The translations under genes and the position numbers were made by a program. Source: Bacteroidota bacterium (GTDB taxonomy: Bacteria; Bacteroidota; Ignavibacteria; Ignavibacteriales; Ignavibacteriaceae). Taken from it: DNA of 64,000 nt. The notes under the pieces are model-generated. The model was given only the letters and a program-made list of their open reading frames with translations, did no database searches and was not told the origin of the DNA. The stretch covers positions 124,001-188,000 of the forward strand of contig JADFLR010000001.1 in NCBI GenBank assembly GCA_022564295.1. Reading direction: 5' to 3'. Positions 1-64,000 of the stretch are shown here, one piece after another; position 1 is the stretch's first letter, and each line of letters opens with the position of its first letter.

Positions 1-171
1 TAGGAAAATAGTGAAACACAAGTTTGGCTGGATTTTTCACTTAGATACAAATACATCAGCAGAGATGTGTATAAGGAATATTTTGAGAAATCAGAAGAAA
101 TCGGCAGAATGTTAAACCATATGATTGAATATCTGGAAAAGTTTTTGAGACAAAGTGATAAAAACCAGTAA
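1..171 (+). CDS. Partial four-helix-bundle (S23-type) protein, C-terminal end
   Basis: The reading frame entering from the left edge encodes ENSETQVWLDF ... SEEIGRMLNHMIEYLEKF and ends at a TAA at 169-171. This matches the C-terminal two helices of the four-helix-bundle proteins related to the S23 protein of 23S rRNA intervening sequences, a family of unknown cellular role. Only about 55 residues are visible. The first codon in the window (positions 1-3) is an in-frame TAG although the similarity begins mid-protein, so the gene may be broken by a nonsense codon. Without upstream sequence I cannot separate that from an edge artefact. The family assignment rests on the ETQxWLDF and EEIGRML patterns. 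Confidence 0.5.
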
Positions 172-185
172 GCAGTAAGTAACGG

Positions 186-238
186 ACAGTAGGCAAGAAT
201 AAAAGTGTGACTATAAAAATTTGCTTACTGCCTACTGT
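186..238. repeat. Imperfect inverted repeat after the S23-type gene
   Basis: ACAGTAGGCA at 186-195 pairs perfectly with TGCCTACTGT at 229-238 across a 33-base loop. Related blocks (CAGTAAG, TTGCCTACT) recur on both sides, at about 168-180 and 242-250. It may act as a terminator for the upstream gene, or be one copy of a dispersed AGTAGGCA-type intergenic repeat. Confidence 0.5.
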
Positions 239-304
239 ATATTGCCTACTTTTTGAAAACCGGAATAACAAGAATTTTACGAATAAAGATTACTTAAGTA
301 GTTA

Positions 305-1483
305 ATGAATATGAAAGAGGAATACGACATAATAGTAGTTGGTGCAGGACCCGCAGGTTCAATGGCTGCACGTTTTGCTTCTGAAAAAGGTGTTTCAGTT
401 TTAATGCTTGAGAAAGACAGAGATGTTGGTTATCCGGTTAGATGCGGTGAAGCTATAAGTAAAGCCGGTGTGGAAGAGTTTATTGAACCCGATGAGCGAT
501 GGATAACAGCACACATTACTAAGTTTTCATTTATTGCTCCGGATAATACGGAAGTAACATTGCAATTTGATACAGAACAGGAAGGTTACGTATTAGAAAG
601 AAGAATATTCGATTACGAACTTGCTAAAACTGCCGTTAAAGAAGGCGCACAAATTTTAACCCGCGCCTATGTAAATGGATTGTTGTTTGACGATGATAAA
701 GTAGCAGGAGTAAAATACGAACATAACGGCGAACAGAAAGAACTTAAAGCCAAAATTGTAATTGCTGCTGATGGAGTAGAATCACGAGTGGGAAGATGGG
801 CAGGGTTAACCACTCACATCGATTTTAGAGATATGGAATGCTGCACACAAATTACAGCAGCAGAAATTCCAGTTGCCCAGGATACACTTTACTTTTACTT
901 TGGCAAGGATATAGCACCCGAAGGATATTTTTGGGTTTTCCCGAAAGGTGACAATATTGCAAATATTGGTTTGGGTGTAAGCGGTATGATCGGAAAAAAA
1001 AGTTCTGCAATATCATTTTTGAACAATTTTATGGAGAAACATTATCCCGGTGCATCCGTTTTAACAACTATTGCAGGAGGAGTACCAAGTGCAATTACAC
1101 TTGATAAAATTTCTGCTCCCGGAATTGCCCTAGTGGGAGATGCTGCAAGACAGGTTAATCCGCTTAGCGGAGGCGGTATTGCAAGTGGAATGATTGGTGC
1201 AAGCATTGCCGGCACGATTGCCGGTGATGCAATAAAAATGAACAAGCTCGATCATCTGTTGACGTATGATAATGCTTGGCGCGCTAGATTAGGTAAAAGA
1301 CACGAAATATTTAACCGGATTAAAGAAGGCATTTTCAATTTTTCGGACGAGAAATTTAATAATATTGCGCACTCCATTAATAAAATTCCTTTTGAAAAGA
1401 GAACTCTCGGAAGAGTTTTTAGAACTGCACTGCTAAACCAGCCATCTTTATTGATAGACGTTGCAAAGGTGTTTATTGTTTAA
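305..1483 (+). CDS. Geranylgeranyl reductase family flavoprotein
   Basis: A FAD-dependent oxidoreductase of the geranylgeranyl reductase family, which saturates isoprenoid double bonds in lipids, quinones or chlorophyll side chains. Residues 8-35 form the Rossmann dinucleotide fold with the GAGPAGS motif. The PVRCGEA motif near residue 46 is the family hallmark, and VGDAARQVNPLSGGGI near residue 280 is the second FAD-binding motif. The length of 392 aa is normal. There are two possible ATG starts (305 and 311) and neither has a clear ribosome-binding site. Nothing nearby belongs to lipid or quinone synthesis, so the natural substrate (archaeal-type lipid, menaquinone, carotenoid) cannot be inferred. 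Family call is firm; substrate is open. Confidence 0.85.
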   Translation: MNMKEEYDIIVVGAGPAGSMAARFASEKGVSVLMLEKDRDVGYPVRCGEAISKAGVEEFIEPDERWITAHITKFSFIAPDNTEVTLQFDTEQEGYVLERRIFDYELAKTAVKEGAQILTRAYVNGLLFDDDKVAGVKYEHNGEQKELKAKIVIAADGVESRVGRWAGLTTHIDFRDMECCTQITAAEIPVAQDTLYFYFGKDIAPEGYFWVFPKGDNIANIGLGVSGMIGKKSSAISFLNNFMEKHYPGASVLTTIAGGVPSAITLDKISAPGIALVGDAARQVNPLSGGGIASGMIGASIAGTIAGDAIKMNKLDHLLTYDNAWRARLGKRHEIFNRIKEGIFNFSDEKFNNIAHSINKIPFEKRTLGRVFRTALLNQPSLLIDVAKVFIV

Positions 1484-1623
1484 CATATCAAATGTATCAT
1501 CTTAACCGACCTATTAAACATTTCAATAAATTATGTGCATAAATATTTAATTTCCATATTTTAGAATCTATAATTAATTTAAAAAATTAAATCTAACGGA
1601 TAAAATCTTATAATTATTATTTG

Positions 1624-3108
1624 ATGGGAATAACTGAAAAAAATATCATCGAGAAATTTGTTGATCTTTTTAAAGATGAATATTTCTGGTATGAACATAG
1701 AAAAAATGAAAAAACAGAGATATTCTATACAGACAACGTTGTAAAAGTAACAGGTTATACCAAGGAAGAACTTCTTGCAATGCCGGGTAGAGGGAAGGAT
1801 CTCATTTACAGCGAGGATTTACAGGGACTAAAACATCAAGTAAACGAATTTGAAAATGATCCCGATAGATATTGCTTAGAACTTGAATTCAGAATTACGA
1901 TAAAGGATAAAAAAATTGTTTGGGTTAAAGAGTCTATAATTGCTAATAGAAATGACGATGGTGAAATAATAGAATCCTTTGGAAAAGTTTATAATATAAC
2001 TTCTTACAAAGAAAAAGAAAACTCTTTATTACAAAATATAGATGAATTGCGAAAGATAAATGTTTCCAAAGATAATTTTATTGCTATGCTTTCTCACGAT
2101 CTGAGAGCACCGTTTACTAGCATTCTCGGATTCTCAGAAATTCTACTAAATGAAACGAATTTATCGGATAAAGAAAAAGCCGAGTATCTATCGTACATAA
2201 ACGATTCATCTCAAAATCAACTCCAATTAGTAAACAATATGCTTGATTGGTCGCGTCTACAAACAGGTAAGTTAAAAATTAAAGAACAACGTGTACAGGC
2301 ACAAGGCATGGTATTTAATTGTGTTTCTTCTCTTACGGGAAATGCGGTAAGAAAAAATATTGATATAAAAGTAAATGTTCCCGATAATCTTTACATTAGT
2401 GTGGATGAGAGACTGATAATACAGGTAATAACTAATTTACTTGGTAACGCAATTAAGTTTTCACCCGAAGAAACATCCGTTGAAATTAGTGCAAACATTT
2501 ATAATGAAAAATTATCGGAAATTATTGTTAAAGATGAAGGTGTTGGTATTTCGGAGGAAGGCAAAGAGAAACTTTTTAAAATTGGTAAAATCTTTTCCAC
2601 CGAAGGAACTAAAGGAGAAAAAGGAACCGGTTTAGGGCTTGCACTTGCGAAACAGATTGTTGAAAAGCATGGAGGCGATATTTGGTTTTATTCAAAACTT
2701 GGAGAAGGAAGCGAATTTCATGTTACTCTTCCTTCATCGGCAAACACAATTTTAGTAGTTAAGAGTGACAAAGAAAAAAAGAAATCTTACATAAATTTTC
2801 TTAAAGAAAGATTTCCTTTATATCAAGTAATAGGTGCCGACAACGGTTATGAAGCATTGGGTATAATAATAAGCCATATGCCTTCCTTAATTGTAACAGA
2901 TCATGAAATGCCTCTTATGAACGGTATAAAGCTTATTCAATCCATTCGTTTAGAAGATAAACCGCTAAACATTCCTGTAATTGCAATCCTTAATGCAGAA
3001 TCGGATGAAATTAAAAAAAGTTATGATGAATACGGAATAAAAACAATACTGGATGATTCATCCGGTTTTGATCAGTTGGATGAACAACTTCGAACCATTC
3101 TTAAATGA
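1624..3108 (+). CDS. Hybrid histidine kinase: PAS - HisKA - HATPase - degenerate receiver
   Basis: A cytoplasmic sensor kinase with no membrane segment. A PAS domain covers about residues 15-130. The dimerisation domain carries the phospho-acceptor His159 in MLSHDLRAPFTSILGF. The ATPase domain follows, with N-box NLLGNAIKFSP and G-box GTGLGLALAKQIVEKHGG. The C-terminal 120 residues are receiver-like: the aspartate in IVTDHEMPLMNG is kept. However, the N-terminal acidic pair is replaced (ILVVKSDKEK instead of VVDDE), and the conserved Thr/Ser and Lys near the end are not evident. ATG at 1624 directly follows a TTG at 1621; either could be used. It is a single gene with no cognate regulator next to it. 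The input signal is unknown. Confidence 0.85.
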   Translation: MGITEKNIIEKFVDLFKDEYFWYEHRKNEKTEIFYTDNVVKVTGYTKEELLAMPGRGKDLIYSEDLQGLKHQVNEFENDPDRYCLELEFRITIKDKKIVWVKESIIANRNDDGEIIESFGKVYNITSYKEKENSLLQNIDELRKINVSKDNFIAMLSHDLRAPFTSILGFSEILLNETNLSDKEKAEYLSYINDSSQNQLQLVNNMLDWSRLQTGKLKIKEQRVQAQGMVFNCVSSLTGNAVRKNIDIKVNVPDNLYISVDERLIIQVITNLLGNAIKFSPEETSVEISANIYNEKLSEIIVKDEGVGISEEGKEKLFKIGKIFSTEGTKGEKGTGLGLALAKQIVEKHGGDIWFYSKLGEGSEFHVTLPSSANTILVVKSDKEKKKSYINFLKERFPLYQVIGADNGYEALGIIISHMPSLIVTDHEMPLMNGIKLIQSIRLEDKPLNIPVIAILNAESDEIKKSYDEYGIKTILDDSSGFDQLDEQLRTILK

Positions 3109-3181
3109 CCTTTCAATAATTTAATTGATAAATTGTTTTTCGAAACAAATATTTTAAACATTTTATTTAAATATCTTGTAT

Positions 3182-3706
3182 ATGAAAAAAAATTCAACAG
3201 ATAAGTTCTGGTTTGCGTTGTATACAAAACCACGCAACGAATTCAAAGCTGAACATCAATTAATAGAGGCGGGTATAACTAATTATCTTCCAACGGTAAC
3301 ACTTTTAAAACAATGGAGCGACAGAAAAAAGAAAGTAACAGAACCACTTTTAAGAGGATACATTTTTATTTATGCGAATGAGGGGGAAAGATTAGTTTCG
3401 GTGGAACAACAATCTATTGTAAGATGTGTTTTTGATGTCGGTCGCCCCGCACGGATTCCTGATTGGCAGATTGACAACTTACGAACGATGCTTGAGACTA
3501 ATGAGGACGTTATTGTTCATAAAGGAATTGTGCCGGGAGCAAAAGTAATAATTAAAGACGGACCATTTGAAGGAATAATCGGAACAGTTGTAAAAGGAGA
3601 AACAGGCAAATCGATTTCGGTTTCTATAGATCTTCTTAACAGATCAGTAATTGCACGTTTACCGAAAGAAAGCAGTTTGGAAGCAATCCGTGAAACATCA
3701 AATTGA
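3182..3706 (+). CDS. UpxY-like NusG paralog (specialised antitermination factor)
   Basis: A NusG-type transcription elongation factor. The NGN domain starts at FWFALYTKPRNEFKAEHQL and continues through LLRGYIFIYANEGERL. A KOW-type segment (IVPGAKVIIKDGPFEGIIGTV) occupies about residues 118-150. The sequence is closer to the UpxY antiterminators of Bacteroidota polysaccharide loci than to housekeeping NusG, which would lie beside secE and ribosomal protein genes. Here it stands alone between a kinase and a nuclease, with no polysaccharide operon in view. ATG at 3182 is preferred to the in-frame TTG two codons upstream. Family is secure; which operon it regulates is unknown. Confidence 0.8.
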   Translation: MKKNSTDKFWFALYTKPRNEFKAEHQLIEAGITNYLPTVTLLKQWSDRKKKVTEPLLRGYIFIYANEGERLVSVEQQSIVRCVFDVGRPARIPDWQIDNLRTMLETNEDVIVHKGIVPGAKVIIKDGPFEGIIGTVVKGETGKSISVSIDLLNRSVIARLPKESSLEAIRETSN

Positions 3707-3775
3707 ATCAATCTGTTTATTACTTTTTATCTATGATTTTCTTAAGTTATTAGCTATTAGATTTCGGAATATTAA

Positions 3776-4780
3776 ATGCTAATTCAATCTGATTTAACAG
3801 AACTCACAAAAGGAAATATTATTGATCATTTTTTGATGATTGGAAAAATTGAGATTAGAAATACCAAAGCGGGGAAAAAGTTTCTCTCAATGGAATTAGG
3901 AGATAAATCGGGCAGTATTAATACAAATGTTTGGAACGATACAGCCGGATTTGATAGTATTGCAGATAATGGTAAGGTTGGAGATATAATAAAAGTTTTG
4001 GGGAGTATTGATGAGTTTCAGGGAGTACCACAAATTAAAGTAACTTCAATCAGGTTAAACATTCCAGCAGATAATGTCGAAGTTCAGGATTTCTTACCAC
4101 GATCTGCAAGAGACCCCGAAGTAATGAAAAAGGAGCTGCTTGTGCGCATTGAAGAGATCTCAAACACTCACCTTAAGGAACTGCTTAAAAATATTTTTTC
4201 GGGGGAACGGATGGAAAAATTTAAGACTGCACCCGCCGGAAAATCCTGGCATCACGGATATATTCATGGTTTAATTGAACACACCTTGGAGATGATTAAA
4301 ATTTGTGATTTAATGTGCGATTTTCATCCAGCGATCAACAGAGATTTATTAGCAGCGGGCGCAATACTGCACGATTTCGGGAAAACCGAGGAACTATCTT
4401 ATGATTCGTCTTTCAATTACAGCGATAAAGGAAAATTGATTGGGCATATTGTTATTTGTGCTTCGATGATTGAAGAAGAGACAAAAAAGTTAACGGATTT
4501 TCCCGAGGGACTTAAAAATTTACTTATACATCTAATATTAAGCCATCAGGGAAAACTTGAGTATGCATCCCCCGTTGTTCCCAAAACGGTGGAAGCAATT
4601 GCACTTTATCAGGCAGATGAATTAAGTGCAAAAGTAAATGCGTATGTTGGTGTTATAAATTCTGATATGACAATCGAAGGCAATTGGACAAAGTTTATTC
4701 ATCTTGCACAAACTGATCTTTATAAATATAATTTATCAGAAGAATCTGAAAAAAAAATTAACAAGTCACTTTTTGATTAA
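3776..4780 (+). CDS. YhaM-like 3'-5' exoribonuclease (OB fold + HD domain)
   Basis: The N-terminal 95 residues form an OB fold (GKKFLSMELGDKSGSINTNVW, with GDIIKVLGSIDEFQG) that binds nucleic acid. An HD phosphohydrolase domain follows with metal-binding motifs HHGYIHGLIEHT and AGAILHDFGKTEEL, and later HLILSHQGKLEY. This order and the length of 334 aa match Bacillus YhaM/Cbf1, a 3'-to-5' exoribonuclease with some DNase activity. The metal-binding His and Asp residues are all present. It precedes the TPR gene by about 18 bases with the same orientation, so co-transcription is possible. The alternative is a generic HD-domain phosphohydrolase, but the OB-HD combination makes this unlikely. Confidence 0.85.
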   Translation: MLIQSDLTELTKGNIIDHFLMIGKIEIRNTKAGKKFLSMELGDKSGSINTNVWNDTAGFDSIADNGKVGDIIKVLGSIDEFQGVPQIKVTSIRLNIPADNVEVQDFLPRSARDPEVMKKELLVRIEEISNTHLKELLKNIFSGERMEKFKTAPAGKSWHHGYIHGLIEHTLEMIKICDLMCDFHPAINRDLLAAGAILHDFGKTEELSYDSSFNYSDKGKLIGHIVICASMIEEETKKLTDFPEGLKNLLIHLILSHQGKLEYASPVVPKTVEAIALYQADELSAKVNAYVGVINSDMTIEGNWTKFIHLAQTDLYKYNLSEESEKKINKSLFD

Positions 4781-4798
4781 ATTATTAAGGAGAGGATT

Positions 4799-5587
4799 AT
4801 AAAACAAGTTTTTACAAAACTTACTTTTGCATCACTGTTCGTTATTTTCGGTTCTTATGTGAATGCTCAATCTTTGGAAGAGTTAATGCAGGAAGGAGAT
4901 AATTATTATAAAAAGTTTAACCATCGGAGTGCCTTAGAAACTTATTCAAAAGCCGACAGTTTATATCAAGGAAATTGGGTTTTAATGTGGAAGATAAGCA
5001 GAGCTTATGTTGATTTAGCAGAAAAAATGTCACAGGATACCGAAGAAGAAGAAGATTCGAAAAAATTAGAATTTGAAAAAGCATTGATTTATGCTGATAG
5101 CTCGGTTAAGCTTGCACCCGGTGAAGCAGATGCGTATGTAACAAGAGCTATTGCCAGCGGAAAAATTGCACTATTAGAAGGAATATTTTCTGCTATCGGA
5201 TCAGTGAATGATGTAAGGGATGATTCTGAACATGCAATTGAACTCGGTAACGGCGGAAGTTACACACAAGCACTTGCACATTATATTTTAGGAAGAGCAC
5301 ATTATAAAGTTTGTGAAAAACCGTATTTGCTTCGTCTTCCAATAGGATTAGGTTGGGGCGATATGGAAGATTCTATCCGCGAACTTGAAATGGCTGTAAA
5401 ACTCAGACCCAATTTTAGAATGTTCTATCTTGCTCTTGCTAAATCTTATTTTGAAGAAAGTGAATACGAAAAAGCAAAAGAAACACTTACACAGCTTGAA
5501 AGTGCTCCTTTTGTTGACGAAGATGACGATCAGGTTTTAGATGAAGCGAAAGAACTAATAATAAAGGTGGATGAAGAATTAGAATAA
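4799..5587 (+). CDS. Exported TPR protein with a probable non-ATG (ATA) start
   Basis: A tetratricopeptide protein with repeats at about residues 25-60, 95-130 and 185-245 (for example SALETYSKADSLY and REL..AVKLRPNFRMFYLALA). The first conventional start in frame is GTG at 4859, but the frame stays open upstream. There it encodes a good signal peptide, KQVFTKLTFASLFVIFGS then YVNAQ, with cleavage likely after NA. A strong Shine-Dalgarno AAGGAGAGG at 4787-4795 sits just before ATT (4796) and ATA (4799). No ATG, GTG or TTG lies between, so the probable start is ATA, one base from ATG. The stop overlaps the sirtuin start (TAATG), suggesting translational coupling. Function unknown; probably periplasmic. 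Confidence 0.75.
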   Translation: MKQVFTKLTFASLFVIFGSYVNAQSLEELMQEGDNYYKKFNHRSALETYSKADSLYQGNWVLMWKISRAYVDLAEKMSQDTEEEEDSKKLEFEKALIYADSSVKLAPGEADAYVTRAIASGKIALLEGIFSAIGSVNDVRDDSEHAIELGNGGSYTQALAHYILGRAHYKVCEKPYLLRLPIGLGWGDMEDSIRELEMAVKLRPNFRMFYLALAKSYFEESEYEKAKETLTQLESAPFVDEDDDQVLDEAKELIIKVDEELE

Positions 5588-6327
5588 TGACCATTGATCA
5601 ATCACTAATTGAAAAATTAAAAAGTGCCCGTTCCCTGGTGTTCTTTACCGGGGCGGGCATTTCTGCTGAAAGTGGAATTCCTACATTCAGAGGAAAAGAC
5701 GGTATTTGGAAAAAACTTAAACCCGAAGAACTTGCAAACTTCGATGCTTTTATGAGCAACCCCGATATGGTTTGGGAATGGTACAATCACCGCAAAAAAA
5801 TAATACATGAAGCCCAACCGAACAAAGGACATTTAACCATTGCAGAGATGCAAAACTATTTTGATGAAGTGATTATTGTAACGCAAAACATCGATAACCT
5901 ACACAGGCGTGCAGGAAGTAAAAATATATTTGAGTTGCACGGAAACATCGAAAGGAACTTTTGCGTGAATTGTAAAAAGTTTTATAACGAAGAACTTGAT
6001 TTCAGCGAAGGTGTGCCGAAATGTGAGTGCGGAGGATTAATCAGACCCGATGTTGTTTGGTTTGGTGAATATCTTCCGGAAGATCAATTTAAAGGTGGAG
6101 AAAAAGCAGCGGGGAATGCAGATGTTTTTTTCATTGTAGGAACATCAGCAATTGTGTATCCGGCAGCAGGATTGGTTTTTACAGCCAAACAGAGTGGAGC
6201 TTTACTGGTTGAGATAAATGTGGTTGAAACAGAAATTTCATCTGCTGTGGATTATTCTTTTTTTGGTGAAGCCGGAACAATATTACCTAACATTTTAGAA
6301 GCTTATAAAAGCTCTATTGTTTCCTGA
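5587..6327 (+). CDS. cobB: Sir2-family NAD-dependent protein deacylase (CobB type)
   Basis: A class III-type bacterial sirtuin that removes acyl groups from lysines using NAD+. Visible motifs are FFTGAGISAESGIPTFRG (residues 19-36, NAD binding), TQNIDNLHRRAG (99-110), catalytic His118 in FELHGN, and zinc ligands Cys126, Cys129, Cys146 and Cys148. WYNHR places Tyr66 and Arg69 in the position of the Tyr-x-x-Arg pair that, in CobB and SIRT5, binds the carboxylate of succinyl-lysine. Desuccinylase or desmalonylase activity is therefore expected along with deacetylation. The start codon overlaps the upstream TPR stop. The 3' end overlaps the convergent marR gene by 14 bases. Confidence 0.9.
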   Translation: MTIDQSLIEKLKSARSLVFFTGAGISAESGIPTFRGKDGIWKKLKPEELANFDAFMSNPDMVWEWYNHRKKIIHEAQPNKGHLTIAEMQNYFDEVIIVTQNIDNLHRRAGSKNIFELHGNIERNFCVNCKKFYNEELDFSEGVPKCECGGLIRPDVVWFGEYLPEDQFKGGEKAAGNADVFFIVGTSAIVYPAAGLVFTAKQSGALLVEINVVETEISSAVDYSFFGEAGTILPNILEAYKSSIVS

Positions 6328-6763
6328 TTCCGATTTTTTTACAAAGCCGCTGAAGTTCAATCTGCTCCGTTTTGTTTAGTCTGTTCATTTCATTCGTAAT
6401 AAAATTAACCTTCATAGGCAAAATTTCCTCTAACTTTTCCCCCCCTTCCTTTGTTAGATGGACGAAGAAAATCCGCCTGTCTTCTGTACCCCTTCTTCTT
6501 TCTACATAAGCGTCCTTTTCAAGGTTATCAATTACCATTGTAATGTTGCCGCCGCTTTTCAGTAATTTATAACCAAGTTCCTTCTGAGATAAAGGTCCAA
6601 GATGATAAAGAGCATCCAATACATTAAACTGGCTTTCCGTTAACCCGAATTTTGAAAGAGATAAATTAACCGCTGAATTAATTGTATCCGCAGCGCGCAT
6701 AAGTTTAATGTAAGAATCTAATGCACGCATCACTTTTTTTGAACCATTATAATGAGTTCCCAT
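6314..6763 (-). CDS. MarR-family transcriptional regulator
   Basis: A winged-helix MarR repressor of 149 aa. The DNA-binding core runs from LTESQFNVLDALYHLGPLSQKELG through KSGGNITMVIDNLEKDAYVERRRG to TEDRRIFFVHLTKEG, the classic wing. The recognition helix and the DRR wing motif are intact. A 22-bp near-perfect palindrome lies 12-33 bases upstream of the start and is the likely autoregulatory operator. The coding strand contains a run of seven G (complement of 6439-6445) in the KEGGEK segment, a possible slippage site. A small GlsB-type membrane gene lies just upstream in the same orientation. The ligand is unknown. Confidence 0.88.
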   Translation of the reverse strand: MGTHYNGSKKVMRALDSYIKLMRAADTINSAVNLSLSKFGLTESQFNVLDALYHLGPLSQKELGYKLLKSGGNITMVIDNLEKDAYVERRRGTEDRRIFFVHLTKEGGEKLEEILPMKVNFITNEMNRLNKTEQIELQRLCKKIGIRKQ

Positions 6764-6774
6764 ATAAAGCCGAT

Positions 6775-6796
6775 GTTAAATATTTTAATATTGAAC
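6775..6796. promoter_or_regulatory. Probable MarR operator palindrome
   Basis: The 22 bases read GTTaAATATT-tt-AATATTgAAC. The two 10-base arms are complementary except at one position per arm, and the centre is TT. The element sits immediately 5' of the marR start at 6763, where a repressor would block its own transcription or translation initiation. Size and symmetry fit a MarR dimer site. Binding is inferred from position only. Confidence 0.55.
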
Positions 6797-6821
6797 TATT
6801 AGCGTAAAAAAATTGCTGCAA

Positions 6822-7100
6822 TTAACTCTTTTTCTTCGGCGAAATTAAACTGAGCACCAAAGTGAATATAACCGCACCGAGAATTGACCAGATAACAGGA
6901 TATCTTATACCACGAATTACCGGTGTCCAGATTTCCGGCAGATCGAACTCTCTTCCCAACCAAGTTCCAATCAACGCACCTATAAAACCAACAATTGCCG
7001 ATAGAATACATCCACCTTTATCAAACCCAACAAGCGAGCGTGCTATCGAACCGGTAATGGCTGCAATTACAAACATTATTAAAAAATCGAGTAACGACAT
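6822..7100 (-). CDS. GlsB/YeaQ/YmgE-family stress membrane protein
   Basis: A 92-residue protein of the transglycosylase-associated / GlsB-YeaQ-YmgE family. Three hydrophobic segments are visible: LLDFLIMFVIAAITGSIA (residues 3-20), CILSAIVGFIGALIGTWLG (31-49) and a C-terminal IWSILGAVIFTLVLSLI (69-85). The Gly-rich FIGALIGTWLG repeat is typical. Members are induced by stress and their mechanism is unknown. The gene lies 58 bases upstream of marR on the same strand, and the marR palindrome lies between them, so the two may be transcribed together or the palindrome may control only marR. The C-terminal KKKS tail is probably cytoplasmic. Confidence 0.8.
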   Translation of the reverse strand: MSLLDFLIMFVIAAITGSIARSLVGFDKGGCILSAIVGFIGALIGTWLGREFDLPEIWTPVIRGIRYPVIWSILGAVIFTLVLSLISPKKKS

Positions 7101-7277
7101 ATTAGTTCCTTAACTTGTTTGCCTAAAATTAAGTTTTCTAAACGCTAATTTCAATTTTTATGAACGATTTTGCTATTCAACCGTCAAACCCAGAACATTC
7201 ATTTGCATTGATAAATTCTATAAAATGTTCTATTTATAAACCTGAATAATTACCAGTATTTAAAGAAAAATAATTTA

Positions 7278-8234
7278 TTGAACAGGCGAAAATTTATAAA
7301 AAATAGTTTAGGATTAACTCTGGCAGGAACAATTGCCCCTTCTCTTATAACAAGAAACAGCCAACTATTTGCCGGAGATAATAAGACTTATATTAGTTAC
7401 AAACCCAATCCTGCCAACTGGAAAGATGATGAAATAAACATTGCCTGGATAGGTCATGCGACCGTTTTAATTAATTTTTTCGGAAAGATAATTTTAACGG
7501 ATCCGGCACTTTTTAATTCGGTTGGATTTTATGTGCTTGGTACAACAATTGGTAAAATTAGGGCAACAATGCCTGCATTAGAATTTGATGAAATTCCTAA
7601 ACCCGATCTTGTGCTAATATCTCATGCCCATATGGATCACATGGATTATAAATCTTTAAAAGAACTAACTAAAAAATATCCCGGCAAGGTAAACTGCATT
7701 ACAGCTTATAACACAAAGGATATAATTGAAGATCTAAACTGGAAAACACTCACAGAACTTGATTGGGGCGAATCGTTAAAGCTTGATGAATTAAAAATCA
7801 CGGGAATTGAAGTTAATCACGATGGCTTTCGTCTTCCCGGTGAATTAGACAGAGCTAAAGGGCACATGTTATACGGAAGAAGTTATAACGGTTATATTTT
7901 AGAAAGTAATGGTAAGAAAATTCTTTTCGCCGGAGATACTGCTTACACTGAAAAGTTCAAACAGCACAGAGATAAAAACATTGATGTTGTAATTATGCCG
8001 ATTGGCGGATACATCCCTCATCATCATAGGCATTGCGATCCCGAGGAAGCATTGATTATGGCAAGTGAACATATTGGCGCAAAGTATTTTGTTCCAATAC
8101 ACGCTAATACGTTTGATGGAGATGAAGGTTTCCACGTACCAATAGATTGGATGAATAAATCTGTGGAGAAGTATGATATAAAAATTGGTATAAGTGAAAT
8201 CGGGCAGACACTTACGTTTAATGCTGAAGAATAA
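7278..8234 (+). CDS. Tat-exported MBL-fold metallohydrolase (UlaG / NAPE-PLD-like)
   Basis: A metallo-beta-lactamase-fold hydrolase of 318 aa. It begins NRRKFIKNSLGLTLAGTIA, a twin-arginine signal (RRxFxK) that would export the folded, metal-loaded enzyme. The catalytic domain has WIGHATVLINFFG, the metal motif SHAHMDHMD (HxHxDH), FAGDTAYTEKF, and the distal histidine in PIHANTF. The order resembles UlaG-like and N-acyl-phosphatidylethanolamine phospholipase D-like proteins. TTG at 7278 is the only start that keeps the complete Tat signal; no clear ribosome-binding site is seen. Substrate unknown. A split inverted repeat (AGAACATT at 7192-7199, AATGTTCT at 7224-7231) lies in its upstream region. 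Confidence 0.8.
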   Translation: MNRRKFIKNSLGLTLAGTIAPSLITRNSQLFAGDNKTYISYKPNPANWKDDEINIAWIGHATVLINFFGKIILTDPALFNSVGFYVLGTTIGKIRATMPALEFDEIPKPDLVLISHAHMDHMDYKSLKELTKKYPGKVNCITAYNTKDIIEDLNWKTLTELDWGESLKLDELKITGIEVNHDGFRLPGELDRAKGHMLYGRSYNGYILESNGKKILFAGDTAYTEKFKQHRDKNIDVVIMPIGGYIPHHHRHCDPEEALIMASEHIGAKYFVPIHANTFDGDEGFHVPIDWMNKSVEKYDIKIGISEIGQTLTFNAEE

Positions 8235-8382
8235 ATGTGACTTTGAGATAATGAGACTCTGGGTCTGTGAGTCTTTTGACTTTTAGAACAAGTATATTGT
8301 ATTACCTCAAAGCCCCACCGTCTCAAAGTCCTACCGTTTCAACATCTCTCAGTCTCATAGTCACACTTTCTAAACTTGAGCT
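8235..8382. repeat. AGTCTC/CAAAGTC minisatellite-like intergenic repeat
   Basis: This stretch is built from short related words (GACTTTGAGA, GAGACT, CTCAAAG). Two clear 16-bp tandem units are CTCAAAGCCCCACCGT at 8306-8321 and CTCAAAGTCCTACCGT at 8322-8337. The left part (GTGACTTTGAGA) and right part (TCTCATAGTCAC) are partly inverted relative to one another, so the RNA could fold back. It has no coding potential. The longer gene-free gap 8235-8582 also contains the small minus-strand ORF listed next. Confidence 0.55.
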
Positions 8383-8388
8383 AGGCAA

Positions 8389-8493
8389 TCAATCTATATA
8401 GAGGTAAAGATAAAATCCAATTGCAAAAATCAAAATTGCCGTTGCTAAAATTGCAACTGTTATTGAATCAAAAAATTCCATATTATCACTCAT
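8389..8493 (-). CDS. Possible 34-residue single-span membrane peptide
   Basis: On the minus strand an ATG at 8493 opens a 34-codon frame reading MSDNMEFFDSITVAILA followed by TAILIFAIGFYLYLYID and a TGA stop. Residues 9-30 form one clean transmembrane helix with an acidic N-terminus. A second ATG lies four codons in. There is no strong Shine-Dalgarno. It is too short for routine gene calling. Its membrane-peptide composition in an otherwise non-coding gap is the only support, and I recognise no family. Confidence 0.35.
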   Translation of the reverse strand: MSDNMEFFDSITVAILATAILIFAIGFYLYLYID

Positions 8494-8582
8494 TAAATCT
8501 TTTTTATCTTATTAAAAGATAGACCACAGCATAAATTACAAAACCATTTTAATAATTAACTAATTATTTTTTTAAGTTCAAG

Positions 8583-9146
8583 ATGAAAAGCTCTTATAAA
8601 TTATTGGAAAAATTCCTGGGTGAGGCTCCATTATTGATTGATACTGCAAACAAGCAATTTAACGGACTTTCGGGAAATCAAATTAACTGGAAACCTTCCG
8701 AAGAAAAATGGAGCATCGGTGAATGTATAGAACATCTTGCTGTTACTCATAAATTATACAACTCCCAAATCATAGAACTTCAACTATTGTTTGAAGATTC
8801 TGACGAGGGCTCGTTTAAGTTTAAACATACATTTAGCGGCAGGATGATTTTAAAGTACGTCGATCCGAACTCAACAACCAGGATAAAAACATTAAAATTA
8901 TTCAAACCATCGATGAGACAAATAAATGCAAACATCATCAGGTATTTCTGTGAAGAAGTTGAAACAATGATTTCATTTGCTGAAAAACTGCATGGTGCAG
9001 ATCTCACAAAATTAAAAATCAGTTCACCTGTTACAAAGCTGCTCAGAATGAATGTCGGTGATGCATTATTAATTAATCTTTATCACGATAAACGCCATTT
9101 GAATCAGGCAGAAAAGATTATAAATGAATCTAAATTTCCCAAATAG
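8583..9146 (+). CDS. DinB-family protein
   Basis: A 187-residue DinB/YfiT-like four-helix protein. Family features are the N-terminal helix YKLLEKFLGEAPLLIDTANK, the NWKPSEEKWSIGECIEHLAVTH segment (Trp-x-Pro then the first metal-binding His), and the C-terminal NLYHDKRHLNQAEKI segment, which supplies the other histidines. The His triad that usually binds a divalent metal appears complete. Members include bacillithiol and mycothiol S-transferases and many uncharacterised stress-induced proteins. The AhpD-like gene follows 20 bases downstream on the same strand, so the two may be co-expressed in thiol or redox defence. Specific activity unknown. Confidence 0.8.
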   Translation: MKSSYKLLEKFLGEAPLLIDTANKQFNGLSGNQINWKPSEEKWSIGECIEHLAVTHKLYNSQIIELQLLFEDSDEGSFKFKHTFSGRMILKYVDPNSTTRIKTLKLFKPSMRQINANIIRYFCEEVETMISFAEKLHGADLTKLKISSPVTKLLRMNVGDALLINLYHDKRHLNQAEKIINESKFPK

Positions 9147-9166
9147 AAAAATATTGAAAGAATATT

Positions 9167-9724
9167 ATGCCGCACATAAAAACAGTTGAACTAAATGAAG
9201 CATCGGGAGAGTTAAAAGATATTTACTCAAAAGTAGTTGGTGAAAGAGGTAAGCTTTCAAACATTCTTAAGATACACAGCCTGCTGCCCAAAACGATGAT
9301 AACACATCTCGATTTTTATATGTCTATTATGTTCAATAAAGCAGGAATAAGAAGAGCCGATGCCGAGTTAATTGCTACGGTGGTTTCAGCAGCAAACAAA
9401 TGTAATTACTGTGTAAACCATCACGCCGAAGCACTTAAATCTTATTGGAAAGATGAAGAAAGAGTTAAACAGGCAGCGGAAGATTTTAGAAAATTAGATT
9501 TGACGGAAAAGCAAAGTGCTATGCTGGAGTTCGCAGAAAAACTAACATTATATCCCGGTAAAATGAAAGAAGATGATGTTAAAAGTTTAAGAGAAAATGG
9601 TTTTAGTGATGAAGAGATTTTAAGCATCACATTAATAACAAATTACTTTAACTTTGTAAACAGAGTCGCAAACGGTCTCGGTGTTGATTTTTCAGCAGAA
9701 GAAATGAAAGGGTATAAGTATTAA
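9167..9724 (+). CDS. AhpD-like / carboxymuconolactone decarboxylase family peroxidase-related protein
   Basis: A 185-residue all-helical protein with the AhpD signature: NKCNYCVNHHAEALK carries the Cys-x-x-Cys pair and the following His of the redox centre (about residues 81-88). The C-terminal TNYFNFVNRVANGLGVDF matches the peroxidase-related enzyme subfamily. These proteins reduce peroxides or act as thiol-disulfide partners. ATG at 9167 is directly usable. It follows the DinB gene by 20 bases, suggesting a small oxidative or thiol-stress unit. It is followed by an intergenic hairpin repeat that may end the transcript. Confidence 0.82.
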   Translation: MPHIKTVELNEASGELKDIYSKVVGERGKLSNILKIHSLLPKTMITHLDFYMSIMFNKAGIRRADAELIATVVSAANKCNYCVNHHAEALKSYWKDEERVKQAAEDFRKLDLTEKQSAMLEFAEKLTLYPGKMKEDDVKSLRENGFSDEEILSITLITNYFNFVNRVANGLGVDFSAEEMKGYKY

Positions 9725-9730
9725 TTTGTC

Positions 9731-9762
9731 ATTCTGAATCCCGACTTGTCGGGATGAAGAAT
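9731..9762. repeat. Hairpin-forming intergenic repeat (ATCCCGAC / GTCGGGAT)
   Basis: ATTCTGAATCCCGAC followed by TT and GTCGGGATGAAGAAT forms a hairpin whose inner stem ATCCCGAC/GTCGGGAT is perfect. Elements sharing a CCCG/CGGGA core stem lie at 31890-31930, 32828-32900 and 45121-45160, so this is a dispersed family. It overlaps a spurious 12-codon N-terminal extension of the next gene. Confidence 0.7.
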
Positions 9763-9789
9763 CTTTTAATTAAATTAAATTTTGATACT

Positions 9790-10323
9790 ATGGGCAAACT
9801 CAATCAAGGTTACATTCAAATATACACAGGTAACGGTAAAGGTAAAACAACTGCAGCAATAGGGCAGGCAGTGCGTGCAGCAGGTTTTGGGTTGAAGAGT
9901 TATATTGTTCAGTTTATGAAGGAGTTTCCGTACAACGAACTCAAAAGTTTAAAACATTTGAAAGAATGGATAACAATAGAGCAGTTTGGCGGAGATGAAT
10001 TCGTCTATAAAAAAGAACCGCCGGGCAATAATGAAATAGATAAAGCACAGCGTGGTTTAGCGGCTGCTAAGGCAAAAATGCTAAGCGGTAAATACGATAT
10101 AATTATATTAGATGAAGTATGTGTCTCAATCTATTTCGGTCTTTTCTCTGATGAAGAAATATTAACTTTTATTAAACAGAAACCTGAAAATGTCGAATTG
10201 ATTTTAACCGGTCGTTATTGTCCTGAGAAGCTGTTAGACAAAGCTGACTTGGTTACCGAAATGAATGAAGTAAAACATTATTATCAAGAGGGAGTTACAT
10301 CACGAAAGGGGATTGAATCTTAA
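9790..10323 (+). CDS. cobO: Corrinoid (cob(I)alamin) adenosyltransferase, CobO/BtuR type
   Basis: Transfers the adenosyl group of ATP to the cobalt of corrinoids, making adenosylcobalamin. It starts MGKLNQGYIQIYTGNGKGKT with the P-loop GNGKGKTTA at about residues 14-22. IIILDEVCVSIYFGL is the Walker B-like segment and LILTGRYCPEKLLDKADLVTEM the family C-terminal motif. The length of 177 aa is typical for CobO/CobA. An in-frame ATG at 9754 would add 12 residues, but that DNA belongs to the hairpin repeat, so 9790 is the better start. No other cobalamin gene is present, so it may serve corrinoid salvage. Confidence 0.9.
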   Translation: MGKLNQGYIQIYTGNGKGKTTAAIGQAVRAAGFGLKSYIVQFMKEFPYNELKSLKHLKEWITIEQFGGDEFVYKKEPPGNNEIDKAQRGLAAAKAKMLSGKYDIIILDEVCVSIYFGLFSDEEILTFIKQKPENVELILTGRYCPEKLLDKADLVTEMNEVKHYYQEGVTSRKGIES

Positions 10324-10382
10324 AGGAGTAAAAAGTATTATGTAGAAATAGAATTAAAGAATAGATTCAAAGGTGGATATTA

Positions 10383-11621
10383 TCAGTTTAAATTCGTTTT
10401 TAGCAATTCTTCTATCATTGTAACTTTCTCAGTTGCATCAATATCAGAATAATAATGTAAAGATTTTTGCAGCCAATCTGTTTTCCCACTCTCATTACCG
10501 ATTTCACCACTAAGCAACCCCAATTCAAAAGATGTTTCCGCAATATTCTGCTCATTTTTTAAACTTGTATTCATCCTCAGACTGTTTAGCAGGTAAGTTT
10601 CTGCATCATTGTAGTTTTCCCTGCGTCTCTCTATTATTCCTTTTACCCTGTATATATCTGCAGATGTTAGTTTATCATCAGTGCTATTGCTCATATCTAA
10701 AGCTTTATCGGCAAATTCTGAAGCATAGTAAAGGTCATCCGTTGCAATCAGTACCTGTGATTTAGCAAGATAAATAATACATAAGATGGACATAAAGCGG
10801 CCTTGCTTAGCGATCTCAATCCCTTCATCAAAAGTTGCAAGTGCCGATTCATAATCTGCTGACTCGAGATACACCATACCAATATTAAGCTTTGTTTCTG
10901 CAATACGCCTGTTATTTCCGAGTTTATTATAACTTACTAAAGCGTTTGTCAGGTGTTTTATCGAATCATCCGTATTCCCCCGAATATTATCTATTATTCC
11001 CAGGTTCGTATCCAGGTTAGCGGCTAATTCCAAATCATTGTCAGGATTAATCAGAGACAGACTATTAAGGAAATAGTCTTTCGCCTTCGTTAAATTTCCA
11101 CGCTCTCCGTAAATTGAACCCAATAAGTTTTCACATTTTGCCTGACCGCTATTATCATTTAATTCTCTGTACAACGATCCGACTTCTTCAATTGTTTTTA
11201 AACTTCTCTTCCAATTAGCTCTTCTGCTAAAAACATCAGCCAACCCCAGCAGAGATTCTGCCTTATGTAAAATTTTACTGCTATGAGTTTGTACCTTCCG
11301 GAATATTTCGTTAGCAAGATTTAATCTGCCGCCTGAAAGACAAAGCTGACCAAGATCTAACAAAAATTCATAGAAGTTATTTGGCTGTAATGTTTTTTCT
11401 GAAAAAGTAATTGATCTGTCAATTTTAATTCGTTCACTATAATTATTATTTTCTATCTGTAACTGATTCAGATAAAAATCATTAATCGTTCCGGGAATTT
11501 TGTTATTTCCTTCTTTAGGCGGATTAATGTTCAGATTCAAATGATTTAACTCGCCATCTCCAAGATATTGTTCCAGAAGTCCGTCGAGTTCTTTTTCAAA
11601 ATTATTTACTAAGCTATCCAT
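10383..11621 (-). CDS. Cytoplasmic TPR protein, copy A of a duplicated module
   Basis: A 412-residue soluble protein with no signal peptide. After a 110-residue N-terminal region (MDSLVNNFEKELDGLLEQYL ...), about seven tetratricopeptide repeats follow; examples are CENLLGSIYGERGNLTKAKD and LNIGMVYLESADYESALATF. TPR proteins of this type are usually protein-interaction scaffolds. It is the last gene of a seven-gene minus-strand cluster and lies 20 bases after an identical lipoprotein pair member. Copy B (14169-15407) is almost identical over residues 1-362. The last ~45 residues differ completely in sequence, though both still look like a final helical pair. No known function. Confidence 0.75.
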   Translation of the reverse strand: MDSLVNNFEKELDGLLEQYLGDGELNHLNLNINPPKEGNNKIPGTINDFYLNQLQIENNNYSERIKIDRSITFSEKTLQPNNFYEFLLDLGQLCLSGGRLNLANEIFRKVQTHSSKILHKAESLLGLADVFSRRANWKRSLKTIEEVGSLYRELNDNSGQAKCENLLGSIYGERGNLTKAKDYFLNSLSLINPDNDLELAANLDTNLGIIDNIRGNTDDSIKHLTNALVSYNKLGNNRRIAETKLNIGMVYLESADYESALATFDEGIEIAKQGRFMSILCIIYLAKSQVLIATDDLYYASEFADKALDMSNSTDDKLTSADIYRVKGIIERRRENYNDAETYLLNSLRMNTSLKNEQNIAETSFELGLLSGEIGNESGKTDWLQKSLHYYSDIDATEKVTMIEELLKTNLN

Positions 11622-12240
11622 TTTTATACATTAAATAAAATTAGTTAACAAATCCATATCTTGAGAAATGATCTAGTTTTGCCTTATTCACCCAAATTGT
11701 ACCCTGGGCTTCATTCACGTGAAGAGAATTATAAGTCACTTCTCCTGTTGTACCGTCATCATCGATAAAAACAAAATCATAATCTACGGTTGTGAGATCT
11801 ATCCCTTCAAATGTCAGATCAAGTATTAATGGCTTGTCAAAAACCATTGCTGGGGTAAATGAAACATCAGCAAATTCATCATCTACTGTTAGAGTGATAG
11901 TAGCATCACCAACATAGGAATGTCTTCTAACTTTTAAATTTACATAGATACTAACAGTATGCCCGTCTTCTGCAACATAACTTTCATATAAATATATATT
12001 TCCACCAACAGTTCCGTTAATGGTTTTGGTTATAGAGAATGAGGTTTCGACGGACATTCCCGACTTTTTAGGAAGTTTTATAAATTGATATGAATGATTA
12101 TCATCCATGATAGGGGAAATTGGAGTATCCGCGCAGCCAAGAAGAAATAAGGCTGAAAGCAACAAAGTGGTTAAAGTGATTTTCATTGTTTTTATCCTTT
12201 TTTTAGGTTATAGTAAAATTTATTTAATATTCAATTTCAA
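10535..12240. repeat. Near-identical 1.7-kb segment, partner of 14321-16026
   Basis: Comparison of this stretch with 14321-16026 (offset exactly 3786 bases) shows near identity. It covers most of the 412-aa TPR gene, the complete 181-aa lipoprotein gene (one base difference noticed) and the gap to the next gene. Identity ends abruptly at 10535/14321 inside the TPR gene and weakens inside the 204-aa lipoprotein gene. This indicates recent duplication or gene conversion. Confidence 0.85.
11641..12186 (-). CDS. 181-aa lipoprotein with ZU5-like beta domain, copy A
   Basis: Signal sequence MKITLTTLLLSALFLLGC ends in a lipobox (LLGC, Cys18), so the mature protein is a lipid-anchored envelope protein. 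The remainder is beta-rich. Its pattern GGNIYL ... DATITLTV ... VFDKPLILDLTFEGIDL ... IWVNKAKLDHFSRYGF resembles the ZU5-like domains of Bacteroidota lipoproteins, which end in HFSRY. It is identical at the protein level to the copy at 15427-15972. It sits between the 204-aa lipoprotein and the TPR gene on the same strand with short gaps, so it is probably co-transcribed. Function unknown. Confidence 0.75.
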   Translation of the reverse strand: MKITLTTLLLSALFLLGCADTPISPIMDDNHSYQFIKLPKKSGMSVETSFSITKTINGTVGGNIYLYESYVAEDGHTVSIYVNLKVRRHSYVGDATITLTVDDEFADVSFTPAMVFDKPLILDLTFEGIDLTTVDYDFVFIDDDGTTGEVTYNSLHVNEAQGTIWVNKAKLDHFSRYGFVN

Positions 12241-12241
12241 T

Positions 12242-12856
12242 TTATCTTGTAAAGCCATATCGTGCACCGCCAGGAGTTTCGTCTGTAGGCACAATAATTT
12301 CCGCTTTCTTGACTTTAAGCCTATTTAGATTACTATACAGTTTTAAGGTCTGGTTTCCTGTTTCCAGTATATCAGAGTTATCTCCTACGTAAATAAAACC
12401 AAATGTATCAGGATCGATCAGTGAAACATCAATTCCCTCAAGTGTCCAATCTATCCGAATGTGCTTTAGTAATGTACTTGGTGATGGGGTAATATTAAGA
12501 AAAGCATAATCCGGATCCAGGGTTATAGTAAAAAGTCTGTTCTCTTGATCGGGGAAGGATTCTTTTTCTACAAATACTCTAATGTGAGATTCGTAATCAC
12601 CCAATTCATTTCCTGGTCTTGGGATTATAACATTAAGACTTATCATTCCGCCATTGTAACCATTTATCATTTTGCTCGATGAATAAGTAGTTTCAATAGA
12701 GGAACCGCTCCCAAGATCAGTAGGAAGTTTAACCCAATTGGGGGAATTTGATTGTTGTGTGATTTGTGCTTCGGGTGAAGTTAGTAGGGATGAATCATCC
12801 GCACATCCAACCAGAAAAAGTGCTGAAAGTAGCAAAGTGGTTAGTGTGGTTTTCAT
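12242..12856 (-). CDS. 204-aa lipoprotein, copy A
   Basis: A lipoprotein with signal MKTTLTTLLLSALFLVGC (lipobox LVGC, Cys18) and a mature beta-rich domain. The leader and the C-terminus (GGARYGFTR) are nearly identical to the paralog at 16028-16642, while the central 120 residues differ at roughly a third of positions. It shares the terminal RYGF motif and the GGxI ... EGID pattern with the 181-aa lipoprotein, so the two are probably distant relatives with a ZU5-like fold. First gene of the downstream copy of the module; ATG at 12856 follows a GGAG-type ribosome-binding site. Function unknown. Confidence 0.72.
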   Translation of the reverse strand: MKTTLTTLLLSALFLVGCADDSSLLTSPEAQITQQSNSPNWVKLPTDLGSGSSIETTYSSSKMINGYNGGMISLNVIIPRPGNELGDYESHIRVFVEKESFPDQENRLFTITLDPDYAFLNITPSPSTLLKHIRIDWTLEGIDVSLIDPDTFGFIYVGDNSDILETGNQTLKLYSNLNRLKVKKAEIIVPTDETPGGARYGFTR

Positions 12857-12906
12857 TTTTACTCCGTTGTATATTAATTATTAATATTGATTAAAATTAT
12901 TTAAGT

Positions 12907-14142
12907 TTATTTTTTGACTAGTTTAGCAGCAATATCTTCATCTTTAATTTCTTTGTAATAACTAACTGCGGAATCGAGATAGGGTTTCGCCTCTTCTTCT
13001 CTTTCGTTTTTTTGAAGAAGTTTTCCCAATTCTGCTGAACTTTCAGCCGCATTTAGTTTATTTTCCAGATCTTTATTCAATCTTATACTGTTTTCAAAAA
13101 ATTCTTCAGAAAGCTGGAAATTGTCCATCTCGGTATGAATCATTCCTTTAATCTTATATATATCTGCTATTGATAATGTGTCATTTATCTTATAAGCAAT
13201 TTCCATTGCTTTATCAGTATATGCATCAGCCAGTGCAGAGTTTTTAAGTTTGGTATAGATAAATGCTTTACCGACATATGCAACAGCACAATTAGAAAGG
13301 TAATCATTATCCAATGAGTGGCTAATACATTTATTAAATTCATCTAATGCCGCATCATATTTCCCCATCCTTGTATATAACATTCCAATGTTATGATAAA
13401 CCCGCGATAAACGCCGTGTATCATTCAGACTTTCAAACTTTTCTATTGAGGTTTTGTAATTCCAGACTGCTTTTTCAAAATCTCCGTTAATAGTATTAAT
13501 AATTCCTAAATTAGTTAGGATCATTGCACGGGATGATAAGTCATCATCTTCTTTTAAATGTTTTAAAGCATTTTCAAGATATTGCTGTGCCTTTTCAAAC
13601 TCCCCTTTTTCTCCGTAAAGAGTACCTAACATATTCTCGCATTTTGCAATACCAGCCTCACTTGAAATAGAAAGAAATAATTGCATAGCTTTCGAAACAT
13701 AGTAGCTGCAATCATCCCAAATTGCCTGAGACCAGTAAATTTTGGAGACCATAAGATTAGCTTCTGCTAGAACAGAAACATATTTATTATCAAAGTTAAG
13801 TTTACTAAGTAGATCATCTGCTATTTCAAGTGAAAAAGAAACTTCTCCTGAATGAAGCATTAACTGTGAAAGATCCAGCAGTAAATTGTAAAATCTCTCC
13901 TCCGGCAGATCATTTTCACAATGAGTTATCATCTTATCAACCATTATACGATGATCTATTCCCTTAGGAACTTCATATTCTACCTGCGATTTTTCTAATT
14001 CATTGAAATCTGACTCTTCATTATTATATGCAAAACTATCCTCCTGGAGCTTTTTAATAAATTCCCTGGAAGATGCTTCCGTCATATAATCATCAAGTAA
14101 ATTTTTTAGATCCTTAACTATATTTGTATTATTATTTTTCAT
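12907..14142 (-). CDS. Cytoplasmic TPR protein, single-copy paralog between the duplicated units
   Basis: A 411-residue TPR protein with the same architecture as its two 412-aa neighbours: a short helical N-terminus (NIVKDLKNLLDDYMTEASS), an intermediate region, then repeats such as CENMLGTLYGEKGEFEKAQQ and HNIGMLYTRMGKYDAALDEF. No signal peptide or membrane segment. It aligns with the neighbours throughout but is clearly diverged, so it represents an older duplication. It lies 26 bases downstream of copy B and 50 bases upstream of lipoprotein copy A, all on the minus strand. Likely a scaffold working with the lipoprotein genes, but this is inference from context only. Confidence 0.75.
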   Translation of the reverse strand: MKNNNTNIVKDLKNLLDDYMTEASSREFIKKLQEDSFAYNNEESDFNELEKSQVEYEVPKGIDHRIMVDKMITHCENDLPEERFYNLLLDLSQLMLHSGEVSFSLEIADDLLSKLNFDNKYVSVLAEANLMVSKIYWSQAIWDDCSYYVSKAMQLFLSISSEAGIAKCENMLGTLYGEKGEFEKAQQYLENALKHLKEDDDLSSRAMILTNLGIINTINGDFEKAVWNYKTSIEKFESLNDTRRLSRVYHNIGMLYTRMGKYDAALDEFNKCISHSLDNDYLSNCAVAYVGKAFIYTKLKNSALADAYTDKAMEIAYKINDTLSIADIYKIKGMIHTEMDNFQLSEEFFENSIRLNKDLENKLNAAESSAELGKLLQKNEREEEAKPYLDSAVSYYKEIKDEDIAAKLVKK

Positions 14143-14168
14143 GATAGTCTCTTTATAACAAATTTTGA

Positions 14169-15407
14169 TTAAGTTGTTCCGATAATCAGCATATCTTCAA
14201 TTTTTTTAACTTTTTTGAAAGCATTTATTTGCTTAAAATAATTAAGTGCACTTGTTAAGTATGAGTTTTTAGATTGAGAATTATTTTTTTCTTGATATAG
14301 AACTGCAAGTTCGATGGAAGTTTCCGCAATATTCTGCTCATTTTTTAAACTTGTATTCATCCTCAGACTGTTTAGCAGGTAAGTTTCTGCATCATTGTAG
14401 TTTTTCCTGCGTCTCTCTATTATTCCTTTTACCCTGTAAATATCTGCGGATGTTAGTTTATCATCAGTGCTATTGCTCATATCTAAAGCTTTATCGGCGA
14501 ATTCTGAAGCATAGTAAAGGTCATCCGTTGCAATCAGTACCTGTGATTTAGCAAGATAAATAATACATAAGATGGACATAAAGCGGCCTTGCTTAGCGAT
14601 CTCAATCCCTTCATCAAAAGTTGCAAGTGCCGATTCATAATCTGCTGACTCGAGATACACCATACCAATATTGAGCTTTGTTTCTGCAATACGCCTGTTA
14701 TTACCAAGTTTATTATAACTTACTAAAGCGTTTGTCAGGTGTTTTATCGAATCATCCGTATTCCCCTGAATATTATCTATTATTCCTAAGTTCGTATCCA
14801 GGTTGGCGGCTAATTCCAGATCATTTTCAGGATTAATCAGAGACAGACTATTAAGGAAATAGTCTTTCGCCTTCGCTAAATCTCCACGTTCTCCATAAAT
14901 CGAGCCCAGTAAGTTTTCACATTTTGCCAGACCGCTATTATCATTTAATTCTCTGTACAACGATCCGGCTTCTTCAATTGTTCTTAAACTTCTCTGCCAA
15001 TTAGCTCTTCTGCTAAAAACATCTGCCAACCCCAATAGAGATTCTGCCTTGTGCAAAGTTTTACTGCTGCGAGTTTTTACCTTCCGGAATATTTCGTTGG
15101 CAAAATTTAATCTGCCGCCCGAAAGACAAAGCTGACCAAGATCTAACAAAAATTCATAGAAGTTATTTGGCTGTAATGTTTTTTCTGAAAAAGTAATTGA
15201 TCTGTCAATTTTAATTCGTTCACTATAATTATTATTTTCTATCTGTAACTGATTCAGATAAAAATCATTAATCGTTCCGGGAATTTTGTTATTTCCTTCT
15301 TTAGGCGGATTAATGTTCAGATTCAAATGATTTAACTCGCCATCTCCAAGATATTGTTCCAGAAGTCCGTCGAGTTCTTTTTCAAAATTATTTACTAAGC
15401 TATCCAT
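14169..15407 (-). CDS. Cytoplasmic TPR protein, copy B of a duplicated module
   Basis: Paralog of the protein at 10383-11621, nearly identical over residues 1-362. The N-terminus is the same (MDSLVNNFEKELDGLLEQYL) with a few substitutions (for example QRSLRTIEEAG for KRSLKTIEEVG). The last 45 residues are different (IELAVLYQEKNNSQ ...). The switch falls exactly at the DNA identity boundary 14321, so the C-terminal cap was exchanged or has escaped homogenisation. Soluble, TPR-only, with no catalytic domain. It follows the identical lipoprotein at 15427-15972 by 19 bases. Confidence 0.75.
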   Translation of the reverse strand: MDSLVNNFEKELDGLLEQYLGDGELNHLNLNINPPKEGNNKIPGTINDFYLNQLQIENNNYSERIKIDRSITFSEKTLQPNNFYEFLLDLGQLCLSGGRLNFANEIFRKVKTRSSKTLHKAESLLGLADVFSRRANWQRSLRTIEEAGSLYRELNDNSGLAKCENLLGSIYGERGDLAKAKDYFLNSLSLINPENDLELAANLDTNLGIIDNIQGNTDDSIKHLTNALVSYNKLGNNRRIAETKLNIGMVYLESADYESALATFDEGIEIAKQGRFMSILCIIYLAKSQVLIATDDLYYASEFADKALDMSNSTDDKLTSADIYRVKGIIERRRKNYNDAETYLLNSLRMNTSLKNEQNIAETSIELAVLYQEKNNSQSKNSYLTSALNYFKQINAFKKVKKIEDMLIIGTT

Positions 15408-15426
15408 TTTTATACATTAAATAAAA

Positions 15427-15972
15427 TTAGTTAACAAATCCATATCTTGAGAAATGATCTAGTTTTGCCTTATTCACCCAAATTGTACCCTGGGCTTCAT
15501 TCACGTGAAGAGAATTATAAGTCACTTCTCCTGTTGTACCGTCATCATCGATAAAAACAAAATCATAATCTACGGTTGTGAGATCTATCCCTTCAAATGT
15601 CAGATCAAGTATTAATGGCTTGTCAAAAACCATTGCTGGGGTAAATGAAACATCAGCAAATTCATCATCTACTGTTAGAGTGATAGTAGCATCACCAACA
15701 TAGGAATGTCTTCTAACTTTTAAATTTACATAGATACTAACAGTATGCCCGTCTTCTGCAACATAACTTTCATATAAATATATATTTCCACCAACAGTTC
15801 CGTTAATGGTTTTGGTTATAGAGAATGAGGTTTCGACGGACATTCCCGACTTTTTAGGAAGTTTTATAAATTGATATGAATGATTATCATCCATGATAGG
15901 GGAAATTGGAGTATCCGCGCAACCAAGAAGAAATAAGGCTGAAAGCAACAAAGTGGTTAAAGTGATTTTCAT
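15427..15972 (-). CDS. 181-aa lipoprotein with ZU5-like beta domain, copy B
   Basis: Identical in amino-acid sequence to the lipoprotein at 11641-12186; the only base change I noticed is silent (GCGCAGCC versus GCGCAACC in the leader). It has the LLGC lipobox and the terminal DHFSRYGFVN. The 55-base gap to the 204-aa gene is also conserved between copies. Perfect protein conservation in a family whose neighbours differ suggests very recent conversion or strong constraint. Function unknown. Confidence 0.75.
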   Translation of the reverse strand: MKITLTTLLLSALFLLGCADTPISPIMDDNHSYQFIKLPKKSGMSVETSFSITKTINGTVGGNIYLYESYVAEDGHTVSIYVNLKVRRHSYVGDATITLTVDDEFADVSFTPAMVFDKPLILDLTFEGIDLTTVDYDFVFIDDDGTTGEVTYNSLHVNEAQGTIWVNKAKLDHFSRYGFVN

Positions 15973-16027
15973 TGTTTTTATCCTTTTTTTAGGTTATAGT
16001 AAAATTTATTTAATATTCAATTTCAAT

Positions 16028-16642
16028 TTATCTTGTAAAGCCATATCGTGCACCGCCAGATGTTTCGTATGTAGGCACAATAATTTCAGCATCTTTTATT
16101 TTAATCCAATCTGCATTACTATTCAACTGAAGAACCTGATTTTCTGTTTCCAGAATCTGATCATTATCATCAACGTAGATAAAACCAAATATATCAGTAT
16201 CAATTTCGGATACATCAATCCCTTCGATCTTAAAATCAACTATTAACTGTTTTTCAAGTGTATTGGGAGAGGGTGAAATATAGAGCAGAGAGTACTCAGG
16301 ATCTAAAGCTATGGTAAACAATCTTTGTTCCTGATCGGGGAAAGAATGATCCTGCACCTGTACTTTAACATGTATTTCAAAATCACCTAATTGATTACCT
16401 GGACGAGGTATGACGACATCCAGTCTAATTATTCCACCATTCTCACCTGTAATAAATTTTTCAGTAGAGAATAATGTTTCAACTGAAGGACCCCGACGAA
16501 TATCAGATGGAAGTTTAACCCAATTTGGTGAAGTTGATTGTTGTGTGATTTGTGCTTCGGGTGAAGTTAGTAGGGATGAATCATCCGCACATCCAACCAG
16601 AAAAAGTGCTGAAAGCAACAGTATGGTTAATGTGATTCTCAT
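16028..16642 (-). CDS. 204-aa lipoprotein, copy B; first gene of the seven-gene cluster
   Basis: Lipoprotein with leader MRITLTILLLSALFLVGC (lipobox LVGC), C-terminus GGARYGFTR and a beta-rich middle. Compared with the copy at 12242-12856, the first 45 and last 15 residues are almost unchanged, while the middle carries many substitutions (for example FSTEKFITGENGG versus YSSSKMINGYNGG). This gene is the 5'-most of the minus-strand cluster, so the cluster promoter should lie in 16643-17300, although no obvious promoter is visible there. Function unknown. Confidence 0.72.
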   Translation of the reverse strand: MRITLTILLLSALFLVGCADDSSLLTSPEAQITQQSTSPNWVKLPSDIRRGPSVETLFSTEKFITGENGGIIRLDVVIPRPGNQLGDFEIHVKVQVQDHSFPDQEQRLFTIALDPEYSLLYISPSPNTLEKQLIVDFKIEGIDVSEIDTDIFGFIYVDDNDQILETENQVLQLNSNADWIKIKDAEIIVPTYETSGGARYGFTR

Positions 16643-17301
16643 TTTTACTCCAGGATATTATGAATACTTTAATTACTTAGTTGAAATAGTCTAAGTCGAG
16701 CATCCATCTTATCAAAGAGCGCTAACAGGAATTTATATTTTTTACTCCTATTTGCAGTTCCTGTTATACAAGGGCAATGCCATTGTTAGTTAGCGATTAA
16801 AGTTCGTTTTTTTGTATAAAATCAACGATATCTCCAAATATAGAATGATATTAAATGTATTTAAATAAAAATGTGTCCCGAAGAGAAGCACTAAAACTGG
16901 TGTAATTAAGTGATATCCCACTCCGTTTTTTGTAATGGAAAAGTAATTCACGACCCGAAGTAAATATTTAAGAAAACAAACAAAAGAATATAATTAGAAA
17001 TGTTAAATATTGATTAAGCTGAATCAATAAAACCACGCCATATTCAAAATTATTGCAGTAAGATTTTAAGAATTAAGTATAAAAACTATTTTTTGGTTAA
17101 TGCATTTGATCCGATGATTTTTAAATGACCATTGTTGATTTTTAACTTTTTATTTGCAAGAACTTAAATCGGAATTTTTCATAACCTTTTATGGAAAATG
17201 ATAAATCAATATTGATACTCTTCAAATTGTATTAACCTTATTTTATTTGCATTTAAATAATTATTCTCTAAATTTAACAATTAGCAAAATGTCTTAATCG
17301 C
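16643..17301. other. Gene-free region upstream of the lipoprotein/TPR cluster
   Basis: No coding frame is convincing here. The only clear structure is the nested inverted repeat at 16720-16795. The rest is very AT-rich and probably holds the promoter of the minus-strand lipoprotein/TPR cluster. No sigma-54 type or other recognisable promoter motif was found on that strand. Confidence 0.5.
16720..16795. repeat. Nested inverted repeat
   Basis: Two sets of arms overlap. TAACAGGAA at 16723-16731 pairs with TTCCTGTTA at 16758-16766, and CGCTAAC at 16720-16726 pairs alternatively with GTTAGCG at 16789-16795. A small GGCAATGCC-type hairpin lies inside (about 16773-16781). The alternative pairings could form two exclusive structures in RNA or a cruciform in DNA. 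It lies about 80 bases upstream of the first lipoprotein gene. Confidence 0.55.
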
Positions 17302-17394
17302 TTTAAGGAGAGTTTGTGGAGTGCATTACCAAGGGGTATTTATTTCTACAGAATACAAGCAGGAAATTTTTTGATACTAAGAAGAACGTGCTGA
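17302..17394 (+). pseudogene. Remnant of a T9SS C-terminal sorting domain
   Basis: One frame reads SLWSALPRGIYFYRIQAG then NFLILRRTC and a TGA stop. This matches the end of T9SS type A sorting domains in this genome (SGMYFYRIQAGEFTQVKK near 57290-57330). The conserved GIYFYRIQAGNF is intact, but the last residues are scrambled and nothing upstream continues the domain. It appears to be the relic of a deleted T9SS cargo gene. Confidence 0.6.
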
Positions 17395-17407
17395 TGAAGT
17401 AAGATTA

Positions 17408-17467
17408 ACCTCGTAAGAGGTGAGCCCCTCCAATCCCCCTATATGATGTTTCCCCCACTACATCATA
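17408..17467. repeat. Two adjacent hairpins downstream of the pilin-like operon
   Basis: ACCTC-gtaa-GAGGT at 17408-17421, and TATGATGT (17442-17449) with ACATCATA (17460-17467) around a C-rich loop. They lie 3' of the minus-strand pilin-like genes. Neither has a good T-tract in that direction, so termination is possible but not assured. Confidence 0.4.
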
Positions 17468-17505
17468 GGACAGGGTATTTTATTCCAATAATTTTAATTA
17501 TTTTT

Positions 17506-18516
17506 TTACTCCCACCAACTTAGTATTCTAAATCTTGATGATTTCAAATTCATTTGTGCATTTGAAATTGCCTGGCTGCTGTAATAAAATGCCGAATTTC
17601 CGGTTGCCTGAATATCCACATTATCACCGACCAATATAGTGGAGCCATAAACTCCACCGTTGCCAACAATATTTGTTTCAATAGAGGACTGTCCATAAAC
17701 TATTAATATACCGTAGTATGTAAACTGCCCGCTCATAGTAACGTTTCCATTTATAACCATTATACCACTTCCGGTAGCTGTTCCGGAAAAATGAACATCA
17801 CCATTTACAAAAGTAATTTTTGGTTCAGCAAAAGTTCCTAATACCGTTCCACTTGCGTAAGTTCCGGAATGCAGAGTGTAATCAGCAGAAAAAATTAGAT
17901 TTTCTGTTACTTCATCCCAGTCAGTAGTATCAGCCACAGTATGAACACTTGGGGAGCCGCCTAACCCATTAATGTCATTTGCTATTTTAGGTTTTAATTC
18001 ATCAACCACATAAGCGCTGTCGCCCGGGTCATCAACAGCTATGCCCGGTAACGAAGGATTAGGACCCGGAGAGTCATCTATATTCCTGTCGTTTCCGTCA
18101 ATGTCAAGGTTCCCTTTTAGATTAACATCAAGATTAGTTGATGAAATATACAAAGCGCCCTTCACAGGAGGAACGATCGCTTTTTCTCTTGCAGCAGTTA
18201 CAATTACCTGATAATTAGTATTTCCGAAATGACCGGTTGATGTGATGGTCATTTGTGAATCCGGACCGGTTATCGAAAGGTCATATTCTCCATCCATCAA
18301 ACCAATATCAGAGAATGTACCGGTTAGAGTTTTATTTCTCCTCAATTTTTCTAAATATATCTCAACACCGGAGTTAGCAATAATTCTTGCCTGAGTTAAT
18401 TCGTAGTAATCAACTGTTGTTTTTAATCCTTGCTTAGAATTAGCATTCAGTTTCAATATAAGAAATGCAGTAATTACAGAAACTCCTAAAACTATTATAA
18501 TTATTCCTCTACCCAT
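17506..18516 (-). CDS. PilX-like minor pilin / pseudopilin (third gene of operon)
   Basis: A 336-residue protein with one N-terminal hydrophobic helix (GIIIIVLGVSVITAFLILKL, residues 4-23). A PilX_N-like stretch YYELTQARIIANSGVEIYLEKLRRN follows, as in minor pilins and GspK-type pseudopilins. The rest is a beta-rich extracellular domain with repeated GNVTMSGQF and GNGGVYGSTILVGDN strands, resembling a beta-solenoid. Gly4 before the helix could be a prepilin peptidase site, but there is no Glu at +5, as also seen in K-type pseudopilins. It is one base from the preceding gene, so tightly co-transcribed. No pilus assembly ATPase or prepilin peptidase is in the window. Confidence 0.65.
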   Translation of the reverse strand: MGRGIIIIVLGVSVITAFLILKLNANSKQGLKTTVDYYELTQARIIANSGVEIYLEKLRRNKTLTGTFSDIGLMDGEYDLSITGPDSQMTITSTGHFGNTNYQVIVTAAREKAIVPPVKGALYISSTNLDVNLKGNLDIDGNDRNIDDSPGPNPSLPGIAVDDPGDSAYVVDELKPKIANDINGLGGSPSVHTVADTTDWDEVTENLIFSADYTLHSGTYASGTVLGTFAEPKITFVNGDVHFSGTATGSGIMVINGNVTMSGQFTYYGILIVYGQSSIETNIVGNGGVYGSTILVGDNVDIQATGNSAFYYSSQAISNAQMNLKSSRFRILSWWE

Positions 18517-18517
18517 T

Positions 18518-19066
18518 TTATAAATTCCTCGGATTAATTGTTATTTCCCAATAAGTAAACGGATGTCCGCCATCAACCGGTTCAATTGTTTCAATCCAGA
18601 GTTCAGCTTTCACATATTGTATTTCTGAAAGAGTTGTGGTCGCAACACCTGATCCGTTGAAGTAAGAAAATTTAGCTTTTGTTAAGCCAAGAGATGGTCC
18701 TTTAATAGTATCGCTGTCTACTATCCTGTAAAGAATCCTGTCTCTTGGGTTTGTTGTTCCAGATACTTCTGTAGTATCACCAAGCATATAAGTTACAAGT
18801 TCGATGGTTCCGTCTCTGTCAATATCAGAATAAAATGAAATCCGTTCTGAGTCTGCTTCTACAAATGCAGTATTATCATAACGGTAACCTATTTTTCTAA
18901 AATCGTGGTTAAGAATCTCTGCAAGTGTCTTCGCATTTTGCTGAAGCTGAAGTTCTGAATCGGACGAAATTATAGAGTTGCTTTGGAATACATTGAAGTT
19001 GATTAACATTGATAATATTAAACCACCAATTATTGTTGAACCCATTAAATCTAGTATAATATTCAT
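18518..19066 (-). CDS. PilW-like minor pilin / pseudopilin (second gene of operon)
   Basis: A 182-residue protein with an N-terminal helix (MNIILDLMG then STIIGGLILSMLINFNVF). The following segment LQLQQNAKTLAEILNHDFRKIGYRYDN is characteristic of PilW/GspJ-like minor pilins, where the long helix runs into a D-x-R-x-x-GYR motif. A beta domain follows, with FVEADSERISFYSDIDRDG and ITINPRNL at the end. Gly9 could be the -1 residue of a class III signal, but Glu +5 is absent (Gly). Gaps of 3 and 1 bases join it to its neighbours. Assigned from pattern, not from overall similarity. Confidence 0.65.
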   Translation of the reverse strand: MNIILDLMGSTIIGGLILSMLINFNVFQSNSIISSDSELQLQQNAKTLAEILNHDFRKIGYRYDNTAFVEADSERISFYSDIDRDGTIELVTYMLGDTTEVSGTTNPRDRILYRIVDSDTIKGPSLGLTKAKFSYFNGSGVATTTLSEIQYVKAELWIETIEPVDGGHPFTYWEITINPRNL

Positions 19067-19069
19067 AGC

Positions 19070-19555
19070 TTACTTTAATGTAAAAATGTGAGATAATTGA
19101 ATTGGATTTCTTAAATAAGGACTGCTTACTGTTACAGTAACTTTTTTGTAAAATGTTTGAGTCCAAACAATTGTATCAGGGTTATCACCGTCAACATACC
19201 AAACAGCACAGGTTATCTGATAATTTTCTGCGTGCGGTGCAGATACAGTTTGAACAAAACCATTGAAGTCATCAATATCATTATAATCAGGATAAGTTTC
19301 CCACCAACCATGTCCAAGGTTAAAAGCGCCGGTGAGAATAGATGGGTCCGTGGTAGGAAAATTAATTGTTGCTGCATCAAAGGCTTTTTGTTTTATTTCC
19401 TCTATCAAATCATCTGCGAGCGAGAAGGCAGTTAAATATACTTTGTTCTCTACTTCAACAGTAGTGTTTGATAAAACTGATGAGTTGAAGTTTAGAGATA
19501 CTAATGAGAATAATAATAACGCGCCTATGCTTAAAAATGATTGTCCGGTGTTCAT
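19070..19555 (-). CDS. PilV-like minor pilin / pseudopilin (first gene of operon)
   Basis: A 161-residue protein starting MNTG-QSFLSIGALLLFSLVSL, a hydrophobic helix preceded by Gly4. SLADDLIEEIKQKAFDAA matches the conserved helix of PilV/GspI-type minor pilins (usually LAxxLIEEI). The C-terminal half is a beta domain (NYQITCAVWYVDGDN ... KKVTVTVSSPYL). As with the other two genes, a Gly precedes the helix but the usual Glu +5 is missing (Ser). First gene of the operon; a consensus sigma-54 promoter lies 51-66 bases upstream of its ATG. Confidence 0.65.
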   Translation of the reverse strand: MNTGQSFLSIGALLLFSLVSLNFNSSVLSNTTVEVENKVYLTAFSLADDLIEEIKQKAFDAATINFPTTDPSILTGAFNLGHGWWETYPDYNDIDDFNGFVQTVSAPHAENYQITCAVWYVDGDNPDTIVWTQTFYKKVTVTVSSPYLRNPIQLSHIFTLK

Positions 19556-19605
19556 AATTCCCTTTACAATTTAGTGAATTGAGACAAACTTACCGGTAAA
19601 ATAGT

Positions 19606-19621
19606 TGCAATTTCGCTGCCA
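19606..19621 (-). promoter_or_regulatory. Sigma-54 promoter of the pilin-like operon
   Basis: The minus strand reads TGGCAGCGAAATTGCA. It has the invariant GG of the -24 box and GC of the -12 box with the required 10-base spacing (consensus TGGCAC-N5-TTGCW). Transcription would start about 12 bases past the GC, near 19595, giving a 5' leader of about 40 bases before the first pilin-like gene. An NtrC-family activator gene lies directly upstream. Confidence 0.8.
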
Positions 19622-19685
19622 GAATATGCATGCACTGGGAAGTATGATTTTAGGAAGTTTGAAAAGGTTTTGAAGGTATAGTTTA

Positions 19686-19742
19686 GATGTTCGGACAATG
19701 CCGGCGTCAATAACGACATAGATTGCGCCACAGATGTCGGAC
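19686..19742 (-). promoter_or_regulatory. Candidate upstream activating sequence for the sigma-54 promoter
   Basis: Read on the minus strand, GTCCGACATC (complement of 19733-19742) and GTCCGAACATC (complement of 19686-19696) are near-identical direct repeats with centres about 46 bases apart. They lie 65-121 bases upstream of the -24 box, the usual distance for an NtrC-type enhancer. Likely bound by the response regulator whose stop codon abuts the first repeat. Confidence 0.5.
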
Positions 19743-21113
19743 TTATTTTGTTTTGTCTCGTATAATTTTCAATCTCCTCTGTAAGGTTCTTTCACTTATG
19801 CCCAAAATTGGAGCAGTTTTTTGAACACTGTTACCCATCATTTTCATAACGTACATAATATGTTCTTCTAATGCATCTTCTAGCGAAGTAAGTTTCCCAG
19901 TATCCGTTGACCATTGCTTATCGCTATGTACAGCAGCCGGAAGATCAATGGTATCTATATATTGGCTGTTCGAAGTTTTAGCCACAGCATTAAATATAAT
20001 GTTTTCAAGTTCTCTTACATTTCCGGGGAAGGAGTATGTTCTCAGATCATTCACAACGTCTTCCGAAAAACCAAGAATATTCCGGTTATAAATTTTATTG
20101 CCTGTTTCCAGAAAATGATCTGCAAGAATGAGAACATCATCACCTCGTTTTCTTAATGGCGGTATATGAATGAATCCTCTGTTTAAACGGTAATAAAGAT
20201 CTGCACGAAATTCCTTTCTATTAACCGCATCTAACAAATTTCGGTTTGTAGCAGAAATTATTCTTATATCAAGATTGATTGGTTTAGGATCGCCTAATCT
20301 CATTATCTCATTATATTGTATGGTCCTTAGTAGTTTGCCTTGAAGCTCTAAAGGAAGTTCGCCAATTTCATCGAGAAAGATTGTACCATTTTGAGCTGCT
20401 TCAAAATAACCCATCTTATCATTTCCTGCGCCTGTAAACGTTCCTTTTTTATGCCCGAACAATTCACTTTCAAATAAACTTGGTGAAATAGATGCAAGGT
20501 TAACAGCAATAAAAGGTCCCTGATGCCTCGGCGATAGATCGTGGATTTTTCTTGCCAGCAAATCTTTACCGGTTCCGGTTTCTCCCGAAATTAAAACTGT
20601 TTCGTTTGTTGGCGCAAAAATTTCAACCAGTTCAAAAACTTTGAACATTGCGGGAGAGTCAGTAATAATATCTGAAAAAACTTTCTGTTCGGGCTTCTCA
20701 TCGCTTAGCGCTTTTCTTAAAGAATCTCTTTCGGTCTCAAGAAGCCGTTTTCCTAAAGCTCTTTTTATTGTTAGAAATAATCTGTCCGTATCCGGCGGTT
20801 TTGTAATGAATTCATAAGCCCCAAGTTTTATAGCTTTAAGTGCAACTTCAACTTCGTTAACTGCAGTAATGATTATAACCGGAATATTAGGGAATTGAGC
20901 ATAAATTTCCTCAAGTAAATCCAACCCGCTTTTTTGAGGCATATAAACATCGAGTAGAATAAGTTCAATATTCTTTTGTTCGATGATAGATATTACTTTC
21001 AATGGGTTTTCTTCAGTAATTACGTTTTGATATCCTTCCTGCTCCAATAAACCTTTCATTAATTCCAGGTAGGATATTTCATCATCTACAATTAATATTG
21101 AATTACTTAACAT
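19743..21113 (-). CDS. NtrC-family sigma-54 response regulator, probable activator of the pilin-like operon
   Basis: Three domains in about 456 residues. A receiver carries phospho-acceptor Asp55 in LLDVYMPQKSG and acidic pair DDE at 10-12. The AAA+ sigma-54 interaction domain has Walker A GETGTGKD and the loop GTFTGA, a Thr variant of GAFTGA. A Fis-type helix-turn-helix ends the protein (QKTAPILGISERTLQRRLK). ATG at 21113 is preceded by GGAGG at the right distance and is chosen over the longer in-frame start at 21143. It sits directly upstream of the pilin-like genes and their sigma-54 promoter, the same logic as PilR and pilA. No cognate kinase is adjacent. Confidence 0.9.
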   Translation of the reverse strand: MLSNSILIVDDEISYLELMKGLLEQEGYQNVITEENPLKVISIIEQKNIELILLDVYMPQKSGLDLLEEIYAQFPNIPVIIITAVNEVEVALKAIKLGAYEFITKPPDTDRLFLTIKRALGKRLLETERDSLRKALSDEKPEQKVFSDIITDSPAMFKVFELVEIFAPTNETVLISGETGTGKDLLARKIHDLSPRHQGPFIAVNLASISPSLFESELFGHKKGTFTGAGNDKMGYFEAAQNGTIFLDEIGELPLELQGKLLRTIQYNEIMRLGDPKPINLDIRIISATNRNLLDAVNRKEFRADLYYRLNRGFIHIPPLRKRGDDVLILADHFLETGNKIYNRNILGFSEDVVNDLRTYSFPGNVRELENIIFNAVAKTSNSQYIDTIDLPAAVHSDKQWSTDTGKLTSLEDALEEHIMYVMKMMGNSVQKTAPILGISERTLQRRLKIIRDKTK

Positions 21114-21278
21114 ATATTGCCTCCGTGTAAAATTTGTGTACAAAGATAAGTATTATTTTTTTAATGGTTAATAGATTGATCGATTTTGAAGGATAAAATA
21201 TTAAGAGGCAAAAACCAAGACTTTTTATTATTTTCAACGAAGTTAATTTTAAATTTATTTAAAGTTTAAGGATAAAAA

Positions 21279-23540
21279 ATGACAGCAAATTTTGATATGA
21301 TAAAGAAAGTATATGAAGGGTATAGAGATAAACTTGCAAGAGCAAAGAAAGTTCTAAAGCGCCCAATGACTTATACAGAAAAAATTCTTTATGCACATCT
21401 TTGGGAAACACTTGAAACCGAGTATGTAGGAGGGAAAGACTATGTTGAACTATCGCCGGATAGGGTTGCAATGCAGGATGCAACAGCACAGATGTCATTA
21501 CTGCAGTTTATGTCTGCAGGAAGAGAATCTGTTGCAGTCCCATCTACTGTTCACTGTGATCATCTGATACAAGCGGAGATAGGAGCGAAAGATGATTTAT
21601 TAAGAGCGACCGAAGATAATAAAGAAGTTTATGATTTTCTGGAAAGCATTTCGGGTAAATACAAAATTGGTTTTTGGAAACCGGGTGCGGGGATAATACA
21701 TCAGGTAGTGCTCGAAAATTATGCTTTTCCTGGCGGAATGATAATTGGCACAGATTCTCATACACCTAATGGTGGTGGTTTAGGTATGATAGCTATAGGT
21801 GTCGGTGGTGCTGATGCAGTTGATGTGATGGCAGGAATGCCCTGGGAATTGAAATGGCCTAAATTGATTGGCGTTAAATTAACAGGCAAGTTAAATGGAT
21901 GGACTTCCGCCAAGGATGTAATTCTAAAGTTAGCTGGAATCTTAACCGTTAAAGGTGGAACCGGCACTATTGTAGAATATTTTGGTGAGGGAACTCACTC
22001 AATATCCTGTACAGGTAAAGGAACAATATGTAATATGGGCGCTGAAATAGGTGCAACAACTTCTGTATTTCCTTTCGATGAAAAAATGTCTTCCTATTTA
22101 AGAATTACAGGAAGAGCAGATGTCGCTGCTTTGGCAGAAGGGTTGGCAGATTTATTAACTGCGGATAAAGATGTATTTGAATCGCCTGAAAAATATTATG
22201 ATCAAATAGTTGAAATAAATCTTGATGAATTGGAACCTCATCTTAATGGTCCTTTTACACCTGATAAAGCCTGGCCTATTTCCCAGATGAAGGAAGCTGT
22301 AAAAGAAAACAACTTTATCGATAAAGTAAGCGTTGCACTCATTGGCAGTTGTACAAATTCCAGTTACGAAGATATTGATCGTTCTGCAAGCATAGCACAG
22401 CAAGCAATGGAAAAGAATCTTAAAACAAAAGCAGAGTTTACCATCACTCCGGGTTCCGAGCAAGTTCGAAAAACAATCGAACGCGATGGTCAGTTAAAGA
22501 AGTTAGCCGATATTGGTGGAATAATTTTGGCAAATGCCTGTGGTCCTTGTATTGGAATGTGGAAACGTGTTGGAGCTGAGAACAAAGAGAGGAATACAAT
22601 AGTTACATCTTTCAACAGAAATTTTGCCAAACGTAATGATGGAAATCCTGAAACGATGGCATTCGTTGCAAGCCCAGAATTAACTACTGCATTAGCAATC
22701 GCAGGAAGTTTATCATTCAATCCTATTACGGATGAACTTGTAAATGAAAATGGAGAAAAAGTAAAATTAGATCCGCCCAAAGGTGAGGAGCTTCCGCCCT
22801 CCGGGTTTGATGAAGGAGGTAGAGGATTTGTTCCTCCGGCAGAAGATGGCTCCACGATTGAAATAAGAGTTAATCCCAAAAGTGAAAGACTGCAGTTACT
22901 CGAACCGTTTAAACCATGGGATGGAAAAGATTACGAAGAACTTTTTGTACTGCTAAAAGCAAAGGGTAAATGTACAACCGATCATATTTCTATGGCTGGT
23001 CCCTGGTTAAGATTCCGAGGGCATCTCGATAACATTTCTAACAATATGTTTATCGGTGCGATAAATTATTTTACCAAAGAGCCGGGAAAAGTTAAAGACC
23101 GGTTAACCGGTGAGTACTTAACCGTTCCGGAAGTTGCACGTCATTATAAAGCAGAAGGAATAGGATGGGTTGTAATTGGCGATGAAAATTATGGTGAAGG
23201 ATCGAGTCGTGAACATGCCGCAATGGAACCGAGATTCCTTGGAGGCAAAGCGATCATTGTAAAATCATTTGCACGCATACACGAAACCAATTTAAAGAAA
23301 CAAGGGTTGCTGCCTTTAACGTTTGCAAGTCCATCAGATTATGATAAGATACAGGAAGAAGATAAAGTAAATATTGTTGGATTGAGTGAACTAAGCCCAG
23401 GCAAACAGGTTAAAATGATATTAAAACATAAAGATGGTTCAGAAAATGAGATAATGCTGAATCATACAATGAATGCTGCACAGATTGAATGGTTTAAAGC
23501 AGGCAGTGCTTTGAACCTGATTGCAGAAAAGAATAAGTAA
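21279..23540 (+). CDS. acn: Aconitate hydratase, mitochondrial-type
   Basis: Interconverts citrate and isocitrate in the TCA cycle. The length of 753 aa matches the mitochondrial-type family. The 4Fe-4S ligands are visible: Cys358 in [10 protein letters not shown], and Cys421 and Cys424 in [10 protein letters not shown], with numbering that coincides with mature mammalian aconitase. [23 protein letters not shown] and the C-terminal swivel-domain [10 protein letters not shown] with its substrate-binding Ser/Arg are present. The gene is a single transcription unit, divergent from the NtrC-type regulator and followed by a strong hairpin terminator. No frameshift or missing motif was noticed. Confidence 0.95.
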
Positions 23541-23550
23541 AAAAAATAAT

Positions 23551-23578
23551 TTAGAGACGCATATCTATGCGTCTCTAA
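23551..23578. terminator. Bidirectional terminator hairpin between aconitase and the convergent SnoaL gene
   Basis: TTAGAGACGCAT and ATGCGTCTCTAA pair perfectly with a very short loop between the convergent genes ending at 23540 and 23588. An A-rich run precedes it and a T-rich run follows, so it can terminate in both directions. A hairpin built from the same GTAGAGACGCA-type stem recurs at 50041-50074. Confidence 0.8.
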
Positions 23579-23587
23579 TATTTTTAA

Positions 23588-23935
23588 TTAACCGTGATAA
23601 AACACTTCTTTAACTATTTTGCCGTCTTTCCAGGTTTGTACCGCAACCTGGTCAATTTTAACATCACCATATTCTTTATGTGAGTAGTCCATAAACCATT
23701 CCACCATTGATACATTATCCCCCACAGCTAAATTCTTTACTTCAGCACCACGGAAATCAGTGATACCTTCTAGCCATTTTATTTCTCTTTCTCTGTTTGC
23801 ATCTTTGCCAATAGTTGGCTCCATGTTTATTTCCTGCATGACCACATCATCTGCATAGTATTTTTCGAAGGCATCTATTATCTTTCCTTCAAGAATCATT
23901 TTATTGAGGTCATTTACATTTGCTTCTATATCCAT
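23588..23935 (-). CDS. SnoaL-like / NTF2-fold protein
   Basis: A 115-residue single-domain protein with the SnoaL/NTF2 pattern: an N-terminal helix LNKMILEGKIIDAFEKYYADDVVMQE, then alternating strands ending in QVAVQTWKDGKIVKEVFYHG, the family's typical last strands. Such proteins are cone-shaped alpha+beta folds used as isomerases, hydrolases or simple binding proteins; no catalytic residue can be assigned. AGGAGATA precedes the ATG. It lies 77 bases downstream of a marR gene on the same strand and is a likely member of that regulon. Confidence 0.75.
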   Translation of the reverse strand: MDIEANVNDLNKMILEGKIIDAFEKYYADDVVMQEINMEPTIGKDANREREIKWLEGITDFRGAEVKNLAVGDNVSMVEWFMDYSHKEYGDVKIDQVAVQTWKDGKIVKEVFYHG

Positions 23936-23971
23936 AATTATCTCCTATATTAATTTTAGTGATTATGTTTA

Positions 23972-23993
23972 GTGTTAAGTGATAGGTTAACAC
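23972..23993. promoter_or_regulatory. Inverted repeat between marR and the SnoaL gene
   Basis: GTGTTAA (23972-23978) and TTAACAC (23987-23993) are perfect 7-base arms around an 8-base spacer. The element lies 37-58 bases upstream of the SnoaL start. It could be a second regulator site or a weak hairpin ending the marR message. It shares TGTT/AACA halves with the main palindrome upstream of marR. Confidence 0.4.
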
Positions 23994-24012
23994 ATATATA
24001 TTTAAAAAATTT

Positions 24013-24480
24013 TTAAAAAAGATCAGAGTAAATTTTTTCTAATAGAACTGAAAGCTGTTTTCTCTCGGTTTTATTAAGCTTATCAGAAACTATTTTAATT
24101 AGTGGATCTATTTTTGGTTTAATTCTTTTCAATTCATATCTGCCTTTTTTGGTTATTCTCGCAAGCGATAATCTTCTATCCTGCTTAGACGCAAATCGTT
24201 CTACCAACCCTTGTTTTATTAAGCGGTCAACCAGTCTCGTTACATCGGGTGCCGGTTCTACCATCCTGCTGATTATATCGCCTCTTGGGTAACCTTCGGG
24301 GTATTTGCCGTTAAGAATTCGTAATACATTGAATTGTGCTTGAGTGATACCATATTTTAAACAAACTGCTTCAATACGTGATTTTATGTGATTTGAGCAA
24401 ACAAGTATATTTAGCACTGCTTCCTGCTCAGTGGATTCAAAGTGTGATTGTTTTAATCTTTTTTTTAATACAGCTCCCAT
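24013..24480 (-). CDS. MarR-family transcriptional regulator
   Basis: A 155-residue winged-helix repressor. Visible parts are the dimerisation helix (TEQEAVLNILVCSNHIKSRIEAV), ITQAQFNVLRILNGKYPEGYPRGDII, the recognition helix (SRMVEPAPDVTRLVDRLIKQGLVERF), and the wing SKQDRRLSLARITKKG with its conserved DRR. The insert YPEGYPRGD makes the helix-turn-helix slightly longer than in the first MarR of this window. A perfect 23-bp palindrome begins 18 bases upstream of its ATG, so autorepression is very likely. The SnoaL-like gene follows. Ligand unknown. Confidence 0.9.
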   Translation of the reverse strand: MGAVLKKRLKQSHFESTEQEAVLNILVCSNHIKSRIEAVCLKYGITQAQFNVLRILNGKYPEGYPRGDIISRMVEPAPDVTRLVDRLIKQGLVERFASKQDRRLSLARITKKGRYELKRIKPKIDPLIKIVSDKLNKTERKQLSVLLEKIYSDLF

Positions 24481-24497
24481 TTCTCTTCAATTTAGTT

Positions 24498-24520
24498 TAT
24501 ATGTTGTGACACAACATATA
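24498..24520. promoter_or_regulatory. MarR operator: perfect 23-bp palindrome
   Basis: TATATGTTGTG, a central A, and CACAACATATA form a perfect 11+1+11 inverted repeat. It ends 18 bases before the marR start codon. Perfect palindromes of this size at this position are typical MarR dimer sites. The divergent BatA-like gene begins 184 bases away, so control of that gene is less likely. Confidence 0.75.
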
Positions 24521-24703
24521 GCATCATCTCAAAAGTTACAAGTATTATCAGCAATAAAGCATATTGATTGTGATGTTAAACATTAAGACAAACAAATATT
24601 AATTGAAAAATTGATATATAGAATTCTGATTGAGATATCACTATTTTGGTAAATAATTAGTTCACTATTATAATAAAAAGAATTTATTTCAAACTATTAG
24701 TTA

Positions 24704-26809
24704 ATGACGTTTTTAAACCCTGCAATACTAATCGGGCTGGCTGCTGCAACCATACCTGTAATAATTCATCTGCTCAACCTGAGGAAGCTTAAAAAGATCG
24801 AGTTCAGCACTTTAATCTTCTTAAAAGAATTACAGAAAAATAAAATTAGACGTGTAAAACTGAAACAGTGGCTTTTACTTGCTCTACGTGTTTTAATAAT
24901 TCTTTTAATTGTTACAGCATTTGCGAGACCCACTTTAGAAGGTGTTAGTATTGGTGGAACAACATCGGCAGCAAAAACAACCGCACTGCTTATCCTGGAT
25001 GATTCGTTCAGCATGTCCGTAGTCGATCAGAATGGTTCGTATATTAATCAGGCGAAACAAATAATTAAAGAATTGTTAACTAATTTGGAAGAAGGAGACG
25101 AAGCGGGATTAATTCTTGTTTCGGGAGACATTGAAGGAGAAGTAGCGGTTACTACAAATATTAATTCGGTTGCAGAAAAACTGAAAAACATAAATGTGTC
25201 AGACGCAAGCGGAACAATTAATTCTGCTTTAATTAAGGCATCAAATTTAATTTTGGAATCTAAAAATTTTAATAAAGAAATTTATCTTCTTTCAGATTTT
25301 CAAAAAGATAGAATTGCAATCGAACAAAACTTAACCAATTTAAGTCAAGCTCTCAATGAACGGGTTAAGCTTTATTCTTTCGATTTTTCAGGTAAAGAAG
25401 TTTACAACATAGGAATTAGTAAACTGAAGGTGATTACAAAAATTTTCGAAATAAACAAACCAATCTCGTTTGAAGTAACAGTTACAAACTACTCGGATCA
25501 AACGGTAAATAACCTTGTTGTATCTTTAATTGTAGGCGGTAAGCGTTCTGCTCAAAAGAGTATTAATCTTACATCGAATAAAGCAAAAATTGTTCAGCTT
25601 GAAGGAACAGCAAATAAAAATGGGTTTGTTGATGTTACCGTTGAAATAGAAGACGACGAAGTAAGCGTAGATAATAAACGATTTAGTTCAATATTTATTC
25701 CAGAAAAAATATCTGTGATTTTACTTTATGATAAATTTAATGATATACGATTCGTTAAACTTGCTTTACAATCTGCTGCTGATAATGGAAATCTTGAGCT
25801 TGATGAAAAACCTTTAAGCAAAATAAGTACAATTAAATTAAACAACTACGATGCAGTAATAATTATCGGCAGCAAAGTAATTGATCGTTCCGGTGACTTA
25901 AGAAGATTATTAACAGACGGCGGCGGGGTAATTATATTTCCATCATCCGAACCTGATTTGGTGGGATTTCGGGGAATCTTAAATTCATTGAAATTGCCTC
26001 AGGCGAAAGAGCTAATATATTATTCGGAGCAAGTAAATAAAACAGTTGATTTTGAAAAAATTGACTACGATCATCCTCTTCTGCAAAATATTTTCAGGGA
26101 TGAACAAAAGAAGGAGATTGAATCACCAATAATTCAAAATTATTACAAAATTTCCCCTATGGGAAAAGGTAGGAGCATAATTTCTTTACTCGATGGCTCA
26201 TCATTTTTGAGTGAGTATAATTTTGGAAGAGGAAAGATTTTTGTTTTTAATGTTCCGCCTGTATTGGAGTGGAGTGATTTTCCTATCAAAAGTATTTTTG
26301 CTCCGCTAATTTACAAGTCTGTTGTGTATCTTTCTGCAAAAGATAGGAATAATTCAGAATACATTGCTGGTGAACCGTTAAATATTAATATCTCCCGGAG
26401 AACTCTGCCGATAATAAAAGTGATTCGCCCTGATAGGAGTGAAGATTTAATTAATCTTAACGGGAACGATTCGGATTTTCTGAATTTCAGCAAAACCTAC
26501 TTATCGGGAAATTATAAAATTTATTCAGGCGTTGATCTTCTTGAAACAATAAGTGTAAATACTGAACAACTTGAATCGAATGTAAATTATATTTTGGATG
26601 ATGAATTTGAAGATTACTTAAAAGAAATCAATTTTAAAGGAGCACATATTAAAATAACAAAAGGAGAAGATCCCGTCACATTAATTTTACAGGCGAGATT
26701 CGGTTCGGAGTTGTGGCGTTACTTTTTATTCGCTGCATTTTTGTTAGCCTTAATCGAAATGACAATTGCAAGATCAGCGAAAAAAGAATTGGTTGATGTA
26801 AAAGAATGA
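24704..26809 (+). CDS. BatA / VWA-domain membrane protein
   Basis: A 701-residue membrane protein. The BatA N-terminal domain comprises residues 1-80 with two membrane helices (AILIGLAAATIPVIIHLLNL and WLLLALRVLIILLIVTAFA) flanking FSTLIFLKELQKNKIRRVKLK. A von Willebrand A domain follows with the metal-binding DxSxS motif in LLILDDSFSMSV. A large periplasmic-type region follows, and a final helix (YFLFAAFLLALIEMTIA) anchors the end. Family members occur with MoxR ATPases and DUF58 proteins, absent here. The gene overlaps hflX by four bases (ATGA). DUF4159 and DUF4175 genes, often clustered with BatA, are found 7 kb downstream. Confidence 0.85.
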   Translation: MTFLNPAILIGLAAATIPVIIHLLNLRKLKKIEFSTLIFLKELQKNKIRRVKLKQWLLLALRVLIILLIVTAFARPTLEGVSIGGTTSAAKTTALLILDDSFSMSVVDQNGSYINQAKQIIKELLTNLEEGDEAGLILVSGDIEGEVAVTTNINSVAEKLKNINVSDASGTINSALIKASNLILESKNFNKEIYLLSDFQKDRIAIEQNLTNLSQALNERVKLYSFDFSGKEVYNIGISKLKVITKIFEINKPISFEVTVTNYSDQTVNNLVVSLIVGGKRSAQKSINLTSNKAKIVQLEGTANKNGFVDVTVEIEDDEVSVDNKRFSSIFIPEKISVILLYDKFNDIRFVKLALQSAADNGNLELDEKPLSKISTIKLNNYDAVIIIGSKVIDRSGDLRRLLTDGGGVIIFPSSEPDLVGFRGILNSLKLPQAKELIYYSEQVNKTVDFEKIDYDHPLLQNIFRDEQKKEIESPIIQNYYKISPMGKGRSIISLLDGSSFLSEYNFGRGKIFVFNVPPVLEWSDFPIKSIFAPLIYKSVVYLSAKDRNNSEYIAGEPLNINISRRTLPIIKVIRPDRSEDLINLNGNDSDFLNFSKTYLSGNYKIYSGVDLLETISVNTEQLESNVNYILDDEFEDYLKEINFKGAHIKITKGEDPVTLILQARFGSELWRYFLFAAFLLALIEMTIARSAKKELVDVKE

Positions 26810-28104
26810 TAGATATTCCAAAGAAAACAAAAGAAAGAACAATGCTCGTTGCGATTAACCTAAAGGGTGTTAGTAAACATCTGGTTGATGAGCATATATC
26901 TGAACTTGAAGAACTTGCCGATACTGCAGGAGCCGATACTATTTTTAAAATCATTCAGTCTAGAAACCGGTTTGATCCTGCATATTATATTGGCAAAGGC
27001 AAAGCGGAAGAACTTGCGCAGCTTGTTGAGTTGAATGACATAGAATTAGTAACTTTTGATGATGATCTAACTTCAGTTCAGGTAAGGAATCTTGAAAAAA
27101 TATTTAACAGAAAAATTATAGACCGTAGCGGCTTGATACTTGATATTTTTGCACTAAGAGCAAAAACCAAAGAAGCAAAAACCCAGGTTGAACTTGCACA
27201 GCTTCAATATTTATTGCCAAGGTTAACAAGAGCCTGGACTCACTTATCAAAACAGTACGGCGGCATAGGAACCAAGGGCCCTGGTGAAACACAGATCGAA
27301 ACTGACAGACGAATAATTCGTACACGCATCAGTCATCTGAAAGAAAAATTAAAGAAAATAGAATTGCAGCGGAGTACTCAAAGTAGCAACAGAAAAAATC
27401 ACGTTCGTGTATCACTTGCAGGATATACAAATGCCGGTAAATCCACACTCTTCAATCTGCTTACAAAATCTGATGTGTTTGCTGAAGATAAACTTTTTGC
27501 AACGCTCGATTCCACAACGCGTACACTTGATTTGAACAGCAGTCAAAAAATGCTGATAAGCGATACTGTCGGTTTTATTCGAAAACTTCCGCCGCACTTA
27601 GTTGCATCATTTAAAAGTACACTTAATGAAGTTAGAGATGCTGATATTATTTTGCACGTAATTGATATGTCTCATCATTTTTATGAAGACCATTTGAAAA
27701 TTGTTGATGATACTTTAAAGGAATTTGGAAGTAAAGATAAAATTGAGATAAAAGTTTTTAATAAAGTTGATGCAGTTAAAGATAAAAGTAAAATAGAATT
27801 TATTCGAAACACTTATAAAAATAGTGTGATAATTTCCGCTCAAAAGGGAATTAACATTTCAAAGTTAAATGAAATGCTGATAGATGCCGCTGAATGTTCA
27901 TTCGTTGAAGATGAAATATCAATTGCAATTGAGAAGACAAAACTCGTTTCACAAATTCATTCACTTGCTGAAGTAATTTCTATAAAATACGATAATGGCA
28001 GCGTTGTACTGAATATTAGAACGAGTGAGGAAAATAAGAAGAGGATTAAAAAATTACTTGGGAAAGATGAGAAAAATATAATTGAATATAAAGAAGAAGG
28101 ATAA
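26806..28104 (+). CDS. hflX: Ribosome-associated GTPase HflX
   Basis: HflX rescues stalled ribosomes by splitting 70S subunits. The N-terminal HflX domain starts at ERTMLVAINLKG and includes IIDRSGLILDIFALRAKTKEAKTQVELAQLQYLLPRL. The linker GGIGTKGPGETQIETDRR is diagnostic. The GTPase core follows with GYTNAGKST (G1), ISDTVGFIRKLPPHLVASFKSTL (G3) and FNKVDAV (G4). The start at 26806 overlaps the BatA-like stop, implying translational coupling. The C-terminal domain is short but present. Confidence 0.95.
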   Translation: MIDIPKKTKERTMLVAINLKGVSKHLVDEHISELEELADTAGADTIFKIIQSRNRFDPAYYIGKGKAEELAQLVELNDIELVTFDDDLTSVQVRNLEKIFNRKIIDRSGLILDIFALRAKTKEAKTQVELAQLQYLLPRLTRAWTHLSKQYGGIGTKGPGETQIETDRRIIRTRISHLKEKLKKIELQRSTQSSNRKNHVRVSLAGYTNAGKSTLFNLLTKSDVFAEDKLFATLDSTTRTLDLNSSQKMLISDTVGFIRKLPPHLVASFKSTLNEVRDADIILHVIDMSHHFYEDHLKIVDDTLKEFGSKDKIEIKVFNKVDAVKDKSKIEFIRNTYKNSVIISAQKGINISKLNEMLIDAAECSFVEDEISIAIEKTKLVSQIHSLAEVISIKYDNGSVVLNIRTSEENKKRIKKLLGKDEKNIIEYKEEG

Positions 28105-28338
28105 AAGTAAAATTAGTATCACATTCAAAGATGATCCTTTTATTAAGAATAGCATCCTGTATTTGGAAAGTGTAATGGATTGGAATATCAGGCTTTATCA
28201 GTGTAACAAATAACTCTGTAGTTTGTAATACCATATTAGTTATTAGCCATCTTAATATTGCTCTTTAATTTTTCTGTTTTCTCGCTTTCTATTCTTAACT
28301 TTCACACGTTAAAAATTTTCTTTTTTACGGAGGAATAA

Positions 28339-29862
28339 ATGGCAATTGTTCTTGATGGCAATGGATTAACAATTGAAAAATTAGTTCGTATTGCGCGCTT
28401 CAATGAAAAAGTAGAATTAAGTAATGAAGCACTGGAAAGAATAAAAGTGTGCCGCGCAATGCTTGAAAAAAAGATTGCGGCAAAGGAAATTATGTACGGT
28501 GTCAATACCGGTATTGGTGAATTTTCGGAAGTAGTGTTGGACGATGATCAGGTAAAAGATTTTCAAAAATACCTTATTTATAACCACTCTGCGGGTATTG
28601 GCGAACCAATGCCGATTGAATATGTTCGTGGTGCAATAGCCGGAAGAATTAATGTGCACGCACACGGCAACTCCGGCTGCCGTCCTGAAATAACTCAAAC
28701 ATTATGCGAAATGCTTAACAAAAATGTTACTTCAGTTGTTTGCCAAAAGGGATCGGTTGGTGCTAGCGGAGATTTAGCCCCAATGGCTCAAATCGCTTTG
28801 CTTTTAATGGGAGAAGGTGAAGCATTTTATAACGGGGAAAGGATGCCCGGCAAAGATGCTTTAGAAAAGGCAGGAATAGCAATACCGGGTTTGCATGCAC
28901 GCGATGGTTTATCTACAATAAACGGTTCCAACTTCATTACAGCAATCAGCGCGCTTCAATTGTATGATATAAACCGATGGCTGAAGCAGGCGGAGATTGC
29001 TGCATCGATGTCTCTTGAAGCTCTTCATGCAAACATAAAACCCTATGATGAAAGATTGCATAAGATGAGAGGGTTCCCCGGCGCAGTAAGAAGTGCAAAT
29101 GCAATAATGAAATGTGTTAACGGAAGTGATCTGCAGTTAGGCAAGATAAAACATAAGGTTCAGGATGCTTACTCGATGAGATCTACGCCACAGGTAATCG
29201 GGACTGCCCACGATGCTGTAGCTTATGCACTGAAGCAAATAGAAATTGAGTTGAATGGTATTGGCGATAATCCAATATTCATTCCTGAGGACGATCTTAT
29301 GCTTACAGGTGCAAATTTTCAGGGTACACCCGTTGCACTACCGATGGATATGATAAGCGCTGCGGTTACTATGGTAAGTGTTATGAGTGAACGCAGAATG
29401 AATAGATTAAACAATCCGGCTTTAAGTATGGGACTCCCCGCATTCTTAACAAAAGGGGCAGGAATGTTTTCCGGTTTGATGTTAAGCCAGTACACCGCCG
29501 ATACTTTAATTGTTGAGCAAAGAATGCTTTCAGCACCCGCATCTATTCAGTCAATTCCTGCTGCTGCTGATCAGGAAGATTTTGTTTCGATGGGCATGAA
29601 CACTGTAATGAAGAATACTCAAATAATTGAGAATGCATATGGTATACTTGGCATTGAATTTATGGCTGCTGCGCAAGCATTGGATTTCCGTGATCATCAA
29701 ACAGGCAAAGGAGTTGCAAAAGCAAAAAAGGTAATTCGGAGATATGTTGAATTTCTTGATATCGACAGACCCCTTTATAATGATCATAACAAAATGAAAG
29801 AGCTAGTTCAATCCTGTGAAATACTCGAAGAAGTTGAAAAAGAAGTTGGAAGTTTGGAATAA
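28339..29862 (+). CDS. hutH: Histidine ammonia-lyase-like aromatic amino acid lyase
   Basis: A 507-residue member of the MIO-dependent lyase family. Ala142-Ser143-Gly144 in GSVGASGDLAPMA form the methylidene-imidazolone cofactor. The catalytic Tyr is in YGVNTGIGEF, and the substrate-selectivity His is in NHSAGIGEP at the HutH position. QEDFVSMG near residue 415 is HutH-like. GGAGGA before the ATG gives a strong ribosome-binding site. No hutU, hutI or hutG neighbours exist, so degradation of histidine via this locus cannot be shown; an aminomutase or tyrosine/phenylalanine lyase role remains possible. The preceding 234-base gap holds no gene I can support. Confidence 0.8.
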   Translation: MAIVLDGNGLTIEKLVRIARFNEKVELSNEALERIKVCRAMLEKKIAAKEIMYGVNTGIGEFSEVVLDDDQVKDFQKYLIYNHSAGIGEPMPIEYVRGAIAGRINVHAHGNSGCRPEITQTLCEMLNKNVTSVVCQKGSVGASGDLAPMAQIALLLMGEGEAFYNGERMPGKDALEKAGIAIPGLHARDGLSTINGSNFITAISALQLYDINRWLKQAEIAASMSLEALHANIKPYDERLHKMRGFPGAVRSANAIMKCVNGSDLQLGKIKHKVQDAYSMRSTPQVIGTAHDAVAYALKQIEIELNGIGDNPIFIPEDDLMLTGANFQGTPVALPMDMISAAVTMVSVMSERRMNRLNNPALSMGLPAFLTKGAGMFSGLMLSQYTADTLIVEQRMLSAPASIQSIPAAADQEDFVSMGMNTVMKNTQIIENAYGILGIEFMAAAQALDFRDHQTGKGVAKAKKVIRRYVEFLDIDRPLYNDHNKMKELVQSCEILEEVEKEVGSLE

Positions 29863-29911
29863 CGCATTAAGAATTTTATTTTGATTTAAACTAAACATAA
29901 AAATTCAAGTA

Positions 29912-31210
29912 ATGGAATTATTATACTTATTTACAGGATTAGTGATAGGTCTCGTTTTCGGTTGGATAATTAAATTATTAATTAGCAAAAGTGAAAGCGG
30001 AAGGCTTGAAGAGCGGAACAAACATCTTCAGGAAGATAATATTGAAAAAGAGAATGAATTAAACGCAGAGCGGGAAAAAACTTTTAAACTTAATTCTAAT
30101 CTTTCTTCACTTCAGGCTGATTACGATAACCTTCAGGAGAAACTCGCCGAACAAAAAGGTGAGATTGAAAAACTGCAGGAAAAATTCATAAAGGAATTTG
30201 AAAATCTTGCTAATAAAATCTTCGAAGAAAAAAGCAGCAAATTCACAGAGCAAAATAAAACTAATCTGAAGGAAATACTCGATCCTTTAAAGGAAAGAAT
30301 TTCAGAGTTCCAAAATAAAGTTGAAGAAACAAATAAAGAAAGTATAGATAGAAACGCTGCATTGCGACAGCAGTTATCTTCACTTAAAGAAATGAATTTG
30401 CAGATGAGCCAGGATGCACAAAATCTAACAAATGCTTTAAAAGGCGAAGTCAAAACTATGGGTAATTGGGGAGAAATGATTCTAGAAAGAATACTTGAAA
30501 TATCTGGTCTGGAGAAAGATCGTGAATACATTATCCAGGAGAGTGTAACCACAGAAGATGGGAAAAGACTACAACCTGATGTAATTGTCAGACTTCCCGA
30601 TAAAAAGAATATTATTATTGACTCTAAGGTGTCATTGTTAGCGTATGAAAAATATACTTCGCTTGATGATGAAAAAGAAAAGCAAATTGCGTTGAAAGAA
30701 CATATTTCGTCTATCAGATCACATCTAAAGAATCTTAGCTCAAAAGGATATCAAAATCTTTATCAAAATGAAAGTTTAGATTTCGTATTAATGTTTATCC
30801 CAATTGAGGGCGCATTTGCACTCGCATTACAAAATGATAATTCCCTCTATAATTATGCTTTTGGAGAAATGAATATTATTATTGTCAGTCCAACTACTCT
30901 TTTGGCTACATTGAGAACAATTGAAAATATTTGGAAGCAGGAGCACCAAAGCAGAAATGTAATTGAAATTGCAAAACAATCTGGCGCCCTGTACGATAAG
31001 TTTGTCGGCTTTGTTGATGACTTAATTGATATTGGCAACAGGATGGATCAGGCGAAGAACAGTTATGAAGGAGCGATGAATAAACTTAAAAACGGTAGAG
31101 GTAACCTTATTGGTCGAGCTGAAAATATTAAACAACTTGGTGCAAAAACTTCCAAATCACTTCCACAAAAAATTGTTGAGGGTGCAGAGGACGAAGCAGG
31201 GGACAACTAA
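29912..31210 (+). CDS. rmuC: DNA recombination protein RmuC
   Basis: RmuC-family proteins limit inversion at short repeats and are thought to carry a nuclease-like core. Residues 4-25 form a membrane anchor (LYLFTGLVIGLVFGWIIKLL), and about 30-190 a long coiled coil. The conserved domain includes GNWGEMILERILEISGL, QPDVIVRLPDKKNIIIDSKVSLLAYEKY, FVLMFIPIEGAFALAL and MNIIIVSPTTLLATLRTI. The DSK motif is the predicted catalytic acid-lysine pair. The length of 432 aa is normal. It lies 49 bases after the hutH-like gene. Confidence 0.93.
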   Translation: MELLYLFTGLVIGLVFGWIIKLLISKSESGRLEERNKHLQEDNIEKENELNAEREKTFKLNSNLSSLQADYDNLQEKLAEQKGEIEKLQEKFIKEFENLANKIFEEKSSKFTEQNKTNLKEILDPLKERISEFQNKVEETNKESIDRNAALRQQLSSLKEMNLQMSQDAQNLTNALKGEVKTMGNWGEMILERILEISGLEKDREYIIQESVTTEDGKRLQPDVIVRLPDKKNIIIDSKVSLLAYEKYTSLDDEKEKQIALKEHISSIRSHLKNLSSKGYQNLYQNESLDFVLMFIPIEGAFALALQNDNSLYNYAFGEMNIIIVSPTTLLATLRTIENIWKQEHQSRNVIEIAKQSGALYDKFVGFVDDLIDIGNRMDQAKNSYEGAMNKLKNGRGNLIGRAENIKQLGAKTSKSLPQKIVEGAEDEAGDN

Positions 31211-31244
31211 AAAATTATTTGTTAATTAAATCTCTGGAGGAGAT

Positions 31245-31826
31245 ATGAACAAATTAATTGTTCCGTCACTAATTGCTGCTGTTGTTGTATTTATCTGGAT
31301 GTTTATCTCTTGGGCTGTTATCGGCTGGCATAATGTTGATATTGAGGAGCTACCCAACGGTGATGCCATTGCTGAGCAAATGAAAGAATCAATAAATGAA
31401 CCTGGTATTTATATTTATCCCGGTCATCCTGATGGTGGTGATGATACAGATATGGAAGAATGGACAAGTAAATATAAAGCAGGTCCTCTTGTAAATTTTA
31501 TGGTTTATCATCCCGAAGGTTCCGAGCCAATGAATCCAATGAATTTTATTAAAAGTTTTATCATCAATTTTATTGCTGCATTTATTGCAGGGGTTTTATT
31601 GATGATGACTCTTGCCCAAAATCCCAGCTTTTGGCGAAGGGTTATATTTGTAACCTTACTTGGATTATTTGCCGGATTCATCGGACCTTTTATGGATTGG
31701 AATTGGTGGAGTTTCCCTACTGGTTATACAATTGTTGAAGTTGCTGATTTCTGTTTAACCTGGTTCTTCGCCGGATTAGTTTTAGCATGGAGAATAAAAC
31801 CGGAATTGAATACTCAAATGGCTTAG
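31245..31826 (+). CDS. Hypothetical four-helix membrane protein
   Basis: A 193-residue protein. Membrane segments lie at about residues 5-27 (VPSLIAAVVVFIWMFISWAVIGW), 107-125 (FIINFIAAFIAGVLLMMTL), 131-150 and 165-185. A soluble loop of about 75 residues between helices 1 and 2 contains ELPNGDAIAEQMKESI and YIYPGHPDGGDD. A good GGAGGAG site precedes the ATG. I recognise no named family; similar proteins are common in this phylum. Its neighbours do not suggest a pathway, and a MITE-like element follows directly. Confidence 0.7.
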   Translation: MNKLIVPSLIAAVVVFIWMFISWAVIGWHNVDIEELPNGDAIAEQMKESINEPGIYIYPGHPDGGDDTDMEEWTSKYKAGPLVNFMVYHPEGSEPMNPMNFIKSFIINFIAAFIAGVLLMMTLAQNPSFWRRVIFVTLLGLFAGFIGPFMDWNWWSFPTGYTIVEVADFCLTWFFAGLVLAWRIKPELNTQMA

Positions 31827-31861
31827 TCAACAATATAAAATTCGATTCAAAATTGTCGAGG

Positions 31862-31957
31862 TGTCTCAAAAGTAATAAATACAGAAATGTCATCCCCACT
31901 GCCCGTCCCGATTTATCGGGAAAAGTGGGGATCTCTTTAGATCTTACTTTTGAGACA
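31862..31957. mobile_element. MITE-like palindromic element with 14-bp terminal inverted repeats
   Basis: TGTCTCAAAAGTAA at 31862-31875 and TTACTTTTGAGACA at 31944-31957 are perfect 14-bp inverted termini. Inside lies a second nested hairpin, CCCCACT ... AGTGGGG, whose centre TCCCGAT-tt-ATCGGGA matches other CCCGA-type repeats in the window. The whole ~100-bp element has no ORF. This is the architecture of a miniature inverted-repeat element carrying, or merged with, an intergenic repeat. Confidence 0.55.
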
Positions 31958-32002
31958 GTCTCATTTATATGGGTAGAGAATCAATTCTAAACGAGAAAAT
32001 AA

Positions 32003-32812
32003 ATGAATAATCAAAAAGAATTAATTGATTTTTTTAATACAAATAAAAAAGCATGGAACAATAGAACTCCGTTCCATCTGCAATCTGAGCTTTATGATCT
32101 TGAGGGTTTTAAGAAAAGCAAATCTTCCTTAAAGTTTATTGAATTGGAAGAGTTGGGTAATGTAAATAATAAAACTATGCTGCATCTGCAATGCCATTTT
32201 GGACAGGATTCTCTTTCCTGGGCAAGGATGGGTGCGAAAGTAACCGGGGTCGATTTTTCGGATGAAGCAATTAAAGTAGCAAGATCATTAAACGATGAAC
32301 TTAATCTCGATGCAAAATTTATCTGCTCAAATATTTATGATATTGAAGAACATCTTGATGAAAAATTTGATATTGTTTTCACTTCTTATGGTACAATCGG
32401 CTGGCTGCCCGATTTGAAAGAGTGGGGAAGGTTGGTCTCGCATTATCTTAAACCGGGTGGTATATTTTATATTGTTGAATTTCATACAGTGCTTTGGATG
32501 TTCGATGACGATTTTAAGAATTTTAAGTATTCCTATTTTAACCGGGGAGAGATTGAAGAGGAAGTGGAAGGAACATACGCTGATATAAACGCTCCGATTA
32601 AACAAAAGCAGTATGGTTGGAATCATCCCTTAAGTGAAGTGATAAATTCTTTGATCGAAAACGGTTTGCAAATCGAATTTCTTCACGAGTTTCCGTTCAG
32701 TGTATATGATGTATTCTCAAACTCAGTTAAAGGAAAAGACGGCTGGTGGAGAATAAAAGGAATGGAAGATATTATTCCGATGATGTTTTCGATAAAGGCA
32801 AAGAAACATTAA
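32003..32812 (+). CDS. Class I SAM-dependent methyltransferase
   Basis: A 269-residue Rossmann-fold methyltransferase. Motif I is degenerate but visible (MLHLQCHFGQDSLSWARMGAKVTGVDFS, where the SAM-binding loop is QCHFGQD). Acidic motif II follows in DAKFICSNIYDIEEH, and the post-motif stretch FDIVFTSYGTIGWLPDLKEWGRLVSHYLKPGGIFYIVEFH is typical. It resembles the UbiE-like small-molecule methyltransferases; the substrate cannot be predicted. The C-terminal YDVFSNSVKGKDGWWRIKGM is characteristic of one uncharacterised subgroup. It is followed by a strong hairpin that separates it from the convergent EVE gene. Confidence 0.85.
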   Translation: MNNQKELIDFFNTNKKAWNNRTPFHLQSELYDLEGFKKSKSSLKFIELEELGNVNNKTMLHLQCHFGQDSLSWARMGAKVTGVDFSDEAIKVARSLNDELNLDAKFICSNIYDIEEHLDEKFDIVFTSYGTIGWLPDLKEWGRLVSHYLKPGGIFYIVEFHTVLWMFDDDFKNFKYSYFNRGEIEEEVEGTYADINAPIKQKQYGWNHPLSEVINSLIENGLQIEFLHEFPFSVYDVFSNSVKGKDGWWRIKGMEDIIPMMFSIKAKKH

Positions 32813-32827
32813 ATGCTTTAACTAAAT

Positions 32828-32900
32828 GTCATTCCCGCGAATTAGGGAACCTTAATAATGCTCTTGATATAAGGAGATCCCGCATCAAGTGCGGGATGAC
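32828..32900. repeat. Long hairpin repeat between convergent genes (probable terminator)
   Basis: GTCATtCCCGC (32828-32838) can pair with GCGGGATGAC (32891-32900). Alternatively, an inner perfect hairpin ATCCCGCA-tcaag-TGCGGGAT (32877-32897) forms. It belongs to the GTCATCCCG-type intergenic family and lies between the convergent methyltransferase and EVE genes, where it could end both transcripts. Confidence 0.65.
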
Positions 32901-32916
32901 AAAAACTTAATTAATT

Positions 32917-33384
32917 TTACCTCCCCATCTTCAAAATCTCATCCCACTCTTTTTTATTTACCGGAAATACTGATAACCGGTTACCTCTTTGAATTAATCT
33001 GAAGTCCTTTAGTATTGGATTTTCCTTTATCGCTTTTAAAGTCACTGGATGTTTAAATTTTTCTTTCAGCTTAATATCAACCATAAACCAGCGCGGCTCT
33101 TTTTGCAGTGCGGTTGGATCAAAATGTTTGTTATCAGGGTCAAACTGTGTATGGTCGGGATAAGCTTCTTTTACAATCTCACAATAGCCAACAACCGCAA
33201 GCGGGTCTGCATTGCTGTGGTAAAATAAAACACCGTCGCCTTTCCGCATATCGTCCCTTATAAAATTTCGTGCCTGGTAATTTCTAACACCATCCCAATG
33301 AGTTTTTGTGCCGGGCCTGTTTTGCAAATCATCAATTGAAAAAGCATTCGGTTCAGATTTGAAAAGCCAATATTTCTTTGCCAA
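32917..33384 (-). CDS. EVE-domain protein (THYN1-like)
   Basis: A 155-residue EVE-domain protein: YWLFKSEPNAFSIDDLQ, WDGVRNYQARNFIRDDMRKGDGVLFYHSN and PRWFMVDIKLKEKFKHPVTL are the family blocks. EVE domains share the PUA-like fold and recognise modified bases in DNA or RNA. Bacterial stand-alone members resemble human THYN1. All family blocks are present and the length is standard. No modification-dependent restriction gene is adjacent, so a house-cleaning role is more likely than a defence role. The start MAKKYWLFKS matches the usual position. Confidence 0.92.
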   Translation of the reverse strand: MAKKYWLFKSEPNAFSIDDLQNRPGTKTHWDGVRNYQARNFIRDDMRKGDGVLFYHSNADPLAVVGYCEIVKEAYPDHTQFDPDNKHFDPTALQKEPRWFMVDIKLKEKFKHPVTLKAIKENPILKDFRLIQRGNRLSVFPVNKKEWDEILKMGR

Positions 33385-33515
33385 TTTTATTCCTCAAATT
33401 ATTTTGTTGTTTCCTCGAAACATATATATAAAATAGAAATTATTCATCAGAACTGTTTTTCTAAATTGCTATTCATTTTTTAGCTGAATATATTGATTTC
33501 AATAATGGAAAGAAT

Positions 33516-34175
33516 ATGTACAAAATATTAACAATATTTTTATTAGCCGGGTTTATTATAAGCGCTTTTGCACAGAAACAGGGAACTTTTACAATTGCGC
33601 GTCTAAAGTATAATGGCGGCGGCGATTGGTACAACGATCCTTCGGCTGAAGTGAACTTGCTTAACTTCATCACGCGAAACACAAATATAAAAGTCGATGC
33701 AAGATATCGGTTTGTAGAAATATCATCGGAAGAGATTTTTTCTTATCCATTTTTGTTTATTACAGGACATGGAAATGTTGTTTTTTCGGAAGATGAAGTT
33801 GAACGGTTACGACTCTATTTGGAGAACGGTGGTTTTCTTTACATTGATGATGACTATGGTTTGGATAATGCAATAAGACGTGAGATGAAGAAGGTTTTCC
33901 CAGCAAAAGATTTTATTGAGCTTCCTTTTAATTATGGTTTATACAGTGTGTTTTATAATTTTGAAAACGGACCGCCCAAAACACATGAACATGATAAAAA
34001 CCCACCGCAGGGATTCGGTATTTTTGTAGATGGAAGACTTGCAGTATATTATACTTATGAATCTAACCCGAGTGATGGTTGGGCTGATGAAGTGGTACAT
34101 AACGACCCACCCGAAAAAAGAGAAGAAGCATTGAAATTTGGAACTAACATAGTAGTTTGGGCGTTAATACAATAA
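33516..34175 (+). CDS. Exported DUF4159 protein
   Basis: A 219-residue protein with signal peptide MYKILTIFLLAGFIISAFAQ, cleaved after FAQ. The DUF4159 core comprises FTIARLKYNGGGDWYNDPSAEVNLL, FLFITGHGNVVFSEDEVERLRLYLENGGFLYIDDDYG, and the C-terminal NIVVWAL. The glycine-rich ITGHG and DDD segments suggest a flavodoxin- or GATase-like fold of unknown activity. Its stop overlaps the next start (TAATG). DUF4159, DUF4175 and BatA genes usually occur in one cluster with a MoxR ATPase; here the first two are adjacent and BatA is 7 kb away. Confidence 0.82.
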   Translation: MYKILTIFLLAGFIISAFAQKQGTFTIARLKYNGGGDWYNDPSAEVNLLNFITRNTNIKVDARYRFVEISSEEIFSYPFLFITGHGNVVFSEDEVERLRLYLENGGFLYIDDDYGLDNAIRREMKKVFPAKDFIELPFNYGLYSVFYNFENGPPKTHEHDKNPPQGFGIFVDGRLAVYYTYESNPSDGWADEVVHNDPPEKREEALKFGTNIVVWALIQ

Positions 34176-37100
34176 TGGGAACAGATTCAAAATATTATAG
34201 AGAAGTTATAAGCAAACTGGAAAGGTATTGCCAAAAGAAATATCTTCTTCAGGTTATGATCGGTTTGCTAATAGTTTTGTTAATTGCTATAGTAGTTTTC
34301 ACAGTCTTCGCTTTACTTGAACTAATTGCACATTCTAATTCTTCATTAAGAACTTTTATCTTTTATTTAACAGTTGCTGTTATCGGCGGAACGATTGTTT
34401 ATTTATTGCTTATCCCCGTGCTGCGTTACTTTAAGTTTTTCAGGAATGAATCTTACTTCAAGGTTGCCGGAAAAATTGGTGAACACTTTCCGGAAATAAA
34501 AGATGACCTTCTCAATACAATACAGCTTGTTTCTTCAAACGATGACAAAATTTATTCGCCTAAACTGATCAATGCAGCGTTTCAAAATGTATATAACCGT
34601 ACGAAAAATATAAAGTTTGATTCGATCATTAATTTTAAAAAAGTGAAGAGCACCTTTATTTATTTTAGCACTCTTACTGTTGTTGTTATTTTAATGTTTT
34701 TGTTTATACCCGGGCTTAAAGCAGCATCTTACCGTTTAATTAATTACGACCAGGAATTTATTGAACCACCGAAATTCTCTTTTAAAGTATTTCCCGGTAA
34801 TTCTGAGATAACTAAAGGCGAAGATATTTTAATTTCCGTTTCTGTTGAGGGAGAATCTCCAAACGAGATTTACTTTGCCATAAAAAATAAAGAAGATGTT
34901 GAATACACTTATAAACGAGTAAAACCCGATTCACTTGATAATTTTAATTATAACTTTCTATCTGTAAGAACCTCATTCAAATATTTTGTTGCAGCAGACG
35001 AAGTAAAAAGTGATGAATATAAAATAACAGTAATTGACAGACCAATTGTAGAAACAATTGAGCTGGAAATAATTCCTCCTGCTTATTCCAAAATGGAAAA
35101 AATTGTTCAACAAGATAACGGCAATGTTACTTCTTTAATCGGAACAAGAGTATATATTAAACTCTCTTCTACAAAAAAACTGAGTAAAGCATTCCTTCTT
35201 TTTAGTGATTCAACCTCTGTTGAGTTTGATGTTACGGAAAATGATGCTGTTGGAAAATTTACTATAAGAAAAGACATTCAATACATTATAAAATTATTGG
35301 ATGAGAATGGAAATGAAAATTCATCACCAATAACTTACTATGTGCAGGCATTATACGATGCATATCCCACTATCGAAATGATTGCGCCAAATATGAGTAT
35401 CCCTCTTGCAAATGATAACAGAGTTAATCTTATTGCAGAAGTTTCTGATGATTACGGTTTCTCAAAACTCATTCTAAACTACAGGCTCTCAGCTTCAAGG
35501 TACGAACCACCGCAGAAGGATTTTCGTAAATTGGAAATTCAATTACCACCTTCGAAGAAAGAGATTCCCGTTAATTACATATGGAACTTATCTCAACTCT
35601 CATTAGGGGTGGATGATGTTGTAAGCTATTACCTCGAAGTTTTTGATAATGATAATATTAACGGACCAAAATCTGCTAAGACTTCTGTCTTCACTGTAAG
35701 AGTTCCTTCGCTCGATGAAATACTTGCGGAAGCTGATAAAATCCAATCTCATACAGAATCTGAATTGGAACAAACATTAAAAGAAGCTGAGGAACTCCAA
35801 CAAGAATTGCAGGAAATTGATCAGGACCTTAAAAAAGATCAGGAAAAATTAACATGGGAAGAAAAGGAAAAAATTGAAAACGCATTAGAAAAATTTGAAG
35901 AACTTCAGCAAAGAATGGATGACATGAAAGATAAACTTCAGGAAATGCAAAACGATCTTCAACAGAATGATCTTCTATCGGAAGAAACGCTTGAGAAGTA
36001 TATGGAACTACAAAAGCTGATGGATGAACTTACAAGCGAAGAAATGAAAAAGGCGATGGAGAAACTTCGAGATACTTTAGAGCAGCTTAACCGTGATATG
36101 ACACAGGAGCAGCTTCAGAATATGAAATTGGATGAGGAAAGATTTAAAAAAAGTATTGAGCGAACTTTGAATCTTTTAAAGCGAATTCAAATTGAACAAA
36201 AAATTGATGAGCTGCTGAAAAGAACTGAAGAACTTATAGCCGAACAAGAAGAGCTTAAAGAGCAAACTGAACAAAGCGATCCATCAAACCAAAACGAAAA
36301 AAATGAATTGGCGCAGAAGCAAAAAGATATAACGGATAAATTAGAAAAACTTGAAGAGCAAATGAAAAATCTTGATGAGAAAATGAGTGAATTAGAGGAT
36401 ATGCCGAATGAAGAACTTGAACAGGTTATGGATGACTATGAAAAACAGAAAAATGAAGAATTGTCCGAACAAGCATCTCAAAATATTCAGCAAAATAAAA
36501 AGCAGAACGCAATGCAGCAACAGCAGCAGATATCACAAAATATGAAAAAACTAAACCAGCAAATTAAGGAAATGCAAAATTCGATGATGATGCAGAATCA
36601 GATGCAGACTTTTACAGATATGATGAAGATACTTGATAACATGCTTGAGCTTTCGAAGATGCAGGAAGAACTGAAAAATGAAACTAAGAATTCAGAACCA
36701 AATTCAGCAGCGTTTAATGATAATGCCGAGCAACAGGAAAAACTGAAATATAATCTTTCGAATCTTATGAAGCAGATGGAGGAACTTTCGCAAAAAACTT
36801 TTGCTATTTCGCCGGAGATGGGTAAAGCGTTGGGCGATGCAAACAAACAAATGCAGCAGTCTATTCAATCGTTGCAAAACCGTAACGGTTTGTACGCTGC
36901 TATTACACAAGGTGAAGCAATGATGCATTTGAATCAGGCAGCATCGATGATGAAAGGTTCGATGGAAGCAATGATGCAAGGCGGAGGGCAGGGTGGAATG
37001 ATGTCGATGATGCAGCAATTGCAGCAACTTTCTTCACAGCAAATGGATTTGAACAGTCTTACTCAAATGCTACAACAAATGCAGCAGGGTCAACTATCTC

Positions 37101-37558
37101 CCCAGCAGCAGGGAGAGTTGCAAAGGTTAGCCCACCAGCAGGAATTGATAAAAAAATCTCTGGCAGAGTTGAATGAAGAAGCAAAAATTTCGGGTGAGTC
37201 GAAAAAACTTCCCGCTGATCTGGATAATATTTTGAAGGAAATGCAGGAAGTTTTAACGAACATGAAAACCGAAAAACTTGATGATAAACTTGTACAAAAG
37301 CAGGAACAGATATTATCAAAGCTGCTCGATGCACAGCGTTCGATAAATGAAAGAGATTTTGAAAAGAAAAGAAAATCTAATACGGGTGAGAATTTTGTAA
37401 GGCAATCGCCTTTTGATATCAACTTATCGTCGGATGAAGGCAAAGAAAAATTAAAAGATGAATTGAACAAAGCTGTGCAGGAAGGTTATGCAAAAGATTA
37501 TGAAAAATTAATTCTAAAATATTACGAAGCTATTCAAAAAGAGGAGATTAAAAAATAA
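34175..37558 (+). CDS. Large DUF4175 membrane/coiled-coil protein
   Basis: A 1127-residue protein. Three hydrophobic segments lie at the N-terminus (about residues 22-48, 58-82, 157-180), then an Ig-like/beta region (PPKFSFKVFPGNSEI ..., to about residue 510). A coiled coil very rich in Gln, Glu, Lys and Met fills the rest to about residue 1050, for example MQQLQQLSSQQMDLNSLTQM. This order is typical of DUF4175. The ATG at 34175 overlaps the DUF4159 stop and is preferred to an in-frame codon 18 bases earlier. Low-complexity MQQ repeats may allow slippage. The protein probably works with DUF4159 and BatA in envelope homeostasis; mechanism unknown. Confidence 0.8.
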   Translation: MGTDSKYYREVISKLERYCQKKYLLQVMIGLLIVLLIAIVVFTVFALLELIAHSNSSLRTFIFYLTVAVIGGTIVYLLLIPVLRYFKFFRNESYFKVAGKIGEHFPEIKDDLLNTIQLVSSNDDKIYSPKLINAAFQNVYNRTKNIKFDSIINFKKVKSTFIYFSTLTVVVILMFLFIPGLKAASYRLINYDQEFIEPPKFSFKVFPGNSEITKGEDILISVSVEGESPNEIYFAIKNKEDVEYTYKRVKPDSLDNFNYNFLSVRTSFKYFVAADEVKSDEYKITVIDRPIVETIELEIIPPAYSKMEKIVQQDNGNVTSLIGTRVYIKLSSTKKLSKAFLLFSDSTSVEFDVTENDAVGKFTIRKDIQYIIKLLDENGNENSSPITYYVQALYDAYPTIEMIAPNMSIPLANDNRVNLIAEVSDDYGFSKLILNYRLSASRYEPPQKDFRKLEIQLPPSKKEIPVNYIWNLSQLSLGVDDVVSYYLEVFDNDNINGPKSAKTSVFTVRVPSLDEILAEADKIQSHTESELEQTLKEAEELQQELQEIDQDLKKDQEKLTWEEKEKIENALEKFEELQQRMDDMKDKLQEMQNDLQQNDLLSEETLEKYMELQKLMDELTSEEMKKAMEKLRDTLEQLNRDMTQEQLQNMKLDEERFKKSIERTLNLLKRIQIEQKIDELLKRTEELIAEQEELKEQTEQSDPSNQNEKNELAQKQKDITDKLEKLEEQMKNLDEKMSELEDMPNEELEQVMDDYEKQKNEELSEQASQNIQQNKKQNAMQQQQQISQNMKKLNQQIKEMQNSMMMQNQMQTFTDMMKILDNMLELSKMQEELKNETKNSEPNSAAFNDNAEQQEKLKYNLSNLMKQMEELSQKTFAISPEMGKALGDANKQMQQSIQSLQNRNGLYAAITQGEAMMHLNQAASMMKGSMEAMMQGGGQGGMMSMMQQLQQLSSQQMDLNSLTQMLQQMQQGQLSPQQQGELQRLAHQQELIKKSLAELNEEAKISGESKKLPADLDNILKEMQEVLTNMKTEKLDDKLVQKQEQILSKLLDAQRSINERDFEKKRKSNTGENFVRQSPFDINLSSDEGKEKLKDELNKAVQEGYAKDYEKLILKYYEAIQKEEIKK

Positions 37559-37660
37559 ATTATCCTTTTTGCCCTGCCGGTAATCCTACCCACAAAAATT
37601 TTTATTATAATTACGAATGAGATTTTAAGTTGTTAATTTTTATTTAAAACATTTCTCCTA

Positions 37661-39292
37661 ATGAATGAACTGATAGATAATACATTTAAAATACTTGCAA
37701 AAGTTACTAACAGCAAAACGGGACTTTTGCTCAGGATCAATAATTTTGAATCTTATGTTATGTCTCTTGTTGACGTTAACCCTGCTACGTTTGAAGAATT
37801 TATCCAATCCCTCGCACATCTGCACAGAAGCACAGGAATTGACTATGACTCGGTTGAAAACCTTCCTGTTTACAAATCCATAGTTAATGAACTTGATGTG
37901 CAGTCATGTTTTATTCAGAATGTTTATTCAATTAATGAACAAAATGATTCAGTTTATTTGTTTCTTTTCTCAGATGAAAATAATAAACTTTTTTACTCTG
38001 AAAATGATGTGTGTATGTCTATACTTAACATTCTTAGTAGCCAGGTAAAAGAAATATTTTATGAAACCCTGAACAAAAAATCTTTATTGCCGTTTGCCGA
38101 TACCAAGGTTGATGCTGATACAATAGTAAAAAACTGGGAAGAAAATTTTAAAAACCTTCTTCAAATATCTAACGATTTAATTTTTATGCTTGATAAAGAG
38201 GGATGTTTATTAAAGGTAAATGAATCCGGCGCTTTGCTGCTGGATTATAGCGAGAGAGAATTACTTGGCAAACATTTTTTAGAGTTGGTTCCCGCCGATA
38301 AAAATATCGAAGTATCAGAAGCAATAAGTAAAATGTTGCAGTCGGATAAGGTCATTAATTTTACTACAAACCTAAAAACCAAATTAGATAGGCTTAGATC
38401 TTTCGAGATAACCGGGCGGACTATTATGAGAGACGGCAAAGTAATCGGAATGCTTGGAATAGGTAATGATATATCAAAGATGAAAAAATATGAAGATGAA
38501 TTGATAAAGCTGAAACCAAAATTGACAGAAGCTAAGCGATTGATTTCTCTGGAAAGAGCACGACTTTGGCAGCAGAGTTCGTTAATCGAAGAACTCGACA
38601 GACTTAAGAGCGAGTTCGTTTCCAATATCTCACATGAGTTAAGAACGCCATTGGCTTCAATTATTGGATTTTCAGAAACGATAGTTTCTGATCCCGATCT
38701 TCCCGAAGAAATGAAATCGGAGTTTAACAAAGTAATTCTTAATGAAGGAAAACGATTGGCAAAACTGATAAATGACGTGCTGGATATTTCTAAGATTGAA
38801 GGTGGTAAAATAATACTGAATAAAATAAGTTTTGATGTGGTAGAAATTTTAAAAGAGGTTGTGGATCGCAATAATGAAAGTGCTCTCAGGAAAAAAATCA
38901 CACTCAAATTCGAACATCCCAATAACCCAATATTAATAGAGGCTGATAAAGAAAAAATAGCACAATCATTTGAGGCATTAATCAACAATGCGATCAAATT
39001 TACTAATGGCGACGGAAGAGTTAAAGTTATAGTAAATAATCAATTTAAAGAAGTAGAAATTATAATTAGTGATACAGGAATTGGCATACCGGAGAAAGAT
39101 TTACCGTATATTTTCCAAAAATTCTATCGTGTAAGCCGTCCTGGTACAGAAATTCCTGGCACAGGAATTGGCTTAGTTTTTGTGAAACAAATGATTGATT
39201 TACATAAAGGGATGATTTCCGTTCAGAGTGAAATAGGAAATGGAACCACCTTTATTGTAAAATTTCTCAAAAGTTTTAAAGCAAAAAACTGA
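37661..39292 (+). CDS. GAF-like / PAS sensor histidine kinase
   Basis: A 543-residue kinase without membrane segments. An N-terminal GAF-like domain spans about residues 1-145. A PAS domain follows (NLLQISNDLIFMLDKEGCLLKVNESGALLLDYSERELLGKHF, about 160-280), then a short coiled linker. HisKA carries phospho-acceptor His325 in VSNISHELRTPLASIIGFS. The ATPase domain has NNAIKFTNGDG, SDTGIGIPEKDLPYIFQKF and GTGIGLVFVKQMIDLHKG. All catalytic boxes are intact. It is the first gene of an operon with a sigma-54 response regulator nine bases downstream, its likely partner. The signal is unknown and probably cytoplasmic. Confidence 0.9.
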   Translation: MNELIDNTFKILAKVTNSKTGLLLRINNFESYVMSLVDVNPATFEEFIQSLAHLHRSTGIDYDSVENLPVYKSIVNELDVQSCFIQNVYSINEQNDSVYLFLFSDENNKLFYSENDVCMSILNILSSQVKEIFYETLNKKSLLPFADTKVDADTIVKNWEENFKNLLQISNDLIFMLDKEGCLLKVNESGALLLDYSERELLGKHFLELVPADKNIEVSEAISKMLQSDKVINFTTNLKTKLDRLRSFEITGRTIMRDGKVIGMLGIGNDISKMKKYEDELIKLKPKLTEAKRLISLERARLWQQSSLIEELDRLKSEFVSNISHELRTPLASIIGFSETIVSDPDLPEEMKSEFNKVILNEGKRLAKLINDVLDISKIEGGKIILNKISFDVVEILKEVVDRNNESALRKKITLKFEHPNNPILIEADKEKIAQSFEALINNAIKFTNGDGRVKVIVNNQFKEVEIIISDTGIGIPEKDLPYIFQKFYRVSRPGTEIPGTGIGLVFVKQMIDLHKGMISVQSEIGNGTTFIVKFLKSFKAKN

Positions 39293-39301
39293 GGTTAAAA
39301 T

Positions 39302-40687
39302 TTGAATAAGTTGATATTTATTGTCGATGACGAACAGGCAATATCAAAGCTTCTCTCCTTTTGGGTGAAAGAAAAATGGTTATATGAGGTAGAAGTATTT
39401 TCCAACAGCGAAGTTATGTTGAAAAGACTGAGCGCTAAACCGGATTTAATACTATTAGATATCATGCTTCCAGGTTTGGATGGAGTGGAAACTTTGAAAA
39501 GAATAAAGCAAATTGATGAAAATTTACCGGTAATTATGTTATCTGCACAGGGCAGCATCGAAGTAGCCGTAAAGTCTCTTCGTTTCGGGGCTTTTGATTA
39601 TTTCCCTAAACCAATCGACCAGCAGCGGCTTGAACTTGCCATAAAAAACGCAATAAAAAACTACGATTTAACACGTGAAATTCAGAGTCTGAAAGAAAAT
39701 GTTCAGCGCGAATTCAGCTTCGATAATATTATTACTGCTGATGGTAAAATGCAGGATGTTTTCCGTTTGGTTACCAAGGTTTTGAATAACGATATAACGG
39801 TTTTGATATATGGCGAAAGCGGAACAGGTAAAGAGTTGATTGCTAAAGCAATTCATTATAATGGTAACAGAAAAGATAATCCGTTTATAGTTGTAAATTG
39901 TGCTTCAATACCTCGGGAACTTTTAGAGAGTGAATTATTTGGCCACGAAAAAGGGTCCTTCACCGGGGCACATCAACGCAAATTAGGAAAGTTTGAATTA
40001 GCTAATGGAGGAACAATATTTTTGGATGAAGTTGGTGAACTTGAAATGCTGCTTCAGGCAAAACTTCTCCGCGTAATTCAGCAAAGAGAATTTGAAAGAG
40101 TTGGTGGAAACGAATTAATAAAAACCAACGTTCGAATAATGTCAGCCACTAACATAGATTTAAAACAAGCTGTTGATAATAAAGAATTCAGAGAAGATCT
40201 TTATTATCGTTTAAATTCCTTTCCAATCTACATTCCACCTTTAAGACAAAGAAAAGGAGATATATTAGTTTTAACAGAACACTTTGTGACAGAACTTAAT
40301 AAGAAATTAGGCAAAGATATTAAAGGATTTACAAAAAGAGCTTTAAAATTAATTTATGAATACGATTGGCCGGGAAATATTCGTGAAATGGAAAATACTA
40401 TTGAACGATGCATTATTATTGCAGAAAATAATGCGATAGATGTGGAAGATCTTCCGCCTCATTTAAGAACTGCAGAAAAGATGGCTTCAGTAGATTACGC
40501 TGGTCCGCTTTTCACCGATGACACGATAATTCCGTTTGAGAAACTTAAAGAGGAATCGATAAGGCACGCACTAAAAGTTACCAAAGGCAACATTGTTGAA
40601 GCAGCTAAACGGCTGCAGCTTGGGCGAGCTACTATTTACAGGTTAATGGAAAAATACACGATTGAAAACAGAGCTTACAGTGAATAA
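39302..40687 (+). CDS. NtrC-family sigma-54 response regulator
   Basis: A 461-residue three-domain activator. The receiver carries Asp53 (LLDIMLPGLDG), the DDE acidic pair and the usual lysine in FPKPIDQ. The AAA+ domain has Walker A GESGTGKE, the sigma-54 loop GSFTGA (Ser variant) and Walker B GTIFLDEVGE. The C-terminal Fis-type helix-turn-helix is IVEAAKRLQLGRATIYRLM. TTG at 39302, preceded by GAGG, is the only start compatible with the receiver. Nine bases separate it from the kinase, implying a two-component pair. Its target promoters are not visible here. Confidence 0.9.
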   Translation: MNKLIFIVDDEQAISKLLSFWVKEKWLYEVEVFSNSEVMLKRLSAKPDLILLDIMLPGLDGVETLKRIKQIDENLPVIMLSAQGSIEVAVKSLRFGAFDYFPKPIDQQRLELAIKNAIKNYDLTREIQSLKENVQREFSFDNIITADGKMQDVFRLVTKVLNNDITVLIYGESGTGKELIAKAIHYNGNRKDNPFIVVNCASIPRELLESELFGHEKGSFTGAHQRKLGKFELANGGTIFLDEVGELEMLLQAKLLRVIQQREFERVGGNELIKTNVRIMSATNIDLKQAVDNKEFREDLYYRLNSFPIYIPPLRQRKGDILVLTEHFVTELNKKLGKDIKGFTKRALKLIYEYDWPGNIREMENTIERCIIIAENNAIDVEDLPPHLRTAEKMASVDYAGPLFTDDTIIPFEKLKEESIRHALKVTKGNIVEAAKRLQLGRATIYRLMEKYTIENRAYSE

Positions 40688-40709
40688 TTATATAAGAGGA
40701 AAGAATTAA

Positions 40710-41048
40710 ATGTTTTTTATTAAAGAAGAGCACAATGATGTTATTGTAGAGGTTGTAGATTTAAATAGGGCTACTTTAAGTGAAGCTGATGAATTCAAGC
40801 AAAGATTAACTGAAAATATTGAGAATGGCTACAAAAAAATAATTGTCGATCTTACCGATTGTGTATTTATTGATTCTACCTTTCTTGGTGCTTTAGTAAT
40901 ATCTCTTAAAAAGATAACCAGTCTTGGTGGAGATTTAAGATTAGTAGGATTTCAGCCAGCTGTTCACTCAATGTTTGAATTAACCAGGATGTATCGTGTT
41001 TTTGAAACATTCAAAACCAAAGAAGACGCTATTCTGAGTTTTCAGTAG
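40710..41048 (+). CDS. STAS-domain anti-sigma factor antagonist
   Basis: A 112-residue single STAS domain. The phosphorylatable Ser56 lies in DCVFIDSTFLGALVISLKK, the canonical position of SpoIIAA and RsbV. The beta-alpha core (IVEVVDLNRATLSEADEFKQRL) is complete. In the partner-switch model an anti-sigma kinase phosphorylates this serine, a PP2C phosphatase removes the phosphate, and the free protein sequesters the anti-sigma factor. The cognate phosphatase is two genes downstream, but no HPK-type anti-sigma kinase lies in the window. Confidence 0.9.
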   Translation: MFFIKEEHNDVIVEVVDLNRATLSEADEFKQRLTENIENGYKKIIVDLTDCVFIDSTFLGALVISLKKITSLGGDLRLVGFQPAVHSMFELTRMYRVFETFKTKEDAILSFQ

Positions 41049-41059
41049 AAGGAGATATT

Positions 41060-41164
41060 ATGAACTATTGTTTTAAAACATCCAATCAATCCTTTAGTAA
41101 ACCTGTTGATGAAAAAATAATATCATCAGGGGTAGTTACAAACTCATCATTTTATCAAAAGTAG
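41060..41164 (+). CDS. 34-residue ORF between the STAS and PP2C genes
   Basis: ATG at 41060 is preceded by AAGGAGATATT, a strong Shine-Dalgarno at correct spacing. The frame reads MNYCFKTSNQSFSKPVDEK then IISSGVVTNSSFYQK and stops at TAG 41162-41164. The peptide is polar and Ser/Asn-rich with no membrane helix and no recognised family. Its position inside the signalling operon, 11 bases after the STAS gene and 15 bases before the phosphatase, and the quality of the ribosome-binding site favour translation. It could be a small regulator of the partner-switch, or a leader peptide for the phosphatase gene. Confidence 0.5.
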   Translation: MNYCFKTSNQSFSKPVDEKIISSGVVTNSSFYQK

Positions 41165-41179
41165 TAATGGAGGGATACA

Positions 41180-42742
41180 GTGGGTGACGATGGAAAAACA
41201 GTATTGATAATTGATGATGATATCACAATTCGAAAACTTTTAAGTCATAATTTAAAAGCAAATAATTTCAAAACCTTTGAAGCGGAAAGTGCTGATGAAG
41301 GGTTAAATTATCTTGAAAATAATAATATCGATTTAGTTCTTTGCGATGTAACTTTGGGGAAAATGGATGGATTTACATTTTGTAAAAAAGTTAGAGAAAA
41401 TGAAAATTATAAACTTATACCTTTCATTTTTGTTACAGCTAAAAGTTCGTATGAAGATAAAACACGTGCGCTGGAAGTCGGCGGTGATGATATTATAACA
41501 AAACCATTCGATGTTAATGAACTCATTTTAAAAGTAAAGGCACTTCAAAAAAGATCGGATATTTATAAGCTTTATGGTGTTAAGAAAAAGCTTAACAATA
41601 CTTTCCAAAAAAAAACATTTAAAATATTACTTGTAGATGACGAAGCTACCTTATTGCAGGTATTTTGCTATAATCTCAAAAAAGCTGGATTTGAATGTAA
41701 ATCTGCAGAGAGCGGCAAAGAAGGATTGGAAATTTTAAATACATTTAAACCTGATGTTATAATTTCTGATATAATGATGCCCAATATGAATGGTTTTGAG
41801 TTTAGAAGTTATATATTAGAACGAGCTGAACTAAGTTCAATACCTTTCATATTTCTAACTGCGAGAAGTGAGGAACAGGATATTCTTGATGGTTATGAAC
41901 TGGATATTGCAGATTATGTTATTAAAACCGAAGGTCCTAAAGTTATTGTTGCAAAAGTTAAGGCAATCATTAATAGCTTATCGAAAGAGCGCCAAAAAGT
42001 TGTATCTGAATTACATGAGGCAGCAGACTCATTGCGCATAAAGGTTGTTCCTGATAATCTTCCTGAATTTGGAGGATTTAAAATTAAACAATGGCATTTG
42101 CCTTTTGAAGGAATTCCGGGCGGAGATTTTATAGATTATTTTAATATTGATGATGAACATCTTGCAATTATTTTGGGCGATGTTATGGGTAAAAAATGGG
42201 GCGCATGGTATTTTGCTTTTGCGTATGCAGGTTATGTTAGAAGTGCTTTGCGCAGTGTATTGCAGTCTTCCCAGAGATATTCTCCAAGTGCAATTTTAAG
42301 TGAAGTAAACAAATCGGTTTATAAAGATGCAAAGGTTTCAGAAGTGTTTTCTACAATTTCAATTTTAATATTGGATAACAAAAATCTTACTGCAAATTAT
42401 ACGGGCGCCGGCGATCTTCCGTTAGTATATAAAAACTCATCGGAGAATACGGTGAAAAGAATTCAATCCAAGGGTATGCTTTTGGGTTTTTCTGAAGATG
42501 GTGCATACGAAGATACTCTTATCCATCTTAATAAAAATGATTCACTTTTGCTAACCACCGACGGAATAATTGAAACAAGAAATGCAAGCGATGAACAGTT
42601 TGGTTCTATTCGATTATTGGAGAGAATTCAGTCTCTCACAAATGGTAGGGATGAACTTGAAGTAATTAAGGAGGGTATCACTGAATTTTCAGGTGGAAAT
42701 TTTGAAGATGATATAAGTTTAATTTCAATTACAGTTAAGTAA
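41180..42742 (+). CDS. REC-REC-PP2C (SpoIIE-type) phosphatase
   Basis: A 520-residue regulator. Receiver 1 has acceptor Asp56 (LVLCDVTLGKMDG). Receiver 2 has Asp197 (VIISDIMMPNMNG) but an atypical IKTEGPK in place of the usual TKPF. From about residue 285 there is a SpoIIE-like serine phosphatase: GGDFIDYF, the metal aspartate in AIILGDVMGKKWGAW, YTGAGDLPLVYKN, TTDGIIETRN and the final FEDDISLISI. GTG at 41180 follows GGAGGG. It is expected to dephosphorylate the upstream STAS protein in response to phosphorylation of its receivers, coupling a two-component signal to a partner-switch. Confidence 0.9.
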   Translation: MGDDGKTVLIIDDDITIRKLLSHNLKANNFKTFEAESADEGLNYLENNNIDLVLCDVTLGKMDGFTFCKKVRENENYKLIPFIFVTAKSSYEDKTRALEVGGDDIITKPFDVNELILKVKALQKRSDIYKLYGVKKKLNNTFQKKTFKILLVDDEATLLQVFCYNLKKAGFECKSAESGKEGLEILNTFKPDVIISDIMMPNMNGFEFRSYILERAELSSIPFIFLTARSEEQDILDGYELDIADYVIKTEGPKVIVAKVKAIINSLSKERQKVVSELHEAADSLRIKVVPDNLPEFGGFKIKQWHLPFEGIPGGDFIDYFNIDDEHLAIILGDVMGKKWGAWYFAFAYAGYVRSALRSVLQSSQRYSPSAILSEVNKSVYKDAKVSEVFSTISILILDNKNLTANYTGAGDLPLVYKNSSENTVKRIQSKGMLLGFSEDGAYEDTLIHLNKNDSLLLTTDGIIETRNASDEQFGSIRLLERIQSLTNGRDELEVIKEGITEFSGGNFEDDISLISITVK

Positions 42743-43098
42743 ATATTTGGAATTAATCTTCTTTCATAGCACAAAAAGCTTGCGAAAACAATCAAATAAA
42801 ATCCCCAAATGAACCTTTTAGAAATATTTTCGAAAATATTTCAAAATAGAACAAAATTTTTTCTATATAATTATACCAAAATAAGTTAGAAGAATTTTGA
42901 ATATTAAAATATTATTATTAGATTAAATCATTGAAAGTTTAACTTGTTTTATTCTAAGGTTTTACGGGGTTCTCTTAAACTAACCCTGTATGCAAAGGTT
43001 ATTATTTTTATTAAAAAGCTATTTTACAATAAAAAAAATACAGGATTCGAATGAAAGGAGCAATTCTTTCTAAATCGCACATTAAAACGGGAGGCAAC
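42743..43098. other. Gene-free stretch after the signalling operon
   Basis: I see no coding frame, clear terminator or RNA structure here. The sequence is strongly AT-rich with a short poly-A run near 43028-43036. An upstream in-frame ATG at 43051 lacks a ribosome-binding site and is not used as a start. Confidence 0.5.
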
Positions 43099-43329
43099 AT
43101 GCTTTATTATTACTTGATTAGTTTCTTTTTCAAACCTTTTGTTTCAGGGTTATACGGCTTTGCCGCCTTTTTTACTGTACTTATTTTCACAAAAGGTATA
43201 ACCTATCTTCTTGGTTTCACCGAACAATACATAGTTAGCAGCGATGATGTGTTGTTTTCTATCTTGGGTTTTGTTTTCGTCTTCTTAATTAAACTGTTCG
43301 ATGGTATTAAACACAAAACTGCGGGATAG
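43099..43329 (+). CDS. Small membrane protein, unknown function
   Basis: A 76-residue protein starting MLYYYLISFFFKPFVSGLYG at ATG 43099, which follows GGGAGG at good spacing and is preferred to the ATG at 43051. Two hydrophobic segments (about residues 5-34 and 50-68, LFSILGFVFVFLIKLF) suggest two membrane helices. The C-terminus is DGIKHKTAG. No family recognised; the neighbours (PP2C operon, prfA) give no functional clue. Conservation elsewhere would be needed to confirm it. Confidence 0.55.
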   Translation: MLYYYLISFFFKPFVSGLYGFAAFFTVLIFTKGITYLLGFTEQYIVSSDDVLFSILGFVFVFLIKLFDGIKHKTAG

Positions 43330-43351
43330 TTTTTTTACATTTATTTGCTTA

Positions 43352-44431
43352 TTAGTTTGAACCGCTAACTTGTAATTTTTCGGCTCGATCAGCTATCTTC
43401 AATTGTTCAATCAGTTCATCCAAATCGCCTTCTATTATCCCTGAAAGATTATAAAGGGTTAAACCAATTCTATGGTCAGTAACCCTGTTTTGCGGAAAGT
43501 TGTAGGTTCGTATCTTATCACTTCTATCGCCGCTGCCAATCATTGATTTTCGTTGTGATGATATTTTCTCATTTTGTTTTTTTAATTCCAAATCATATAA
43601 TCTTGCCTTCAGCACTTTAAGAGCTTTATGCTTGTTTTTTAACTGTGATCTTTCATCCTGGCATTGCACAACAATCTTTGTAGGAAGATGAGTAATCCTC
43701 ACGGCAGTTTCAAGCTTGTTCACACTTTGTCCTCCGGCACCGCCCGATCGAAAAATATCAATCTTCAAATCATTAGGATTAATTTCAATTTGCACATCCT
43801 CAGCTTCTGGCAATACAGCCACAGATGCCGCTGAAGTATGAACTCTTCCGCTTGCTTCCGTATCGGGTACTCTTTGCACTCTGTGCACACCTCTTTCAAA
43901 TTTCATATCACCGTAAACACCATCACCGTTTAATGAGAATACAACCTCTTTTATTCCGCCCATTCCCGATTCGCTTATATCAATTATTTCAAGTTTCCAT
44001 GATCTGAATTCTGCATAGCGGGAGTACATCCTGAACATATCTCCTGCAAACAATCCGGCTTCATCGCCCCCTGTACCGGCTCTTATTTCAACAATTACAT
44101 CTTTGTCATCGTTAGGGTCTTTCGGCAGAAGAATGAACTTTATTTTCTCTTCCAATTTCTCTTTTTGCTCGTTAAGTTCAGTTAATTCTGTCTCAGCAAA
44201 TTCAATTAGTTCCTTATCCTTTTCGGAGCTAATGATTTCTTTATTTCCTGTGATGTTTTTTAAAACAGAATCATATTCCTGGTAAACCTTTATTATTTCC
44301 TCAAGATCGCTTCTTTCCTTGCTCAAGCTTATCATCTTATTACGATCACTTATAATTTCTGAATTCGAAAGCTGTGCATTGATATCTTCATATCTGGAAT
44401 TAATTTTTATTAATTTTCCTATTAAGTCCAT
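43352..44431 (-). CDS. prfA: Peptide chain release factor 1
   Basis: RF1 terminates translation at UAA and UAG. The catalytic GGQ is in IFRSGGAGGQSVNKLETAVRI. The stop-codon recognition tripeptide occupies the P-x-T position in VQRVPDTEASGRVHTS (PDT; RF2 would have SPF), which identifies RF1. Other conserved blocks are AGTGGDEAGLFAGDMFRMYSRYAE and the C-terminal IRTYNFPQNRVTDHRIG. The length of 359 aa is standard. It is transcribed alone, opposite to the small membrane protein gene. No anomalies. Confidence 0.97.
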   Translation of the reverse strand: MDLIGKLIKINSRYEDINAQLSNSEIISDRNKMISLSKERSDLEEIIKVYQEYDSVLKNITGNKEIISSEKDKELIEFAETELTELNEQKEKLEEKIKFILLPKDPNDDKDVIVEIRAGTGGDEAGLFAGDMFRMYSRYAEFRSWKLEIIDISESGMGGIKEVVFSLNGDGVYGDMKFERGVHRVQRVPDTEASGRVHTSAASVAVLPEAEDVQIEINPNDLKIDIFRSGGAGGQSVNKLETAVRITHLPTKIVVQCQDERSQLKNKHKALKVLKARLYDLELKKQNEKISSQRKSMIGSGDRSDKIRTYNFPQNRVTDHRIGLTLYNLSGIIEGDLDELIEQLKIADRAEKLQVSGSN

Positions 44432-44588
44432 TGCTAATTTTCATTTGTTAATTACATTAAAATGCTAACAACTTGTAAAGTCACCAGCACTTTTTATATT
44501 TAGGTGTGCAAATATAGTAAAGATGTTTCTGAATTTCTAAGTAACTTTGAGTACAATCTAATATCGATTTTATTAAAGAAGTATTGAC

Positions 44589-45061
44589 ATGAATGATAAT
44601 AATATTTCGGAACAATTTAGAGTTACCGGAATAATTTACGGTTCCTTAATCCTAGGGCTGATCACTTTTTTTGTAATAGCGCTGTTTATCGTCGAAAATA
44701 AAAAATTTGAACCCATTCAATCAATGGATGAGATTTTTAAGATACTAATTCCATTAGCCGGATTTGCAATAATGTTTTTGGCAAGGGGTATTTATAATAA
44801 AAATGTTTCCTCAGTGATTATAACGATGACTTATTAACCAATATTACTAAGTACCGTACTTTTAAAATTATTCAATGGGCTTTAATAGAATCGGTTGGTT
44901 TTCTTTCAAATGTAGGATTTATTATAACCGGCAATTACCTTCATGCAATTGTATTTTTATTTATGTTGGGTTTCTTTATTCTTATAAGACCGTCTAAGGA
45001 ACAATTTTTTAATGATTTTAAAATTTCAAATGATCAGAAAAAGGTATTCTCGAACAGTTAA
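44589..45061 (+). pseudogene. Membrane protein gene broken by a -1 frameshift at A5
   Basis: The ATG at 44589 opens MNDNNISEQFRVTGIIYG with two membrane helices and stops at TAA 44835. A second frame (-1) directly continues as DYNDDLLTNITKYRTFKII then QWALIESVGFLSNVGFIITG, ending at 45061 with two more helices and FILIRPSKEQFFNDFK. Together they make a normal four-helix protein of a type common in Bacteroidota, in which the LxxYRTxxIxxWALxE stretch follows the second helix. Frame 2 is blocked by a stop ending at 44800, so the shift falls after that, near the A5 run at 44799-44803. Either a real lesion or an assembly error. Confidence 0.65.
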
Positions 45062-45120
45062 TAATATTTTTTCAATCAGATAATTATTTTTGAGTTTTGG
45101 CGTTTTATTTATGAAACGAG

Positions 45121-45160
45121 TCCTGATGAATCGGGATGAGTTTCCCGCCAAGTCGGGACA
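45121..45160. repeat. CGGGA-type hairpin repeat upstream of ispH
   Basis: TCCTGATGAATCGGGA followed by TTTCCCGCCAAGTCGGGAC gives overlapping hairpins (CGGGA/TCCCG pairs in two registers). Same family of intergenic repeats as 9731-9762. It ends 22 bases upstream of the ispH start. Confidence 0.55.
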
Positions 45161-45181
45161 AAATTAAAAAATTATAAACAG

Positions 45182-46417
45182 ATGAAACAGTTTGACATCC
45201 CACAATTTTACAGAAGTTCTTTCATCACCAGAATAAAAAATTCCCGGAAAGACGATGATCCGAAAAAAAAGGATTATTCACCAACCTTGCTTGATTTTGG
45301 ACCTGTGAGATTTTATTTGGCAAGGCATTTTGGCTTTTGCTACGGAGTTGAGAATGCAATAGAAATTGCATACAGTACCGTTGAAGAAAATCCGGATAAA
45401 CGAATATTTTTGCTGAGTGAAATGATTCACAATCCGGGTGTGAATGATGACTTGAATAAAATGGGGATTAAATTTTTAATGGATACTTCAGGTAATGAAT
45501 TGATTGACTGGAATGAATTAACTGCTGATGATATTGTTATCATACCTGCATTTGGAACAACAATTGAAATTGAAAAGAAATTGAATGATAAAGGTATCAA
45601 TCCTTATCAATATGACACTACTTGTCCTTTTGTTGAAAAAGTGTGGAACAGAAGTTCTGCATTAGGTACGGATGATTGTACAATTATTATTCACGGTAAA
45701 CATTTACATGAAGAAACCCGTGCAACGTTCTCGCACAGCCAAACGAGCGCACCATCGCTAATTGTAAAAGATCTGAATGAAGTAAAGATATTAGGTTCAA
45801 TCATACTTGGCAAAAAGAATGAAAATGAATTTTATAGTTTCTTTGATAGTAAATACTCAATCGGTTTTAATGTTGGAAAGGATTTGGAAAAAATTGGTGT
45901 TGTAAATCAAACTACAATGCTGGCAACTGAAACACAGGAAATAGCTGATCATCTGAAAAGTGTAATGATAGAAAAATATGGTGTTGAAAATTTAAATGAT
46001 CATTTTGCTGATACAAGGGATACATTGTGCTATGCCACGAACGATAATCAGGAAGCAACTTATGGCTTGTTGAAAGTGGATGCTGATCTGGCAATAGTTG
46101 TAGGAGGATATAACAGTTCCAATACAGGACATATTGTTGAGCTATGTCAAGAAAAACTACCCACATATTTTATCTTATCTGAAGAAAAAATATTAGAGGT
46201 AAATGAGATACTTCATTTTGACATTCAAACAAAACAGGAAAAAATAACAAAAAAATATCTTCCACAGGCAAAATCGGTTTCAATATTATTAACCAGCGGT
46301 GCTTCTTGTCCTGATGCAGCCGTTGAGTCGGTGTTGAGAAAACTATTATTATTTTTTGATGAAACGAAATATGTAGATGATGTTGTTGAGGCAATTACTG
46401 TTAATATGAATGGGTAG
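45182..46417 (+). CDS. ispH: 4-hydroxy-3-methylbut-2-enyl diphosphate reductase
   Basis: The last enzyme of the MEP pathway, an iron-sulfur protein that makes IPP and DMAPP. The three cluster cysteines lie in FGFCYGVENAIEIAY (Cys53), YDTTCPFVEKVWNR and LTSGASCPDAAVESVLRK. The conserved substrate-binding HGKHLHEETRATFSH is present. At 411 aa it is longer than the ~310 aa E. coli enzyme, as expected for the long bacterial form with an N-terminal extension (about 40 residues, MKQFDIPQFYRSSF). The stop lies 17 bases downstream of the convergent pseudogene's end, so the 3' ends overlap slightly. Confidence 0.95.
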   Translation: MKQFDIPQFYRSSFITRIKNSRKDDDPKKKDYSPTLLDFGPVRFYLARHFGFCYGVENAIEIAYSTVEENPDKRIFLLSEMIHNPGVNDDLNKMGIKFLMDTSGNELIDWNELTADDIVIIPAFGTTIEIEKKLNDKGINPYQYDTTCPFVEKVWNRSSALGTDDCTIIIHGKHLHEETRATFSHSQTSAPSLIVKDLNEVKILGSIILGKKNENEFYSFFDSKYSIGFNVGKDLEKIGVVNQTTMLATETQEIADHLKSVMIEKYGVENLNDHFADTRDTLCYATNDNQEATYGLLKVDADLAIVVGGYNSSNTGHIVELCQEKLPTYFILSEEKILEVNEILHFDIQTKQEKITKKYLPQAKSVSILLTSGASCPDAAVESVLRKLLLFFDETKYVDDVVEAITVNMNG

Positions 46418-47362
46418 TAACTATCATTTGGTTTCTTACATTTGCTTTTTCCACTTCTTTTAAGAATTTATTCATTAATAAATCTACTGTCGGAATCTCT
46501 TTAATTAATCCTGAACTTTGCCCTGCTTCCATTTCACCTTCATTTCCATTGCCCTCAAAAATACCGAGCATTTCTCTTTTATTGCCGAGCAGCATTTTTA
46601 ATTTATCTTCGTTCCAACCATCCTTATCAGCTTTAACAGCATTTAATGCGAAATCATTTTTTAACATCCTAACCAAACCAATTTTTCTAAAAGCAAGAAT
46701 CGTATCATTATCCGATGCTTCAACAACACTTTTTTTTATAATTTTGATGAGCTGATGATTCTACTGTAGTGGCAAACCTTGTTCCTATACCTTCAGCCCC
46801 CAGTGATAGTGCCCCAAGAATACCTCTCCCGTCTGAAATTCCACCTGCAGCGATAACCGGAATACTTAAAGCATCAACCAATTGTGGAATTAAAGCCATA
46901 GTTGTAATTTCATCGTTGCCGTTATGTCCGCCGGCTTCAACACCCTCGCCAACTACCGCATCACATCCTGCAGCTTCGGCTTTCAGACCAAACTTAACCG
47001 AGGGCAACATGTATAACAGAAATATTATTTTTCTTTAACTGTTTTGTAAATTTTTTAGGGTTGCCTGCGGACGTAAAAACAATTTTTACTCCTTCATCAG
47101 CAGTTACTTTTACAAGTTCTTCAACATCACTACGAATCAGCGGAATATTCACACCAAATGGTTTATCGGTTGCAGCAAAACATTTTTGTATGTGTTCTTT
47201 TAATAACTCCGGTTTCATTGAACCTGAACCGATAAGTCCTAAACCTCCATTATTTGAAACTGCTGATGCAAGTTTCCAGACAGAAACCCATACCATACCT
47301 GCTTGCACAATTGGAAATTTAATGTTTAACAGTTTTGTTATTTTTGTATTAAAAGTAATCAT
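46401..47362 (-). pseudogene. Nitronate monooxygenase gene with two frameshifts
   Basis: Three reading frames together encode an NMO / 2-nitropropane dioxygenase-like TIM-barrel flavoprotein of about 320 aa. Piece 1 (from ATG 47362) has LNIKFPIVQAGMVWVS, GGLGLIGSGSM and FGVNIPL. Piece 2 has VKFGLKAEAAGCDAVVGEG, EAGGHNG and PVIAAGGISDGRG. Piece 3 starts VVEASDNDTILAFRKIGLVRM and runs to 46401. The first break is near 47005-47015, where ISVIHV should join PSVKF. The second is in an eight-base homopolymer at 46730-46737 (T8 on the plus strand). The FMN phosphate loop and conserved GEGxEAGGH are intact. Either degraded or mis-assembled. Confidence 0.8.
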
Positions 47363-47535
47363 AATGTTTTATCCGCTCGGTCTATTGTAATGTATGACTA
47401 AGTAGTTCAATATAGATTGTTATTATTTGTTAATAAAATAGAGTTTGGGTAAATTTACATTCTTTTTTATTTAAAGAATATAATCACCTCTTAATTTAAT
47501 GTTTTTAATGGAATCTTTAGAAAGGTTTGTAAAAT

Positions 47536-48678
47536 ATGTCTTTCTTATTTACATCAGAATCAGTTTCGGAAGGACATCCTGATAAAATTTGTGATGCGAT
47601 ATCAGATGGTATTTTAGATGCGATTATTGAAAAAGATCCGCAGGCACGAGTAGCTTGCGAAACATTTGTAACAACGGGCTTAGTCTTGGTTGGCGGAGAA
47701 ATCTCGACCGATGCCTATATTGAGGTGCCTGATGTTGTACGATCTACAGTTAAAAAAATAGGCTACACCAGTGCAGAATATAAATTTGATGCCGAATCTT
47801 GTTCTGTATTAAATGCAATTCATGCTCAATCACCTGATATTGCTATGGGAGTTGATACTGGCGGAGCGGGAGACCAGGGAATGATGTTTGGATATGCCTG
47901 CGAACAAACACCTGAACTAATGCCTATGCCTATTATGTATGCTCATAAATTAGTTATGAAATTGGCAAGCATAAGAAAAAGTTATGATGGTTTTATGCCT
48001 TACCTCCGACCCGATGCTAAGTCTCAGGTTACTATTGAATATGATGAAAACAAAAAACCGTTAAGAGTTGATACAGTTGTTATCTCAACACAACACGATG
48101 CAGATGCGAGTCAGAAAAAAATTAAAGAAGATGTAATAGAAAAAGTTATTAAAAAAGTAATCCCGCAAGATTTGATTGATAAAAAAACCAAGTATTATGT
48201 AAATCCAACCGGGCGGTTTGAAATTGGAGGACCACATGGTGACAGTGGTTTGACCGGAAGAAAAATAATAGTTGATACTTATGGAGGGTGGGCGCCCCAT
48301 GGAGGCGGTGCTTTCTCCGGTAAAGACCCGTCTAAAGTTGATAGAAGTGCTACTTACGCAGCAAGGCACATTGCTAAAAATATTGTAGGTGCAGGACTTG
48401 CGACAGAGTGCTTAGTGCAATTGGCTTATGCCATCGGTGTCACTGAGCCTGTATCTGTTTTTGTGGATACAAAAGGCACTGGTGTAATTCCTGATAGTGA
48501 AATTTCAAAGATGATAAACAAAGAAATTGATTTAACCCCAAAAGGAATTATCGAAAGACTTAAGTTGAGAAGACCCATATATCAACAGACTGCAGCATAT
48601 GGACACTTTGGAAGGGAAGAAGACGGATTCACCTGGGAGAATTTGGATCTTGTTGATTTATTTAAAAGGTACATTTAA
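47536..48678 (+). CDS. metK: S-adenosylmethionine synthetase
   Basis: Makes S-adenosylmethionine from methionine and ATP. Conserved blocks are [23 protein letters not shown] at the N-terminus, ATP-binding [13 protein letters not shown] (around residue 113), [24 protein letters not shown] and [17 protein letters not shown]. The length of 380 aa is standard. It is followed 27 bases later by ahcY, the enzyme that clears the product of SAM-dependent methylation, so the two are probably one transcript. The preceding ~170 bases show no SAM-riboswitch-like structure that I can recognise. Confidence 0.97.
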
Positions 48679-48705
48679 GTTTTAGTAAAAGATAAAGGTA
48701 TAAAT

Positions 48706-50034
48706 ATGAGTGAAACAATGGCTAAGAATGATGTAAAAACTTTACCCTACAAGGTTAAAGATATTTCATTAGCAGATTGGGGTAGAAAAGAAATAATACT
48801 TGCAGAGGTAGAAATGCCCGGTTTAATGGCTTTGCGGGAAGAATACAAAAATAAAAAACCTTTAAAAGGTGCACGTATTGCGGGCTGTCTGCATATGACT
48901 ATTCAAACGGCTGTACTGATTGAAACACTTAGAGAACTCGGTGCGGAAGTAACCTGGTCATCCTGCAATATTTTTTCAACGCAAGATCATGCTGCTGCGG
49001 CAATTGCTGCTCAAAAATTTCCTGTTTATGCCTGGAAAGGTGAAACACTTGAAGAATTTGATTGGTGTATCGAACAAACATTATTTTTTGGTGATGATAA
49101 AAAACCATTAAATTTGATATTGGATGACGGTGGTGACCTAACGAATATGGTTTTTGACAAATATCCGGAACTGGCAAAAGATATCAGAGGTCTTTCCGAG
49201 GAAACAACCACTGGAGTTCACAGACTATATGAAAGAGAGAAGAACGGTACTCTTCCTACTCCTGCAATAAATGTTAATGATTCTGTTACTAAATCCAAAT
49301 TCGATAATAAATATGGCTGCCGGGAATCATTAGTAGATGCAATTCGCAGAGCAACCGATTTAATGCTTGCAGGTAAAGTTGCAGTTGTTGCCGGTTATGG
49401 CGATGTTGGAAAAGGTTCGGCGCAATCGTTAAGCAGCGCAGGTGTAAGAGTTATCGTTACAGAGATTGATCCGATTTGTGCATTGCAGGCGGCGATGGAT
49501 GGTTACGAAGTTAAAAAGATGGAAGATGCTGCACCGAGAGCGGATATTATTGTTACCGCAACAGGTAATAAAGATGTTATTAATGAAAAGATATTCAGAC
49601 TGATGAGAGATAAAACTATCGTTTGTAACATCGGGCATTTTGATAATGAGATTGATATGGCTTGGCTGGAAAAAACTTATGGCAATACAAAGGATACAAT
49701 TAAACCACAGGTTGATAAATATTCAATAGATGGAAAAGATATTATTGTTTTAGCGGAAGGAAGATTGGTTAACCTGGGCTGTGCAATGGGTCATCCATCA
49801 TTTGTAATGTCTAACTCATTTACTAATCAAGTGTTAGCGCAGATTGAACTTTGGAATAATCAGGATAAATATGAAAACAAAGTATACACTCTTCCAAAAC
49901 ATCTGGATGAAAAAGTAGCACGTTTGCATTTGGATAAGATTGGTGTTGAATTGGAATCACTTACTCCTGAGCAGGCAAAATATATTGATGTTCCGATAGA
50001 AGGACCATATAAACCTGATTATTACAGATATTAG
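48706..50034 (+). CDS. ahcY: Adenosylhomocysteinase
   Basis: Hydrolyses S-adenosylhomocysteine to adenosine and homocysteine. It uses bound NAD: the Rossmann motif [20 protein letters not shown] lies near residue 225-245. Substrate-binding residues are in [18 protein letters not shown], the [16 protein letters not shown] segment follows, and [18 protein letters not shown] near the C-terminus is characteristic. The length of 442 aa is at the usual bacterial size, and PYKPDYYRY is the standard C-terminus. It follows metK. A hairpin terminator lies just past the stop. Confidence 0.97.
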
Positions 50035-50040
50035 ATTTCC

Positions 50041-50075
50041 AAAGTAGAGACGCATTTCTTTGTGTCTCTACTTTT
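50041..50075. terminator. Hairpin terminator between ahcY and the convergent epimerase gene
   Basis: AAAGTAGAGACGCA (50041-50054) pairs with TGTGTCTCTACTTT (50061-50074) with one G-T wobble and a six-base loop. A T-run follows on the plus strand and an A-run on the other, so it can serve both convergent genes. The epimerase stop codon lies within it. Confidence 0.8.
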
Positions 50076-50988
50076 CTAGTAAATTCTTCAATGCGTTCTC
50101 CAAATCTGTAAATCTAAAATTATAACCTGAGTTTAATAATTTATCAACAGATACTTTTTGACCTGAGACAATTGCATTTGCAAATTCACCAACTGCAATC
50201 TTCAAAATAAATTTTGGAACCTGAAAAAATGAGGGTCTTTGAAGCACTTTGCCAAGTGAGGTTGCAAAGTCTTTCATTCTAACAATTCCCGGTGATGCAA
50301 TGTTTACAGGTCCTTGAAGAGATTCAGTTTTTATTGTGTGAATTAAAATGTTTATTAAATCTTCAATATGAATCCATGGGAACCATTGCTTTCCATTTCC
50401 TAACGGACCGCCCAAAAATATTTTAAAGGGTGGTAAAAACTTTTTTAAAACTCCACCTTCGCTGCTTAACACAAGTCCAATTCGCAAAGAAACTCTTCTC
50501 ACATTTTGATCTTCGATTTTTTCAGCTTCTTTTTCCCACTCTGAACAAAGATTAGAGAGAAAATCTTTTCCGGGATTACTTTTTTCGATTAATACTTCTT
50601 CACCTCTATCTCCATAGAATCCAACTGCAGATGCTGTGATAAAAGATTTTGGTTTGTTTTCGCAGTTTTTTATTGTATTAACAAGTTGTCTTGTACTTTC
50701 TATTCTACTATTGAACAACTCCTTTTTAAATTTATAATTCCATCTTTTTGCACCGAGATTTGTTCCAGCAAGATGAATTATCGAATCCGTTTCATTTAAA
50801 TAATCTTTCCATTCTTCGGGATTATTATAATTCCATTTAACGTATTTTTTTGCAAACTTAATTGTTTTTTTTGCAGCTTCAGGATTACGTGTAAATATTG
50901 TGATCTCATTCCCTTGTTCTAATAATTTTGAACAAAGTATTCGTCCGATTAATCCTGTTGCGCCTGTTACTATTATTTTATTATTCAT
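50068..50988 (-). CDS. TIGR01777-family NAD(P)-dependent epimerase
   Basis: A 306-residue short-chain-dehydrogenase-like protein. The Rossmann start is KIIVTGATGLIGRILCSKLLEQG. It continues through IIHLAGTNLGAKRW and FITASAVGFYGDRGEEVLIE to a C-terminal DUF1731 region (LQRPSFFQVPKFILKIAVGEFA ... VSVDKLLNSGYNFRFTDLENAL). Extended SDRs of this subfamily are thought to be nucleotide-sugar epimerases; human SDR39U1 belongs here. SAVGFYG stands in the Tyr-x-x-x-Lys region, so the catalytic residues differ from classical SDRs. No pathway neighbours. Substrate unknown. Confidence 0.88.
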   Translation of the reverse strand: MNNKIIVTGATGLIGRILCSKLLEQGNEITIFTRNPEAAKKTIKFAKKYVKWNYNNPEEWKDYLNETDSIIHLAGTNLGAKRWNYKFKKELFNSRIESTRQLVNTIKNCENKPKSFITASAVGFYGDRGEEVLIEKSNPGKDFLSNLCSEWEKEAEKIEDQNVRRVSLRIGLVLSSEGGVLKKFLPPFKIFLGGPLGNGKQWFPWIHIEDLINILIHTIKTESLQGPVNIASPGIVRMKDFATSLGKVLQRPSFFQVPKFILKIAVGEFANAIVSGQKVSVDKLLNSGYNFRFTDLENALKNLLEK

Positions 50989-51352
50989 TGCAATTCTTAA
51001 AAATGTTTACCTAATCAATTAAATTAATATAAGACATTTCATAATCAAAATTTCGCTAAATAATAAATATTGGACACCATTACTCCTTTTAAGCACCTAA
51101 ATTTTATAGGTATTTACAATGTTAAATTTATCTGCTATTAGATTTAAAAATTATGTGTAAGACTTGACTGGATTTGAGACATATTCTATCATTAATACAT
51201 TTTTAATATAAATGAAAATTATCTATATGCTAAATTAAGCACTTAAGATAATAGGCATAATTATAGTTTCATCATCCACCTAAATAGTTATAAAATATGA
51301 ACATAACATAAATTTTTAACTGTGATATTTTATATATTCAAGGGAAGCAAAC
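50989..51352. other. Gene-free upstream region of the T9SS gene array
   Basis: Very AT-rich with no coding frame. GAAGC-like ribosome-binding sequence at about 51341 precedes the first T9SS gene. I saw no convincing promoter consensus, hairpin or repeat. Confidence 0.4.
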
Positions 51353-52492
51353 ATGCACAAATTTATATTTTCTTTTTTAGCATTGCTTTTAAGTTGTACA
51401 TTTTCAGTTGGTATACTTGCACAACCGACACAAGCTTGGATTAATGAGTTCCATTATGATGATGAGGGTGGAGATAATGATGAATTTATCGAAGTTGTTG
51501 TAAATGAGGGATTTACTGATTTATCAAACTTTACTGTATCAAAGTATGATGGAGGTGATCCTGGCGGTGAAGGTACAGTTAAGGCATCAGAAACTCTAAA
51601 TAATTTTACCGTTGGATCAACCCAGGATGGACTCACTATTTATTATCTTCTTATTCAACTTCAAAATGGTGGGGGGGGACTTGGAGATGGGATTGCTATT
51701 GATTATATGGGAACTCTAATTAGTGGACAATTCTTAAGTTACGAAGGAATAATTACAGGGACTGAAGGACCTGCAAATGGAGTAACAAGTACTGACATAG
51801 GTGTAACTGAAAGTAATAATACTCCCGAAGGTAATTCTCTATTCTTAGAAGGAACAGGAACGCAATATTCTGACTTTACTTGGACCTCTGGAACAGCTAC
51901 AATGGGTTTGGTAAATACAAATCAGGCTCTCCCTGTCGAACTTTCATCATTCTCTGCTATCTTAACAGAAAATGCAGTTCAGTTAAATTGGATGACTGCA
52001 ACCGAAGTAAACAATTATGGATTTAATGTTGAACGCAAAAGAGAAGGTGAAACTTGGAATACTTTGGGCTTCGTGGAAGGACACGGAAACAGCAACTCAC
52101 CCAAAGATTACAGTTTTTTAGATGACGATATTGTTAATGCAGGAAAATATATGTATAGGTTAAAACAAATTGATAATGATGGCAGCTATGAATATTCGCA
52201 AATAATTGAAGTTGATTTTAATTCGCCCATATCATTTGAATTAAATCAAAACTATCCTAATCCGTTTAATCCTTCAACTACTATTACTTTTACCTTACCC
52301 GTAAATGGGAATGTAAGTTTAAGTGTTTATAATATGTTGGGTGAAGAAATTCAAATTTTGCAAAATGGATTTTTAGAGGCAGGAATGTATTCGTATAATT
52401 TTAATGCAGAAGGTCTTTCAAGTGGATTTTATATTTATAAACTCTCATCTAATAATAAAACACAGACAAGGAAGATGTTGCTGTTGAAATAA
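51353..52492 (+). CDS. T9SS cargo: lamin-tail-like domain protein with type A sorting domain
   Basis: A 379-residue secreted protein. Signal peptide FIFSFLALLLSCTFSVGIL then AQPTQA, cleaved near residue 25. A lamin-tail-like domain follows (AWINEFHYDDEGGDNDEFIEVV ...). A shared ~90-aa module occurs next (LPVELSSFSAILTENAVQL ... DDDIVNAGKYMYRLKQID). The T9SS type A sorting domain is at the end (NQNYPNPFNPSTTITFTL to RKMLLLK). The last domain directs export through the type IX system to the cell surface. A run of eight G inside the coding sequence (51671-51678) could cause phase variation. Function of the N-domain unknown. Confidence 0.88.
   Translation: MHKFIFSFLALLLSCTFSVGILAQPTQAWINEFHYDDEGGDNDEFIEVVVNEGFTDLSNFTVSKYDGGDPGGEGTVKASETLNNFTVGSTQDGLTIYYLLIQLQNGGGGLGDGIAIDYMGTLISGQFLSYEGIITGTEGPANGVTSTDIGVTESNNTPEGNSLFLEGTGTQYSDFTWTSGTATMGLVNTNQALPVELSSFSAILTENAVQLNWMTATEVNNYGFNVERKREGETWNTLGFVEGHGNSNSPKDYSFLDDDIVNAGKYMYRLKQIDNDGSYEYSQIIEVDFNSPISFELNQNYPNPFNPSTTITFTLPVNGNVSLSVYNMLGEEIQILQNGFLEAGMYSYNFNAEGLSSGFYIYKLSSNNKTQTRKMLLLK
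51671..51678 (+). repeat. G8 homopolymer inside a T9SS cargo gene
   Basis: GGGGGGGG follows GGT and encodes part of an NGGGGLGDG segment. Slippage by one base would remove the shared module and the sorting domain. In the assembled sequence the frame is intact. Confidence 0.6.
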
Positions 52493-52516
52493 CAATTAAA
52501 AACATAAAATTATTTT

Positions 52517-52548
52517 AACCCGTTTTTATTCAAGACGGGTTTTTTTTG
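52517..52548 (+). terminator. Rho-independent terminator after the first T9SS gene
   Basis: AACCCGT (52517-52523) pairs with ACGGGTT (52535-52541) and is followed by a run of T (52540-52547). Typical intrinsic terminator, 24 bases after the stop. Confidence 0.85.
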
Positions 52549-52857
52549 TTTAAACCTTTATTCATCAATGTCTAAAAATATATTAACAATTATTTTTTTC
52601 TTGAAATAATTTTGGAGATAAGATCACAAGTAATATTTACTATCATACTTAGGAATTCATCTTATTGAGGTTAATTTTTCTTCGTATTTAAGACTTTTAT
52701 GCAATCTGCTACCATTTAAATAAATTTTTCCGATGGTACAATATTTGGCAATTACCTCAAGATTTACTGGTGGTGGCTAAAATCCATTCAAGAATTATAT
52801 CCAATGTCTTCGTAATATTGGATGCCTCGGATTCCACCTAATAATTAATAATTTTAA

Positions 52858-52923
52858 AAAAGGATAGATCCTTTTCAAGGGAATAGTCTGTGTATTCCTC
52901 CGGATAGATATGTTAATCTGGAG
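52858..52923 (+). promoter_or_regulatory. Three stacked hairpins in the leader of the second T9SS gene
   Basis: Consecutive hairpins lie 18-83 bases before the ATG. They are AAAAGGAT-ag-ATCCTTTT (52858-52875), GGAATA/TATTCC (52880-52898), and CTCCGGAT (52898-52905) with ATCTGGAG (52916-52923, G-T pairs allowed). The third contains a GGAG that could serve as ribosome-binding site for 52941. The remaining gap 52549-52857 is AT-rich with no gene; a 12-mer GTGGTGGCTAAA at 52770-52781 recurs at 54508-54519. Confidence 0.5.
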
Positions 52924-52940
52924 AGAAAGGTAATTTAGAC

Positions 52941-54386
52941 ATGAATAAAATATTCTCTAAATCTTGCTTATTAATTATAATTGGGCTTCTCTCAATTCTT
53001 TTATCCGCAAACTATACTTTATCTGCAAATAAAATTTGGAATGGTACTACTAGTTCTGATTGGAACGTAGGTGAGAATTGGGATGGTGGTAATGTACCTG
53101 CAGCTGGAGATAAAGCTATAATACCAACAGGACTTACAAACTACCCAATTATTACGAATGGTACAGTCGATATAAAAGATGTAAAAATTACTGGAACAGG
53201 TAGTCTAACTATATCTGGGGGAACATTCACCGCAACTGGCAAAATAGAATTTCTTGCAACCATATCACCCTATGGTAGCATAACACATTCCGGCGGCACT
53301 TTGAATGTAAAGAATTTGAAGTTTATAGGTGCAGGAGTATTTACTCAAAGTGGTTCTTCATTGTTAGTAATTTCCAACGATTATAAAAACAATGGTGGTG
53401 GAACTTTTAATTCAACTGGGGGAACAATTCAATTCACCGGTTCCGGCGGCGGTGGACCAGATTTTTCAACTGGCACAAATCAATTCTTTAATGTGATTAT
53501 CAATTCAGGAGTTGATCCAAAATTTGATAAGGTTGTACCCGGCAAAATCAAAGTAGCAGGAGATTTCACAAATAATAATTCCTTGCTGGATGTTACAACT
53601 GCAGAATTTATTTTTAATGGTACGAGTGATCAGACTATCCATAGTGCTTGTAACCCTGTACCGGGGACAAATACTTTTGGTAAATTGACAATTGATAACC
53701 CTGGAACCGTTACTTTACTAACGGATGTAGAAGCAAAGATTTCTTTTACTCTAACACAGGGAGAATTGGATTTAAATGGAAACAATTTATACGTAAACGG
53801 TGAAGAATATACGGATCCACTTCCCGTTGAGCTGGTTTCATTTAGTGCTAATATCAGTGATAACAGAGTTATTTTGAATTGGTTAACTGAAACAGAAGTA
53901 AATAACTACGGTTTTGAAGTACACCGCTCTATGATGTCTGATAAATGGGATGTGCTTGGTTTTGTAGAAGGACATGGCAACAGTAATTCACCCAAAGAAT
54001 ATAATTTTTTGGATGAAGGAATAAGTTATGGCAGTTATGCTTACAGATTAAAACAGATTGATAACGATGGTACTTTTGAATACAGTCATATAATTGGAGT
54101 TAATGCAGGGATTATTCCGGCAGGATTTGCGCTAGAACAGAACTATCCAAATCCGTTTAATCCAGCAACAATAATTAAGTTTGCAGTTGATGCAGATATT
54201 CCAACAACCCTTAAGGTTTATGATATTTTAGGAAATGAGATTGCTCAATTGTTTAATGAAACTACCGAAGCAGGAAAAATATATGAGATAGAATTTAATG
54301 CATCAGATTTATCAAGCGGTGTATATTATTACCGCTTAAGCACTCCCCAAAAATCTCTCGTTAGAAAAATGCTGCTATTACAATAA
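52941..54386 (+). CDS. T9SS cargo: beta-helix-like protein with type A sorting domain
   Basis: A 481-residue secreted protein. Signal peptide LLIIIGLLSILLSANYTLSAN near residues 10-30. A repetitive beta region follows (WNGTTSSDWNVGENWDGGNVPAAGDKAII ... LTISGGTFTATGKIEF ...), similar to the SxWxxxxNWxxGxxP modules of Bacteroidota surface proteins. The shared LPVELVSFSANISDNRVIL module comes next, then the T9SS sorting domain (EQNYPNPFNPATIIKFAV ... VRKMLLLQ). Probably a surface structural or adhesive protein. No catalytic motif. It has its own leader and terminator, so it is a separate transcription unit. Confidence 0.85.
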   Translation: MNKIFSKSCLLIIIGLLSILLSANYTLSANKIWNGTTSSDWNVGENWDGGNVPAAGDKAIIPTGLTNYPIITNGTVDIKDVKITGTGSLTISGGTFTATGKIEFLATISPYGSITHSGGTLNVKNLKFIGAGVFTQSGSSLLVISNDYKNNGGGTFNSTGGTIQFTGSGGGGPDFSTGTNQFFNVIINSGVDPKFDKVVPGKIKVAGDFTNNNSLLDVTTAEFIFNGTSDQTIHSACNPVPGTNTFGKLTIDNPGTVTLLTDVEAKISFTLTQGELDLNGNNLYVNGEEYTDPLPVELVSFSANISDNRVILNWLTETEVNNYGFEVHRSMMSDKWDVLGFVEGHGNSNSPKEYNFLDEGISYGSYAYRLKQIDNDGTFEYSHIIGVNAGIIPAGFALEQNYPNPFNPATIIKFAVDADIPTTLKVYDILGNEIAQLFNETTEAGKIYEIEFNASDLSSGVYYYRLSTPQKSLVRKMLLLQ

Positions 54387-54412
54387 AATTGAATAGTTAT
54401 TGTATCTCTCTT

Positions 54413-54440
54413 AAGCCCTGAGTTTTCAGGGCTTTTTTTT
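54413..54440 (+). terminator. Rho-independent terminator after the second T9SS gene
   Basis: AAGCCCTGA (54413-54421) pairs perfectly with TCAGGGCTT (54426-54434) around a four-base loop, followed by eight T. A textbook intrinsic terminator. Confidence 0.9.
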
Positions 54441-54680
54441 GATATTTTCATAAATATTTAAAAAATAATGGAACTTGTGAGATATTTTATTTAGTTTAAA
54501 ACTATGAGTGGTGGCTAAAGCGAATTTTAATACTCTTCTATGTTTTACTGTTTGGATGAGATTCTTTACCAGTCAATTTTAATTAAAATATATTTCGAAA
54601 ATTTGGTGGCGATATTCTTGAAAATCACATCATTTTTTTTGAAAATAATGCTTCTTAAAAGAATGTAATTGGAGGGCGAT

Positions 54681-55907
54681 ATGAAAAAATTTTGGTTAAT
54701 TATTCTCCTAACTGTTTCATCAGCACTATATTCATTTGCTCAAGGGGTTCTTATTATAACACAATACTATAAAGGAACTAGTAATAACAAATGGTTGGAA
54801 GTTACTAATGTAGGTAATAATACAATTGATTTAACTTCTCCACAACTATACTTGGTGCTTTTTAGTAATGAAAATGCGGATGATCCAGCAAATAGTACTC
54901 ATAATGGTTCTTTTACATTTTCGGGTTCTTTAGCTGCTGCGGAGATCTTACTATTCCAAAATTCTTCAGCTGTAATTCCCACATATGCTGCTGGAATATC
55001 TACTGGAGTATGTACATTTAATGGAGATGATCTTGTGATTATATCTACAAGTAACTCAACTACTTCTGGCGTTGCATGGTCTAATAGGTTAGATATCATA
55101 GGAGATGGATCCTCTTGGGGTAATAACACTTCATTTTCTAGGAAAACTTCTTCAATTAATCCTTCGACCACATTTAACATCGCTGATTGGAATGAATTTA
55201 CAAATTCTCAAGTTGATGGTGCATCAACTGGTACCAATGAAAGATTAGATGAATTCAGTGGTTATACACCCCTCCCCGTAGAACTCTCATCCTTCTCTGC
55301 ATCAATATTTAATAATGGCGTAAGACTAAATTGGCGTACGGAAACAGAAGTGAATAATCATGGATTTGAAGTAGAAAGAACCTCACCCTTTCTCACTCCT
55401 TATCAAGGAGGCGGTGTCCGGCAATTACCGGACGGGGGAGGTTGGGAGACAATTGGCTTTGTTGAGGGACACGGAAATTCAAATTCGCCAAAGAACTATT
55501 TTTTTATTGATGATAAAATCACTTCCGGTAAATATGCATACAGATTAAAACAAATTGATAACGACGGAACATTTGAATATTCAAAAATAATTGAAATTGA
55601 TGTTGATGCACCTTTGGAATTTGAACTAAGCCAGAACTACCCTAATCCGTTCAATCCATCAACAACAATTAAATTTTCTCTTCCGGTAACCTCAAACGTA
55701 AAATTATCGGTATTTAACATTCTGGGGGAAGAAGTGCAAATTCTGGTGAACGAAACAAAAGAAGCAGGAATTTATACAATTAATTTTTCCGGCGTGGGCG
55801 GATCCACCTTAGGCGGAAATGCTTATACGCTACCGAGCGGAATATATTTTTACAAACTTGAAACGAGAAACTTTCTCCGGGTTAAAAAGATGAGTTTGAT
55901 AAGGTAA
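54681..55907 (+). CDS. T9SS cargo with lamin-tail-like domain and two in-frame insertions
   Basis: A 408-residue protein from ATG 54681, preceded by GGAGGG; an in-frame TTG four codons earlier is less likely. Signal peptide FWLIILLTVSSALYSFAQ. A lamin-tail-like N-domain follows (VLIITQYYKGTSNNKWLEVTNVG ...), then the shared LPVELSSFSASIFNNGVRL module and the T9SS domain (SQNYPNPFNPSTTIKFSL). Compared with its paralogs it has two extra segments. One is SPFLTPYQGGGVRQLPDGGG (between VERT and WETIGF), encoded by palindrome-rich DNA at 55383-55440. The other is about ten residues (VGGSTLGGNAYT region) before LPSGIYFYKL. Both keep the frame. The sorting domain ends MSLIR. Confidence 0.85.
   Translation: MKKFWLIILLTVSSALYSFAQGVLIITQYYKGTSNNKWLEVTNVGNNTIDLTSPQLYLVLFSNENADDPANSTHNGSFTFSGSLAAAEILLFQNSSAVIPTYAAGISTGVCTFNGDDLVIISTSNSTTSGVAWSNRLDIIGDGSSWGNNTSFSRKTSSINPSTTFNIADWNEFTNSQVDGASTGTNERLDEFSGYTPLPVELSSFSASIFNNGVRLNWRTETEVNNHGFEVERTSPFLTPYQGGGVRQLPDGGGWETIGFVEGHGNSNSPKNYFFIDDKITSGKYAYRLKQIDNDGTFEYSKIIEIDVDAPLEFELSQNYPNPFNPSTTIKFSLPVTSNVKLSVFNILGEEVQILVNETKEAGIYTINFSGVGGSTLGGNAYTLPSGIYFYKLETRNFLRVKKMSLIR
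55383..55440 (+). repeat. Palindromic insertion inside a T9SS gene
   Basis: About 58 bases absent from the three paralogs. They contain two hairpins, CTCCTT-atc-AAGGAG (55396-55410) and GTCCGG-caatta-CCGGAC (55416-55433), and end in a G-rich stretch. Translated in frame it adds 18-20 residues between conserved strands. Resembles the protein-coding palindromic elements known from some other bacteria. Confidence 0.6.
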
Positions 55908-56060
55908 TGTCCCGTTAAGCTCGATTTTTTAGTGCTCTTAATAAAAAGTTTGATTTAGCAACAGTTTTAAACAAAAAAAATATTTCCTGCTTGTGTACTT
56001 TAACTGTACTATTTCATATATTAATAAAAATTATTTTATACTTTTAATTTGAGGACTGCT

Positions 56061-57350
56061 ATGAAAAAAAATCTACTTTACAAATCTTCAATTATCTTTG
56101 CACTTTTGTTTAGCACAAACATATTCGCGCAATTGCTGCTCGAGGAAAATTTCGATTATACTGCGGGAGATATACTTACCGATCATGGATGGGTAGCTCA
56201 CAGTGGAGGCGGATCAAATCCGATGACGGTTGTTTCGCCTGGATTGGTATTTCCGGGTCAACCTGGTTCGGGTGTTGGGAATGCTGCCTGGATGGATAAT
56301 ACCGGTGAGGATGTGCATAAGTTATTTACTGCCCCAACTTCTGGAGCGGTTTACACATCAGTGATGGTGGTTGTAAACGCTAGTGGATCAGCAAGCTATT
56401 TTATGCATTATGCTGAAAATCCACATGCCTTTAATTACCGTGGAAGATTATTTGTTGATGATGATGCTTCTAATGTCGCGTTTGGTTTAAGTTTTAGTAG
56501 CGGTGGTGGCGAGGTTTATACAGGTTTCGATTATAACTTTGGAGAAACTTACTTACTCGTCCTCAAATATGAAATTGTTGCTGGGGCAGATAATGATATG
56601 GTTAGTCTCTATGTATTTGATTCTGCTACCCCTCCAACACCTACCGAACCCGGCGTACCTACCTTAGGTCCATTTTCAGCAGGTGGGGCGTCAGAAATTG
56701 AGCCAGGTTCTCTTAACTTTCGCCAATTTAACTCATCAACAGATATAATTTTTGATGGTATATTAATATCGTCAGTCTGGTCGGAGGTTACTCCAGTCGA
56801 ATTAACATCATTTACTGCATCTGTAAGTGAGAATAATGTTACACTTAATTGGATTACTGCTACTGAGTTGAACAATTCCGGTTTTGATGTTCTCCGTTCG
56901 ACTGAAGAGGATGTATGGGAGAAAATTGGATTTGTTGCTGGTTTCGGTACAACAACAGAAATACAGAGTTATTCTTTTGAAGATGAAAATCTTAATACCG
57001 GAAAATATTCCTATAAGTTAAAACAAATTGATTTTGACGGTTCTTTTGAATATTCAAATGTAGTTTTTGTTGATATTACCATTCCCGTAGAGTTTGAACT
57101 TTCTCAAAATTATCCGAATCCATTTAACCCTAGTACAACAATTAAATTTGCAATACCGGAAGCAACTATGGTTACGTTAAAAGTATTTAATGCTTTGGGT
57201 GAAGAGGTTGCGTTATTAGTTGATAGGATTATGGAAAGCGGAATACACGAAGTTAATTTTGAAGCAATTGGATTGAACAGCGGAATGTATTTCTACAGAA
57301 TTCAAGCAGGCGAATTTACCCAGGTTAAAAAGATGACATTACTAAAGTAA
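56061..57350 (+). CDS. T9SS cargo: lectin-like/beta-sandwich protein with type A sorting domain
   Basis: A 429-residue protein from ATG 56061 (GAGGA lies 8 bases upstream; an in-frame TTG at 56049 is less likely). Signal peptide IIFALLFSTNIFAQ. The N-domain starts LLEENFDYTAGDILTDHGW and continues as an all-beta region (MDNTGEDVHKLF, GRLFVDDDASNVAFGLSFSS), reminiscent of concanavalin-like jellyrolls. The shared TPVELTSFTASVSENNVTL module and sorting domain (SQNYPNPFNPSTTIKFAI ... VKKMTLLK) follow. No catalytic residues recognised. A strong terminator follows. Confidence 0.85.
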   Translation: MKKNLLYKSSIIFALLFSTNIFAQLLLEENFDYTAGDILTDHGWVAHSGGGSNPMTVVSPGLVFPGQPGSGVGNAAWMDNTGEDVHKLFTAPTSGAVYTSVMVVVNASGSASYFMHYAENPHAFNYRGRLFVDDDASNVAFGLSFSSGGGEVYTGFDYNFGETYLLVLKYEIVAGADNDMVSLYVFDSATPPTPTEPGVPTLGPFSAGGASEIEPGSLNFRQFNSSTDIIFDGILISSVWSEVTPVELTSFTASVSENNVTLNWITATELNNSGFDVLRSTEEDVWEKIGFVAGFGTTTEIQSYSFEDENLNTGKYSYKLKQIDFDGSFEYSNVVFVDITIPVEFELSQNYPNPFNPSTTIKFAIPEATMVTLKVFNALGEEVALLVDRIMESGIHEVNFEAIGLNSGMYFYRIQAGEFTQVKKMTLLK

Positions 57351-57374
57351 AACTAGCATTCATCATCTAATTAT

Positions 57375-57405
57375 AACCCCTCTCTGAATAAGTGAGGGGT
57401 TTTTT
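57375..57405 (+). terminator. Rho-independent terminator after the fourth T9SS gene
   Basis: AACCCCTC (57375-57382) pairs with GAGGGGTT (57394-57401) and a T-run follows to 57405. Loop TCTGAATAAGT. Standard intrinsic terminator. Confidence 0.9.
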
Positions 57406-57500
57406 ATGAAATCAAATTACCATGATTTTAATCTTAGATTTTTCTATTTTTACCACTTAAAAGTTATCTATAATTAATAATTGGCGGGAAAATTATATCT

Positions 57501-57653
57501 ATGTTCGGATTTGTTAAATTTGGTCGTAAATCCTTATTAGGGGGTGAAATCTATCGTGAGCAGAGAAGAAAGAGAATCATCATTACTATAATTTTTGCTT
57601 CAGTAGCTTTTGCATTACTCAATTTAATCCTCTACTCTCTAATAAGCATTTAA
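57501..57653 (+). CDS. Small membrane peptide, 50 aa
   Basis: ATG at 57501 opens a 50-codon frame. Residues 1-25 are basic and polar (MFGFVKFGRKSLLGGEIYRE, then QRRKR). Residues 26-50 form one hydrophobic helix (IIITIIFASVAFALLNLI then LYSLISI), ending at TAA 57651-57653. A positive N-terminus with a single helix is typical of real small inner-membrane proteins. The ribosome-binding site is weak. It lies between the T9SS array and miaB. No family recognised. Confidence 0.5.
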   Translation: MFGFVKFGRKSLLGGEIYREQRRKRIIITIIFASVAFALLNLILYSLISI

Positions 57654-57756
57654 TATTGCAACCTATATTTTTTTACTTACGTTCTTTCATGTTCCATTTA
57701 TGTTAAGCTTACGTGAAAATGAAAGTTTTATTTTGCTAAAAATCTTAAATAAATAA

Positions 57757-59106
57757 ATGCAGAAAAATAAAATATACATAGAAACTTACGGCTGCCAGAT
57801 GAATTTGGCGGATACGGAAATTGTGCTTGGAATATTAAATAGTAAAGGTTACAATGTAACCCAGGATGCTAATGATGCAGATGTGGTTTTGTTAAATACT
57901 TGCAGCATAAGAGAAAATGCAGAACAGCGTATTTACGGACGGCTCGGCAGATTTAAGAATTTAAAAGAAAGCAAACCCAATCTCGTTGTCGGAATCCTTG
58001 GTTGTATGGCAGAACGACTGAGAAAGGACCTAGTTGAGAAAAATAGCATTGTTGATCTCGTTGTCGGTCCCGATGAATACAGACGGTTACCGGAACTGAT
58101 TGATGTAGCATATAACGGTGATAAGGGAATTGGTGTTAAACTTTCGCGCACGGAAACCTATGATGATATTACCCCCCATAGAGAAGACGGCTTACAGGCA
58201 TGGATATCTGTTATACGAGGATGCGATAAGTTTTGTACCTTTTGTGTTGTACCTTTTACCCGCGGCAGAGAAAGAAGCAGAACCTTAACTTCAATTGTTA
58301 ATGAAATTAAAGAACTATCGAACAGAGGTTTTAAAGAAGTAACTTTGTTAGGTCAGAATGTAAACTCTTATCTAGATAACAGTAAGGATTTTTCTGATCT
58401 TCTTGCAGCTTGTGCTGAGGTTGACAGATCTTTGAGAATAAGGTTTACTACATCTCATCCGCAAGATCTTTCAGATAAGCTGCTTTATACAATTGCTGAA
58501 AACTCAAATATCTGTAACTATATTCATCTTCCTGTTCAATCTGGTTCCGATAGAATATTAAAGTTGATGAACCGAACTTACACGATTGATCATTATCTTA
58601 ATTTGCTTGAAAAAGCAAGGAAAATTATTCCCGGTGTTAGCTTTTCAACAGATATTATTTCCGGCTTTCCTACTGAAACTTACGAAGATCATGTAAAAAC
58701 TTTGGATGTTTTGCGGCTGGTAAGATACGATGGTGCTTATATGTTCAAGTATTCTCCGAGGGAAGGAACAAAAGCTTTCCGGATGGAAGATGATGTGAAT
58801 GAAGAAACTAAATCGAAACGGCTGCAGGAAATTATTGATCTTCAACAGCAGATATCGTATGAGATCAATCAGGAATTAATCGGTACCGAAGAAACAGTTC
58901 TGGTTGAAGGATTAAGTAAAAAATCAGATCAGTTTTTTGCCGGAAGAACTGATACGAATAAGGTTGTAATCTTTCCGAAAAATGTTATTGTTGAGGAAGG
59001 AAGTTATGTGAAAGTTAAGATCAATCGAGCTACACAGGCAACACTTTTTGGTGAATTTGTGAGTAGCGTTGATGTTAATGATGAAAATCTTGCTTTAATT
59101 GCATAA
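57757..59106 (+). CDS. miaB: tRNA-2-methylthio-N6-dimethylallyladenosine synthase
   Basis: Adds the 2-methylthio group to i6A37 in tRNA using two iron-sulfur clusters. The UPF0004 domain has cysteines in TYGCQMNLAD (Cys13), LLNTCSIREN and ILGCMAERL. The radical-SAM motif is CDKFCTFCVVPFTRGRERSR (CxxxCxxC). TLLGQNVNSY and IHLPVQSGSD are diagnostic for MiaB. A C-terminal TRAM domain (LVEGLSKKSDQFFAGRTD ...) completes 449 aa. It heads a same-strand block running to the glycosyltransferase; miaB close to a sigma-54 activator and lptE is a recurrent neighbourhood in Bacteroidota. Confidence 0.96.
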   Translation: MQKNKIYIETYGCQMNLADTEIVLGILNSKGYNVTQDANDADVVLLNTCSIRENAEQRIYGRLGRFKNLKESKPNLVVGILGCMAERLRKDLVEKNSIVDLVVGPDEYRRLPELIDVAYNGDKGIGVKLSRTETYDDITPHREDGLQAWISVIRGCDKFCTFCVVPFTRGRERSRTLTSIVNEIKELSNRGFKEVTLLGQNVNSYLDNSKDFSDLLAACAEVDRSLRIRFTTSHPQDLSDKLLYTIAENSNICNYIHLPVQSGSDRILKLMNRTYTIDHYLNLLEKARKIIPGVSFSTDIISGFPTETYEDHVKTLDVLRLVRYDGAYMFKYSPREGTKAFRMEDDVNEETKSKRLQEIIDLQQQISYEINQELIGTEETVLVEGLSKKSDQFFAGRTDTNKVVIFPKNVIVEEGSYVKVKINRATQATLFGEFVSSVDVNDENLALIA

Positions 59107-59172
59107 CTTAGGAAAAAGAAATAGTAATTTTCTTAATAAAATCCGGAGCCATTAAGCTATCGGAACAGAAAT

Positions 59173-59901
59173 ATGATCCCTCAAAGTATTAAAAATCTTG
59201 TTTTCCTCGCATTACTTTTTTCTGCTCTCTCTATTAATATAAATGCTCAGCAAGTAAACATCATTCCTTATTTACAACAAATTGAAAACGGAAAAGCTGA
59301 TGAAGTTAGAAATGAGCTAATCGGTTTAAAGGAAAGATACTCCGAGGATCCATCGGTTATGTTTCTTGAAGGAGTTCTAACTGAAAACGGTCAAAAGGCG
59401 GTTGTTATCTACCAGAAAGTTGTTGATGAATATCCTGATAGTAAGTATGCCGATGCTGCACTTTACAGAATCTACTCTTATTACTATGCTTTAGGTTTAT
59501 ACGAATCTGCAAATGAAAAACTGAACAAGCTAATTACTGATTATCCAAAATCTCCTTACATAAAAATTGCCAAACAAAATCAATTGCCTGTAAATCCGGA
59601 GATATCACAGGAAGATGAAACCGACGTAACTCAGCAAAAAAACGATGATGTAGTGGGGGCTGATTATAAATTTACAATTCAGGCAGGTGCTTTCTCGAAA
59701 AAAGAAAATGCAGAATCACTCCAACTTAAATTTGAAAAGTCGGGGATATTCTCAGAGATAAAAGATAAACTTGTTGCCGGTACAACTTTTCATGTTGTTT
59801 ATGTTGGTAAGTTTGTTACTGAAAATGATGCCGAGAGTTTTTTAAAAACAATAAATGATAAGTTTGAACTTTCAGGCAGATTAATACAAATATCGCAATA
59901 A
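59173..59901 (+). CDS. Exported TPR-SPOR protein
   Basis: A 242-residue protein. Signal peptide NLVFLALLFSALSININA, cleaved near residue 25. TPR-like helices lie at residues 30-140 (AVVIYQKVVDEYPDSKYADAALYRIYSYYYALGLYESANEKL). A C-terminal SPOR domain follows (DYKFTIQAGAFSKKENAESLQLKFEKSG, to residue 242). SPOR domains bind denuded septal peptidoglycan, so a cell-division or envelope role is likely. It is five bases upstream of the RNase Z-like gene and 66 bases after miaB, so co-transcription is probable. Confidence 0.88.
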   Translation: MIPQSIKNLVFLALLFSALSININAQQVNIIPYLQQIENGKADEVRNELIGLKERYSEDPSVMFLEGVLTENGQKAVVIYQKVVDEYPDSKYADAALYRIYSYYYALGLYESANEKLNKLITDYPKSPYIKIAKQNQLPVNPEISQEDETDVTQQKNDDVVGADYKFTIQAGAFSKKENAESLQLKFEKSGIFSEIKDKLVAGTTFHVVYVGKFVTENDAESFLKTINDKFELSGRLIQISQ

Positions 59902-59906
59902 TTTAA

Positions 59907-60683
59907 ATGGCTGAATTAATATTCATCGGCACCTCTTCGGGCAAAACCACTTTAAATCGTTTTCATTCATCAATCCTTATATCAACCTCAAATTATAATC
60001 TGCTTATTGATGCAGGCGATGGTATTTCAAAAGCATTGTTAACGCAGCAAGTTAGTTATGATGTAATTGATGGAATTCTTTTTTCACATCTTCATCCCGA
60101 CCACTACACAGGGATGGCTGCCTTAATTGTTCAAATGAAAATGATAGAAAGAAAAAAGACACTAGATGTTTTTATTAATTCAGAGTTAGCAGATGTGATC
60201 CGAAATTTTTTAATACAATCTTATTTGTTTCCTGAAAGAATCGGCTTTGTAATAGAATATCATCAGCTTACCGATAATATAAAGTTTAATATAAACGATG
60301 ACATAAGTTTTATACCGAGACAAAATTCTCATCTAAGTTCAGTATCAAAACTGGATGATTATGAATCTCAGAGTTTCTCTTCGAGTAGTTTTCTGTTAAG
60401 TGTTGATGATAAAAATATTCATTACACATCCGATGTAGGTGAGAAAAATGATCTTCAACTATTTAGGGATAAAACAATTGATTGTCTTATCAGCGAAGTA
60501 ACGCACATTAAACCGGAAGATATTATAACTGCCTTTGATAAAAGCGATTTACCGGGGCGAATTATATTAACCCACATATGCGATGATGATCTAATTTCAT
60601 TACAAAAATTTATTTTAGAATTACCTGAGAATTTGAAGGAAAAGATTATAATTGCCTCAGATGGGTTGAAAATCAAACTCTGA
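59907..60683 (+). CDS. RNase Z-like MBL-fold hydrolase
   Basis: A 258-residue metallo-beta-lactamase-fold protein. Metal motif HLHPDHYTGM (HxHxDH), early LIFIGTSSGKTTLNRFHSSILI and LLIDAGDGI, then TSDVGEKNDLQLF, ISEVTHI and LTHICDDDLI supplying the later histidine and aspartates. This layout is that of RNase Z/ElaC-like proteins, but the tRNase flexible arm and the exact GxxxG pattern are not seen, so tRNA processing is uncertain. Close to the SPOR gene (5 bases). Substrate unknown. Confidence 0.8.
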   Translation: MAELIFIGTSSGKTTLNRFHSSILISTSNYNLLIDAGDGISKALLTQQVSYDVIDGILFSHLHPDHYTGMAALIVQMKMIERKKTLDVFINSELADVIRNFLIQSYLFPERIGFVIEYHQLTDNIKFNINDDISFIPRQNSHLSSVSKLDDYESQSFSSSSFLLSVDDKNIHYTSDVGEKNDLQLFRDKTIDCLISEVTHIKPEDIITAFDKSDLPGRIILTHICDDDLISLQKFILELPENLKEKIIIASDGLKIKL

Positions 60684-60800
60684 CAATATTACCCCTTTTT
60701 GATGTTTACGCGCTCATTAAATTTATTATATTTACATTTTCAAAAGAAAACTATTTGAATGATGTGCGACAATATGTCATCAAAAAAATGAAAATTAAAA

Positions 60801-61901
60801 ATGACAAGAGAAGTATTTAAACAAAAGAACGGTATCATCGGAAAATCTCAGGAGTTAAACGATCTTGTTGATGTTGTAATACAAGTGGCTCCTTCCGATA
60901 TTACAGTACTAATTTATGGTGAAAGCGGAGTTGGCAAAGAAATATTTGCGCGGGCAATTCATAATGCCAGCAAACGTGCAGACAAACCGTTGATTACTGT
61001 AAACTGCGGTGCCATACCCGAAGGCATTCTTGAAAGCGAATTGTTCGGACATAAAAAAGGTTCGTTCACTGGTGCTATTGATCATCGAAAAGGATATTTT
61101 GAAATGGCTGACGGAGGAACTTTGTTTCTTGATGAAATTGCAGAGATGCCTTTAACTACACAAGTAAAGGTGCTTCGTGCGATTGAAGGTAAAGAGTTTA
61201 TGAGAATAGGAAGTGAAACCGTTACAAATGTTGATGTTAGATTTATTGCTGCAACAAATAAAGATCTTCAAAATGAAGTAGATATTAAGCATTTCAGAGA
61301 AGATCTGTATTTTAGATTAAAAGTTGTTACGTTTAATATACCGCCGCTTAGGAAACGAAAAGGTGATATTGAACAGTTAGCCGATTATTTTATCCAGAAT
61401 TACGCAAAAGATAATCGTAAGATACTGCCCGTTCTTACCAACGAAGCTTTACATATTTTAATGGAGTATAATTGGCCAGGAAATATTAGAGAATTAAAAA
61501 ACACAATTGAAACCGCTATTGCATTAAGCAAAGATGAGATGCTTGGTGCTGATTCTTTCACTTCTCTATTAGTGAAGGAGAAAACATATGAAGATCATAG
61601 AAATCTACCTGTGTTTTTAAGAAAAACTCCCGAAGAAGCTGATAGAGAATTACTGTACAGAGCATTGTTTGAGATAAAAAAAGATTTGATAGAGTTAAAA
61701 GACATTATACTGCATCAGCAAAAAGAAGTTATAACAAACAATAATTATGATAACGAAGTTCTCCCCTTGGATGAAATGGAAAAGGGAGCTATAAAAAATG
61801 CTCTTGACCAAACACGAGGCAGTAAAAGAAAAGCAGCGAGACTTTTAAACATTAGCGAAAGAACTTTGTATAGGAAAATAAAAGAGTATCAACTTCAATA
61901 A
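60801..61901 (+). CDS. Sigma-54 activator without sensory domain (AAA+ and Fis HTH)
   Basis: A 366-residue protein that starts almost directly with the AAA+ module: Walker A GESGVGKE, the sigma-54 contact loop GSFTGA, Walker B GTLFLDEIAE, and R-finger region FREDLYFRL. A charged linker and a Fis-type helix-turn-helix (RKAARLLNISERTLYRKIK) follow. Lacking any N-terminal receiver it is constitutively competent or controlled by protein partners, as PspF is. It ends one base before lptE (TAA T ATG), strongly suggesting one transcript. Context with miaB and lptE is shared in many Bacteroidota. Confidence 0.9.
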   Translation: MTREVFKQKNGIIGKSQELNDLVDVVIQVAPSDITVLIYGESGVGKEIFARAIHNASKRADKPLITVNCGAIPEGILESELFGHKKGSFTGAIDHRKGYFEMADGGTLFLDEIAEMPLTTQVKVLRAIEGKEFMRIGSETVTNVDVRFIAATNKDLQNEVDIKHFREDLYFRLKVVTFNIPPLRKRKGDIEQLADYFIQNYAKDNRKILPVLTNEALHILMEYNWPGNIRELKNTIETAIALSKDEMLGADSFTSLLVKEKTYEDHRNLPVFLRKTPEEADRELLYRALFEIKKDLIELKDIILHQQKEVITNNNYDNEVLPLDEMEKGAIKNALDQTRGSKRKAARLLNISERTLYRKIKEYQLQ

Positions 61902-61902
61902 T

Positions 61903-62454
61903 ATGTACACATTCAAACAAAAAGTGAAATTAACGCAGAAAAACAAGGTTTATTATTCCATAATGCTCTTGTTAATAGCTGTTTTGATGATTAATTTAAC
62001 TGCCTGTTGTACGTATTCTTTTACGGGTTCGTCCGTTCCCGGTCATTTGAAGACAATTGCAATTCCTATTGCTCAGGATAGAAGCGGAGCGGGGATTCCG
62101 GGATTGAGGGAATTACTAACTCAGGAGATTATCAGACAGTTTATTGATGATAACTCTTTGCAGGTTACAGAGCGTACACAAGCAGATGCACTGTTAGAGT
62201 GTACTATCGTTTCATTTTCCGATGCACCTTCAATTCTTGGTGCAGGCGAAAATGTTGAACAGAGACGCGTGACGGTTACGGTTCAGGTCATTTATAAAGA
62301 CCTTGTAAAAAGAGTAACCGTGTTCGATAATAATTTTTTAAATTATGGTGATTATAAACCGGGAACAGTAGCAAACGAACGTGTACAAGCATCTGAGATA
62401 GCTGTTGAAAAAATATCTGAAGATATTCTACTGGCAGTTGTTTCTGGTTGGTAA
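61903..62454 (+). CDS. lptE: LptE-family LPS-assembly lipoprotein
   Basis: A 183-residue lipoprotein; a signal segment (IMLLLIAVLMINLTAC) ends in lipobox LTAC with Cys35. The mature part is LptE-like: YSFTGSSVPGHLKTIAIPIAQDR, LRELLTQEIIRQFIDDNSLQV, ALLECTIVSFSDAPS and the C-terminal VEKISEDILLAVVSGW. LptE plugs the LptD barrel during LPS export to the outer membrane. The leader is longer than usual (about 20 residues before the hydrophobic part); an alternative start at codon 21 would shorten it. Located one base after the sigma-54 activator. lptD is not in the window. Confidence 0.85.
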   Translation: MYTFKQKVKLTQKNKVYYSIMLLLIAVLMINLTACCTYSFTGSSVPGHLKTIAIPIAQDRSGAGIPGLRELLTQEIIRQFIDDNSLQVTERTQADALLECTIVSFSDAPSILGAGENVEQRRVTVTVQVIYKDLVKRVTVFDNNFLNYGDYKPGTVANERVQASEIAVEKISEDILLAVVSGW

Positions 62455-62473
62455 CTAAAAAAGGATTTTAGAT

Positions 62474-63925
62474 TTGGATGAAATAGTTTTAATTGGGTAT
62501 TTCCTCTCGCTTTCAATATTATTTATTTTTGGGATGCATGGGTTTATAATGCTTTACTATCGTAAAAAGTATAAAGCAGTTCAGCACAAACCCATACCTG
62601 ATTTTCAATGTAAGGATGTCGTTACCATACAACTTCCGCTTTATAACGAACTTTATGTTGTTGAAAGATTAATTGATGCGGTATGTGCAATTGATTATCC
62701 GAAAGATAAACTTGAAATACAGGTCCTAGATGATTCCACAGATGAGACCGTAGAAATTGCAGCTAAAATTGTTGAGGAAAAGAAAAAACTGGGTTTCGAT
62801 ATTTCTTATATACACAGAGAAAACAGGAAAGGTTACAAAGCCGGTGCGCTTAAAGAGGGATTAGCAATCGCCAAAGGAAAGTACGTTGCAATTTTCGATG
62901 CCGATTTTATTCCACGCAAAAATTTTCTCAAAAAAACCCTATCTTTTTTCAGTGAAGAAAACGTAGGCATGGTTCAAACAAGATGGGAACACTTAAACAG
63001 CAATTATTCAATTCTTACTAAGACACAGGCACTTGCACTTGATGGACATTTTGTAATTGAACAGACAGTTAGGAATAAAGCCGGTTTCTTTATTAATTTT
63101 AACGGTACAGGCGGTGTTTGGAGAAAAGAATGTATTGAAGACGCCGGGAACTGGCACTCCGATACTTTAACAGAAGATTTAGACCTTAGCTACCGTGCTC
63201 AATTAAACGGATGGAAGTTTATCTTCCTAAAAGATTTTACTTCGCCGGCAGAACTTCCTTCTGAAATAAACGCTTTAAAGGCACAGCAGTTCAGATGGAC
63301 AAAAGGAGCAATTGAAACCGCGAAAAAAATTCTGCCGTTAGTTTGGAAATCTAAAATACCACTACGAGTAAAACTGCAATCAACATTCCATCTCAGCAAC
63401 AATCTTGTTTTCCCTTTCATCCTGCTGGTAGCGATTTTAAATGTCCCATTAATATTTATAAAAAACAGCGGCTCTCACGAAGTTTATTTTGCATTTATGT
63501 CTGTTTTTGTTTTAGCATTTATAAGCACATTTCTTTTTTATCTTTATTCACAGAAAGATGTTCGATCGGATTGGCGGAAGAAGATAGTCCTGTTCCCGCT
63601 TTTTATGGCAGGGAGTATGGGGTTGGCGGTGAACAATTCGCGAGCGGTTTTCGAAGGGTTAATGAATCGTAAAAGTGAATTTGTAAGAACTCCTAAATTT
63701 AAAGTTGTTGATGAAAAAGATTCGTGGACGGGGAAAAAATATCTTAACAACAAAATCGGTTTTTCGGTATTCATCGAATCGATTATGGCGGTTTATTGTT
63801 TGATAGGTATTGTATCGAGCATTTATTTTTTAGAGCTTGCAGCATTACCTTTTCAACTATTATTTTTTACCGGTTTTTCTTTCGTTGCAATTACAAGCAT
63901 TAAGCATGCTTTATCTAAAAACTAA
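62474..63925 (+). CDS. Membrane glycosyltransferase family 2 (cellulose synthase-like)
   Basis: A 483-residue processive-type GT2. N-terminal helix VLIGYFLSLSILFIFGMHGF. The catalytic domain follows with VTIQLPLYNELYVVERLIDAV, nucleotide-sugar DDS in VLDDSTDETV, FDADF (DxD), GTGGVWRKECIEDAGNW, TEDLDLSYRAQLNGW and QQFRWTKGA (QxxRW). Three to four C-terminal helices follow. The start must be TTG at 62474, preceded by AAAGGA. All catalytic motifs of a cellulose-synthase-like or ceramide glucosyltransferase-like enzyme are intact. Downstream of lptE; it may act in surface polysaccharide or glycolipid synthesis. Exact product unknown. The remaining 75 bases of the window hold no gene. Confidence 0.88.
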   Translation: MDEIVLIGYFLSLSILFIFGMHGFIMLYYRKKYKAVQHKPIPDFQCKDVVTIQLPLYNELYVVERLIDAVCAIDYPKDKLEIQVLDDSTDETVEIAAKIVEEKKKLGFDISYIHRENRKGYKAGALKEGLAIAKGKYVAIFDADFIPRKNFLKKTLSFFSEENVGMVQTRWEHLNSNYSILTKTQALALDGHFVIEQTVRNKAGFFINFNGTGGVWRKECIEDAGNWHSDTLTEDLDLSYRAQLNGWKFIFLKDFTSPAELPSEINALKAQQFRWTKGAIETAKKILPLVWKSKIPLRVKLQSTFHLSNNLVFPFILLVAILNVPLIFIKNSGSHEVYFAFMSVFVLAFISTFLFYLYSQKDVRSDWRKKIVLFPLFMAGSMGLAVNNSRAVFEGLMNRKSEFVRTPKFKVVDEKDSWTGKKYLNNKIGFSVFIESIMAVYCLIGIVSSIYFLELAALPFQLLFFTGFSFVAITSIKHALSKN

Positions 63926-64000
63926 TTAAAGTGTAATTGAAAAAAACTAACAATACAATATTTAGCAAAAAAGTTAGTCTTATTTACGAATATAATCGTA

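Follow-up and report, generated by a model that had tools for sequence, protein, structure and literature searches.

The sex pheromones of enterococci, which act through Opp and PrgX, have a lipoprotein gene as their source, the peptide being derived from the signal peptide. TPR proteins that sense imported peptide pheromones in the cytosol are known from Bacillota and from phages of Bacillota. Within the RRNPP(A) family, the Rap-Phr branch includes a phage Rap that has tandem pheromone propeptides (PMC11343458). The published large-scale survey of RRNPP systems was confined to Firmicutes (PMC10075063), and our literature search, which paired Ignavibacteria with sigma-54 and TPR proteins and with quorum sensing by peptides and also covered RRNPP systems in Gram-negative bacteria, retrieved no prior description among the papers searched. 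Among the autoproteolytic ZU5/GAIN/NUP98-type domains, an FS motif is found in PIDD, NUP98 and NLRP1 (PMC8081665), and ZU5 domains have been described in bacteria (PMC3482391).

The LIPO-TPR array and its relatives

The window, by which we mean the whole stretch of 64,000 nucleotides analysed here, carries seven minus-strand genes in the order lipo204-lipo181-TPR, TPR, lipo204-lipo181-TPR. An earlier note on this DNA had reported this order and an exact offset of 3786 bases between the two module copies; all of the open reading frames were found again at their coordinates, and recomputing the offset gave the same value. The first copy comprises lipo204 (16028..16642; a 204 aa lipoprotein of the ZU5-type family, with the C-terminus GGARYGFTR), lipo181 (15427..15972; a 181 aa lipoprotein, with the C-terminus HFSRYGFVN) and TPR_A (14169..15407; 412 aa). 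It is followed by TPR_B (12907..14142; 411 aa), the receptor-like protein used for modelling, and by the second copies of lipo204 (12242..12856), lipo181 (11641..12186) and TPR_A (10383..11621). Identity at the 3786 offset is 90-100% over about 10563 to 12300, falls to 55-72% within lipo204 (12303-12720), rises again at the 5' end of lipo204, and is gone below 10503. At the protein level the copies of lipo181 are identical, and those of lipo204 share 69% identity. Both types have a lipobox (..LFLLGCAD and ..LFLVGCAD), and inspection by eye found no signal peptide in the TPR proteins.

The earlier note had set the third TPR gene apart. The gene is indeed present, but it is no oddity, since TPR_B belongs to a separate, supported clade whose members likewise follow TPR_A in other Ignavibacteriaceae and in Melioribacteraceae. 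The window can therefore be read as LIPO-LIPO-TPR_A-TPR_B plus a second LIPO-LIPO-TPR_A, where LIPO stands for the lipoprotein family. The array is thus a module of Ignavibacteria in expanded form rather than a stray duplication. In a sample of 59 related genomes, 32 with the TPR family and 27 without, LIPO was found in 28/32 TPR-bearing and 0/27 TPR-less genomes (counting genomes as independent and ignoring kinship), and a TPR gene is reached downstream on the same strand from 52 of 60 LIPO genes, with LIPO usually directly upstream. The two families are thus not found apart in most relatives, the outcome by which the earlier note would have counted its proposal refuted. An iterated profile for LIPO strayed to 230-aa lipoproteins beside C5-type TPR genes, which a stricter profile left out. 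Pseudopilin-like genes adjoin LIPO in the window genome (contigs C13 and C56); with no recurring cluster of this kind in the loci of relatives, a pseudopilin partnership was set aside.

The oligopeptide permease, the secreted repeat protein and sigma-54 sites

The oligopeptide-binding protein OppA is present in all 32 TPR-bearing genomes versus 2-4 of the 27 TPR-less genomes (Fisher p about 1e-12, kinship ignored). It is almost always single copy, lies at most 12 kb from LIPO or TPR in 16/32 genomes, and mostly sits in a cluster of OppABC, a Ser/Thr kinase and a sigma-54 activator (G030 has OppA without that cluster). In the window genome this cluster is on contig C6, in the order divergent ABC ATPases, OppA, OppB, OppC, Ser/Thr kinase-TPR and sigma-54 activator, the kinase being a kinase-AAA-TPR protein. 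The order OppC-kinase-sigma54-LIPO-TPR was found again in further families of the class.

Directly after the C6 cluster lies a gene for a secreted protein with 5x SSSQLEELGARYGFTR, followed by a last copy, SRYAWSR. Its five tandem GARYGFTR repeats match the last eight residues of lipo204 exactly. This octapeptide is the C-terminus of both lipo204 copies in the window (codons 16031..16054 and 12245..12268, minus strand) and of both paralogues on contig C39, with codons that differ from those of the repeats. The corresponding end of lipo181 is SRYGFVN (codons 15430..15450 and 11644..11664, minus strand), in each case directly preceded by HF and thus offering a candidate HF|S self-cleavage site. 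At ten further loci, including those of the LIPO-less genomes G006 and G023, a repeat protein is encoded right after the sigma-54 activator or one gene away. The repeat proteins are small and secreted, with 4-16 tandem 16-residue units ending in [S/A]RY[G/A/I][F/W]x[R/K]. In G000, G005, G009 and G035 (three besides the window genome) the LIPO heptapeptide is the same as that of the repeats, and in G002 and G018 the two differ by one residue; the repeat peptides SVYGYSK (G008) and SSYGYSK (L154) are clearly unlike the LIPO ends. Pairing of LIPO with the repeat protein of its own genome was the best among 40320 permutations, with one tie. The shared stretch is confined to the terminal hepta- or octapeptide. 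As serine is encoded by AGY in the repeats versus TCN in LIPO, and as the flanks differ too, recent gene conversion is unsupported as the origin of the identical peptides.

In the window genome, the LIPO-TPR loci are on other contigs than the repeat gene. Elsewhere, the repeat gene adjoins a TPR gene in L149, is separated from it by one short open reading frame in L147 and by one large gene in L127 and L154, and otherwise lies beside the sigma-54 activator. Where LIPO-TPR immediately follows the activator, many loci showed no repeat gene.

Sigma-54 sites with a score of at least 14 were found in 19/40 LIPO and 9/24 TPR upstream regions versus 7/215 others (p 2e-12 and 2e-6, respectively), a far higher share than among neighbouring genes, and a site is present upstream of all 11 repeat genes. 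Exact matches to TGGCAYN5TTGYW number 12 in the 4.07 Mb genome, the same as for a reversed-pattern control. Four of the 12 are at loci of the LIPO/TPR family and the remainder are near a mixed gene set; among the 12 is TGGCATTGCCCTTGTA (16767..16782, minus strand), about 140 nt upstream of the first lipo204. With rpoN on contig C2, the activator on C6 and the -24/-12 motif, the components of a sigma-54 regulon are all present, and these promoters are predicted to be active. Of the functions that the earlier note had proposed, sensing and membership in one regulon gain support from the motifs before LIPO and TPR genes. There is no support for a physical scaffold spanning the membrane; the shared peptide, the Opp importer and the Rap-like receptor fold described below point elsewhere.

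Predicted folds of the lipoproteins and TPR proteins

The model of LIPO residues 45-181 is a ZU5/GAIN-type sandwich whose last strand is the HF-SRYGFVN end, with VIA Z scores of 10.5 to the ZU5 domain of ankyrin-B and 8.2 to both UNC5b and the GAIN domain of BAI3. Foldseek alone gave weak matches and no clear fold. Thus the earlier description of the lipoproteins as ZU5-like holds at the level of the fold but not of the sequence, where no curated ZU5 model is among the Pfam matches listed for 51 LIPO members at E<=1. Pfam and NCBIfam searches matched nothing useful, and a LIPO profile compared with sequences of solved structures matched mostly lipoprotein leaders. H173, F174 and S175 are nearly invariant in the 51 members, and the HF-S is placed between the last two strands. 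The HFS motif is absent from lipo204, although the shared peptide is kept there.

For TPR_B, the AlphaFold2 model (pLDDT 90, matched over residues 7-401) gave VIA Z scores of 31 to APPBP2, 30.6 to Rap with pheromone, 30.5 to RapF with inhibitory peptide, 26.2 to NprR and 23.7 to AimR. The protein is thus a Rap-like TPR superhelix by fold, with the qualification that APPBP2 and APC/C subunits score equally high, that the best match is a eukaryotic degron receptor, and that a Rap-like superhelix resembles a generic TPR one. In Pfam and NCBIfam the TPR proteins matched only TPR families of a generic kind and remote TPR proteins, and none of the Rap, NprR or AimR sequence families. Conservation in the groove is modest (p 0.007) and no stronger than at other helix-A positions.

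A possible peptide-signalling system and its counterparts

Because the LIPO C-terminal peptide is the tandem peptide of a secreted protein in the same genome, our assessment is that the locus is probably the response arm of an RRNPP-like, quorum-sensing-like system of secreted peptides in Gram-negative bacteria. The exported repeat protein, with its signal peptide and repeats, would be cut into heptapeptides, a size near the limit for passive passage of the outer membrane. The peptide would be imported by the OppABC permease, as suggested by co-occurrence and by the position of its genes before the repeat gene, and in the cytoplasm would bind the Rap-like TPR proteins and/or the TPR part of the kinase-AAA-TPR protein, the former on the basis of computed fold similarity. 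Binding would set the activity of the kinase-linked sigma-54 activator. Judging from the motifs, sigma-54 polymerase would then transcribe the repeat-peptide gene, giving feedback, and the LIPO-TPR operons, including that of the window. LIPO would be a lipid-anchored ZU5-type sandwich whose last strand is the shared peptide, and its most likely role would be peptide release, as a second source, by self-cleavage at HF|S, as in NUP98, PIDD and GAIN, or display or capture of the peptide at the envelope. The LIPO-TPR array is possibly also a second peptide source. More tentatively, such self-cleavage might free a heptapeptide pheromone of the SRYGFVN type, identical or nearly so to that of the repeat propeptide, which upon re-import by Opp would drive sigma-54 transcription through the Rap-like TPR protein and the Ser/Thr kinase.

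Other explanations fit parts of these data. LIPO may instead be a receptor or decoy in which the HF|S-cleaved last strand is swapped for free peptide, reporting or buffering the peptide at the envelope, with the TPR proteins acting separately. The position of the shared peptide as last strand of the model, its joint variation with the genome's own repeat peptide, and its retention in lipo204 despite the missing HFS would all suit such an exchange. But eukaryotic ZU5/GAIN fragments stay tightly associated even once cleaved and a repeat gene is missing from the vicinity of most LIPO-TPR loci, and we consider this explanation rather unlikely. That the repeat protein forms a secreted structural or amyloid-like matrix, with LIPO as anchor or nucleator, TPR proteins as assembly or regulatory helpers and Opp as incidental, is suggested by the likeness of tandem 16-residue units and a lipoprotein with the same motif to nucleator/subunit pairs. 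However, LIPO shares the terminal peptide only and not the whole unit, and a matrix does not explain why OppA, usually a single copy, occurs together with the TPR and LIPO genes and is often adjacent to them, or why the TPR fold resembles that of peptide receptors; we consider it unlikely.

It is more improbable still that LIPO-TPR is an ordinary sigma-54 regulon for envelope stress or nutrients, in which Opp takes up peptides as nutrients, or some other solute, and the C-terminal motif marks proteins for sorting or processing by an export or protease machine that recognises it. Many LIPO-TPR loci are flanked by sigma-54 activators and histidine kinases, and sorting tags are typically short conserved C-termini. 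However, a universal tag should be constant, whereas the heptamer varies between genomes, matches within them, and is repeated up to 16 times within one protein.

For each of the eleven loci a signal sequence is predicted; an importer is predicted as well, there are candidates for the receptor, and the promoters offer a read-out. Synthetic heptapeptides would allow a direct test of the signal. For the otherwise unannotated LIPO family, the exact agreement of a lipoprotein C-terminus with the peptide repeated in a secreted protein of its own genome gives a strong and falsifiable functional clue.

The earlier note could not match the array to a described system, and for the assembly as a whole this holds, but the receptor fold, the importer and the repeated propeptide resemble RRNPP signalling. 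With the ZU5/GAIN/NUP98 superfamily (PIDD, the NLRP1 FIIND, the GAIN domain of adhesion GPCRs), LIPO shares the fold of its model and an HF-S between the last two strands, comparable to the FS motif. LIPO differs in being stand-alone lipoproteins of about 180-200 aa whose cleavage is putative, in having just about 7 residues after the putative cut, in lacking a Pfam ZU5 match, and in the lipo204 type that is without HFS. Enterococcal Opp/PrgX signalling is similar in its lipoprotein gene as peptide source, its Opp import and its TPR-type receptor; however, the peptide originates there from the signal peptide, and since here it is the lipoprotein C-terminus that the secreted repeat protein shares, a signal-peptide pheromone is disfavoured. 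The RRNPP(A) systems of Bacillota, in particular the Rap-Phr branch, have the elements proposed here: a secreted propeptide with repeated short peptides, an oligopeptide permease and, in the cytosol, a TPR protein in which a helical N-terminal part is joined to a Rap-like superhelix. The placement of the repeat gene varies: it adjoins a TPR gene in L149 and is near one in L147, L127 and L154, but lies on another contig in the window genome. In contrast to the RRNPP(A) systems, the Ignavibacteria host is Gram-negative, its TPR proteins have no HTH and no match to the Rap, NprR or AimR sequence families, the output would run through a Ser/Thr kinase together with a sigma-54 activator, and the peptide doubles as the C-terminus of a lipid-anchored ZU5-type protein. 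Overall, the evidence points to an Ignavibacteria analogue of cytosolic pheromone sensing.

The lipoprotein-TPR array and its recurrence

The seven minus-strand genes at 10383-16642, their lengths and the 3786-base offset between the two lipo204-lipo181-TPR copies are as the earlier note described them. The identity profile of the two copies is a mosaic: TPR_A (encoding TPR412), lipo181 and the spacer share 90-100% identity over most of their length, similarity is lost in the last TPR_A codons, and the middle of lipo204 (12303-12720 versus 16089-16506) shows 55-72% DNA identity between flanks above 90%. Such a profile fits either an older tandem duplication that recombination may have homogenised in part, or a recent one in which segments may have been replaced. 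A tree of 73 TPR sequences places TPR411, the product of the third TPR gene (TPR_B), with products of the second TPR position in LIPO-TPR-TPR clusters (LIPO being the small ZU5-type lipoprotein family) from other Ignavibacteriaceae and Melioribacteraceae, and both TPR412 proteins with those of the first position. TPR411 is a separate paralogue, and these groupings and the gene orders define the unit as LIPO(n)-TPR_A-TPR_B.

Lipoprotein and TPR genes also belong together elsewhere. Among 54 loci of relatives and the window genome, all picked for holding either family, 52 of 60 LIPO genes are followed downstream by a same-strand TPR gene. Of 59 related genomes, 32 have TPR and 28 have LIPO; all 28 are among the 32, and LIPO is absent from every genome that lacks TPR (Fisher p ~1e-12, kinship ignored). 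The arrangement kinase-sigma54-LIPO-TPR, often with OppC, recurs outside the taxonomic order, in other families of the class. Among the genes beside LIPO-TPR are those for an oligopeptide permease (Opp), with an SBP_bac_5 oligopeptide-type binding protein (OppA), OppB and OppC. Histidine kinases, a sigma-54 activator and a Ser/Thr kinase that carries AAA and TPR regions are also encoded there. SBP_bac_5, single-copy in nearly all genomes compared, is found in 32/32 TPR-bearing genomes (in 16 of them no more than 12 kb from LIPO or TPR) and strongly in only 2 of the 27 others, with weak matches in two more.

The window's own genome carries a further LIPO-TPR pair on contig C39, a lone TPR gene on C5, and on C56 (5493-8034 region) a LIPO fragment of 71 aa that includes the family leader, directly upstream of pseudopilin-like genes of 164, 199 and 404 aa that resemble a cluster in the window. 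On C39, a 136-aa protein resembling, by eye, STAS-type anti-sigma antagonists (4683-5093) lies between two lipo204-type genes, near a PAS histidine kinase. At locus L133, downstream of a LIPO-TPR pair, ExbB-ExbD-ExbD-TonB-like genes (by eye; L133:14849-17391) follow a HAMP histidine kinase and a sigma-54 response regulator.

Sigma-54 sites

A -24/-12 sigma-54 site scoring at least 14 lies upstream of 19/40 LIPO genes and 9/24 TPR genes with a gap before them, as against 7/215 other genes of the same loci and ~1% of shuffles. The highest-scoring sites come close to the perfect motif (TGGCACGGACATTGCA), and their median distance to the start codon is 68 nt; in the window, TGGCATTGCCCTTGTA (16767-16782) matches the motif. 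One-mismatch patterns are no commoner than chance across the whole window, and the exact pattern occurs 12 times genome-wide, equal to the reversed-pattern control, but four of the 12 lie at the four loci of the LIPO/TPR family. The window genome has rpoN. Three pseudopilin-like genes (161, 182 and 336 aa; 17506-19555, minus strand) adjoin an NtrC-type sigma-54 response regulator gene (19743-21143, minus strand), and a sigma-54-like site, TGGCAGCGAAATTGCA (19606-19621), precedes the 161-aa gene.

Predicted folds and a shared peptide

The LIPO model (pLDDT 89) matches ankyrin ZU5 domains (Z 10.5) and UNC5b and GAIN domains (8.2) over residues 45-181. Towards the end of nearly all members stands HFSRY[G/A/I][F/W]x[N/K/R], frequently as the final residues, and the model places HFS between the last two strands. 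Self-cleavage at HF|S (FS) is known from PIDD, NUP98 and NLRP1 (PMC8081665), and an autopeptidase role has been proposed for bacterial ZU5 domains (PMC3482391). The TPR model (pLDDT 90) is closest to APPBP2 with a degron peptide (Z 31) and Rap proteins with pheromone (30.6, 30.5), followed by MalT (28.4), NprR (26.2) and AimR (23.7). N170, N211 and K292 are invariant across 52 TPR sequences; concave helix-A positions exceed the pooled non-signature positions in conservation (p 0.007), but the remaining helix-A positions do so to the same degree.

On contig C6 of the window's genome, an Opp-kinase-sigma54 cluster is followed by a gene for a 161-aa secreted protein (L166:15515-16000, plus strand) with five units ending GARYGFTR and a sixth ending GSRYAWSR. 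The lipo204 proteins of the window and of C39 terminate in exactly GARYGFTR. Repeat genes of this kind occupy the same place in other genomes, and in 11/11 a sigma-54-like site lies 65-120 nt ahead of the gene. Repeat and LIPO peptides correspond within genomes: SRYIFAK (16 times) with a LIPO ending HFSRYIFAK in G035, SRFGFIK with HFSRFGFIK within two LIPO in the genome of loci L127 and L068, SRYGWTR with HFSRYGWTR within LIPO in G005, SRYAFSR with SRYAFCR in G018, and SRYGFSR with SRYGWSR in G002. Two genomes without LIPO have GRFGWTK (G023) and SKYGWVR (G006). The own-genome pairing scores highest among all 40320 permutations with one tie, which comes from two genomes whose repeats (SVYGYSK, SSYGYSK) match their own LIPO poorly. 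Repeat and LIPO genes spell the shared peptides with different codons, and for serine even draw on its two unconnected codon boxes; the identity is therefore at the peptide level. In several genomes a RYRV segment is conserved near the mature N-terminus of the repeat protein. A large, probably secreted protein follows the repeat gene in four genomes (L127:6206-9859, without a Pfam match; ~1210-aa ORFs in L179, L180 and L181) and is a candidate processing factor or partner.

A proposed peptide signalling account and known systems

Taking the observed gene order, co-occurrence, promoter-motif enrichment and differently encoded shared peptides with the predicted LIPO and TPR folds, the simplest account is a peptide signalling system like the RRNPP systems (Rap/NprR/AimR type), with LIPO-TPR operons within its regulon. 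The repeat protein would be exported and trimmed, and the peptide imported through Opp and bound by the TPR proteins or the kinase, leading to sigma-54 activation. LIPO may be a second peptide source, if it releases peptide, or alternatively a display or a decoy.

The proposed mode of working resembles that of Rap-Phr signalling, in which tandem propeptides are known (PMC11343458). However, no Rap family model matches the Ignavibacteria TPR proteins and the two systems differ in output; we therefore do not class this one as Rap-Phr. The published large-scale RRNPP survey covered Firmicutes genomes only (PMC10075063), and the open-access journal literature searched contains no earlier description of such a system in Ignavibacteria. 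A possible new element relative to these systems is a ZU5-type lipoprotein that carries the pheromone.
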